Origin: Nitrospira japonica
Lineage (GTDB): Bacteria > Nitrospirota > Thermodesulfovibrionia > UBA6902
Length of the DNA stretch: 37,716 nucleotides
NCBI GenBank assembly: GCA_020723105.1
Contig: DYJL01000028.1
Location: forward strand, 1 to 37,716
Direction: 5' to 3'
The position numbers were made by a program, and so were the translations under genes. The notes beneath the pieces were generated by a model. The model worked only from the letters and a program-made list of their open reading frames with translations, ran no database searches and had not been told where the DNA came from. Within the stretch, counting starts at the first letter, position 1; the number at the start of each line of letters is the position of its first letter. Shown here in pieces: positions 1-37,716 of this stretch.

Positions 1-94
1 TCCCTATGGCCTGCCTTATTGAGAACCAATAAGGTATGTGGGGGAATTCAAAGACGTCAATCATCAAATCCTTTACCACCTTGCTTGTTGACAT
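1..94 (-). CDS. CBS-domain protein, N-terminal fragment (runs off window)
   Basis: The first 31 codons of a minus-strand gene whose remainder lies outside the window. The ATG follows a strong AGGAGG site that overlaps the stop region of the upstream GntR gene, so the two are probably one transcript. The visible residues begin MSTSKVVKDLMIDVFEFPHI and continue with IPYWFSIRQAIG, which resembles the start of a CBS domain (a conserved KDLM followed by a helix ending in RQAI). CBS pairs usually bind adenosyl ligands and regulate or sense energy state. The call rests on a short stretch, so the number of CBS domains and any fused domain are unknown. Confidence 0.6.
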   Translation of the reverse strand, partial: MSTSKVVKDLMIDVFEFPHIPYWFSIRQAIG

Positions 95-103
95 ATTTCC
101 TCC

Positions 104-853
104 TTAATAATTTGTTGAACCTTTTTTCTCAAACTCTATCGTAAACCTGAACCTGTCAGGCCGTTTAATTGAGCGCATATACATTATCTGGGTATCTCCT
201 GAGTAAAAATGCTGGTCGAGGAGAAGTACATAGGAGCCTTCAGGAAGACCAAGGATTTTACTCTCATCCGGTTTGGATGTTGTAACTTCAATATTATCTC
301 TTACGAGCGTGACGTGGATGCCAAACTTATTTTCAAACAGTTCAAAAAGTGAATTATCAGCAACATCTTCGGCTAAAATCTCCGGGCATATATGATGAGG
401 AATGTATGCTTCCTGAAGCAGCACCGGCTCTTCATCAACAGTGCGCAGTCTCCTTATATAAATAAGGTGAGTATTCTCCGGAACATTCAACTTTACGTCT
501 ATATCATCTATGGGCATCATTACAGTCTGAGCAAGGACTTTTGTCGAATATTTCACGCCTGCTTCAAGCATCATCTCCCTGAAACTCGTTGACATGGTCA
601 AGCCTTCCGGTATAATCCGTTTACAGACGAAAGTGCCTTTACCTTGTTGCCTTATTAAGTAGCCCTGACGCGCAAGATCCAATATCGCAAGACGAACAGT
701 AGCCTTACTGACATCGTATTTTTTACAAAGTACATCTTCTGTAGGTATCTGAGCACCCACTGTCAATTCACCCGATTCTATTTTTTCTTTTAATATTTCA
801 AAGAGTTGAACATATAACTTCTGTGATTTTTCTCTATCTATCGGTCGTTCCAT
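104..853 (-). CDS. GntR-family transcriptional regulator, HutC/FarR (UTRA) type
   Basis: A 249-residue, full-length regulator. Residues about 8-75 form the GntR winged helix: LYVQLFEILKEKIESGEL, then QIPTEDVLCKKYDVSKATVR, and the wing GYLIRQQGKGTFV. Residues about 95-240 match the UTRA ligand-binding fold, including the PVLLQEAYIP strand-helix region and the late LLLDQHFYSGDTQIMYM segment. UTRA domains bind small effectors such as sugars or amino-acid derivatives; the ligand here cannot be deduced. It is followed directly by a CBS-domain gene. The upstream region carries repeated AGATTATAAT sequences that are plausible autoregulatory operators. Confidence 0.93.
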   Translation of the reverse strand: MERPIDREKSQKLYVQLFEILKEKIESGELTVGAQIPTEDVLCKKYDVSKATVRLAILDLARQGYLIRQQGKGTFVCKRIIPEGLTMSTSFREMMLEAGVKYSTKVLAQTVMMPIDDIDVKLNVPENTHLIYIRRLRTVDEEPVLLQEAYIPHHICPEILAEDVADNSLFELFENKFGIHVTLVRDNIEVTTSKPDESKILGLPEGSYVLLLDQHFYSGDTQIMYMRSIKRPDRFRFTIEFEKKGSTNY

Positions 854-857
854 CTTT

Positions 858-908
858 ATAAGATTATAATATTATAATGAAATACTTTAATAATCATAAG
901 ATTATAAT
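858..908. promoter_or_regulatory. Clustered ATTATAAT palindromes upstream of the GntR gene (candidate operators)
   Basis: The self-complementary octamer ATTATAAT occurs at 863-870, 871-878 and 901-908. The first and third copies are part of a longer direct repeat ATAAGATTATAAT (858-870 and 896-908). They lie within 55 bases of the GntR start codon, where an autorepressor would bind. A further AGATTATAAT sits next to the abiE promoter at 1085. Such AT-only words can recur by chance in AT-rich spacers, so operator function is an inference. Confidence 0.4.
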
Positions 909-972
909 GAATATGAAAAATTGTCAAGAAATTTTTTTAAATAAGCTTATAAGGGTTGCTGACAGGGTATAG

Positions 973-1078
973 GTAATCCTTCAGTCAAGGGTGGTAGTCG
1001 CAACCTAAAGGTTGCGAAATTCAACGCAGGCTAAAGCCTGCGGCTACCGGTTATTGCCACCCTTGACTGAAGGATTAC
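973..1078. repeat. Composite REP-like palindromic element
   Basis: A 106-base intergenic element bounded by perfect 22-base inverted repeats (973-994 and 1057-1078). Two perfect hairpins lie inside: CGCAACCTAAAGGTTGCG at 999-1016 and CGCAGGCTAAAGCCTGCG at 1025-1042, both with a TAAA loop. GGTAG (993-997) also pairs with CTACC (1044-1048). This layout is typical of non-autonomous REP/REPIN-like elements mobilised by Y1 (RAYT) transposases; no transposase gene is present here. When folded it could also act as a terminator or insulator between the gntR and abiE units. Confidence 0.75.
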
Positions 1079-1084
1079 GGGCAT

Positions 1085-1126
1085 AGATTATAATCTGTTG
1101 ACATTCACCTATCAAGCATATATAAT
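1085..1126 (+). promoter_or_regulatory. Consensus sigma-70 promoter of the abiE operon
   Basis: TTGACA (1098-1103) and TATAAT (1121-1126) are both perfect and separated by 17 bases, which is the full consensus. Directly upstream is the 12-base perfect palindrome AGATTATAATCT (1085-1096). The expected transcription start is near 1133, giving a leader of about 15 bases with no visible Shine-Dalgarno sequence before the ATG at 1148. So strong a promoter in front of a toxin-antitoxin pair implies tight repression. Confidence 0.8.
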
Positions 1127-1141
1127 TAACACTATTGTTAA
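1126..1141. promoter_or_regulatory. Inverted repeat over the abiE transcription start (candidate AbiEi operator)
   Basis: TTAACA-CTAT-TGTTAA is a perfect inverted repeat that overlaps the last base of the -10 box and the predicted transcription start. AbiEi antitoxins are known to repress their own operons by binding inverted repeats in the promoter, and this is the natural candidate site. Confidence 0.5.
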
Positions 1142-1147
1142 CTATAT

Positions 1148-1744
1148 ATGCCTGATATGCGTTATACGGAATTAAGAATTTTAAAAGAAAAGCTTTATTT
1201 CACTCTTGAGGAGCTGCAGGAATTATTGGGAATAAGACCTGAATCTGCAAGAGTCTTTTGCTCTCGATATTCGCAAAAGGGAATCTTTATCAGACTGAAA
1301 AAGAATCTCTATACCTTAAATGAGAGATGGGAACATCTTTCAAGCGAAGACCATTTAAGAATATCAAATGTCTTGCAGGTGCCGTCTTATATTTCTTTTA
1401 TGACAGCCCTTTCCCTGTATGAGGTTACTACCCAGGTCCAGCGGGACTTCTTCGAGAGCGCATCGTTGAAACGAACGGTCCGGTTCGATATCAAAGGGAA
1501 ATCATTCAATTATTACAAACTCCAGAACAAATTCTATTCCGGGTTTGTAAGAAAGAACGATATATTTATTGCGACAATGGAAAAGGCGTTTGTGGATATC
1601 GTATACCTGTATTCTTTTGGTAAATACAGGGCAGATTTCAGCTCTCTGAATCTGGACCGTCTGGATAAGGATAAGATCGTGGAGATTTTGATGCCATATC
1701 CTGACAAGACTAAAGACATTGTGTATAAGCTATGCAAGATTTAA
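1148..1744 (+). CDS. abiEi: Type IV antitoxin / transcriptional repressor, AbiEi family
   Basis: A 198-residue protein with an N-terminal winged-helix region (about 8-60: FTLEELQELLGI, VFCSRYSQKGIFIRLKKNLY) and a C-terminal AbiEi region with the typical ISFMTALSLYEV segment and ATMEKAFVDIVYLY. AbiEi proteins antagonise the AbiEii toxin without forming a stable complex and repress their own operon. The gene overlaps the abiEii start by 13 bases, the usual tight coupling of this pair. The ATG at 1148 is preferred because it lies just behind a perfect promoter; a second ATG three codons on is possible. No Shine-Dalgarno sequence is visible. Confidence 0.88.
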   Translation: MPDMRYTELRILKEKLYFTLEELQELLGIRPESARVFCSRYSQKGIFIRLKKNLYTLNERWEHLSSEDHLRISNVLQVPSYISFMTALSLYEVTTQVQRDFFESASLKRTVRFDIKGKSFNYYKLQNKFYSGFVRKNDIFIATMEKAFVDIVYLYSFGKYRADFSSLNLDRLDKDKIVEILMPYPDKTKDIVYKLCKI

Positions 1745-2385
1745 TTAAACAGGAACAATTTGAACTGGAAGTGCTGGACCAGTTGAACAGCCGGAAATTT
1801 CTTAATCATCTTGTCTTTGGGGGCGGGACCATGCTGAGGCTCTGCTTTGGATTAGGCCGGTTTTCAGTGGATCTGGACTTCTGGCTTATAAAAGAGATTG
1901 ATATAGACAGGATGTTTGAGGATTTGAAAGCGTATCTTTCACAATCCTACACAATAAAAGACGCTGCCAATAAATTTTATACGCTCCTGTTTGAGATAAA
2001 GTCTGAGAAGTATCCCCGCAGTCTTAAGATTGAAATAAGAAAAGAGACAAAAAAAATAAGGACTGAAACGGCGATTGCTTACAGCAAATATTCCAACATG
2101 CAGGTCTTTCTGAAAGTCGTCTCTCTGAAAGATATGATGAATGCAAAAATTGAGGCCTTCCTGCAAAGAAAAGAGATCCGTGATGTTTTTGATATGGAAT
2201 TTTTGTTAAAAAAGGGTATAAATATAGATGTGCCTCCGCAGACCTCAGAAAAAATAATAAGAGGAATAAATGCATTTAAAAAGAAAGACTATACGGTCAA
2301 ACTCGGCTCTTTGATTGATGCGGAGCAAAGAAGATATTATGCAGATGAGAATTTCAAGATTCTTAAATCCGCGATAAAGAAATGA
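1732..2385 (+). CDS. abiEii: AbiEii/AbiGii-family nucleotidyltransferase toxin
   Basis: A 217-residue nucleotidyltransferase-fold protein. The signature is visible near the N terminus: GGGTMLRL at 30-37 and RFSVDLDF at 43-50, with metal-binding aspartates D47 and D49. A later KIEAFLQRKEIRDVFDMEFL segment (about 144-163) matches the conserved Lys/Arg and Asp motifs of the family. Characterised AbiEii-type toxins transfer nucleotides, and the MenT relatives modify tRNA acceptor ends; the substrate here is unknown. At 217 residues it is shorter than the classical lactococcal protein but within the range of compact members. Its stop codon overlaps the next start in an ATGA arrangement. Confidence 0.88.
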   Translation: MQDLIKQEQFELEVLDQLNSRKFLNHLVFGGGTMLRLCFGLGRFSVDLDFWLIKEIDIDRMFEDLKAYLSQSYTIKDAANKFYTLLFEIKSEKYPRSLKIEIRKETKKIRTETAIAYSKYSNMQVFLKVVSLKDMMNAKIEAFLQRKEIRDVFDMEFLLKKGINIDVPPQTSEKIIRGINAFKKKDYTVKLGSLIDAEQRRYYADENFKILKSAIKK

Positions 2386-5069
2386 AAAACCTTTTTAATA
2401 TATTCAGAAGATCCCGCCGTGACAAAAGCAAAAGAAATCTGCGTGAATCTCTAAAAGAGCGCTATCTTGTCTTTCAGCGTCTCCTGAATGAAAACAATAT
2501 GGTCCTCAGTATCATGGCGGACATGGAAGAAAAGCTCTCCGGTGAATATCTTTTTGACAGACAGTATCTGAATACAAATGTCAAACAAATCTCGGATACG
2601 GTCCTGAATATCATTGAGTGCCTTAATATTCTATCCCATAACAAGTTCAGACAATTATTCATTCAGCATGAAAATGTCAAAAGAGAGATTGAAAAAATAT
2701 TGCTCCATAAAATACAGATTCCGTTTACTGATCTGACGATTCCTGTTGAGAATCTTACAAAGGAAATGTCCAATATTACGGGTGGCAAGATGGCTCAGCT
2801 CGGTGAAATCAGAAGCCGTCTCAACCTTCTGACGCCGGAAGGTTTTTCAATCAGCGCGTATGCGTATAAGAGATTTATGGAGCATAACAGGTTTGCTGAG
2901 AAAATAAATGAAAGACTGTCTGCACTGAAAGCTGAGAATATGGATGAGATAAACCGTGTCAGCAGAGAGATTCAGGATATGGTAATAGAAGCGGAGCTGC
3001 CGGAGGATTTATCGGAGGCTATAGAAAAGGCAGTTGAAAGGTTGAAGGGTGAAGAGTTTAAAGACGATAGGATGTTATTGCGAGGCGAAGCCGAAGCAAT
3101 CTCAAAAGACGAGATTCCTCGCTGCGCTCGGAATGACATCCCCATCGGATTCCGCGTCTCCGTCCGCAGCAGCGCTATTCACGAAGACGGGGAATTCAGT
3201 TTTGCCGGACAGTATTCAACTTTCCTGAATGTTCCTCTTGGTGCGGTCTCCAGGAAATATAAGGAGGTTGTGGCGAGCCTGTTTAATCCACGGGCGATAT
3301 TCTATTACAAGACCAAAGGCTTTTGTGATAACGACATGGTAATGTCAGTTGGGGTGTTGAGGATGATTGATGCAAAGGCAGGCGGAGTTATGTACTCCCG
3401 TGACCCGAATAATCCTGAAAAGAGAACTACCATCATCAACGCCATATGGGGACTTGGCAATCTGGTAGTTGATGGTACTGAAGATCCAAATCTCTATATC
3501 GTTTCGAGAGATGAGAATTTCATTTCTGAAAAAAGAGTTCCGGAGCAAAAGAGCATGTGCACGTGCAACGCAGAAGGTGATGTTGCCGATGTGATTGTTC
3601 CTGATAATCTTAAGGGGGTTCATTGCCTGACAGATGAACAGATAATGATGCTTTCGGGATATGCTGAAATTCTGGAAAATCATTATAACGAGCCGCAGGA
3701 CATTGAATGGACGCTTGATGGCAATAATCAAATATACATTCTCCAGAGCCGTCCCTTAAGAACGTTCCAGTCCGTAAGTTCCATGGTGCAAGTTCCAAGA
3801 AGGCTTGAAGCATATAATATCCTGATTGACAAGGGCGTTATTGCCTGTAAGGGAGTAGGTTGCGGCAGGGCTTTCATTCTGAAAAATGATGAGGATCTGG
3901 AAGATTTCCCTGAAGGCGCTGTGCTCGTGGCAAAACACACAGCTCCAAAATATGTAATGGTGATGAACAAGGCATCTGCTATTGTCACGGATGTAGGCAG
4001 CGCCACAGGACATATGGCGTCTCTCTCCCGCGAATATCAGGTGCCGACAATACTCGATACTGAAAAGGCTACAGGACTTATAACACATGGACAGGAAATA
4101 ACTGTTGATGCAATTAACTGTAATGTGTACGAGGGCCGGGTTGAAGAACTTCTGAAATTCAAAACTCAGGATTCAAAATTTAAAGAGACACACATTTTTA
4201 AACTCTTGAATAATGTCCTGAAATTAGTCGTTCCCTTAAACCTTGTGGATCCTGACAAAGAGGAATTCAATCCTGACAATTGCAAAACCTATCACGATAT
4301 AACCCGCTTTGCGCATGAGATGGCAATGGCGGAGATATTCAAGACGGGCAAGGGGCGTGATATTGACAGTTTTGATGATCTCATGTCAGCGATTACCTTT
4401 GCGGAGTCCAGTGACACAAGTGATATAGACGAACAGGCTATTGTACTAAGGGCGGGAATTCCTGTTGAGGCGCGTCTGATAGATATAGGAGGCGGTGTAA
4501 AGGATTTCAAAAAGAAGGTGACACCGGAAGACATAACGTCGGCCCCGTTCTCATCATTTCTTAAAGGAATGAGGGAAATGAGATGGCCGGGACCGCCGCC
4601 TGTAGACGCCAGGGGATTTCTGGGAATGGCAGCTCAGACAGCAACCATGACAGAGGCCCAGCTCCGCAATATGGCCGAAAAGAGTTATGCAATAATCTCA
4701 AAGAATTATATGACCTTCAGCATAAGGCTCGGCTATCATTTTTCAATGGTAGAGGCTTATGCAGACGAAAATATAAATGACAACTACATCAAGTTTTTCT
4801 TCAAGGGCGGCGGCGCTGCAACAGACCGGAAACTGAGAAGGGTCCGGCTGATAAAAGAAATCCTGAAGACCATGAATTTCAGAGTGGAAGTTAAAGAAGA
4901 TGTGGTCAATGCCATGCTGACCAAGTACAAGAAGTCTGATATTGAGAGCAGGCTTGTGATAATGGGAAAGCTCACGGCCTATACCAAACAGCTCGATATG
5001 GTCATGTATAACGACGCAGTCGCCGACTGGTATGTCGAGGAGTTTGTCAGGGAGCATGTGAAAATATAA
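2382..5069 (+). CDS. PEP synthase / pyruvate phosphate dikinase-like protein
   Basis: An 895-residue protein. Residues 1-130 are helical and lack PPDK similarity. Residues about 130-465 form the pyruvate/ATP-binding PPDK N domain (GGKMAQLGEI near 135; VSVRSSAIHEDGEFSFAGQY near 259-278; DIEWTLDGNNQIYILQSRPL near 440-459). Residues about 480-590 form the phosphohistidine domain with H544 in ATGHMASLSREYQVPT; the usual Ser/Cys before His is Gly. The C-terminal 300 residues are not the PEP/pyruvate barrel of true PpsA and I do not recognise them. It may therefore phosphorylate a different acceptor. The start overlaps the abiEii stop (ATGA), so translation is coupled. Residues 231-253 are encoded by an inserted palindromic repeat. 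Confidence 0.82.
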   Translation: MKNLFNIFRRSRRDKSKRNLRESLKERYLVFQRLLNENNMVLSIMADMEEKLSGEYLFDRQYLNTNVKQISDTVLNIIECLNILSHNKFRQLFIQHENVKREIEKILLHKIQIPFTDLTIPVENLTKEMSNITGGKMAQLGEIRSRLNLLTPEGFSISAYAYKRFMEHNRFAEKINERLSALKAENMDEINRVSREIQDMVIEAELPEDLSEAIEKAVERLKGEEFKDDRMLLRGEAEAISKDEIPRCARNDIPIGFRVSVRSSAIHEDGEFSFAGQYSTFLNVPLGAVSRKYKEVVASLFNPRAIFYYKTKGFCDNDMVMSVGVLRMIDAKAGGVMYSRDPNNPEKRTTIINAIWGLGNLVVDGTEDPNLYIVSRDENFISEKRVPEQKSMCTCNAEGDVADVIVPDNLKGVHCLTDEQIMMLSGYAEILENHYNEPQDIEWTLDGNNQIYILQSRPLRTFQSVSSMVQVPRRLEAYNILIDKGVIACKGVGCGRAFILKNDEDLEDFPEGAVLVAKHTAPKYVMVMNKASAIVTDVGSATGHMASLSREYQVPTILDTEKATGLITHGQEITVDAINCNVYEGRVEELLKFKTQDSKFKETHIFKLLNNVLKLVVPLNLVDPDKEEFNPDNCKTYHDITRFAHEMAMAEIFKTGKGRDIDSFDDLMSAITFAESSDTSDIDEQAIVLRAGIPVEARLIDIGGGVKDFKKKVTPEDITSAPFSSFLKGMREMRWPGPPPVDARGFLGMAAQTATMTEAQLRNMAEKSYAIISKNYMTFSIRLGYHFSMVEAYADENINDNYIKFFFKGGGAATDRKLRRVRLIKEILKTMNFRVEVKEDVVNAMLTKYKKSDIESRLVIMGKLTAYTKQLDMVMYNDAVADWYVEEFVREHVKI
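3073..3138 (+). repeat. Palindromic repeat inserted in frame in the PEP-synthase-like gene
   Basis: A 66-base segment with inverted ends TGTTATTGCGAG (3073-3084) and CTCGGAATGACA (3127-3138), matching at 10 of 12 positions. The interior has the GCGAAGCCGAAGCAATCTC-type sequence typical of dispersed bacterial palindromes. The same end sequence, TGTCATTGCGAG, bounds the element at 26736-26813 in this window. The length is a multiple of three and no stop is introduced, so it adds about 22 residues just before the conserved VSVRSSA strand of the ATP-binding domain. Confidence 0.75.
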
Positions 5070-5099
5070 GGTCAAGGGTTCGAGGGTTAAAGACTGGAA

Positions 5100-5153
5100 A
5101 GCATAAAGGGGGAGGCCGGCTGCGGATACGGAGACGGGCTTCCCCTTTATGCT
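5100..5153. terminator. Long hairpin between convergent genes (candidate bidirectional terminator)
   Basis: AGCATAAAGGGG (5100-5111) is perfectly complementary to CCCCTTTATGCT (5142-5153), with a GC-rich spacer that can fold further. It sits between the PEP-synthase-like gene and the convergent receiver gene and overlaps the receiver's stop codon by two bases. There is no strong T-run on either strand, so termination efficiency is uncertain. Confidence 0.5.
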
Positions 5154-5574
5154 AACCTTCAACTTTTTTCAACTGTTCCTTAAGCATCCTGTTTTCCTTC
5201 TGAAGTTCTGCCCACTTCAGCGCCTTGTCTATTGTAAAAAGTATCTGCTCTTTCTTGAACGGCTTTGTAATAAAATCGAAGCCGCCTTTTCCCATCGTTT
5301 CTATGGCAGATTCAACTGTTCCAAAGGCAGTTATTATGATTACAGGGATATCTTTATCAGTTTGTCTGATGGCGTCAAGGAGTTCAATACCATCAAGTCC
5401 CGGCATTTTAAGGTCTGCAATTACAAGATCAAAGCCTCCGTTTTTTACCAGTTCCAGAGCCTCCAGAGGATTATTAGTGATTGAAGCCTCATAGGAGGTT
5501 TTTTCCTTTATGATCATACTCAACAATTTCAGCATATCTGGTTCATCATCAACGATTAATAATTTTTCAGGCAT
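5152..5574 (-). CDS. Stand-alone response-regulator receiver protein
   Basis: A 140-residue receiver with acidic pocket D9/D10, phosphoacceptor D54 (ADLKMPGLDG), T82 and K104 (FITKPF). The C terminus is a short charged helix, LQKENRMLKEQLKKVEG, which closely resembles the linker after the receiver of the NtrC-type regulator at 12453. The protein stops where an AAA+ domain would begin, so it looks like an NtrC-type regulator reduced to its receiver. It follows the histidine kinase gene by about 70 bases and is its likely partner. With no output domain it could act as a phosphate sink, a phosphorelay carrier or through protein contacts. Confidence 0.9.
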   Translation of the reverse strand: MPEKLLIVDDEPDMLKLLSMIIKEKTSYEASITNNPLEALELVKNGGFDLVIADLKMPGLDGIELLDAIRQTDKDIPVIIITAFGTVESAIETMGKGGFDFITKPFKKEQILFTIDKALKWAELQKENRMLKEQLKKVEG

Positions 5575-5591
5575 GTTCCCTCCTTAAATGC

Positions 5592-5650
5592 AGTGAATAG
5601 TTGTTAGTGAATAGTGAATAGTTTTCTATAAGTCTTTCACTATTTACTGT
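5592..5650. repeat. AGTGAATAGT repeats in the kinase/receiver spacer
   Basis: AGTGAATAGT occurs at 5592-5601, 5606-5615 and 5613-5622. CAGTGAATAG (5591-5600) is nearly complementary to CTATTTACTG (5641-5650), so the spacer can form a weak hairpin. The same word recurs at 11352-11361 in the spacer behind the TauE gene. It looks like a low-complexity spacer repeat of this genome; no function is evident. Confidence 0.4.
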
Positions 5651-7884
5651 TTTGTCGTCGGTAAAGTTATTGTAAAAGTAGTTCCATGTTCGGTTGACTC
5701 TTCTTCTGTAGATGTTTCAAAAGTAATAGTTCCGCCGTGCTTGGTTATAATACCATATGAAACAAAAAGGCCTAATCCAGTGCCTTCCCCCACCTTTTTT
5801 GTGGTAAATAGGGGGTCAAATATTTTTGCTCTGTGCTGTCTGTCTATTCCGTATCCTGTATCTGAAATTACTACTTCAACTTCGTCTCCATTGTCTGCCG
5901 GCTTTGTAATTACCGAGAGAGTTCCTCCCGTCTTCATAGCGGATATAGCGTTATTTATTATATTGAAAAACACCTGCTGTAATTCTCCGGCATGTCCTTT
6001 CACCTGCGGCAGCGAATCGGGTAATTTTTTATTAATGGTTATTTTGTGAAGCGATGCGGTGTTACCCACAACTGAAAGAACTGAGTTAATATTTTGATTG
6101 ATGTCTACATTTTCTTCTTTTTGCTCTGAAAATCTGGTAAAGCTCAAGAGGTTCTCCACAACCCTTTTGGCATTGGTTCCCTGTTTTTCTATTGTCTTCA
6201 GAATTTCATAAAGCTCTGAATCCGGCTGAGTTTTTTCAAGCTGCAGATCCGTAAAGCCAAGAATTATCGCAAGAGGATTGTTTATCTCGTGCGCTACACC
6301 TGCCGCAAGAGTGCCCACTGACGCCAGCTTTTCTGTGTAATAGCTCTGTTCCTCTATTTTTTTTCTGTCTGAAATATCTCTCGATATACCGAGGACATTA
6401 GATGGGTTGCCATGTTCATCCAGCAGGAGAGTAAAATTTGTGCTCAGCCAGCGCGGGTTGCCGTCTACCTCTACAGAATAGGTTATTTGTTTGCTTTTTC
6501 CAGATGCAAAGACTTCGTCAATGGTTTTCAACTGCAGCGCTGCGCTGTCTTCGTTCAGACAGAGTTCTCCTATGTTGACGCCTGTAAGCTTATATGCTTC
6601 GTGATTGAAAAATGTACTCCCCGAATGATTAATTGTCATAATATTCCCATTGTGATCTACTGTAAAAATAATGTCTTCAGCATTTTCTACGAGAGATTTA
6701 TATCTGTGCTCTGATTTCTCAAGATCCATTGTTTTTTTCCTGACTTCGTCTTTTAGTGAATTAGACCAGCTCAGCACCAATGCAATATTCAAAATGCCAC
6801 CGAAAAGTATGACGAAGATGACGATAACCTGAAATGAAAGCTGCCGGACATGTATTGAATAAATTGCCCCTTCCACCTCGCTTATTGGCGCTACAACTGC
6901 CACGGACCATATGTCAGCCCCTTTGGAGTCTAAAGTAATGGGTGCGTAAGCGATCAGTTTTTTCATCTCGCCTTCAACACCTCTGTGCCAACCTGAGGTA
7001 TAAAAACTTGTTCCCCCTTTTCCCTTCAGCATCTGTTCTTTCTGAATTTCATTGATCTTTGCAAACGATATGGTGGGCTTTTTTTCCTTCCTGACCTCGA
7101 AGGCGTTCTTGCCTATAAATTCCGACTCAGGGTGATATAAAAAGTTTCCTTTATTATCAATTACCCATGCATAGCCTGTTTTTCCAGAACGGATATCTTT
7201 TGTTATAACCTTAACCAGTGATGTGGCGTCTACAGTAAAAATCAGGACGCCAGAGAAATTATTCGTTGCAAGAGGATGGCTTTCGTCAACAGATACTTGC
7301 CAGATGGGAAGCACCATTTTCATTACGAGAGAAGCCCCGGTATCTTTTTTTACCAGAGGCGTTATCAAGGATATGTCCTTGATAACTATATTATTCCGTA
7401 TCTTTTTATTTCGGGCCCACTCGAGATAAGAAAGGTCCTTAGAACTGGTATATATAGTATGGTATCCGGAAGAGTTTACCACATGAGTTTTCTTATTACT
7501 TTCGATGAATCGAATTTCTTCTACGCCTTCATCTTTTACACTTGAAAAGGTAATCCCCATCCTTCTTGCCATGAAGGCAGTTTCCATATATTGCACAGAC
7601 GGAGAGTTGCCGAGAAGCTGCAGTTCCCTTTTTAACATATTCAAGCTGCTTTCCACCTGCTGAGCAGCGTGCCTGGCAAGGACGAGCTGCTGTTCGTTAA
7701 AATCTCTTGTTACGATTTCTTTTACTTTTTGTGAATACAGCCATCCAAGAAGGAGGATTACGCCAAAAAGCAATAACATTATTACGCCTACTAAAACCTG
7801 AAGGGATCTTATCCTGAAAAATTTTTCAGCAAGGACCGAAATTAAAAATGTGAAATTGATATAAGAGGATTTCCCGTTTTTCAA
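5644..7884 (-). CDS. Membrane sensor histidine kinase, Cache-PAS-HisKA-HATPase
   Basis: A 746-residue kinase. A transmembrane helix at about 29-50 and another at about 351-374 flank a periplasmic Cache-like sensor region of roughly 300 residues (YAWVIDNKGNFLYHP near 238-252 is typical). A PAS domain spans about 390-510. The H box is SVGTLAAGVAHEINNP with H532. The N box is NIINNAISAM near 641-650, and the G boxes are DTGYGID (675) and GEGTGLGL (699-706). It is an NtrB/ZraS-like kinase in layout. The start is TTG, overlapping the TGA of the upstream Usp gene as TTGA, so translation is coupled to a stress protein. The likely partner is the receiver just downstream, possibly also the NtrC-type regulator at 12453. 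Confidence 0.93.
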   Translation of the reverse strand: MKNGKSSYINFTFLISVLAEKFFRIRSLQVLVGVIMLLLFGVILLLGWLYSQKVKEIVTRDFNEQQLVLARHAAQQVESSLNMLKRELQLLGNSPSVQYMETAFMARRMGITFSSVKDEGVEEIRFIESNKKTHVVNSSGYHTIYTSSKDLSYLEWARNKKIRNNIVIKDISLITPLVKKDTGASLVMKMVLPIWQVSVDESHPLATNNFSGVLIFTVDATSLVKVITKDIRSGKTGYAWVIDNKGNFLYHPESEFIGKNAFEVRKEKKPTISFAKINEIQKEQMLKGKGGTSFYTSGWHRGVEGEMKKLIAYAPITLDSKGADIWSVAVVAPISEVEGAIYSIHVRQLSFQVIVIFVILFGGILNIALVLSWSNSLKDEVRKKTMDLEKSEHRYKSLVENAEDIIFTVDHNGNIMTINHSGSTFFNHEAYKLTGVNIGELCLNEDSAALQLKTIDEVFASGKSKQITYSVEVDGNPRWLSTNFTLLLDEHGNPSNVLGISRDISDRKKIEEQSYYTEKLASVGTLAAGVAHEINNPLAIILGFTDLQLEKTQPDSELYEILKTIEKQGTNAKRVVENLLSFTRFSEQKEENVDINQNINSVLSVVGNTASLHKITINKKLPDSLPQVKGHAGELQQVFFNIINNAISAMKTGGTLSVITKPADNGDEVEVVISDTGYGIDRQHRAKIFDPLFTTKKVGEGTGLGLFVSYGIITKHGGTITFETSTEEESTEHGTTFTITLPTTKQ

Positions 7885-8753
7885 CTTTCGCCTTTCACGG
7901 TCTTTGTTATAAGAATGGGGCAGGGGGTATAACCAATAACTTTTTCAGCAACGCTGCCCATAAGAAGCCGGCTAATCCCTGTCCTTCCGTGGCTGCCCAT
8001 TACAATTACATCACAATTGTATTCTTTTGAGAGCGAGGTGATAACCTCATGAGTTTCTCCTTCTCTTACCAGTGTTGTTGCCGTAATTCCCTCAGCTTCA
8101 GCCCTGTTTTTTAATTCTTCAACGAATTCTCTTGCTTTATTTACAAGGTGCTCAACAACCCCGGGCGCCTCAGTTAAAAATTCTTCAGTCACGTCAACAA
8201 CAGAGACGATTATTAATTGTCCTCCGTAGGATTTTGCAAGGTTAGCCGCTTTCTCAGCCGCAGTTATACTGTATCTGGAACCATCAGTTGGAAGCAGAAT
8301 TCTATTCCAGCCTACGGCGGAATTTTGAGGAATGATGAGAATATCTTTCTGACTATGTCCTATGACCCGCGCTGTAACGCTTCCTATAAGCGTCTTTTCA
8401 AGTCTTGTGATGCCATGTCGTCCCATGACTATCAGGTCATAACCGCCTTCTTCTGCAAAGTCCGTGATACTTTGGAATGCAATACCTTCCAGTATTTGTG
8501 TTCTTATGAAAATGTCTTCCTGCTTCGCAATTTCCGATATTTTCGAGAGGATCTTTTCTCCTTCTTCATGGAGTTTTTTGCTGATTTTTTCCTTAGTGCT
8601 TAGGATTTCAAACTGGTCCTGGTATAACGGTATTACTGTGATAACGGTTATCCAGCTTTTATCTTCCCGGACTATTTTGCAGGCTTGCCTGAAGGCATTC
8701 GTGCTTGAATCTGAGCCGTCAACTGCTGAGAGTATTTTTCTGTATCTGCCCAT
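7881..8753 (-). CDS. Tandem-domain universal stress protein
   Basis: A 290-residue protein with two Usp domains (about 1-145 and 148-290). Each carries the ATP-binding G-2X-G-9X-G-S/T signature: GRHGITRLEKTLIGSVTARV in the first half and GSHGRTGISRLLMGSVAEKV in the second. The second half also has the DVTEEFLTEAPGV helix that is strongly similar to the single-domain Usp at 16472. Usp proteins bind ATP or act as stress-linked regulators. The gene is coupled to the histidine kinase by a 4-base overlap, which suggests the Usp protein modulates that kinase. A hairpin upstream separates it from the preceding Usp/TauE genes. Confidence 0.93.
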   Translation of the reverse strand: MGRYRKILSAVDGSDSSTNAFRQACKIVREDKSWITVITVIPLYQDQFEILSTKEKISKKLHEEGEKILSKISEIAKQEDIFIRTQILEGIAFQSITDFAEEGGYDLIVMGRHGITRLEKTLIGSVTARVIGHSQKDILIIPQNSAVGWNRILLPTDGSRYSITAAEKAANLAKSYGGQLIIVSVVDVTEEFLTEAPGVVEHLVNKAREFVEELKNRAEAEGITATTLVREGETHEVITSLSKEYNCDVIVMGSHGRTGISRLLMGSVAEKVIGYTPCPILITKTVKGES

Positions 8754-8813
8754 AGATGCTATATTAACAAATTTGAATTCTGAGTATGCAGGTAAAATTC
8801 AGAATAAATTCAA

Positions 8814-8837
8814 GGGAGGACTTTTTAAGGTCCTCCC
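8814..8837 (-). terminator. Hairpin terminator candidate after the Usp gene
   Basis: GGGAGGAC (8814-8821) pairs perfectly with GTCCTCCC (8830-8837) across an 8-base AT-rich loop. On the minus strand it lies just beyond the stop of the Usp gene that ends at 8864 and is followed by TTGAATTT, a weak T-rich tail. It would separate the TauE/Usp unit from the tandem-Usp/kinase unit. Confidence 0.55.
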
Positions 8838-8863
8838 ACTTCTTTTGACTTGGAACATGATCA

Positions 8864-9301
8864 TTAGTCAGGATGTTTAACTATATATACAGAACATGGA
8901 CTATGCCTTACCACCTTTGATGCAACGCTCCCCATTTTAAAGCGTGAAGAAGAGCTTAATCCACGGCTGCCGATGATGATAAGATCCATTTTTTCCTGCT
9001 CGGCATAATCTATAATCGCATCTGGCACGGAAGTAGAAGCAACTATCTCTCTGCATGTTGCGATTATGTCTTCATTTGCAAGTACACCGCAAGCTTGTTG
9101 TGCTATATAATCTGCCCGGCTCAGCATTCCGGCTTTTAATTTTTCTTTTTCTGCTGCCGAAATTTCAAGGTCCATACCCTCAATTACCGGAACAACATTA
9201 ATCAGGCATATTTTGGCGTCTTTTGTTTTTGCATAATCAGAGGCAACTTTCAATGCCTCCATAGCATATTTTGAACCATCTACTGGAACTAATACTTTCA
9301 T
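8864..9301 (-). CDS. Universal stress protein (single domain)
   Basis: A 145-residue Usp-fold protein: MKVLVPVDGSKYAMEAL at the N terminus and the nucleotide-binding signature GSRGLSSSSRFKMGSVASKV near the C terminus. It is encoded three bases after the membrane protein gene, in the same direction as TauE, so it is probably part of the TauE operon. The order TauE, small membrane protein, Usp recurs at 16472-18323. Confidence 0.93.
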   Translation of the reverse strand: MKVLVPVDGSKYAMEALKVASDYAKTKDAKICLINVVPVIEGMDLEISAAEKEKLKAGMLSRADYIAQQACGVLANEDIIATCREIVASTSVPDAIIDYAEQEKMDLIIIGSRGLSSSSRFKMGSVASKVVRHSPCSVYIVKHPD

Positions 9302-9304
9302 TAA

Positions 9305-10018
9305 TTATGCCTCCTTTTTGACTTTGGCCTTTTTCATACTCATTCCGAGACCGTCGAAGATATAAAATATAGCATAGCCCCACCACATGGTATAAGCCAC
9401 GTAAAATATGAGCAGTCCGGACATCATACCGGCATGGTCCACCACTTTATTGGCGTCAATCTTGTAGAAATTGTAGCCGGGTTCAACGGCCTTTTTGTTT
9501 ACATCATCTATCACCTTTGCGTCGGCTACAAGTTTTTGCTTTTTCAGTTCCTTGGATATCTTGTCTAAAGCTGTCCACCAGTTTCTCATTGCATTCTTTT
9601 CTTCATATCCATAACGCTCCAATACGAACTTGCCATCGTTTTTATACATGGCGTCTGAATCGGTTAATGCACTTGTAAGAACTGACCCCAGGTCGCCCTG
9701 TATCTTTAATTGAGTGCTTTGAATCTCAACCGTTGCACCTGCTGTTGTGAATAGTTTTGCAGTGTTTTCAACATCCTCAATCTTGTCGAGGTTGATGCTT
9801 ACTGATAATGCCTTGCCGTTTACTTTCTCAACGGATTTGGCTACTTTCGGGATAAAGTATGATGAGCCTTTTGAAAGTTTGTTAAACATATCATCCGAAA
9901 ATACAAGGCCGTTCTTGCCGCCGGGAAATACAGGCGAGAAGATCAATACCAGTACTGATAAGAACGATATGGCCAACACAATGCCCATGCCGAACATCTT
10001 TTTATTTCTTACTATCAT
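9305..10018 (-). CDS. Two-helix membrane protein of the TauE/Usp operon, function unknown
   Basis: I do not recognise a characterised family. The 237-residue protein has an N-terminal hydrophobic helix (about 9-30), an extracytoplasmic middle part of about 160 residues rich in charged and beta-prone sequence (ALSVSINLDKIEDVENTAKL, then ATVEIQSTQLKIQGDLGSVL), and a second hydrophobic segment at about 196-222 rich in aromatics (YVAYTMWWGYAIFYIF), ending in a basic tail. It is one base from the TauE gene and three bases from a Usp gene, so it probably works with the exporter, for example as an accessory or sensing subunit. A shorter, different membrane protein holds the same position in the second cassette at 16890. 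Confidence 0.75.
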   Translation of the reverse strand: MIVRNKKMFGMGIVLAISFLSVLVLIFSPVFPGGKNGLVFSDDMFNKLSKGSSYFIPKVAKSVEKVNGKALSVSINLDKIEDVENTAKLFTTAGATVEIQSTQLKIQGDLGSVLTSALTDSDAMYKNDGKFVLERYGYEEKNAMRNWWTALDKISKELKKQKLVADAKVIDDVNKKAVEPGYNFYKIDANKVVDHAGMMSGLLIFYVAYTMWWGYAIFYIFDGLGMSMKKAKVKKEA

Positions 10019-10019
10019 G

Positions 10020-11303
10020 TTATACCTCCTCCTTTACAAGCACGGGAGCAACACTGTCGTCTTCTCCTCTTAATGTGCCGATATTTACGACAAACTTGCC
10101 TATGACCCATGCTGCAAAGGCCGCAACAACTACCCAGAATATTATATTGCCTGCGGATTCAATGCCCTTAACAACCGGCTTGGACCAGTTGATGACTTCA
10201 AGGTCAACGAGTTTTTTCGGAAGAGTTGCCGCTCTGTTAATGAAGCCTGCGAGAATTGATACTGCATAGAAACCTCTGATGTGAATGCCTTTAACAACCT
10301 TGGTTGTAAGCGCTCCTACCTGAATGCCGATAAGAGAGCCGAGAAGCATACCCATTGCCAGGGTGTAAAATACATATCCATAAATAGCATACTGGGTCGT
10401 TGCGGCGAGACCTGCAGTGAAGATGATCTGGAGAATGTCGGTGCCGACGGTTGTCATTGAAGAAACACCGAATACATAGACGAACATCGGGAAGGTGATG
10501 AATCCACCGCCTACTCCCATGATTGCCGCCATGAGGCCTACAACAACTCCGCCGAGCGCAACGATTACGCCGGAGATCTTTTTGCCGCCCGGCACAAAAT
10601 CTTCATCAAATCTGATAGCGGGCGGAATGTTTATGTTCTGGACTTTTATGGAGAGATTTGTCATTCCAGAACCGCCGCCATGGGCATCGCCAGTGTCATG
10701 TGACTTTCTTGATTTAAGGAAGTCTGCCAGTGCATAAAAGCCGAGGAAACCCAGGAGCACTGCATAGATCAGACTGATGAAGGCTTCACTAAGGTTAGGG
10801 TCATAGTCATAGAGACCCTTGTTGATTGCGCCGCCTATGAATGTCCCGCCGGCTGAGCCGACGAGGAATGCTATTGCCAGTTTGACAGATACGTTGCCGA
10901 GTTTTTTATGAACCGCTGTTCCCATTATTGCTTTTGCAAAAATATGAAAAAGGTCAGTTCCTACTGCGAGTATTCCTTTTACTCCCGCTGCCATCAAAGC
11001 CGGTGTTATAATGAACCCGCCGCCTGCGCCGATACAGCCCGTAATCAGTCCGGCGCAGAGACCGATTGCAATTGATATTAAGAAAATATCTGTTGAATAG
11101 AATGCCGGGGCATATGCAGTTTTACTTCCCAGCATGTCCCCTGCATCAACCATAGCCACCACCAGAATAGGCAGCAGCATTATAAAGAGTATCCACATCT
11201 TCTTCCTCTGTTTTAAAATACTCATTGAGACTTCATAGTCCCATTTGGCGTGAGCAACAGACGCCATCTTCAGGAACTCAAACACACGTCTTCCGATCCC
11301 CAT
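10020..11303 (-). CDS. TauE/SafE-family anion exporter (long form)
   Basis: A 427-residue polytopic membrane protein. The two internally repeated TauE halves each start with a glycine-rich helix: GCIGAGGGFIITPALM (about 90-105) and IMGVGGGFITFPMF (about 263-276), followed by VGTDL and VGTDI motifs. A cytoplasmic loop at about 200-245 contains the His/Gly-rich stretch KSHDTGDAHGGGSG. The N terminus carries an extra 35-residue soluble region before the first helix. TauE/SafE proteins move sulfite, sulfonates, sulfoacetate or related organic anions; the substrate is not identifiable. An AGGAGG site precedes the start. Confidence 0.9.
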   Translation of the reverse strand: MGIGRRVFEFLKMASVAHAKWDYEVSMSILKQRKKMWILFIMLLPILVVAMVDAGDMLGSKTAYAPAFYSTDIFLISIAIGLCAGLITGCIGAGGGFIITPALMAAGVKGILAVGTDLFHIFAKAIMGTAVHKKLGNVSVKLAIAFLVGSAGGTFIGGAINKGLYDYDPNLSEAFISLIYAVLLGFLGFYALADFLKSRKSHDTGDAHGGGSGMTNLSIKVQNINIPPAIRFDEDFVPGGKKISGVIVALGGVVVGLMAAIMGVGGGFITFPMFVYVFGVSSMTTVGTDILQIIFTAGLAATTQYAIYGYVFYTLAMGMLLGSLIGIQVGALTTKVVKGIHIRGFYAVSILAGFINRAATLPKKLVDLEVINWSKPVVKGIESAGNIIFWVVVAAFAAWVIGKFVVNIGTLRGEDDSVAPVLVKEEV

Positions 11304-11432
11304 TTTGATTCTTCCTCCTTTTTTATTTAGTTGAACAGTTGAATGTTGAACAGTGAATAGTTAAATTAGAAAAATTGATTCTTATTTTTTCTTGCTGTTC
11401 ACTGACTACTATCCACTATTTACTTCTTTTTT

Positions 11433-11918
11433 TTATGCCGTCAACGGCACACTATTTTTCGAGACAACTACCAGCGGACATTTAAGCCTTTTCCATGCCT
11501 TTGCGAATGTTTTCTCTTTTACGTCGCATCCAATATTGAGTTCAATTGCCGCGCCCACAATAACAAACAATATCTCGCTCCTCCTATCCGTATAATCAAG
11601 GATAGCCTTTTTCACGCATCCTTTTTCCATGACCAGACTGAATCTGAAACCCACTTTTTCTACCTCGGACAGGAAATGCTTTAATCCTTTGCGGTCTTTT
11701 TCTGATTCGGAAACATAGAGGATTTCCAGATTTGCCTTCATCCTCTCACTGATATTCAGAGCGTACTTCAGAGCGTCCTTGTCAAAGGCACTGTCGGAAA
11801 TGGCGAGAAGAACGGTTTTATGCCCTTTCAGGATTTCCTTTGTTGTTTCGTGCTCCCCTGCCTCTGCAAATGCAACCGCCGACATTGTATCTTCTATCCG
11901 CTTCATGAATTTTTTCAT
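11433..11918 (-). CDS. Divergent Usp-like protein with an AFAEAGEH N-terminal module
   Basis: A 161-residue protein. Residues about 35-155 look like a Usp/adenine-nucleotide alpha-hydrolase fold (TVLLAISDSAFDKDALKYAL, ANLEILYVSE, LKCPLVVVS), but the G-2X-G-9X-G ATP-binding motif is missing; VGAAIELNIGC stands in its place. Residues 1-32 form a helix containing AFAEAGEH that is also found, almost alone, in the 55-residue protein just upstream (11961-12128). It is therefore probably a non-ATP-binding signalling Usp. It leads toward the TauE gene after a 129-base spacer. Confidence 0.75.
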   Translation of the reverse strand: MKKFMKRIEDTMSAVAFAEAGEHETTKEILKGHKTVLLAISDSAFDKDALKYALNISERMKANLEILYVSESEKDRKGLKHFLSEVEKVGFRFSLVMEKGCVKKAILDYTDRRSEILFVIVGAAIELNIGCDVKEKTFAKAWKRLKCPLVVVSKNSVPLTA

Positions 11919-11960
11919 TCTTGTTTATCCCACACACTGACAGTTCTATCTTTGAGCGGC

Positions 11961-12128
11961 TTATTTACCCTGTGCGCGTAACTGTGTGCGCGGTCTTTTT
12001 GTAATCCGGTCTCTTTTTTCAGGCCTCTTTTCTTCTCTTACAATCTCTCTTGCAGTATCATGTTCGCCTGCCTCTGCAAATGCCGCTGCTGCGTATACGT
12101 CTTCCATTTTCTTCAGAAGTTTCTTCAT
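11961..12128 (-). CDS. Small basic protein, 55 residues, with AFAEAGEH module
   Basis: A short gene with a good AGGAGG site seven bases before its ATG. The product starts MKKLLKKMEDVYAAAAFAEA, continues GEHDTAREIV, and ends in a strongly basic tail (about ten Arg and Lys in the last 25 residues). The first 31 residues match the N terminus of the Usp-like protein encoded next (11433-11918): about 17 identities without gaps, including an unbroken AFAEAGEH. It is either a free-standing copy of that module or a duplicated gene truncated after it. It is the first gene behind the sigma-54-like promoter at 12180. Its short length and paralogy are seen directly; its role is unknown. Confidence 0.7.
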   Translation of the reverse strand: MKKLLKKMEDVYAAAAFAEAGEHDTAREIVREEKRPEKRDRITKRPRTQLRAQGK

Positions 12129-12179
12129 TTTTTAATCCTCCTTTTGGTTAGGGTTATTAACTTTTGATAGATAATCTAT

Positions 12180-12195
12180 TTCATAAACCGTGCCA
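12180..12195 (-). promoter_or_regulatory. Sigma-54-like -24/-12 promoter
   Basis: On the minus strand the sequence reads TGGCACGGTTTATGAA. The -24 element TGGCACG is perfect and preceded by C; the -12 element is ATGAA instead of TTGCA, with the invariant G in place and correctly spaced but C replaced by A. The predicted start is near 12169, giving a leader of about 40 bases before the 55-residue protein. A sigma-54 activator gene lies divergently 260 bases away, which supports the call. Confidence 0.6.
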
Positions 12196-12256
12196 GAAAA
12201 GAAAAACTCATAACTGCATGAAATCATTACTTTTGATTATTTCACTGAAAGTGCAC

Positions 12257-12275
12257 TAATGTTGCATTATGCAAT
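12257..12275. promoter_or_regulatory. Palindromic site, copy 1 (candidate enhancer for the sigma-54 promoter)
   Basis: The core TTGCATTATGCAA (12262-12274) is a perfect odd palindrome. With flanks, TAATGTTGCATTATGCAAT is the reverse complement of the site at 12394-12412 at 18 of 19 positions. Its centre lies about 98 bases upstream of the predicted start of the sigma-54 transcript, the usual distance for an NtrC-type enhancer. Confidence 0.6.
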
Positions 12276-12384
12276 TTAAAAATAATGTTCTTCTGTAATT
12301 CCCATCAGAAGTTAAACCTGAGGCCTTATAATTATTGCCTTCTCACCCGAATTTGATGACGCTTACCAGAAGTGTTGCAGTTAA

Positions 12385-12413
12385 TTGGCATGGATTGCAT
12401 TATGCAACATTAT
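12385..12413 (+). promoter_or_regulatory. Promoter of the NtrC-type regulator with palindromic operator in its spacer (copy 2)
   Basis: TTGGCA (12385-12390) and CATTAT (12408-12413) are 17 bases apart and fit a moderate sigma-70 promoter. The spacer contains TTGCATTATGCAA (12395-12407), identical to the core of copy 1. A protein bound there would block RNA polymerase, so this copy is a natural autorepression site while copy 1 serves activation of the divergent sigma-54 promoter. Confidence 0.5.
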
Positions 12414-12452
12414 TCAGTTATCATGTGAGCAACTACAAGGTGTAAGAGATAT

Positions 12453-13814
12453 ATGGATAATAAAATCAAACTGCTCATTGCAGACGACGAAAAGATTACC
12501 CTGAAAAACCTGATGCACGTCATGAAGAAGGAAGGATATGATGTTACCGGCACGAGCAACGGTTCCAATGCATTGAAGTATCTGGAAACTGAAAGTTTTG
12601 ATATTGTGCTTACGGACGTGCGTATGGAAAAAGTTGACGGTATTCAGATACTGAAAAGATGCCGTGAACTTCATCCCGACACAGAGGTGATCATGATAAC
12701 CGGTTATGTGACACTCCAGTCCGCGATAAGCGCTATAAAGCAGGGCGCATATGATTACATAGCAAAACCTTTTAAACCGGATGAGGTGAGAAAGGTAGTA
12801 AGAGAAGCGATAGAGAAAGTTAAACTGAAAAAAGAGAATGCGCAACTTCGGGAGCAGCTTGAGAAATTTGAAGGCAAGGTCAGGATTATTACCCAGGACC
12901 CTGCAGTGCAGAGACTGCTTGAGACAGCAAAGCAGATAGCTCCAACGAACTGTAATGTCCTCCTGAGCGGTGAAAGCGGAACAGGAAAGGAAATGTTTGC
13001 GCGTTATATTCATTTCAACAGCGCAAGGGGAGAGGGACCGTTTTTCGCGATTAATTGCGGCGCATTTACTGAGGAGTTATTATCCAATGAATTATTTGGT
13101 CATGAAAAAGGCGCATTTACCGGCGCAACTGCCGGAAAAAAGGGTCTCATTGAAATGGCTTCCGGCGGTACGCTTTTTCTTGATGAAATTACGGAAATGA
13201 CCTCATCAATGCAGGTTAAGCTTTTGAGAGTTATTCAGGAAAAAGAGGTTCTGAGACTTGGCGCTACAAAGCCGCTCACTGTTGATGTCAGATTTATAGC
13301 AGCAACAAACAGGGATATCCATGATGCAATCAAGAAAGGCGGTTTCAGGCAGGATCTCTATTTCAGGCTGAATGTAGTTTCCATCCACATCCCTCCGCTC
13401 TCTGAAAGGAAGGACGACATACCGTTACTGAGCTATTATTTTCTGAAAAAATATTCAGTCCTCATGAAAAAAGAAATCAGTGAAATCTCGCAGGATGTGC
13501 TGGCTGTGCTGATGAATTATGATTTCCCGGGAAATGTAAGAGAGCTGGAAAATATCATAGAAAGGGGAGTGGCCCTATCAACCGGAAATATTATGGAAAC
13601 AGCGCATTTGCCGGAAGATTTGAAAGAGCTGAGCATCAGGACCTTCAGGAAAAAAGAAGGCAGGATACCTTCCCTCGAAGAGCAGGAAGAGGCGTACATC
13701 AAGTGGGTTATGCATGAGACCGGAGGCAACAGGACTGTTGCCTCGCAGATACTGGGGATAGACCGTGTTTCTCTCTGGAGGAAGCTGAAGAAGTATGGGC
13801 TCGAGGCAGGGTAG
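12453..13814 (+). CDS. NtrC-type sigma-54-dependent response regulator
   Basis: A 453-residue regulator with all three domains. Receiver: D11/D12, phosphoacceptor D55 (LTDVRMEKVDG), T83, K105. AAA+ domain: Walker A GESGTGKE (173-180), the sigma-54 contact loop GAFTGA (220-225), Walker B GGTLFLDEI with D244/E245, and the sensor segment FRQDLYFRLNV. C-terminal Fis-type helix-turn-helix: GGNRTVASQILGIDRVSLWR. It activates sigma-54 promoters from remote enhancer sites. The two inverted palindromes in the upstream spacer are its likely targets, and its probable kinase is the one at 5644-7884. A TauE gene follows after 23 bases. Confidence 0.96.
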   Translation: MDNKIKLLIADDEKITLKNLMHVMKKEGYDVTGTSNGSNALKYLETESFDIVLTDVRMEKVDGIQILKRCRELHPDTEVIMITGYVTLQSAISAIKQGAYDYIAKPFKPDEVRKVVREAIEKVKLKKENAQLREQLEKFEGKVRIITQDPAVQRLLETAKQIAPTNCNVLLSGESGTGKEMFARYIHFNSARGEGPFFAINCGAFTEELLSNELFGHEKGAFTGATAGKKGLIEMASGGTLFLDEITEMTSSMQVKLLRVIQEKEVLRLGATKPLTVDVRFIAATNRDIHDAIKKGGFRQDLYFRLNVVSIHIPPLSERKDDIPLLSYYFLKKYSVLMKKEISEISQDVLAVLMNYDFPGNVRELENIIERGVALSTGNIMETAHLPEDLKELSIRTFRKKEGRIPSLEEQEEAYIKWVMHETGGNRTVASQILGIDRVSLWRKLKKYGLEAG

Positions 13815-13837
13815 GGAGACGGTATAAAAAGGAGAGT

Positions 13838-14611
13838 ATGGAATATCTGATAATTTGCATTGCGGCTCTTGCAGCTTCAGGATTGACACTGTTTTCGGGC
13901 TTTGGCCTTGGCACGCTTTTGATGCCAGTATTTGCCATATTTTTTACAATAGATCTCGCAGTTGCCATGACAGCGTTGGTCCATCTGTTTAATAATTTGT
14001 TCAAGTTGGCGCTCATGGGAAGGCATGCAGATAAAAATGCTGTTTTACGCTTTGGCATTTCGGCTACCATTGCAGCATTTATAGGAGCATCAACACTCGT
14101 ATTGTTATCCGGACTTAAGCCAATTATGAGTTATCAGATAGCATCCAGCGTTTTTCAGATTATGCCGGTGAAACTCGTAATTGCCATCTTGATGGTAATA
14201 TTTGCAGGTATGGAACTGTCCCCTCGTTTTGAAAAGATGTCTTTCGGGGAAAAATATTTGCCGCTCGGAGGCATGTTGAGCGGTTTTTTCGGGGGATTGT
14301 CAGGGCATCAGGGGGCCTTGCGCAGCGCTTTCCTTGCCAGGTGCGGCTTAACCAAAGAAAGCTTTATTGCCACAGGTGTTGTTATTGCCTGCATGGTGGA
14401 TATTTCCAGGATATCATTTTACAGTGTTCACTTTTCAATTGCAGGCATCAATGACAATGGAATGCTTTTGCTGTTTGCTGTACTCTCAGCTTTCACGGGT
14501 TCTTTCATTGGTAAAAAGCTGATCCGGAGAGTCACGATGCGTGCAGTTCAGATCATTGTATCAATCATGCTCTTTGCAATTGCGCTTTTTTTAGGGATGG
14601 GCATTATATAA
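13838..14611 (+). CDS. TauE/SafE-family membrane permease (short form)
   Basis: A 257-residue polytopic membrane protein with about eight hydrophobic segments. The first half has SGLTLFSGFGLGTLLMPVFA, the glycine-rich TauE opening helix; the second half opens with LSGFFGGLSGHQGALRSAFL. It is probably co-transcribed with the sigma-54 regulator 23 bases upstream (GGAGAG site before the ATG). It belongs to a different subgroup from the exporters at 10020 and 17349, being closer to DUF81-type permeases. The substrate is unknown; sulfur-containing or organic anions are usual for the family. Confidence 0.88.
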   Translation: MEYLIICIAALAASGLTLFSGFGLGTLLMPVFAIFFTIDLAVAMTALVHLFNNLFKLALMGRHADKNAVLRFGISATIAAFIGASTLVLLSGLKPIMSYQIASSVFQIMPVKLVIAILMVIFAGMELSPRFEKMSFGEKYLPLGGMLSGFFGGLSGHQGALRSAFLARCGLTKESFIATGVVIACMVDISRISFYSVHFSIAGINDNGMLLLFAVLSAFTGSFIGKKLIRRVTMRAVQIIVSIMLFAIALFLGMGII

Positions 14612-14768
14612 AGCTGCCGTATGAGCTAATGATAATCACGGGGAGACTCTCATCAATACGTTTAACTGCCCCTATCAGACCTATACCGTCAAGCACAGGC
14701 AGCTTCATCTCCGAGATAACGAGCGCGCCGAGACGGATCATTGTGCGTCCGTCTCGCTCACAGGGCAT
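14604..14768 (-). pseudogene. Remnant of a response-regulator receiver domain
   Basis: A minus-strand open stretch of 54 codons that overlaps the end of the TauE gene. It encodes ALVISEMKLPVLDGIGLI followed by AVKRIDESLPVIIISSYGS. This is the beta3 to beta4 part of an NtrC-type receiver (compare LTDVRMEKVDGIQIL and EVIMITGY in the gene at 12453), with the phosphoacceptor Asp replaced by Glu. The first third of the domain and everything after beta4 are missing, so it is a decayed fragment. A perfect 9-base-stem hairpin (CGAGACGGA/TCCGTCTCG, 14729-14756) lies in its 5' part. Confidence 0.55.
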
Positions 14769-14935
14769 TATAATGCAGGAAAAGGGTACTCGTTAAGGGA
14801 TTCCTCTCCTGTGGGGAGTAAAAACTCCAATAAGAGGGCGGACAATTTGCTGTCGAACAACTACCGAGACTGGCAGAGAGTGTATTATGAGGACTGAAAG
14901 GCTGGACACTCCGGCAGGGGAATAGGGTGTAGGGA
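14769..14935. other. Non-coding stretch between two regulator remnants
   Basis: I see no gene here. The perfect palindrome GCATTATAATGC (14765-14776) spans the boundary, and a small GGAGT-AAAA-ACTCC hairpin lies at 14815-14828. The stretch between remnants of an NtrC-type regulator is probably decayed coding sequence. Confidence 0.4.
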
Positions 14936-15010
14936 TTAGAGGCTGGTACTTGAGATACCGAGAAGTTTGGCGGCTTTTGATTTGTTGTCCTCAGCGAATC
15001 TTTCTTGTTT
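14936..15010 (-). pseudogene. Remnant of a Fis-type helix-turn-helix (NtrC-family C terminus)
   Basis: The 24 codons before a TAA read KQERFAEDNKSKAAKLLGIS followed by STSL. This matches the C-terminal recognition helices of NtrC-family regulators, where NKSKAAKLLGIS is close to consensus. It is cut on its 5' side by the stop codon of the CARDB gene. On the minus strand the helix-turn-helix piece precedes the receiver piece at 14604, opposite to domain order within one gene. The remnants therefore come from two regulators or from a rearrangement. Confidence 0.55.
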
Positions 15011-16279
15011 TTACCTGTGTAAATTGTCCGTACAGGTACCCCAATTTGTATTTGGACTGGACTCGGAGTACCACGTTGAATTTTTAGTGGCTGTGCCGTT
15101 ACTGTTTAAAACAAACGTGCCGTTTTCTTTATATGCGCCTGACACTCCGCCGTCAAACTTAAAAACATTGCCACAAACAGTTCCTTTATATGAAGCCTGG
15201 CCATCAGTGTATGTAGCTTTGTTTCCATCTTGTGTGATAGTGAGACTGACGGGCAGGTTGACCTCATTTTTCCATCCATTATTTATGCAAGTGTATGTGC
15301 CTTTCCATTTTCCATGAATTTTTTTAGGCGCTTGATTGCATGGCGTTACATTAACTGGAACATCGCCGACAGTAACTGTTGCATCTATTGGTGAAGTAAC
15401 TTGCAGGCATATCGCAAAAGCGCCTGATTTGATGATATTAACTGATGACGGTGTTGCCGATGCAGTTGTGGAAGGAGAGACAGCTCCATTCCCAGAATAG
15501 ATATACGGACCATAAACCAGGCCTTGCGTACAGACCGTATTAATATCAGAACCGATACGCGCTGTCATATATGCGGGAGTCAGCGCCTCTGCCGTTGAAG
15601 TGAAAAACGCCATAAACTTCATAATATTGTTACCGGTTAGCTTTGGTGTTATAGTTACATAATTAGACAAGATATCCTGCAGATCTATGAAAATACTGTC
15701 ATAGTTGTCAGATGAACCTGGCAATGTGTAGATAAATTTAAATTCATTAAAGCCCGTAGCCATTGGAACGTTTTGAACATCACTGCTTGCCGGCATGATG
15801 ACTTGAGAGCTGTTGTTGTTTACACTTATAGCGGTTTTTGATGCCGTGCAATTATTTGTTTCATTGCTCTCTGCTATATTGTTCATCTTGTCTACACAAG
15901 CAATCAGGTAATAATTCCCTGTAGGTGTTGTAGATGGAACAGTCAGAATACTTTTTCCTGTCGATATCTTCTTGGGTTTCAGTGCTGGCATAGCTCTGCT
16001 GCCTTCAAGCAATATATCATTACTGCTATAGGAATTATCTGATGAGAGATAGTATAGTGTAGTAAATTTATCAAGCGCTTTCTTTTTGCCAATATTTTTT
16101 ATTTTAGTTGTAATGGTAAAGCTGCCGCTGCTATTCATGCTTGCGGGCGACACAGGAAAACCGCTTATTGATTTAACTATTAAATCGGGTTGACTTGCTG
16201 CAAATGTAACAGAAGCCGAACCAACATACAATAGGGCTGAGAACATAACAATACCAATTATCGTCTTCAACTCTCTCAT
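15011..16279 (-). CDS. Secreted CARDB-domain protein
   Basis: A 422-residue protein with a clear signal peptide (hydrophobic core TIIGIVMFSALLYVGSASV, cleavage after AFA near residue 28). A CARDB adhesion-type domain follows at about 30-150 (PDLIVKSISGFPVSPASM; the end of the fold is marked by AESNETNNC). The central region of about 160 residues is not recognised. The C-terminal 110 residues contain repeated beta strands (GKWKGTYTC, VSLTITQDGNKATYTDGQA) like a small beta-barrel module. Six or more cysteines suggest extracytoplasmic disulfides. The ATG at 16279 is chosen because AGGAGGTG lies seven bases before it; an ATG seven codons upstream would put that site inside the gene. It probably acts at the cell surface. 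Confidence 0.75.
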   Translation of the reverse strand: MRELKTIIGIVMFSALLYVGSASVTFAASQPDLIVKSISGFPVSPASMNSSGSFTITTKIKNIGKKKALDKFTTLYYLSSDNSYSSNDILLEGSRAMPALKPKKISTGKSILTVPSTTPTGNYYLIACVDKMNNIAESNETNNCTASKTAISVNNNSSQVIMPASSDVQNVPMATGFNEFKFIYTLPGSSDNYDSIFIDLQDILSNYVTITPKLTGNNIMKFMAFFTSTAEALTPAYMTARIGSDINTVCTQGLVYGPYIYSGNGAVSPSTTASATPSSVNIIKSGAFAICLQVTSPIDATVTVGDVPVNVTPCNQAPKKIHGKWKGTYTCINNGWKNEVNLPVSLTITQDGNKATYTDGQASYKGTVCGNVFKFDGGVSGAYKENGTFVLNSNGTATKNSTWYSESSPNTNWGTCTDNLHR

Positions 16280-16471
16280 TTTGCACCTCCTGTAACGCAT
16301 TGTTTTATTAGTGTTTGTAATGGGTTTTCTTTTATGACTTCAAAAATGAGCAGCATATAGAGGCCTCTGCTAAAGATTACCGAATTGATATATTAAATTA
16401 GAGCAGATAAAACACTTGCTGTCAAGAGAATATTCGGCAAGCAAAGAATACAAGCAGACTAAATGAGGAAA

Positions 16472-16888
16472 TCAGGCCCTTACTATCAGCACATTACAGG
16501 GGGCGTGTCCTATAACCCTTGATGCAACACTTCCCATAAGAAGTCTTGTAATACCTGTTCTTCCGTGACTCCCCATTACTATAAGGTCTGCCTTGTTCTT
16601 TTTTGCGGTATCTACAATAGCTTCATAGGGATCGCCTATTCTGACTTGTTTTTCAACAGTAATATGTTGTGCTGTTATCTTGGTGGTGACCTTATCGAGA
16701 AGCTTTCTCGTCTTTTCAACCATCTTATCAGCCAGGCCCGGGGCCTCTGTTTCAAATTCAGTTGTGATATCAACCACGCTTAAAATAATCAGCTTTGCTC
16801 CTGATTCCTTTGCCATGGATACTGCTTCCCGTACTGCATTATTACTGTATTTTGAACCGTCAAAGGCAACTACTATTTTCTTGGCCAT
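16472..16888 (-). CDS. Universal stress protein (single domain)
   Basis: A 138-residue Usp protein: KIVVAFDGSKYSNNAVREAV at the N terminus and the ATP-binding signature GSHGRTGITRLLMGSVASRV before HAPCNVLIVRA. It is strongly similar to the second half of the tandem Usp at 7881-8753, including DITTEFETEAPG. It is the last gene of the second TauE/membrane-protein/Usp cassette and starts one base after the stop of the preceding gene. Confidence 0.95.
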   Translation of the reverse strand: MAKKIVVAFDGSKYSNNAVREAVSMAKESGAKLIILSVVDITTEFETEAPGLADKMVEKTRKLLDKVTTKITAQHITVEKQVRIGDPYEAIVDTAKKNKADLIVMGSHGRTGITRLLMGSVASRVIGHAPCNVLIVRA

Positions 16889-16889
16889 A

Positions 16890-17333
16890 TTAATGACCTC
16901 CTGTCTTTAAGATTCCGCTTGCTGCAAGAGCCAGAACAGCTATCTCGACTATTGCAATGAGTACATAAGGAGTTTCTTTCTTTCTGATTAATATAGGCAG
17001 TATGGCGAGATAACACAGTATAGTTAAGCCTGCAAGAATAGCGATTCCAACAAAATTCAAATAGTCGCCTTTTCCTGCCAGTGCAGTCCATCCCCAGCCT
17101 GTCGGTATATTGAGAGCCTGATTGAAATCATGGGCTCTCATGCTCCAGTACGGCACTTCGGAGCCCGGCGGGGTTTTAGAGAGTTTCTCGATTGGCACAT
17201 GACTGGGCAGCACCCCGGATATGTAGATAATGAAAGTGACTATAAGCAGTGCCAGTCCGAACCACATCCCCTTATTTAAAATATTAGCATATGTAATTTG
17301 TTCTTCAGATGCCTTTGTTCTGTCATTGCTCAT
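16890..17333 (-). CDS. Small membrane protein of the TauE/Usp cassette
   Basis: A 147-residue protein with three hydrophobic segments (about 22-42, 91-116 and 122-141) and an extracytoplasmic loop of about 45 residues (PPGSEVPYWSMRAHDFNQAL). It resembles the DUF1634-type proteins often encoded beside TauE permeases, but I assign this only tentatively. It lies 15 bases after the TauE gene, with a good AGGAG site, and one base before a Usp gene. An accessory role for the exporter is the simplest reading. Confidence 0.75.
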   Translation of the reverse strand: MSNDRTKASEEQITYANILNKGMWFGLALLIVTFIIYISGVLPSHVPIEKLSKTPPGSEVPYWSMRAHDFNQALNIPTGWGWTALAGKGDYLNFVGIAILAGLTILCYLAILPILIRKKETPYVLIAIVEIAVLALAASGILKTGGH

Positions 17334-17348
17334 TTTTATTCTCCTTTT

Positions 17349-18323
17349 TTATTTCCATATTTCCAATCCTTTTAACAAAGACCTTAAACCCGCGAAAAGT
17401 AAAAGTCCGATAACCATCCATTTAATGGCCTTTGGTTTTGCCTTTGCGAGTATCTTTACACCCACTATGGAGCCAAGCATGATACCTACTATTGAAGGCA
17501 CAACAATCATTGGCAGCACTGCACCCTGGTTCAGGTAGACCCAGGCCGCTGATGTGTCAGTTATAGAAAGCAGGAACTTGCTTGTGGCAACAGAAATCTT
17601 CAGGGGAGCTCCCATAAGCAGATTCAAAACCGGAACATTCGCCCAGCCCGCGCCGAGACCGAACATGCCTGCCATTATGCCGATTACCACAAACAACGCC
17701 AGTCCTGTCGGTGTTTTATGAACAGTCCACTCCACATCCTTGCCAAGAGATTCTTCCCTGTAGATACCCATAATTCCAAGGCTCTGAGAGAGGTTGTCGG
17801 GTTTAGGCACAATAGGGAAGTCAGATTTTTTGGCAGTACCCATGATGACTACTATAAGCAGAATGGTTGCACCGAGTAGTATATTGACGACGTTAGGTTT
17901 GAGAGCCAGGCCAATCATAGCTCCCACTATGGCAGCAGATGAAGCAATCAATGCTACAGGCAATGCAAGACGGAGACTGGCAAGATTCCTTTTTAAAAGA
18001 CCGGGACCTGCTGCAAGTGCGCCTGCAAGAGCAACAAGAAGCCCTGCGCCTCTGACAAAATCAATATTAAAAGGAAAAAATCCTCCGACAATAGGCACAA
18101 ACAAAACGCCGCCTCCAACACCGCCTAAAACTGCAAGGATTCCAAGGACAAATGTTACTATAAATAAAACCAGCGGCCAAACCCACCATGCAACATTGGA
18201 ACTGGCAACGGGCGGAGGTGCGGCTTCCGTTGATGCAAATGCAGAAACGGTTGCCAACATCAAACAGAAAACGACTGATAAGAATAAGACAATTTTCGGG
18301 GATCTTAGTGTTTTGAATAGCAT
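17349..18323 (-). CDS. TauE/SafE-family anion exporter with N-terminal signal
   Basis: A 324-residue polytopic protein. Residues 1-30 look like a cleavable signal (IVLFLSVVFCLMLATVSAFA, then STEAAPPP). The two TauE halves are marked by AVLGGVGGGVLFVPIV (about 64-79) and IMAGMFGLGAGWANVPVLNL (about 216-235). A cytoplasmic loop of about 40 residues joins the halves. It is the first gene of the cassette TauE, membrane protein, Usp, which repeats the order of genes 10020-11303, 9305-10018 and 8864-9301. The substrate is unresolved. Confidence 0.9.
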   Translation of the reverse strand: MLFKTLRSPKIVLFLSVVFCLMLATVSAFASTEAAPPPVASSNVAWWVWPLVLFIVTFVLGILAVLGGVGGGVLFVPIVGGFFPFNIDFVRGAGLLVALAGALAAGPGLLKRNLASLRLALPVALIASSAAIVGAMIGLALKPNVVNILLGATILLIVVIMGTAKKSDFPIVPKPDNLSQSLGIMGIYREESLGKDVEWTVHKTPTGLALFVVIGIMAGMFGLGAGWANVPVLNLLMGAPLKISVATSKFLLSITDTSAAWVYLNQGAVLPMIVVPSIVGIMLGSIVGVKILAKAKPKAIKWMVIGLLLFAGLRSLLKGLEIWK

Positions 18324-18358
18324 TACTCGTCCTTCCTTTTTGTAGAAATATTAGAAAT

Positions 18359-18490
18359 CACAGAGGCACGGAGGATTCAAAAAAAGTTACTGTGAAGTTA
18401 GGAAGATAAGAAGATTATCTATAAGAAAGTCTTTCCTTATTCTTATTTTCAAAACCTCTTATCTCCTTAACTTCTTGCTCGGTGTCTGTG
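18359..18490. repeat. Long imperfect inverted repeat
   Basis: CACAGAGGCACGGAG (18359-18373) pairs imperfectly with CTCGGTGTCTGTG (18478-18490). The inner arms, 17 bases at 18394-18410 and 18458-18474, match at 15 of 17 positions. A small stem, ATAAGAAAG against CTTTCCTTAT, lies at the centre. The whole 130 bases can fold into one long hairpin between the divergent TauE and surE genes. It looks like a degenerate miniature mobile element. No gene is present in the rest of this spacer. Confidence 0.6.
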
Positions 18491-18657
18491 GTAATTTATT
18501 TTTATGTCTATAAGATATAGTGCTTCAAATTGAAGCAGAGCTGTTTTATTTTGTAACAGGCGATTTATTTTAATGAACTGGATATATAAAATCAATAAAA
18601 AAACAGTTTATAGAATTATAAAAATGCTTGATGAATGAATTTTTGTTACAATAGGCC

Positions 18658-19431
18658 ATGCCAAATATTCTTGTTACAAATGATGACGGAATCTCATCAC
18701 CGGGAATTAAGAGCCTTGCAAAGGCGCTCAGATCCGTCGGAGACGTATATGTGGTTGCTCCGGAAACAGAGCAGAGCGCAGTTGCTCATGCGCTTACGCT
18801 TCACCGGCCGCTGAAATCCGAAAAAGCCGGGAAGAATACATATACTGTAAATGGCACGCCTACCGACTGCGTTATTATTTCGGTCAACAAAATACTTCCC
18901 GTGAAGCCGGATATAATTGTCTCCGGCATCAACAATGGCGCCAACCTTGGAGATGATATTACTTATTCCGGCACTGTTGCTGCAGCAATCGAAGGGACGC
19001 TGCTTGGCATACCATCAATTGCCATGTCTCTTGTCAGAAATGACAGCAATAATGATAATTATCGCAAAAGGATATCACTGCTGAAGACGGCAGCAGACTT
19101 TGCAGTAAAACTTGTGAAAAAAGTTTTGTTAAAAGGATTGCCGCCTGACACACTCCTAAATGTTAATGTACCAAATGTGCCGGGAATTAAAGGGGTAAAA
19201 TTCACAAAGCAGGGGAAGCCCGTTTATTATAATGCAGTTCATGAAATTTCAGATCCGCGGGGAAGGAAATATTACTGGATTTGCGGAGGGGTTCCGCAAT
19301 GGGAACCAGATGAAGATTTTGATTTTGAGGCTGTTCAGAAAGGATATATTTCCATTACGCCTGTGCATCTGGATCTGACAAACTATGAAGCCCTTGAGTA
19401 TATAAAAAAGAAATTTAAAATTATTTTATGA
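18658..19431 (+). CDS. surE: 5'/3'-nucleotidase SurE
   Basis: A 257-residue SurE of normal length. The metal site is visible as NDDGISSPGI (N8, D9, D10), S40 in ETEQSAVAH, and the SGINNGANLGDDITYSGTV loop near 90-108. SurE removes phosphate from nucleoside monophosphates and is linked to stationary-phase survival; surE and pcm are neighbours in many bacteria, and pcm follows here one gene later. The only upstream signal is TACAAT ending six bases before the ATG, so a leaderless transcript is possible. The stop overlaps the next start (ATGA). Confidence 0.96.
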   Translation: MPNILVTNDDGISSPGIKSLAKALRSVGDVYVVAPETEQSAVAHALTLHRPLKSEKAGKNTYTVNGTPTDCVIISVNKILPVKPDIIVSGINNGANLGDDITYSGTVAAAIEGTLLGIPSIAMSLVRNDSNNDNYRKRISLLKTAADFAVKLVKKVLLKGLPPDTLLNVNVPNVPGIKGVKFTKQGKPVYYNAVHEISDPRGRKYYWICGGVPQWEPDEDFDFEAVQKGYISITPVHLDLTNYEALEYIKKKFKIIL

Positions 19432-20807
19432 AATACGATGTCATCATAGTTGGAGCCGGTCCTGCCGGGATCTTTGCAGTGCTTGAACTTGTGTCTGCAA
19501 ATAGAGGGATGAAAATCCTGCTCCTTGAGAAAGGGCTTGATATTGAAGAAAGAGTCTGCCCTTCTGCCGTTCAAAAAATATCCTGCATAACATGCCCGGA
19601 CTGTGGACTTTTATGCGGCTGGGGAGGCGCAGGGGCCTACAGCGACGGCAAGCTTACTCTTTCAAAAGAAGTCGGCGGCAACCTGTCGAGATATATAGAT
19701 GATGCGGCTCTTCAGGAACTTATAAATTATACAGACGGGATATATGTCAAGTATGGCGCTCCATCAGAAGTCTTTGGCGGTGATATAGAAAAGGTTGAGG
19801 CCCTCAAGATAAACGCCGGAAAGTATGGACTGACCCTTATACCGTCACAGATTCGGCATATCGGGACAGACCGCTGCCCTGAGCTTCTGAAAAATATCAA
19901 GGCTGAACTGAATTCTCAGATTGATATCACATTTTCTAAAAATGTAAGAAAGATTGTGACGGAGAATGGAGCAGCCACAGGTGTTGAAACTACGGACGGA
20001 GAAACTTTTTATGGCAATTTTATTGTTGTAGCTCCGGGCCGGGAAGGTGCCCTGTGGCTTGAAAGACAGGCTAAAACAATGGGTCTTTCTTTACTTAAAA
20101 ATCCTGTTGACATCGGGGTGCGGGTAGAGCTGCCTGCTTCCGTGCTCGAACCTCTCACAAATATTGTCTATGAGCCGAAGCTGATTTTTTATTCAAAGAA
20201 ATTTCATGACAAGGTTAGAACATTTTGTGTAAACCCGTATGGCGAAATAGTGAAAGAACACGTCAAAGGAGTATGGATAGTTAACGGGCACAGTTATTCA
20301 AGCAAGAAAACTGACAACACAAATTTTGCACTTCTGGTGAGCACCTATTTTACAGAGCCCTTTGACGAGCCGCATTTATACGGAAGATATGTAGCGAGGC
20401 TTGCTAACCTTTTAGGCAAAGGGGTAATAGTTCAGAGGCTCGGGGACCTGCAGGACGGCAGAAGATCAACTCCTGCAAGAATTTCAGGAGGAAAAGTCAG
20501 ACCTACAATGACTGATGCTGCTCCCGGCGACCTGAGTTTTGTTCTTCCTCATCGTTATATTTCCAATATTCTTGAGATGCTTAAGGCCATGGATAAAATT
20601 GCGCCTGGTGTTTACAGCAGGCATACACTTTTATACGGCGTTGAAGTCAAGTTTTACTCAAGGCAGCTTAAGCTTGACAGCAATCTCGAAACCGAAATCA
20701 GAAACCTGTTTGCAATAGGCGATGGCGCAGGGGTAAGCAGGGGACTTATTCAGGCGTCAGCATCCGGTATAATTGTAGCAAGAGAGATAATAAGAAGATT
20801 ATTGTAG
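19428..20807 (+). CDS. FAD-dependent dehydrogenase, COG2509-like
   Basis: A 459-residue flavoprotein. The N-terminal dinucleotide-binding motif is VIIVGAGPAGIFAVLEL with the acidic end LLLEKG. A cysteine-rich segment follows (CPSAVQKISCITCPDCGLLC, about 44-63), then GWGGAGAYSDGKLTL, and the C-terminal FAD contact NLFAIGDGAGVSRGLIQASA. This pattern fits the uncharacterised FAD-dependent dehydrogenases of COG2509. It overlaps surE by four bases and pcm follows, so it belongs to a repair or survival operon. The cysteine cluster could hold a metal or form disulfides. Its TAG stop lies inside an inserted repeat. Confidence 0.87.
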   Translation: MKYDVIIVGAGPAGIFAVLELVSANRGMKILLLEKGLDIEERVCPSAVQKISCITCPDCGLLCGWGGAGAYSDGKLTLSKEVGGNLSRYIDDAALQELINYTDGIYVKYGAPSEVFGGDIEKVEALKINAGKYGLTLIPSQIRHIGTDRCPELLKNIKAELNSQIDITFSKNVRKIVTENGAATGVETTDGETFYGNFIVVAPGREGALWLERQAKTMGLSLLKNPVDIGVRVELPASVLEPLTNIVYEPKLIFYSKKFHDKVRTFCVNPYGEIVKEHVKGVWIVNGHSYSSKKTDNTNFALLVSTYFTEPFDEPHLYGRYVARLANLLGKGVIVQRLGDLQDGRRSTPARISGGKVRPTMTDAAPGDLSFVLPHRYISNILEMLKAMDKIAPGVYSRHTLLYGVEVKFYSRQLKLDSNLETEIRNLFAIGDGAGVSRGLIQASASGIIVAREIIRRLL

Positions 20808-20864
20808 GGGCAGGCCTGTGTGCCTGCCCTCATAAAGGGCAACCACATAGGATTGCCCCTACAA
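20802..20864. repeat. Palindromic repeat at the end of the flavoprotein gene
   Basis: A 63-base element with perfect 11-base inverted ends TTGTAGGGGCA (20802-20812) and TGCCCCTACAA (20854-20864). Inside are two hairpins: GGGCAGGC/GCCTGCCC (20808-20815, 20822-20829) and GGGCAA/TTGCCC (20837-20842, 20853-20858). The left end overlaps the last codons and supplies the TAG stop of the flavoprotein gene. It resembles widespread dispersed repeats of environmental bacteria and may attenuate transcription into pcm. Confidence 0.75.
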
Positions 20865-20885
20865 GGGGAGATTTAACACGACCGC

Positions 20886-21539
20886 ATGTCTTTTGAAAAA
20901 CTTCGTCATCTAATGGTAGAGGAGCAGTTGAGGGGGCGCGGCATAAAGGATGAGCGGGTGCTGGCCGCAATGGAAAGCGTTCCAAGACATCTTTTTGTTG
21001 ATATATATATGCAGGATAAAGCCTATGAGGATTGCGCCCTGCCGATTGGAGAGGGCCAGACGATTTCCCAGCCCTATATGGTTGCCTTAATGACCGAACT
21101 TCTCGAATTGAAAGGAGATGAGAAAATCCTTGAAGTGGGAACAGGGTCGGGATATCAGTCAGCCGTACTCTCAATGCTGGCCTCAGAGGTTTATACAGTT
21201 GAGAGGATACAGGTGCTTGCTTCAAGAGCGCGCAGGATTTTACTGCAGCAAAACTGCACAAATGTACATGTGATAACCTCAGATGGCACAGTCGGGTTGC
21301 CCGAACATTCTCCATATGACGGCATTATAGTTACTGCTGCTGCTCCGCACATTCCCCGGCAATTTATAGAGCAATTAAATGTAAACGGAAGGCTCGTCAT
21401 TCCTGCTGGCAGCAGGTTCTCCCAGACCCTGTATAAGATAACAAAAACTCCCAGTGGGATAATCAGTTCGCTGTCAACGCCCTGTGTTTTTGTCCCTCTT
21501 ATTGGAAAGGATGGCTGGGGGTCTGAAGAGGCTTATTGA
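20886..21539 (+). CDS. pcm: Protein-L-isoaspartate O-methyltransferase
   Basis: A 217-residue PCMT of typical length. The SAM-binding motif I is ILEVGTGSGYQSAVLSMLA, preceded by the diagnostic GEGQTISQPYMVALM. Motif II/III residues are YDGIIVTAAAPHIP and NGRLVIPAG. The enzyme methylates isoaspartyl residues so that damaged proteins can be repaired. Association with surE two genes upstream is the classic arrangement, here interrupted by the flavoprotein gene. An AGGGGAG site lies about 15 bases upstream. Confidence 0.96.
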   Translation: MSFEKLRHLMVEEQLRGRGIKDERVLAAMESVPRHLFVDIYMQDKAYEDCALPIGEGQTISQPYMVALMTELLELKGDEKILEVGTGSGYQSAVLSMLASEVYTVERIQVLASRARRILLQQNCTNVHVITSDGTVGLPEHSPYDGIIVTAAAPHIPRQFIEQLNVNGRLVIPAGSRFSQTLYKITKTPSGIISSLSTPCVFVPLIGKDGWGSEEAY

Positions 21540-21628
21540 TAGTGGTAAAGTTTTTGGGTAAAGAAGTATAATTGTCTTTGTTGACATTTCTGAATTCCGT
21601 TTCGACGGGAAAGACTTCTTTTTGTGTC

Positions 21629-21648
21629 ATTCCTGCGAAGGCAGGAAT
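21629..21648. repeat. Short dispersed hairpin repeat
   Basis: ATTCCTGC-GAAG-GCAGGAAT is a perfect 8-base-stem hairpin within the common intergenic repeat wording GTCATTCCTGCGAAGGCAGG. It lies between pcm and ilvE and may act as a weak terminator or a repeat footprint. Confidence 0.6.
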
Positions 21649-21698
21649 CAAGATATAAATCAGACCTTTAATTACTTGCAATTTTTTTAGGAGGAAGG

Positions 21699-22613
21699 AT
21701 GCTTACTGAATCAAAAAAAATCTGGATGGACGGGAAATTTATTAACTGGGCTGACGCAAACGTTCATATTCTGACCCATACTTTGCACTATGGCACGGGG
21801 GCCTTTGAAGGCATCAGATGTTATAAAACAAAAAGCGGTTCCGCTGTTTTCAGGCTGAAGGAACATGTAGACCGGCTCTTTGATTCCTGTCACATTTTGA
21901 AAATTGAAATTCCCTTTTCACGTAAAGAAATCAGCAAGGCCATCACTGATTCAGTAAAGGTTAACGGACTAAAGGAATGCTATATACGTCCGATTGTTTT
22001 TTTAGGTTACGGCGCAATGGGTCTGTATCCTAAAGAAAATCCGGTTCGTGTTGCTATTGCGGTCTGGCCCTGGGGCGCATACCTCGGCGAAGATGGAATT
22101 AAAAACGGCATAAGGGTAAAAATATCTTCTTTTACGCGGCAGCATGTAAACGCCACATTGACAAAGAGCAAGACCTGCGGGGACTATGTAAATTCAACGT
22201 TTGCAAAGCGTGAAGCCCTTGAATGCGGTTATGAAGAAGCTCTTTTGCTTGACACCAGCGGTTTTGTTTCAGAAGGCACAGGACAGAACATCTTTATTGT
22301 GAGAAATGGCATGTTGATTACGCCTCCGCTTCCGTCGGTCCTTGAAGGTATTACCAGAAAAAGCATTATGGAAATGGCGCATAAGGAAAAGATAGAAGTT
22401 CGCGAAGCAAATTTTACAAGAGATGAAGTTTACATTGCAGATGAAGCTTTTTTCACCGGGACTGCAGCGGAAGTAACCCCTGTGCGTGAAGTGGACGGCA
22501 GGACTATCGGAAACGGCAAACCCGGCCCGATAACAAAGAAGCTCCAGAGTCTTTTCTTTAAAGTTGTGAAGGGAGAAGTAAAGGCTTATAAATCGTGGTT
22601 GACGTCTGTTTAA
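21699..22613 (+). CDS. ilvE: Branched-chain amino acid aminotransferase
   Basis: A 304-residue fold-type IV PLP aminotransferase of normal IlvE length. It has HYGTGAFEGIRCY near the N terminus, catalytic K158 in TKSKTCGDYVNS, the ALLLDTSGFVSEGTGQNIF substrate loop, and ITRKSIMEMA plus FFTGTAAEVTPV near the C terminus. It makes the last step of leucine, isoleucine and valine synthesis, and the reverse in degradation. AGGAGG lies directly before the ATG. A D-amino acid or 4-amino-4-deoxychorismate lyase identity is unlikely given the BCAT-like EGTGQN and GTAAEVTP motifs. Confidence 0.95.
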   Translation: MLTESKKIWMDGKFINWADANVHILTHTLHYGTGAFEGIRCYKTKSGSAVFRLKEHVDRLFDSCHILKIEIPFSRKEISKAITDSVKVNGLKECYIRPIVFLGYGAMGLYPKENPVRVAIAVWPWGAYLGEDGIKNGIRVKISSFTRQHVNATLTKSKTCGDYVNSTFAKREALECGYEEALLLDTSGFVSEGTGQNIFIVRNGMLITPPLPSVLEGITRKSIMEMAHKEKIEVREANFTRDEVYIADEAFFTGTAAEVTPVREVDGRTIGNGKPGPITKKLQSLFFKVVKGEVKAYKSWLTSV

Positions 22614-22627
22614 CCCGGAATCTGCTT

Positions 22628-24139
22628 TCAGCCAAAAGAGATCAATCCGTTTTTCATTGAAAGGCTCATCACTACGGGTTCTATGCCGCGTCTTATGCAT
22701 TCCTGAATGTCGTGCCCGCGTTTTATCAGGAAAAGGAACTCCCTTATATCGCCTGTCTTGATAGTTTCGCTCAGGAGCATAAACTGAGGAAGGCTGTGAG
22801 GTTCCTGCAGGTAGCGCTCTCCTTCAGTTGTGAGTGTAACAGATTGCCCTTTCCAGAATTCACCAGGATGCTTGTCAAAAAGCTCACTGAAATTCCACCT
22901 GAACGGATAGTTGCTTTTGCCGGAATTGCAGCAATTCAAGTGCGACTGCTTTTCAATAACATCTGCAAACCTTGCTGATGCGGCTTCAAGAGAAAAACCG
23001 GACACGGACTGTATTGCGGCATTGCTCATATCCTGCCATTTGTTTATGTCTTTAGAAAGCGAATAAATTGCCTGTGCTGCTGCTCGGGGATCAAAGGCCA
23101 CACCTGCAGCCCACCAGCCGTGATAGGTTTTCTCATCTACAATATTCTGAAGAATAAAGAGAGAGCCTGGAATTGAAGCTGCTACAGTTCTGAGCAGGAA
23201 GCCGTCTTTGCCGTTTTCAATAATATCCCTGTAGCCGTCAAAATCGGTTACAACCGGCACACAGCCGTAATGCTTAGCTTCAAGAATTGTAAGGCCAAAG
23301 GTTTCCTGATAATTGTCTGAAGGGGAGAAAAATATGTGGCTTCTGCTATAAAGCTCTTCCTTTTCTTTTTCGCTGACAGAAAAGCAAAGCTCTACCCCCA
23401 GCGGCTGAAGGTAGTGCAAAAGCAGTTTTTTATAAGCCTCATTGTCCACAGCGCCTGCAACAGTGAATCTTATAGCATGATCCGGCGGAAGGTTTTTAAT
23501 TAAAAATTCAAGCGCCAGAATGTCTGCCTTGGTCTGCCAGTCCAGCCTGCCAAGATATAGGACCCGGAAAGGAGTAGCGTCTCTTGCAGGAGTCTGCAAG
23601 GTTTTTGCTTCATATGCAAGAGGGAAGTGCAGAAGGGCCGGCGGCGCTGCCTCAAAGCGGGTGGTCCTTCCGACTTCTTCAAAGAGATTTTTCAGGGCCT
23701 GCATTGCACAGGATGATGTGCACAGAACAGCATCGCCTTCAGCAGGGCCGGCCGCAAGAATTTGATACAGGCTCGCTGTAAAACGCTGATAGCTGAGGCT
23801 GTGCGTAAAACCGAAAACCGGGCAACGCAGCTTCTTCTGATTGCGAAACTCTATCCAGTTAGGATATCTTGCGGTAAAATCAGAACATAATATTGCATGA
23901 ATATCAAAACGCTTAAATGCGTTATTCAACTCTTCGAGGGATCTTATGAGAATGAGTTTTTCCCTTAAAGCCGGCGGCAGTTCAAGAACCTCAAGGCTGT
24001 TCCTGTCAGCGATCATTAAAACCCTGTCAATGCTTTTGCAGAGGAATATGGCTTTGAGAAGGCTTCTGTTGGCGAAGGCCCTGCCAAAATATCCGGGTTC
24101 GTCAAAAGAGAAATTGTCAGCGAGGAGAACAGTGTGCAT
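22628..24139 (-). CDS. GT4-family glycosyltransferase with C-terminal extension
   Basis: A 503-residue GT-B type protein. Residues about 1-190 are the acceptor half. Residues about 190-370 are the GT4 donor half, with RVLYLGRLDWQTKADILALE and the E-x7-E motif ETFGLTILE inside SPSDNYQETFGLTILEAKHY. About 115 residues after the catalytic core (about 390-503) are not typical of GT4 and include GEFWKGQSVTLTTEGERYL. It transfers a sugar from an activated nucleotide; acceptor and pathway are unknown and no cell-wall or polysaccharide genes are adjacent. It converges with ilvE, with a 14-base gap. Confidence 0.82.
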   Translation of the reverse strand: MHTVLLADNFSFDEPGYFGRAFANRSLLKAIFLCKSIDRVLMIADRNSLEVLELPPALREKLILIRSLEELNNAFKRFDIHAILCSDFTARYPNWIEFRNQKKLRCPVFGFTHSLSYQRFTASLYQILAAGPAEGDAVLCTSSCAMQALKNLFEEVGRTTRFEAAPPALLHFPLAYEAKTLQTPARDATPFRVLYLGRLDWQTKADILALEFLIKNLPPDHAIRFTVAGAVDNEAYKKLLLHYLQPLGVELCFSVSEKEKEELYSRSHIFFSPSDNYQETFGLTILEAKHYGCVPVVTDFDGYRDIIENGKDGFLLRTVAASIPGSLFILQNIVDEKTYHGWWAAGVAFDPRAAAQAIYSLSKDINKWQDMSNAAIQSVSGFSLEAASARFADVIEKQSHLNCCNSGKSNYPFRWNFSELFDKHPGEFWKGQSVTLTTEGERYLQEPHSLPQFMLLSETIKTGDIREFLFLIKRGHDIQECIRRGIEPVVMSLSMKNGLISFG

Positions 24140-24300
24140 TTTTGAAAAAACTTTCTGTCTGATGAATTATCAGAAAATTGCTTTTCAACATTGCAAAAGA
24201 ATAACACGCATCAGGGGATTTATCAAGGTAACCCTATCAGGGCGCCTGTTGTGCTTTATCACTGCATTGCATATGATATTTGTATCAACGGGATTGAAAA

Positions 24301-24609
24301 ATGATGAGTTATTTTATTTCAACAGTTACGGATCAGGAACTTAAAAAAGAGAAACAGAAAGCGCGGGACCTTCGTAAAACACAGTGGTGGAAGCACAAAT
24401 GCGCTGAGGGAAAATGTTATTACTGCGGGAGTGCAGTGCTGCCTCGGGAGTTGACCATGGACCATATCATACCGGTTGTGCGGGGAGGAAAATCAGCAAA
24501 GAATAACGTTGTTCCGGCCTGTAAAGAATGCAACAGCAAAAAGAAACATTCCCTTCCGTTTGAATGGGACGAATATCTGCAACGTCTGAAGAGAGAAAAG
24601 ACCGATTAA
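24301..24609 (+). CDS. HNH endonuclease-fold protein
   Basis: A 102-residue HNH protein with complete zinc and catalytic motifs: C39-x2-C42 (CYYCG), D54-H55 (MDHIIPVVRGG), N69, and C74-x2-C77-N78 (ACKECNSKK). Small single-domain HNH proteins of this kind are widespread and often of unknown role (DNA nicking, mobile-element derived, or structural). It is alone on its strand between a divergent glycosyltransferase and convergent ftsH, and no phage gene is nearby. Two ATG codons are adjacent at the start and no clear ribosome site is visible. Confidence 0.88.
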   Translation: MMSYFISTVTDQELKKEKQKARDLRKTQWWKHKCAEGKCYYCGSAVLPRELTMDHIIPVVRGGKSAKNNVVPACKECNSKKKHSLPFEWDEYLQRLKREKTD

Positions 24610-24617
24610 TGCTGGTA

Positions 24618-24746
24618 TTAAAGTAATACAGACTCTGCGCCACGACGGCGGAAAGTGACAATCCCTGCATAGCGGCCCGGAGTTGTTGAAGTAATTAATT
24701 CAAGATCAGGGCGTGCCTTAATTATTTCAAAAAGGTATTTACTCCG
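24618..24746 (-). pseudogene. Possible C-terminal remnant of a class V aminotransferase-like gene
   Basis: A minus-strand frame of 42 codons between stops encodes KYLFEIIKARPDLELITSTT and then GRYAGIVTFRRRG before its stop. The sequence I-T-S-T-x-P-G-R-Y-A-G-I-V-T-F is reminiscent of the C-terminal strand of cysteine desulfurase/class V aminotransferases (R-x-G-I-V-x-F). There is no start codon and a TAG lies directly upstream, so if real it is a degraded end. The assignment is weak. Confidence 0.3.
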
Positions 24747-24801
24747 CTATGTTATGAATGATAGTCATGGTAGTTTCGCCTGGTAAAATTGGAGGAAGAA
24801 T

Positions 24802-26682
24802 TTAACCTGCCTCTTTGATTATCCTCTCAATATCTTCTCTATCCAGAACCTCTTCTTTCATGAGCTCTTCAGCAAGCTTGTCAAGAATATTCTTTTTTGC
24901 CGATAATATTTCATCTGCTTTTAATTCGGCATCAACTATTAATTTTCTTATCTCCTGATCCATGAGCCAGGCCAGGTCTTCACTGTAGCGTTTAGGCAGA
25001 GCGAGTTCCCTTCCGAGAAATGGATGCTCTTCTCCGCGTCCCAGATTTAAGGGGCCCACTTTATCGCTCATGCCCCACTGAGCCACCATCTTCTCTGCAA
25101 GGGAAGAGGCCTCTTTTAAATCATTCTGCGCTCCGGTGCTGACGTCATTGAAGACGAGTTTTTCCGCAACTCTTCCTGCCAGGGCTACGCTCAATTTATT
25201 CATGAGATAGGTTTTAGGATAATAATGCCTGTCTTCCTCAGGCAATAATTGCGTTACACCCATTGCCATGCCTCTTGGTATAATGCTGACTTTGTGTATG
25301 GGGTCCGTGCCAGGCAACTCATGAGCAACGAGCGCATGTCCTGCTTCATGATATGCAGTAATCCGTCTTTCCAGCTCGCTGATGGTTTCTTCTCTCACGG
25401 TTCCCATCAGAATTTTGTCACGCGCCTCTTCAAAGTCGCCCGTATCAATTTTATCTTTATTCTTTCTTATGGCAATAAGGGCCGCTTCGTTTGTGAGATT
25501 CTCAAGATCGGCGCCGGACATTCCCGGGGTCCCTCTTGCGATTTTTTCAAGATCTATATCACTTCCAAGAACCTTGTTCTTTACATGAACTTCAAGGATA
25601 GCTTTGCGGTCTTTCAATCCCGGCCGGTCTATTACAATATGCCTGTCAAAACGCCCGGGCCTCAGAAGTGCCGGGTCCAGAACATCCGGCCTGTTAGTTG
25701 CGGCAATAACAATGACTTCTTCATGGGATTCAAAACCATCCAGTTCGCTCAGAAGCTGATTCAGGGTCTGCTCTCTTTCATCATGTCCGCCGCCAAAGCC
25801 AGCGCCGCGTGTACGCCCGACTGCGTCAATTTCATCAATAAAAATAATGCTTGGAGGATTGGCTTTTGCTTTCTGAAACATATCCCGCACGCGTGATGCC
25901 CCGACACCCACGAACATCTCTATAAACTCTGAGGCGCTGATGCTGTAAAACGGGACCCCTGCCTCTCCTGCCACTGCACGGGCGAGTAAGGTTTTTCCAG
26001 TGCCAGGCGGGCCTACGAGAAGGACCCCTTTGGGAACCTTGGCACCGAGCTTTTTGAATCTGGCAGGTTCTTTGAGGAATTCTATTGTTTCCTCAAGTTC
26101 TTTTTTTGCGTTTTCCATTCCAGCCACGTTTTTAAAAGTTACCTGCGATTTTTGTACATTATGCAGTTTAGCCTTGCTGGCCCCAAAAGAAAACAGACCG
26201 CCAGGGCCCCCCTGAAGCCGTTGAGCGTTTCTCATAATCAGTACCCATATGCCGATAATCAGTATCCAGGGCAGCAGGCCGACTACAAACTGCCAGAAGG
26301 GAGACATTCTTTCGGGGGGCTCAATGTTTATTATTACCCCTTTTTCCGTAAGCATTGTAAGAATATTCTCTCCCTGAAAAGACGGCAGAAAGGTCTGAAA
26401 ATATTTTATGGCCCGTTCCTCTTTTTCACCTGCGGACTTGATACTGATCTCTCTTCTGAACTCCCCGGTTATCTGTGAGTTTCTTATAGTTACCGAATGT
26501 ATATTGTTTAAATTAAGTTGTTCTGTGAATTGACTGTAATTGACAATATGTTCTTTTGGGCCATTCAAATTGCCAAACTGGCTCCAAAGGAGCAGGAAAA
26601 GTAACGGGAGCAATAATGCAAGAGCCATTCTCCATCGGGGGTTTTTCATCTTTTCGTTAACGTTTTGTTTAAGATCGTCCAT
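24802..26682 (-). CDS. ftsH: ATP-dependent zinc metalloprotease FtsH
   Basis: Numbered from the chosen ATG this is 626 residues, normal for FtsH. Two transmembrane helices (about 19-33 and 129-150) flank the periplasmic domain. The AAA+ module has Walker A GPPGTGKT (224-231), Walker B IIFIDEID (279-286) and the second region of homology around [20 protein letters not shown]. The protease domain has HEAGH (445-449) and the third zinc ligand D521 in TGAQND. FtsH degrades misfolded membrane and regulatory proteins. The frame extends 14 codons upstream to a GTG, but that part lies in a repeat and overlaps a TATAAT box, so the ATG is preferred. Confidence 0.96.
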
Positions 26683-26689
26683 GTAGTCT

Positions 26690-26695
26690 ATTATA
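26690..26695 (-). promoter_or_regulatory. Perfect -10 box immediately before the ftsH start
   Basis: On the minus strand GGTATAATAGACTAC precedes the ATG at 26682, leaving seven bases between TATAAT and the start codon. The transcript would begin at or next to the ATG, so ftsH would be leaderless or nearly so. No good -35 hexamer is visible at the right distance. Confidence 0.45.
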
Positions 26696-26835
26696 CCGAA
26701 AAATAGAGATAGAATGAGAAGCACTATATTCTACCTGTCATTGCGAGAACCCGAAGGGTTCGTGGCAATCTCATTGTAAAAGACAAGATTGCTTCGCTTT
26801 GCTCGCAATGACAATCTTCTATCTCTATTTTTCGG
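26696..26835. repeat. Nested inverted repeat containing a dispersed palindromic element
   Basis: Outer arms of 19 bases (26696-26714 and 26817-26835, CCGAAAAATAGAGATAGAA and its complement) match perfectly. Inside lies a 78-base element with perfect 12-base ends, TGTCATTGCGAG (26736-26747) and CTCGCAATGACA (26802-26813). Inner hairpin-like wording includes AACCCGAAGGGTT at 26749-26761. The inner element belongs to the same family as the in-frame insertion at 3073-3138. It separates the divergent ftsH and nitroreductase promoters. Confidence 0.8.
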
Positions 26836-26849
26836 ATTATATCAGCCGA

Positions 26850-26877
26850 TTGACATTTATTCTGAATCTGATAAAAT
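26850..26877 (+). promoter_or_regulatory. Sigma-70 promoter of the nitroreductase/ferritin-like cluster
   Basis: TTGACA (26850-26855) and TAAAAT (26872-26877) are separated by 16 bases. The start would be near 26884, giving a leader of about 105 bases before the nitroreductase ATG at 26992. The long AT-rich leader contains ATGATATATATCAT, a perfect palindrome around 26903-26916, which could be an operator for an oxygen- or redox-responsive regulator. Confidence 0.6.
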
Positions 26878-26991
26878 TTTTTTATAAAAACAGCACTGTT
26901 ATGTATGATATATATCATGGATGCTTTTTGAACGATCTCTTAACATTCAATCAGCATAGAATCTGTGATAATAATTTAATGGAGGCCCTTT

Positions 26992-27621
26992 ATGGATATA
27001 ATTCAGGCAATCAAGGAAAGACGGTCTATTAATTTCTTTGAGCAAAATAAGGAACTTTCTGATGGCAAGCTTATGGAATTACTTGAGCTCGCAAATCTTT
27101 CACCTTCATCTTTTAATCTCCAACCCTGGAGGGTAGTAGCTGTAAGAGAATCCGGCAGAAAAAAGATTTTAAGAAAATGCGCCTTTGACCAGCCCAAAGT
27201 GGAGGAAGCATCAGCAGTGCTGATTATAATCGCTGATCCAAAAGCAGTTGAAGAGAACATGGACAGAATGCTTGACAGTTGGCAGCAATTAGGATACATG
27301 AAGCCTGAGATGAGAGAAACCTATAATAATATGGCCCTGAATTTATATGGCACAGAAGACAGTCCCAGGAGAAAATTCTTCGCAATAAAAAATAGTGCCT
27401 TGTTTGCAATGAACCTGATGCTTGCTGCAAAAGGAATCGGCCTTGATACGCATCCTATGGACGGGTTTGATGAAGACTGTATAAAAAAAGAGTTCAATAT
27501 ACCTGCTGACAAAGTAATCCCCATGCTTATTGCTGTGGGACATTTGAAATCCGGAATAACTCTTCTTCCGAGGGCTTTTAGAAGAAAGACAGGAGAGTTT
27601 GTTAGTTTTGAGGCTTATTAA
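26992..27621 (+). CDS. Nitroreductase-family flavoprotein
   Basis: A 209-residue FMN-dependent nitroreductase-fold protein. It has the IKERRSINFFEQNK opening with the FMN-phosphate arginines, the SPSSFNLQPWRVVAV segment (about 37-51), and the later LAAKGIGLDTHPMDGFDEDC region. The family uses NAD(P)H to reduce nitro groups, quinones or flavins. It heads a cluster of ferritin-like oxygen-defence genes, so a role as an NAD(P)H-linked reductase in redox defence is plausible. The ATG has GGAGG nine bases upstream. Confidence 0.92.
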   Translation: MDIIQAIKERRSINFFEQNKELSDGKLMELLELANLSPSSFNLQPWRVVAVRESGRKKILRKCAFDQPKVEEASAVLIIIADPKAVEENMDRMLDSWQQLGYMKPEMRETYNNMALNLYGTEDSPRRKFFAIKNSALFAMNLMLAAKGIGLDTHPMDGFDEDCIKKEFNIPADKVIPMLIAVGHLKSGITLLPRAFRRKTGEFVSFEAY

Positions 27622-27659
27622 ATTATTTAGCTTTATTGAAGGGAGAAGGCAACATTAAC

Positions 27660-28157
27660 ATGCTTAGCGGGAAAGAAGACTTGCTGCAGGCGCTTATTGA
27701 AGTATTTCTTATGGAAAAAGGCACAAATGAATTTTATTCCCATGCTGTTGAGAAATTGAATGACAATGAAGTCAGGAAAATATTTGCTGACCTTGCTGCC
27801 TGGGAAAAGAAGCACATGGATTTTATTCAGTTTCTATACCAGGCGATAAACGGAGGATATGATATAAAAGGGTTTGAAGAGTTTAATAACAGGACCGAAG
27901 CTCCGGTAACTGAGGCCGGGATTCTAGTAAAAGGACTTGAAACAAAAGCTGAAGAATATAAATTTACTGATGCAATGGGGGCTTTGACCTTAGCTATGGA
28001 AATAGAAGGCAAGGCATACAATCTTTATCATAAGCTTTCTCAGAATGCGGACGATGCCAACGCAAAGGTTGTTTTCAGGGAAATGATGGACCAGGAAGTA
28101 ACTCACATCGAGCGCCTTAAAAATCTGAGACTGAAGCTGGTGAAGGTTTATCAGTAA
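27660..28157 (+). CDS. Ferritin-like diiron protein (rubrerythrin-type), first of three
   Basis: A 165-residue four-helix protein with the paired carboxylate/histidine pattern of rubrerythrins: EKGTNEFY in helix 1, WEKKHMDF (E-x2-H) in helix 2, MEIEGKAYNLY in helix 3 and DQEVTHIERL (E-x2-H) in helix 4. There is no C-terminal rubredoxin domain. Such proteins reduce peroxide or store iron. The ATG at 27660 follows GGGAGAAGG; a TTG eight codons upstream is less likely. It lies 38 bases after the nitroreductase gene. Confidence 0.87.
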   Translation: MLSGKEDLLQALIEVFLMEKGTNEFYSHAVEKLNDNEVRKIFADLAAWEKKHMDFIQFLYQAINGGYDIKGFEEFNNRTEAPVTEAGILVKGLETKAEEYKFTDAMGALTLAMEIEGKAYNLYHKLSQNADDANAKVVFREMMDQEVTHIERLKNLRLKLVKVYQ

Positions 28158-28189
28158 ATTATGATACATGAAAAGGGGGGGGGCTAACA

Positions 28190-28678
28190 ATGACTGCCTT
28201 TGAAATTGCAATTAATATGGAGCAAGATGCAATAAAATTTTATAACGAAGCAGCGACTAAGGTGAAACACCCTGTCGGTAGGAAGATGTTCCTGGCCATA
28301 GCAGAAGATGAGCGCAGACATCTTGATATGCTTTCCCAGATATTCAAAGGTATTGATTTAACTATTCAGGACATAAACCCGATAAAAAACATAAAGACAA
28401 TTTTTGAAACCATGAAGAGTGAAATGATGCAGATAGTCGAAGCAACAACAGATGAACTCGAAGCTTTTAAGGTTGCAATGCACATGGAAAAAGAAGGCAT
28501 AGACTTTTACAAAAAAACCAAATCAGAAGCCGTATCAGAAAAAGAGAAAGCGCTTTTTGACAGACTTATTAAAGAAGAACAGCAGCATTATGATATTTTT
28601 GCCAATACATATTTCTTCCTTTCAGACACCGGCAACTGGTTCATGTGGGAAGAACATAGCATTGTAGAGGGAGGTTGA
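28190..28678 (+). CDS. Ferritin-like diiron protein (rubrerythrin-type), second
   Basis: A 162-residue protein with the same ligand pattern: NMEQDAIKFY, EDERRHLDML (E-x2-H), HMEKEGIDFY and KEEQQHYDIF (E-x2-H). No rubredoxin domain follows; the C terminus ends in an aromatic tail (GNWFMWEEH) that is also found in some rubrerythrin-like proteins of anaerobes. A GGGGGGGGG run precedes the start by six bases and serves as a G-rich ribosome site. It is directly abutted by the next gene (TGA then ATG). Confidence 0.88.
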   Translation: MTAFEIAINMEQDAIKFYNEAATKVKHPVGRKMFLAIAEDERRHLDMLSQIFKGIDLTIQDINPIKNIKTIFETMKSEMMQIVEATTDELEAFKVAMHMEKEGIDFYKKTKSEAVSEKEKALFDRLIKEEQQHYDIFANTYFFLSDTGNWFMWEEHSIVEGG

Positions 28679-28933
28679 ATGGGTTATACAAACATTGCTT
28701 TAAAGGACCGGATTATGGAGATGTATCCAGAGATTGAAGAGCATGGCCTTAATCTTAGTCTGGATTTTAACCGCCAGTTAAAGACCTTTGACATCAAACT
28801 CGAAAAAAATTCTCATAGCCTGGTAACCCATCTTGAGAAGAAGGATGCCGATGAATGCATGGATGGAATAAAATGCATTGGTCTGGGCATCCAGATAGGC
28901 GAATTTATAAAGAACATTGAAACATTAAAATAA
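28679..28933 (+). CDS. Conserved small protein next to rubrerythrin, unknown function
   Basis: An 84-residue soluble protein whose ATG abuts the stop of the preceding ferritin-like gene. The N-terminal half has IMEMYPEIEEHGLNLSLDF; the C-terminal half has the distinctive THLEKKDADECMDGIKCIGL with two cysteines (C-x5-C) followed by GIQIGEFIKN. I recall similar small proteins in sulfate-reducing bacteria, but no function is known to me. The two cysteines and the tight coupling suggest a redox or metal-transfer partner of the diiron protein. Confidence 0.75.
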   Translation: MGYTNIALKDRIMEMYPEIEEHGLNLSLDFNRQLKTFDIKLEKNSHSLVTHLEKKDADECMDGIKCIGLGIQIGEFIKNIETLK

Positions 28934-28954
28934 CAAGCACTCGGAAAGGATATC

Positions 28955-29227
28955 ATGAAAACGACTATAATTCTGACTATGGTTTTAACATTGATACTGT
29001 CTGGAATATCTCTTTATGCGGTTGAAGAAACAAAGGTGGATGCGAAGGCTCTCTTTGAAAAGAAATGCATTCAATGTCACAATTTGGATACAGCCAGAAC
29101 AAAAAGGAAAACTGCAGCAGAATGGAAAAGTGTTGTAATGCGAATGAAAAATGTTAATCGCTGTCCCATAACAGATGAAGAAGCGGAGGTTATAACAGAG
29201 TATCTGACAAAGAATTACGGGAAGTAG
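28955..29227 (+). CDS. Small monoheme c-type cytochrome
   Basis: A 90-residue periplasmic protein. Residues 1-22 are a signal peptide (TTIILTMVLTLILSGISLYA). One heme-binding motif is present, CIQCH at 38-42, and M62 or M64 in the VVMRMKN segment is a candidate sixth ligand. The size fits a minimal class I cytochrome c. Its position after two rubrerythrin-like genes suggests electron delivery in peroxide or oxygen reduction, although it is exported and the diiron proteins are probably cytoplasmic. Confidence 0.88.
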   Translation: MKTTIILTMVLTLILSGISLYAVEETKVDAKALFEKKCIQCHNLDTARTKRKTAAEWKSVVMRMKNVNRCPITDEEAEVITEYLTKNYGK

Positions 29228-29278
29228 TTATGAATTCAAGCTGTCTCTTTATAAGCACAATAAGTTTTTTGGGAAAAC

Positions 29279-29307
29279 TTGGCAATTTATTTAACAGCAA
29301 GTATAAT
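29279..29307 (+). promoter_or_regulatory. Sigma-70 promoter before the glycogen-binding-domain gene
   Basis: TTGGCA (29279-29284) and a perfect TATAAT (29302-29307) are exactly 17 bases apart. The start would be near 29314, leaving a leader of about 105 bases before the ATG at 29419. It lies just behind a small AAGTTTT/AAAACTT hairpin at 29262-29280 that may end the preceding transcript. Confidence 0.65.
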
Positions 29308-29418
29308 GTTTAAAAAATAAATATTACTATTAAGGCATAGACATCAAAGTGGATAAGTACTATTATCTATACATAGACCGTCAATTTTTTAATATTATAA
29401 AGCAGTAGGAGGGGTATA

Positions 29419-29802
29419 ATGAAAAAAGTAATGATGAAAAATGCATCTATTGTAAGCGCACCTGCAAAGAAAAAGACAAAGAAAAAAACCGACCTTAAAA
29501 GCCTGAGGAAGCAATATCTGATATCAAACAATATATGTAAGGTTACCTTCAGACTGCCTAAGGAAGCTGCTAATGGAGCACAGATGGTGACTATTGTCGG
29601 CGATTTTAATAAATGGAATCTGACTGAGAACAAAATGAAAAAATTAAAAAGCGGCGACTTTACCTTGACTCTCAATCTGCCCTGCAACCGGGAATACAGA
29701 TTCAGATATCTTATAGATGCCAACAAGTGGGAGAACGACTGGTTTGCCAACAAATATGTCCCCAATGATTTCGGCACCGAAGATTCAGTGGTAGTGGTTT
29801 AA
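29419..29802 (+). CDS. Stand-alone glycogen-binding-type (CBM48/AMPK-beta-like) domain protein
   Basis: A 127-residue protein. Residues 1-30 are lysine-rich (APAKKKTKKKTDLKSLRK). Residues about 40-127 form an early-set beta domain as in isoamylases and AMPK beta: VTIVGDFNKWN, FTLTLNLPCNREYRFRYLID, then a W-x2-D-x3-A-x-K-Y pattern and VPNDFGTEDSVVVV. The tryptophans that bind maltodextrin in the family are present (W in FNKWN and in ANKWENDW). No catalytic domain is attached. It may bind glycogen or another partner, and the basic tail could contact nucleic acid or membrane. AGGAGG lies eight bases upstream of the ATG. Confidence 0.85.
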   Translation: MKKVMMKNASIVSAPAKKKTKKKTDLKSLRKQYLISNNICKVTFRLPKEAANGAQMVTIVGDFNKWNLTENKMKKLKSGDFTLTLNLPCNREYRFRYLIDANKWENDWFANKYVPNDFGTEDSVVVV

Positions 29803-29824
29803 GAAAACCTTCAATAAAAATCTG

Positions 29825-29850
29825 CAGGGATGTTTTATAAAATACCCCTG
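29825..29850. terminator. Hairpin after the glycogen-binding-domain gene
   Basis: CAGGG (29825-29829) pairs with CCCTG (29846-29850), and the AT-rich inner arms TGTTTTA and TAAAATA extend the stem to about eleven pairs with one mismatch. A-rich sequence follows on the plus strand, so termination on that strand would be weak. Confidence 0.4.
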
Positions 29851-29910
29851 TGAAAAAACAGTCTCTGGATTCTCTTTTTTCTAACAGGTATTTTAATACG
29901 GGAGGAAAGT

Positions 29911-30375
29911 ATGGAAAACTTTTCAATAGGAGAGGTAATTGAACAGGCTGTACAGACAGAAAAACTGGGATATGATTTTTACACTACGATGGCAAAGAGA
30001 TTTGAGAAGAATGAAGGCGTTAAAAAACTTTTTGATACACTTGCAGTGAAAGAATTACGTCATGAAAAGACCTTCTTGGAACTGAAGAACCTGGTCAGTG
30101 ATGCAGATGTAGAGGGCTGGGAAGAAGTATCGCAATACTTAAGGGCTATTGTAGAATCAGAGTTTTTCCTTGGCAAGAATAAAGCTCTGCCATCTTTGGA
30201 TCACGTAAAAACAGCAGAAGAAGCTGTAAAATTTGCAATTGGTTTTGAGAAGGAAACATTGCTTTATTTTCAGGGTATAAGAGACGCTGTCAAGGAAAAG
30301 CGTATAGTGGATGAGATCATAAAGGAAGAGAAAAGTCACATCATATGGCTGAGTGAATATTTGAGGAATCTCTGA
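29911..30375 (+). CDS. Ferritin-like diiron protein (rubrerythrin-type), third
   Basis: A 154-residue four-helix protein with TEKLGYDFY, VKELRHEKTF (E-x2-H), GFEKETLLYF and KEEKSHIIWL (E-x2-H), giving the full set of diiron ligands. As with the other two copies, no rubredoxin domain is attached. It is more distant from both and is separated by the CBM-like gene, with its own GGGAGG ribosome site. It probably also reduces peroxide or handles iron. Confidence 0.88.
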   Translation: MENFSIGEVIEQAVQTEKLGYDFYTTMAKRFEKNEGVKKLFDTLAVKELRHEKTFLELKNLVSDADVEGWEEVSQYLRAIVESEFFLGKNKALPSLDHVKTAEEAVKFAIGFEKETLLYFQGIRDAVKEKRIVDEIIKEEKSHIIWLSEYLRNL

Positions 30376-30444
30376 TAAAAAGGGATTAGGGGATAGGGGT
30401 CTGTTAAATAATTTTAAATAAATTCCAAATAAACTAATTTTTTT

Positions 30445-32175
30445 ATGGACTATTCAATTAAGATAGGCGGCGAGGCGGGGCAGGGGATTCAGACAATAGG
30501 CGACACGCTTGCCAAAGTCTTTGCAAGGTCGGGCTATCATGTTTTTACCCATCAGGATTATGAATCCCGCATAAGGGGAGGGCATAATTTTTATCAGATC
30601 CGGTTATCTGAAAACCACATAACAGCATCCAAAGAAAGAATTGACATAATAGTAGCTCTGGACCGGGAAAGCATAGTTCAGCATGAAAAAGAACTGACGG
30701 AAAGGGGCCTCATTATTTATGATTCATCAGTCTTAAGGCAAAACTACAGGGAACCCCATTTCATGGAAGTGCCTTTTGAAAATATAGCAGTGAAAAGCGG
30801 CGGAAAGATCATGGCCAATATTGTCGCCGTCGGCGCTGTGCTTGGGATGCTGGGAATTGATTTAACCATCTTGCACGAAATTATAAAAGATGCTTTCAAT
30901 AAAAAAGGTGAAGAGGTTGTAATGGGGAATATCAACGCCTCCAAAGCGGGACATGACTATGCTTTGACAAATTGTCAGAGATGTTCATTTTCTGCAAGGA
31001 ATGTTCATAAAACACCTCTACTGCCACTGATGCTGATCTCTGGTAATGAAGCCCTCGGGCTTGGCGCTATTTCAGCCGGATTAAAATTTTATTCGGCATA
31101 TCCAATGACACCTTCTACAGGAATAATGAATTATATTGCCGACAAGGAAGCAGAGTATGGAATTATTGTAGAACAGGCTGAGGATGAAATTGCTGCTATT
31201 AACATGGCGCTCGGGGCCTCGTTTGCCGGGGTCCGTGCTATGACCGGGACCTCGGGCGGAGGGTTTGCACTGATGGTTGAAGGACTTTCTCTTGCAGGAA
31301 TGACAGAGACGCCGGTGGTAATTGCGCTTGCACAAAGACCCGGGCCTGCTACGGGTTTTCCAACCAGAACCGAGCAGGCTGATTTACAGTTCGCTCTCTA
31401 TACAGCCCATGGTGAATTTCCAAGAATAGTATTTGCGCCAGGCACGCCTGAACAGGCCTTCTTTCTTGCAAACAAGGCCTTTGACTTAGCAGAAAAATAT
31501 CAGATTCCGGTCATAATTATGACCGATCAGTATCTGGCTGATTCACAATGGACTCTTGAACGTATTGATTTAAACAGTATCAGATATACTGATTACAGGC
31601 TGAGAGGAGAGGGCTTTAAAAATCTTGCTGCATATAAGCGCCATGCGTTTACACAGTCAGGGGTAACACCTCTGGGGATTCCCGGAGACGCAAAACATTT
31701 AGTCGTAACAGACAGTGATGAGCATAATGAAGAAGGGCACATTGTAGAAGACGCTGCAACCAGAATAAATATGCTGGATAAAAGGCTGTTTAAAAAATTA
31801 CCTCTCATTAAACAAGAGATCGATCCGCCTGTTTTATACGGCAACAATAATCCCGAAATCGTGCTCGTCGGATGGGGCTCTACGTACGGAGTGCTGAAAG
31901 AAGTTGTAGATATGTTTCCTGCTAAGAGAGCAGCCATGCTGCATTTCAGCGAAATCTGTCCTTTCCCAACAACAGACAAGTTTGATTATATCAAGATGTT
32001 AGATAATGCAAGTCTGGCAGTCTGCATAGAGAATAATGCTACAGGACAGTTGGCCCGGCTTATAAGGGCCGAGACAGGATTTGAGTTCAAACATAAAATT
32101 AATAAATTCGATGGAAGACCATTTATGGTTAGTAATTTATTGGGAGACTTAACTGCCTGCATTGACAGATTATAG
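30445..32175 (+). CDS. korA: 2-oxoacid:ferredoxin oxidoreductase, alpha subunit with fused gamma domain
   Basis: A 576-residue subunit. Residues about 1-180 are the gamma domain (IKIGGEAGQGIQTIGDTLAK; YESRIRGGHNFYQIRLS). Residues about 190-560 are the alpha domain, with GNEALGLGAISAGLKFYSAYPMTPSTG spread over 198-226, VEQAEDEIAAINMALGASFAG and TGTSGGGFALMVEGLSLAGM. With KorB it oxidatively decarboxylates a 2-oxoacid (probably 2-oxoglutarate) to acyl-CoA, reducing ferredoxin, or runs in reverse in reductive carbon fixation. No Shine-Dalgarno sequence is visible before the ATG. It overlaps korB by 14 bases. Confidence 0.93.
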   Translation: MDYSIKIGGEAGQGIQTIGDTLAKVFARSGYHVFTHQDYESRIRGGHNFYQIRLSENHITASKERIDIIVALDRESIVQHEKELTERGLIIYDSSVLRQNYREPHFMEVPFENIAVKSGGKIMANIVAVGAVLGMLGIDLTILHEIIKDAFNKKGEEVVMGNINASKAGHDYALTNCQRCSFSARNVHKTPLLPLMLISGNEALGLGAISAGLKFYSAYPMTPSTGIMNYIADKEAEYGIIVEQAEDEIAAINMALGASFAGVRAMTGTSGGGFALMVEGLSLAGMTETPVVIALAQRPGPATGFPTRTEQADLQFALYTAHGEFPRIVFAPGTPEQAFFLANKAFDLAEKYQIPVIIMTDQYLADSQWTLERIDLNSIRYTDYRLRGEGFKNLAAYKRHAFTQSGVTPLGIPGDAKHLVVTDSDEHNEEGHIVEDAATRINMLDKRLFKKLPLIKQEIDPPVLYGNNNPEIVLVGWGSTYGVLKEVVDMFPAKRAAMLHFSEICPFPTTDKFDYIKMLDNASLAVCIENNATGQLARLIRAETGFEFKHKINKFDGRPFMVSNLLGDLTACIDRL

Positions 32176-33004
32176 GGGGCAGCATCCTGCATGGTGTCCT
32201 GGATGCGGCAATTACAGCATTCTTAAGGCATTCAAAGACGCAATGATCAGGCTGAATATGGAGCCGCACCAGCTTGTCATTGTTTCAGGAATAGGGCAGG
32301 CCGGGAAGTTTCCCCATTATGTTAGATGCAATACTTTCAACGGACTTCACGGAAGAACTTTACCTGTTGCCACCGGAATAAGACTGGCCAATCATGAGAT
32401 GCCCGTTATGGCTTTTGCCGGAGACGGGGACTGTTATGGAGAAGGCGGGAATCACCTTATTCATGCTATCAGAAGAAACATTAACGTAAAACTATTTGTG
32501 CACGATAATCAGATATACGGACTTACAAAAGGCCAGGCTTCGCCAACAAGCATGGAAGGGATTAAAACAAAAAACCAGCCTTTCGGAGTGTTCTCAGAGC
32601 AGCTTAATCCCATGGCTCTGGCAGTTGCGCTGGACTGCAGTTTTGTGGCAAGGGGGTTTGCCGGTGAAACAGAGCATTTAACGTGGTTAATAGAAGAAGC
32701 GGTGAAGCATAAAGGATTTTCACTGCTTGATATCCTGCAGCCATGTGTAACATTCAATAAGGTCAATACATATGAGTGGTATAAACAAAGGGTCTATCAC
32801 ATTGAGCTTGAGTATAATCCTGAAGACAGGACCTCTGCATTCAACAAAGCCCTCGAATGGGGAGAGCGTATTCCAGTTGGAATAATTTATCAAAACCACA
32901 GAATGATATTAGAAGAAAGAATACCCATAATCAGGAAGGCCCCCCTTGTCAGGCAGTCAGTAGATTTATTGAAATTAGAAGATACGTTGAGAGAATTTAT
33001 CTAA
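32162..33004 (+). CDS. korB: 2-oxoacid:ferredoxin oxidoreductase, beta subunit
   Basis: A 280-residue TPP-binding subunit. It begins with HPAWCPGCGNYSILKAF, where the cysteines contribute to the iron-sulfur site of the beta subunit, followed by VSGIGQAGKFPHY. The TPP-Mg motif is AGDGDCYGEGGNHLIHAI with VHDNQIYGLTKGQASPT. The start is a TTG at 32162, because no ATG or GTG precedes the conserved CPGCG region in this frame, and it overlaps korA. No ferredoxin-like delta subunit is encoded next to it, so this is the two-subunit type that uses a separate ferredoxin. Confidence 0.94.
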   Translation: MTDYRGQHPAWCPGCGNYSILKAFKDAMIRLNMEPHQLVIVSGIGQAGKFPHYVRCNTFNGLHGRTLPVATGIRLANHEMPVMAFAGDGDCYGEGGNHLIHAIRRNINVKLFVHDNQIYGLTKGQASPTSMEGIKTKNQPFGVFSEQLNPMALAVALDCSFVARGFAGETEHLTWLIEEAVKHKGFSLLDILQPCVTFNKVNTYEWYKQRVYHIELEYNPEDRTSAFNKALEWGERIPVGIIYQNHRMILEERIPIIRKAPLVRQSVDLLKLEDTLREFI

Positions 33005-33662
33005 TCTGTAGATTTATTTTTTTTAGAAGTTGTTCCATGGCAGCAGACGCAAGTTCCCCTATAGATCTTTCCTTTAATTCTCCATCTTCATAGAACCTGA
33101 TGCAGTTTGTGTCTCCATTCAGAGCTTTCAATTCGCTTGCAGAATCTTCATTTCCCATTTGACCGAGTGCCCAGGTTGCATGGCCCCGAAGTGTATTATC
33201 AGCAGATTTAAGATAGGAGCGAATAATTGGAACAGCATAATTGACTGTTTCAGTATTGATAGCTCCTATTCTTCCCAGCGCCCGCAATACTCCGGCACAA
33301 AGCATTTTTTCATCATGGAACGATGCTATTATTGGTGCGATATCAGAGCAGAGGACCGGATTGTTTCTTACTATTTCACCGAGAATATCAGGGGCGCTCC
33401 ATCCGATGCCTCCCGATTCATCCCTCATCATCCATAAAAGACGTCCTGTAATATTCCTGACGGTCTCAGGGTTGGAACTGGAGATTTCTTTTGTTGCATA
33501 ACCGATTGCTTCCATGGCCCTCCATGAAGTCTGGGTATTCTTATCATAGGAAAGAGAAATCAGTATGCTTATTATTTTTTTATCAGCCAGTGCAAGTTTT
33601 ATCAAAGCATCGTATGCTTTTTTTTCGAGGAGAGCAATTATTTCTTTTTTTTGAGGAGACAC
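32997..33662 (-). CDS. HEAT-repeat protein (DVU0298-like)
   Basis: A 221-residue, almost entirely helical protein built of HEAT-like pairs; the clearest repeat is LRGHATWALGQMGNEDSASEL near 160-180, with ALGRIGAINTETV near 130. The segment MMRDESGGIGWSAPDILGEI (about 77-96) is typical of a conserved family of HEAT proteins in sulfate reducers and relatives, which I associate with DVU0298, though I am not certain. The function is unknown; such folds usually bind proteins. It converges with korB, overlapping it by eight bases. Confidence 0.75.
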   Translation of the reverse strand: MSPQKKEIIALLEKKAYDALIKLALADKKIISILISLSYDKNTQTSWRAMEAIGYATKEISSSNPETVRNITGRLLWMMRDESGGIGWSAPDILGEIVRNNPVLCSDIAPIIASFHDEKMLCAGVLRALGRIGAINTETVNYAVPIIRSYLKSADNTLRGHATWALGQMGNEDSASELKALNGDTNCIRFYEDGELKERSIGELASAAMEQLLKKINLQIR

Positions 33663-33676
33663 AAATAGAAAAGAGG

Positions 33677-33883
33677 CTATTGAAGTACCAGTTTTATGTC
33701 AGGCATGCGTTCTCTGAAGGCAACTCTGACACAGTCAGATTCACACTCTGCACAATAACCGATACAGCGTATAAATACTTTATTGCCTTTTATCTTTATT
33801 AATTCAGCAACGCTGTTGTGCGCTTCAAGCATCCAGTTTACGTTATGCAGAACTTCTTTAACTTTTATTTCGATTTCATTCAT
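33677..33883 (-). CDS. Small NifU-like (Nfu-type) protein
   Basis: A 68-residue protein with the Nfu layout: an initial helix (EIKVKEVLHNVNWML), two strands (VAELIKIKGNKVFIR) and the cysteine segment GYCAECESDCVRVAFRERMP, then DIKLVL. The CxxC of Nfu domains appears as C-A-E-C, with further cysteines in CIGYC and SDC. It is shorter than usual and lacks the GGD loop, replaced by EAHNSV. Nfu domains carry iron-sulfur clusters to apoproteins. Its place between korAB and a flavodiiron protein, both metalloenzyme loci, fits that role. Confidence 0.65.
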   Translation of the reverse strand: MNEIEIKVKEVLHNVNWMLEAHNSVAELIKIKGNKVFIRCIGYCAECESDCVRVAFRERMPDIKLVLQ

Positions 33884-34039
33884 GTTAACTTTGCTAAAAC
33901 ATATTTTAGAATTTAAATATTTTATAGAAAGTTATATAAATTTAATATCGGGATTTACCCTATAGTAAGCTTGACTGCTTTTATCTGGCTTAAAAGGCTT
34001 CGCAGTTGTGTAACAAATAAAGCCAAATAAAGATTTCAG

Positions 34040-35257
34040 TTATTTAAAGGTTGCATGATATTCTTTAATTTTAGTAGCAAAAGCCCTTCCAAATTCATAA
34101 CAATTTTTATTATCTTCAACAGAGGGCTTATATATTATTTGCAACCCTGGTTCAAAGGTCTCAAGCTTTATTCTTTTGAATTCTTCATAGGCCTCTTTAA
34201 TGGCGCCACCACCCCATCCGCAGCTTCCGAATGCTCCCATGATTCTTTTTTTAGGCCGCAGTCCTCTTAAATGAGTCAGAAATTCGGCGGCAGAGGGAAA
34301 AAGAATATTATTCAGGGTAGGGCTTCCAATAAGGCATCCTCTCGATTTCCAGAATTCTTTTATGGCAACACTCATCGGCGTCGCCCGTAATTTTAATACC
34401 TTGCAATCAACCCCTTCGTCTTTTATTCCCTGCATTATGAAAAGAGTCATAAGTTCTGTGCTATGCCACATTGTATCGTAAATTATGGTTATGCGCAGGG
34501 CGGCCTGTCCGTTTGCAAGATCAAGATATTTCTGAATGATACTGCCTGGTTCCCTCCTCCATATTATTCCATGGTCCGGAGCAATCATATCAATTTTAAT
34601 TCCAAGTTTTTGAATTTCCCCAATCTTGGTTTTAATAAGCTCTCCAAAAGGCATAAGTATATTTGCATAGTAGTCAACAACTGCATCATCCAGTTCCGAA
34701 CGGGAAGCACACTCTATAAATTCATCATCAAAGCGGGCTGTCGTTGCAAGGTGCTGTCCAAAGGCATCCTGTGAAATAAGCAGTTTGGCTTCTCTAACAT
34801 AAGTCATCATTGAATCAGGCCAGTGAAGCATGGGGGTCTCAATGAAAAGGAGGGTGTATTTTCCGGTATTAAGGGTATCGCCTGTTTTCACAATCCTGAA
34901 TTTCCATTTTGAAGTATCGAAATGCCTGTCAAGCCCCTTTTTGCCTTTTTCTGTGATATAGATTGTTGCGTCAGGGGCTAAAGCCATTATTTTATCAATG
35001 CTGCTTGCATGGTCAGGTTCTATATGATTTACTACCAGGTTTGAAATCTTTGAGGGATCTGTCAGATGCTTTATATTGTTTATTGAGACGTATGAAAAAT
35101 CATGTTTTACTGTATCAAGCAGGGTAATCTGCTCATCCATTATCAAATAATTGTTATACGTTGTGCCGTTTGGTGTAACATAGCCGTGAAAATCTCTCAC
35201 AGCCCAGTCAATTGCGCCAACCCAAAAAATATCGGGCTTGATTTCTATCGTCTTCAC
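34040..35257 (-). CDS. fprA: Flavodiiron protein (FprA / A-type flavoprotein)
   Basis: A 405-residue A-type flavodiiron protein. The beta-lactamase-like domain carries the diiron ligands H78-x-E80-x-D82-H83 (NHIEPDHASS), H145 (MLHWPDSM), D164 (SQDAFGQH) and H229 (PDHGIIW). The flavodoxin domain starts near 255 with the FMN loop DTMWHSTE (261-268), and GSCGWGGGAIKEAYEEF lies later. It reduces oxygen to water and/or NO to N2O. The start is the GTG at 35257, five bases after GGAGG; a frame extension of 24 codons upstream adds nothing conserved. Together with the rubrerythrin cluster it points to an anaerobe exposed to oxygen. Confidence 0.95.
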   Translation of the reverse strand: MKTIEIKPDIFWVGAIDWAVRDFHGYVTPNGTTYNNYLIMDEQITLLDTVKHDFSYVSINNIKHLTDPSKISNLVVNHIEPDHASSIDKIMALAPDATIYITEKGKKGLDRHFDTSKWKFRIVKTGDTLNTGKYTLLFIETPMLHWPDSMMTYVREAKLLISQDAFGQHLATTARFDDEFIECASRSELDDAVVDYYANILMPFGELIKTKIGEIQKLGIKIDMIAPDHGIIWRREPGSIIQKYLDLANGQAALRITIIYDTMWHSTELMTLFIMQGIKDEGVDCKVLKLRATPMSVAIKEFWKSRGCLIGSPTLNNILFPSAAEFLTHLRGLRPKKRIMGAFGSCGWGGGAIKEAYEEFKRIKLETFEPGLQIIYKPSVEDNKNCYEFGRAFATKIKEYHATFK

Positions 35258-35367
35258 ATGCACCTCCTGAATAGAATATTTGTTTACAAATTTTATCAGT
35301 ATAAGAAAATGCTTGCAAGTGTGAAACAAAATTTATATTATTGGGTATCAGAATATTATATTGTTTT

Positions 35368-35658
35368 ATGCTTATGGAAAAGGGCAGGGTGCATTTGATT
35401 ATTTCAGGTTTTGTGCAGGGCGTGTTCTTTCGTGCCAGCACAAGAGAAACTGCTGCAAGACTTGATTTGACAGGCTGGGTAAGAAATTTGCCTGATGGAA
35501 GCGTTGAAGTTGTTTTTGAAGGCCCTGTAGATAAATTAAAACAGGCCGTTCAATGGTGCCGTCAGGGACCACGGGGCGCCAGGGTTACAGATGTTGATGA
35601 AGTATGGCAGGATTATACAGGCGAATTTGAAAATTTCCTTGTAAGATATCACCACTAA
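35368..35658 (+). CDS. acyP: Acylphosphatase
   Basis: A 96-residue acylphosphatase with both signatures: ISGFVQGVFFRASTRETA, in which the Arg binds phosphate, and GWVRNLPDGSVEVVFEGP, in which the Asn is catalytic. It hydrolyses the carboxyl-phosphate bond of acyl phosphates. ATG codons lie at 35368 and 35374 and either could be the start; the conserved part begins at GRVHLI just after. It diverges from the flavodiiron gene across a short AT-rich spacer. Confidence 0.93.
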   Translation: MLMEKGRVHLIISGFVQGVFFRASTRETAARLDLTGWVRNLPDGSVEVVFEGPVDKLKQAVQWCRQGPRGARVTDVDEVWQDYTGEFENFLVRYHH

Positions 35659-35673
35659 AATACCTAAATTTTC

Positions 35674-35702
35674 TTGACAAAAATCTTTTGTATGATTAGA
35701 AT
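35674..35702 (+). promoter_or_regulatory. Sigma-70 promoter of gcvH-lpdA
   Basis: TTGACA (35674-35679) is perfect and TAGAAT (35697-35702) has one mismatch, with a 17-base spacer. The start would be near 35709, about 36 bases before the gcvH ATG, and AAGGAGG follows at a normal distance from the ATG. Confidence 0.8.
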
Positions 35703-35744
35703 TTCACACACTCAGGAAATTATTTAAAATTTAAGGAGGTTACG

Positions 35745-36137
35745 ATGTATCCCGAAGATTTAAAATATCATAAAGAACATACTTGGGTAAAAGTTTCAGG
35801 CAAGAGAGCTACTGTCGGCATTACTTTCTACGCACAAGAATCTCTCGGAGATATTGTATATATTGATTCACCTGAAATCGAATCTGATGTTGAGGCAGGA
35901 TCTGAGCTAACTCAGATCGAATCTACAAAGGCAACATCCTCTGTCATAAGTCCGGTGAGCGGCACCGTTCTTGAGTTTAATGAAGATCTGACAGATTCTC
36001 CCGAAGTAATCAATGAAGACCCTTATCACAAAGGCTGGATTGCCGTACTGGAGATCGCAGATGAATCAGAGCTTAACGGCTTGATGGATGCTTCTGAATA
36101 TGAAAAATATCTTGAAGAAGAGGTAAAACTAAAATAA
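35745..36137 (+). CDS. gcvH: Glycine cleavage system H protein (lipoyl carrier)
   Basis: A 130-residue H protein of normal length. It starts with YPEDLKYHKEHTWVKVSGKR, and the lipoylation site is K62 in IESTKATSSVISPVSG. The typical C-terminal NEDPYHKGWIAVLEI is present. It shuttles the aminomethyl group in glycine cleavage and carries lipoyl groups that the next gene product can reoxidise. GcvT, GcvP and lipoate ligase are not in the window. Its TAA shares a base with the ATG of lpdA (TAATG). Confidence 0.95.
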   Translation: MYPEDLKYHKEHTWVKVSGKRATVGITFYAQESLGDIVYIDSPEIESDVEAGSELTQIESTKATSSVISPVSGTVLEFNEDLTDSPEVINEDPYHKGWIAVLEIADESELNGLMDASEYEKYLEEEVKLK

Positions 36138-37528
36138 TGAAGATCACTTTTATCGGAGCAGGACCAGGTGGATACGTGGGAGCAATCAGGGCTGCACAGA
36201 GAGGCGCTGAGGTTACAGTTATAGAAGAGAGTGAAGTCGGCGGCACATGCCTTAACTGGGGTTGCATTCCTACCAAAACATTAATCGCCTCAGCCGAGGT
36301 CTTGCATAAGACAAAAAATGCAGAGGACTTCGGGCTGGATTTCAGCGGTTCTGTCTTGCCGAATATTCAGAAGATCATGGAGAGAAAGAAAAAAATTGTA
36401 GATACGCAGGTAAAAGGTATCCGCGGCCTTTTTAAGTCATGGGGTATCAGGCTTATTGAGGGAAGAGGCGTCATTGTTAATCCTAAAAAAATTAAAGCCA
36501 CTCTCAAAGACGGCTCCACTCAGGAAATTGACACAGACAAAATTATTATCGCTACCGGTTCAAAGCCAGCACAGATCCCTGTATTTCCTTTTGATGGAAC
36601 CAGGATACTGTCCAGTGATCATGCAATCAATCTTGACGTCATTCCCAAGAGCATGATAATTGTCGGCGCAGGCGTAATCGGCTGTGAATTTGCATTCATC
36701 TACAGGGAATTCGGCTCAGACATTACAATGGTTGAGATGATGCCTCGCGCAGTTTCTACTGAAGATGAAGAAATATCAGCTCTGCTTGAGAGAGAATTAA
36801 AGAAGAATAAAATAAAATTGATAACAAACACCGGCGTACAGAAAGTTGACGTTAAAGAAAACGGCGTCACCGCAACACTCTCGGACGGAAAAACCATTGA
36901 AGCCGAAAAGGTGCTTGTCTCTATTGGACGCGCTGTAAACAGCAAAAATATCGGCCTTGAAGAAGTTGGCGTGAGTACAGGCAAGAGGGGTGAGATTATT
37001 GTTAATGAAAAAATGGAAACAAATATTGAAGGGATTTATGCCATTGGAGACGTTGTCGGTGGAATAATGCTTGCTCATCTTGCGTCGAAGCAGGGGCTTA
37101 TTGCAGCTGAGAACGCCACCGGAGGCAATGCAAAAATAAAATATAATGTTATTCCTGCTGCAATTTTTACAAGTCCGGAAATAGCATCTGTAGGACTTAG
37201 GGAACATCAGGTTAAAGAAAAAGGCATTCAGTATAAAGTCGGCAGATTCCAGTTCCGCGCGCTTGGAAAGGCTCATGCCATGGGAGAAATCGCAGGTCTG
37301 TTCAAGATAATCTCTGAAGAAGGAACCGACAGTGTTCTCGGTGCCCACATAATAGGACCTCATGCATCTGATCTGATACATGAAGTTGCTGTTGCAATGG
37401 AAGGCGGACTTACAGTAAAAGATATAGCCCACACAATTCACGCACATCCCACGCTTGCAGAAGGTGTCATGGAAACCGCAGAAGATGTGCACGGCATGGC
37501 AGTCCATTGTCCGAAGAAGACGGATTAG
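36137..37528 (+). CDS. lpdA: Dihydrolipoyl dehydrogenase
   Basis: A 463-residue flavoprotein disulfide reductase. It has the FAD motif IGAGPGGYVGAIRAA, the redox-active disulfide C38/C43 in GGTCLNWGCIPTK, the NAD-binding GAGVIGCEFAFIYREFG, the second FAD motif IYAIGDV, and the C-terminal catalytic pair H437 and E442 in HAHPTLAEGV. It reoxidises dihydrolipoyl groups with NAD. It is coupled to gcvH by a one-base overlap, so its main partner here is GcvH and not a 2-oxoacid dehydrogenase complex; the neighbouring korAB enzyme does not need it. Confidence 0.97.
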   Translation: MKITFIGAGPGGYVGAIRAAQRGAEVTVIEESEVGGTCLNWGCIPTKTLIASAEVLHKTKNAEDFGLDFSGSVLPNIQKIMERKKKIVDTQVKGIRGLFKSWGIRLIEGRGVIVNPKKIKATLKDGSTQEIDTDKIIIATGSKPAQIPVFPFDGTRILSSDHAINLDVIPKSMIIVGAGVIGCEFAFIYREFGSDITMVEMMPRAVSTEDEEISALLERELKKNKIKLITNTGVQKVDVKENGVTATLSDGKTIEAEKVLVSIGRAVNSKNIGLEEVGVSTGKRGEIIVNEKMETNIEGIYAIGDVVGGIMLAHLASKQGLIAAENATGGNAKIKYNVIPAAIFTSPEIASVGLREHQVKEKGIQYKVGRFQFRALGKAHAMGEIAGLFKIISEEGTDSVLGAHIIGPHASDLIHEVAVAMEGGLTVKDIAHTIHAHPTLAEGVMETAEDVHGMAVHCPKKTD

Positions 37529-37560
37529 AAAGTTCCTTGCCTGTAAGCTTGCAAACTTTC
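37528..37560 (+). terminator. Hairpin after lpdA
   Basis: GAAAGT (37528-37533) pairs with ACTTTC (37555-37560), and TTGC (37537-37540) with GCAA (37551-37554), leaving a three-base bulge and a ten-base loop. It starts on the last base of the lpdA stop codon. There is no T-run, so it is a weak candidate. Confidence 0.35.
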
Positions 37561-37657
37561 CAGCCTTCACTCTTTCGCCCTCTGACCCCTTACCCTATAA
37601 TCCTTAATCCTTTCCTGCTTCTCCGCTTACCCACTTTTGTCTTGCTGTTTTTTCTGA

Positions 37658-37716
37658 TATTAGAGAGGTGGACCCCAATGGTTGGACAGTTTTGGGGCTG
37701 AATTAAGGTGGAAACC
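37658..37716. mobile_element. Possible end of an IS3-type (IS150-group) insertion sequence
   Basis: Near the window edge the sequence GTGGACCCCAATGGTTGGAC followed by AGTTTTGGGG resembles the terminal wording of IS150-group elements (a TGGAC...CCCC...TTGGACA pattern). No transposase is visible because the window stops after about 55 bases. The preceding 100 bases after lpdA contain only pyrimidine-rich spacer. Confidence 0.3.

Follow-up and report, generated by a model that had tools for sequence, protein, structure and literature searches.

A TPR-like helical hairpin, free and fused to unrelated proteins, in a putatively sigma54-controlled Usp-permease operon of Nitrospira japonica

A 55-residue open reading frame (ORF) of Nitrospira japonica has, judged by sequence comparison, the marks of a real, conserved gene under purifying selection. 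Its product begins with a small module that recurs on the neighboring universal stress protein (Usp) and, in relatives, on several unrelated proteins. We lean toward the view that this module is a reused docking hairpin that brings together the products of a sigma54 two-component/anion-transporter operon, with the free copy acting as an adaptor or competitor; the docking role is read from the anatomy of the proteins. The window, by which we mean the whole 37,716-nt stretch analyzed (contig DYJL01000028.1), contains the following features.

2382-5069, plus strand: PPDK_N/PEP-utilizers protein, with an ~18-residue insert at 4365-4409 carrying the module's first helix, SFDDLMSAITFAE
5152-5574, minus strand: single-domain receiver without the module; comparable receivers elsewhere carry a C-terminal module
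5644-7884, minus strand: dCache-PAS-HisKA-HATPase sensor kinase
7881-8753, minus strand: tandem Usp
8864-9301, minus strand: canonical Usp (Pfam Usp, 3e-28)
9305-10018, minus strand: conserved 237-aa operon protein with hydrophobic segments at both ends and no Pfam match
10020-11303, minus strand: TauE/SafE-family permease (Pfam PF01925, 5.4e-38); gene cluster in 55 loci
11433-11918, minus strand: 161-aa protein with the module (11817-11918) N-terminal to a degenerate Usp domain
11961-12128, minus strand: free-form module protein, 55 aa, hairpin (residues 1-34) plus conserved basic tail
12180-12195, minus strand: sigma54-like -24/-12 site TGGCACGGTTTATGAA, 51 nt 5' of the short gene's ATG
12262-12274: palindrome TTGCATTATGCAA, putative activator site
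12395-12407: second palindrome, identical to the first
12453-13814, plus strand: divergent NtrC-type sigma54 activator (receiver, Sigma54_activat, Fis HTH)

An earlier note on this DNA had called two ORFs, 11961-12128 and 11433-11918, and both are present at those coordinates. The first, on the minus strand, translates as MKKLLKKMEDVYAAAAFAEAGEHDTAREIVREEKRPEKRDRITKRPRTQLRAQGK, and direct reading of the sequence finds a Shine-Dalgarno-like AAAGGAGG just 5' of its ATG. As a query on its own, the 55-aa sequence found a match in 77 of 101 relatives' genomes, several of the matches being full-length with 60 to 82% identity. The remaining 24 genomes, including one of the same genus, had no match to this query, and the module is thus dispensable for many relatives. 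Pairwise dN/dS of the short form was ~0.05 to 0.16 in close homolog pairs where dS is unsaturated; for the window copy against its nearest pairs, pS was 0.75 to 0.84 and pN 0.10 to 0.11, values at which dS is saturated but the direction is clear. The basic tail, with a recurrent R-P-R-x-x-L-R-A core, is kept in Nitrospirota and in deltaproteobacterial MAGs, that is, in two phyla. The earlier note had staked its reading on the existence of homologs of the short form elsewhere and on purifying selection among close relatives; both were found, and its reading was not refuted. A 55-aa ORF can, it appears, be the conserved first gene of an operon.

The protein encoded at 11433-11918 on the minus strand starts MKKFMKRIEDTMSAVAFAEAGEHETTKEILKGHKT. 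It does share an N-terminal module with the short protein, as had been proposed: over residues 1 to 31 the two agree at 18 of 31 positions (about 17 by the earlier count), AFAEAGEH included, after which the short protein switches to its basic tail and the longer one runs on into a Usp-like fold. The best ungapped identity between the two proteins was 20, whereas in 2000 shuffles it never exceeded 14, and a six-frame search of the whole genome with the short protein returned the Usp copy as the only other match (E = 2.8e-7). The coexistence of free and fused forms extends well beyond this pair. Among 81 module loci, the free form is found in 71, the Usp-fused form in 70, and both in 64, where they lie at most 300 nt apart in 57; the free copy is usually the first gene of the operon and the module-Usp gene the next. 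Identity of the module between free and N-terminal Usp copies is 0.54 within loci and 0.49 between loci, and this only slight excess within loci points to an old split between the two forms.

The AlphaFold model of the fused protein matches Usp structures with a Foldseek probability of 1.0, and on this model the fused domain is predicted to have the Usp alpha/beta fold, the same fold as the universal stress protein family (PF00582). It differs from that family in its Pfam score, which at 20.9 bits falls under the 24-bit gathering cutoff, and in lacking the ATP-binding motif; module-Usp proteins also differ in having the extra hairpin module, either N-terminal to the degenerate domain or inserted internally after the second strand. 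The glycine motif, G-2X-G-9X-G-(S/T) as defined in PMC3673472, could not be found on reading the sequence, which bears out the earlier description, and the domain is probably non-ATP-binding. Degenerate Usp ATP motifs have been reported in structural surveys, and ATP binding is not always lost (PMC3673472).

The module has the consensus E-D-x-M-x-A-x-x-F-A-E-A-G-E-x-E-T-A-R-E-I-L, and its profile spans 36 columns. Both AlphaFold models, of the Usp fusion and of the tandem form, show a helix-turn-helix with the turn at AGE, at a module pLDDT of <50 in the former and about 60 to 75 in the latter. The tandem-module model as a whole reached a pLDDT of 61.6 and a pTM of 0.33, values too low for the packing of the hairpins to be read from it. 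This low-confidence model aligned weakly to solved structures, mostly TPR/PPR-type repeat proteins (Z about 5 to 6, best 5.8). The module, of roughly 34 residues, looks like one TPR-type helical hairpin, and its A14, F17, G21, and A26 share the spacing of TPR consensus positions 8, 11, 15, and 20. It shares the helix-turn-helix with the tetratricopeptide repeat (TPR_4 and related Pfam models). However, a TPR domain is an array of three or more repeats of about 34 aa, whereas the module is single or double, usually with one copy and with two or three at most, and it falls below every Pfam cutoff while having a strong consensus of its own, FAEAGE. TPR_4 is its commonest weak Pfam match (best E 0.015), the window copy scoring 14.5 bits against a cutoff of 27. 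No Pfam or NCBIfam model matched the module above cutoff, a search of PDB sequences with its profile gave nothing below E 0.5, and a PHROGs search gave nothing convincing.

Profile searches, in genomes that were mostly metagenome assemblies, found the module in 98 of 296 genomes across the phylum and in 39 of 297 genomes of the phylum to which a deltaproteobacterial MAG belongs. Single records also came from Chromatiales and Deferribacteres MAGs and could be contamination. The window's own genome has three clear module carriers, all within the window; a fourth hit elsewhere was not significant (E 0.02).

It is also important to point out how diverse the hosts of the module are. Besides the Usps, they include the free form itself, with one module or two in tandem, and response regulators bearing the module at the C terminus of a receiver domain (loci L102, L114, L131, L133, and L141, among others). 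Locus L127 has the module on a small two-TM protein, whose module-less counterpart, the cluster-8 protein, adjoins the permease in other loci. An alignment of PPDK_N/PEP-utilizers proteins places the insertions at two distinct points. One PPDK-like subfamily (L040, L042, L043, L108, L117, and L138) has the module inserted whole; in the window's protein and in a genome of the same genus (L054), an ~18-residue insert holds the first helix only.

Several further observations concern these genes. Two tandem free-form genes share an operon in two genomes (L013/L052 and L015), with a within-genome pS of 0.32 to 0.38. In L066, L068, L072, L089, L090, L100, L107, L112, and L123, the module genes are separated from TauE by the gene for a two-TM protein of ~100 aa, similar to the one that carries the module in L127. 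In a Desulfobacterales genome, a recent-looking module copy lies within an epimerase/GCV_H protein (L187, 1680-1913). It is identical at 72 of 87 nt to the response-regulator copy of the same genome and sits between two 78-nt direct repeats of the host (74% identical) that meet the module at FED; the repeats may hint at the way in which the module is copied.

The gene order in the window is free module, module-Usp, TauE, 237-aa protein, Usp, tandem Usp, and dCache-PAS kinase. Recurrent neighbor clusters at the 81 module loci were NtrC-type regulators (66), histidine kinases (57), TauE/SafE permeases (55), and Usps (53), frequencies that are biased towards strong matches, the loci having been gathered via the module itself. 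Other module loci have CitMHS or Na/sulfate-symporter (DASS-type) proteins, and PPDK-like proteins. In 14 loci, a homolog of the 237-aa protein is conserved in the position between the permease gene and a Usp gene. A set without the module, made up of a second TauE permease, a DUF1634-like membrane protein, and a Usp, occupies 16472-18323; about a dozen other loci have homologs of these genes close to the module operon. Directly 5' of the PPDK-like gene, 1148-2385 encodes an AbiEi-like/AbiEii type IV toxin-antitoxin pair, the AbiEi match being under the Pfam cutoff.

Upstream of the free gene, the window's -24/-12 site scores 13/16 and has a weak -12 element. Sites scoring at least 13/16 precede the free gene in 34 of 66 loci, against 2.3% of shuffles. 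The two palindromes, 133 nt apart, are the only TTGCA-N3-TGCAA sites in the window, and this pattern occurs in 18 of 73 upstream regions against 0.05 expected. With a -24/-12 promoter before the first gene, an adjacent sigma54 activator, and upstream palindromes, the module operon is putatively sigma54/NtrC-controlled. A structured RNA was set aside, as nothing in the window matched Rfam at the gathering threshold.

The simplest explanation for a module that has moved among unrelated partners of one operon, and has persisted as a subunit of its own too, is a docking device. In the mechanism we propose, a TPR-like hairpin of ~34 residues would serve as the operon's reusable protein-docking module. 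The first gene would supply it free, with the basic tail as a possible second contact, and the next gene would put it on a degenerate Usp domain; in relatives, response regulators, a small membrane protein, and PPDK-like enzymes would carry it as well. The module may bind its own copies or one shared partner, such as the kinase, the permease, or a membrane site, and this binding would gather the operon products. The free copy could then be an adaptor, or possibly compete with the fused copy for the same putative partner. The earlier suggestion of a possible docking helix, free and fused, draws support from the anatomy and from the recurrence in unrelated hosts, but a two-helix hairpin describes the module better than one helix.

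A more specific version, which we regard as possible but only tentatively propose, sees in the module a domain for homotypic assembly. The Usp, response regulator, membrane, and PPDK-like proteins that bear the module would co-assemble with the free protein by TPR-like stacking, and the products of the whole operon would be joined in a single complex, its stoichiometry governed by the free copy. Alternatively, the module could be a degron or localization tag for a protease, chaperone, or membrane site and not a joiner of operon products. Its short, positively charged start and its placement at the N terminus, at the C terminus, or internally would suit such a tag, which would give much the same distribution as a docking module. 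We nonetheless find it unlikely, as a simple tag would not be expected to occur in tandem copies, nor to have a first gene to itself whose free product ends in a conserved tail. Convergence of unrelated single TPR repeats is very improbable: the TPR-like motif and the weak TPR_4 matches speak for it, but module copies are concentrated in one operon type and are far more similar to one another (E down to 1e-24 from a single-sequence query across the 101 relatives) than to any TPR model. It is hardly credible that the repeats are a mobile nucleic acid element read in frame without a protein role, like Rickettsia palindromic elements. The in-frame insertions in unrelated hosts and the recent epimerase/GCV_H copy are what such an element would leave; however, synonymous sites are saturated between most homologs, the values for identical-codon use are 0.46 within loci and 0.41 between them, copies are found mostly in operons of this type with only two or three in the window's genome, Rfam gave no match, and DNA-level conservation between copies is limited to that one exceptional case. 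Finally, the earlier note's option of a decayed duplicate, widened here to include a recent copy of the 5' end of the Usp gene, has a negligible chance of being right. The adjacency of the two genes and a 17-nt identical stretch (GCATTTGCAGAGGCAGG) lend it some color, but it is refuted, given the low dN/dS, a conserved tail missing from the Usp form, homologs widespread in two phyla, and the age of the split.

Our preferred reading, the docking hairpin, can be set beside known Usp partnerships. The Usp Rv2623 is reported to act on the transporter Rv1747, and the TeaD-TeaABC and UspC-KdpD/E pairs, as cited there, likewise tie Usps to a transporter or a two-component system (PMC5549992 and PMC2714519). 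The operon described here resembles all three in this tie and differs in its shared free and fused module, which these papers describe for none of the three. A literature search on Usp with sigma54 and permease or exporter, covering few subscription journals, found no description of the operon or the module. Taken together, a small module of the interaction type, which scored above cutoff with no model in the family libraries searched, is shared in two phyla by unrelated proteins encoded in a single regulated operon. It offers a handle on how Usps, most of which act by unknown mechanisms, might be linked to transporters and two-component systems.
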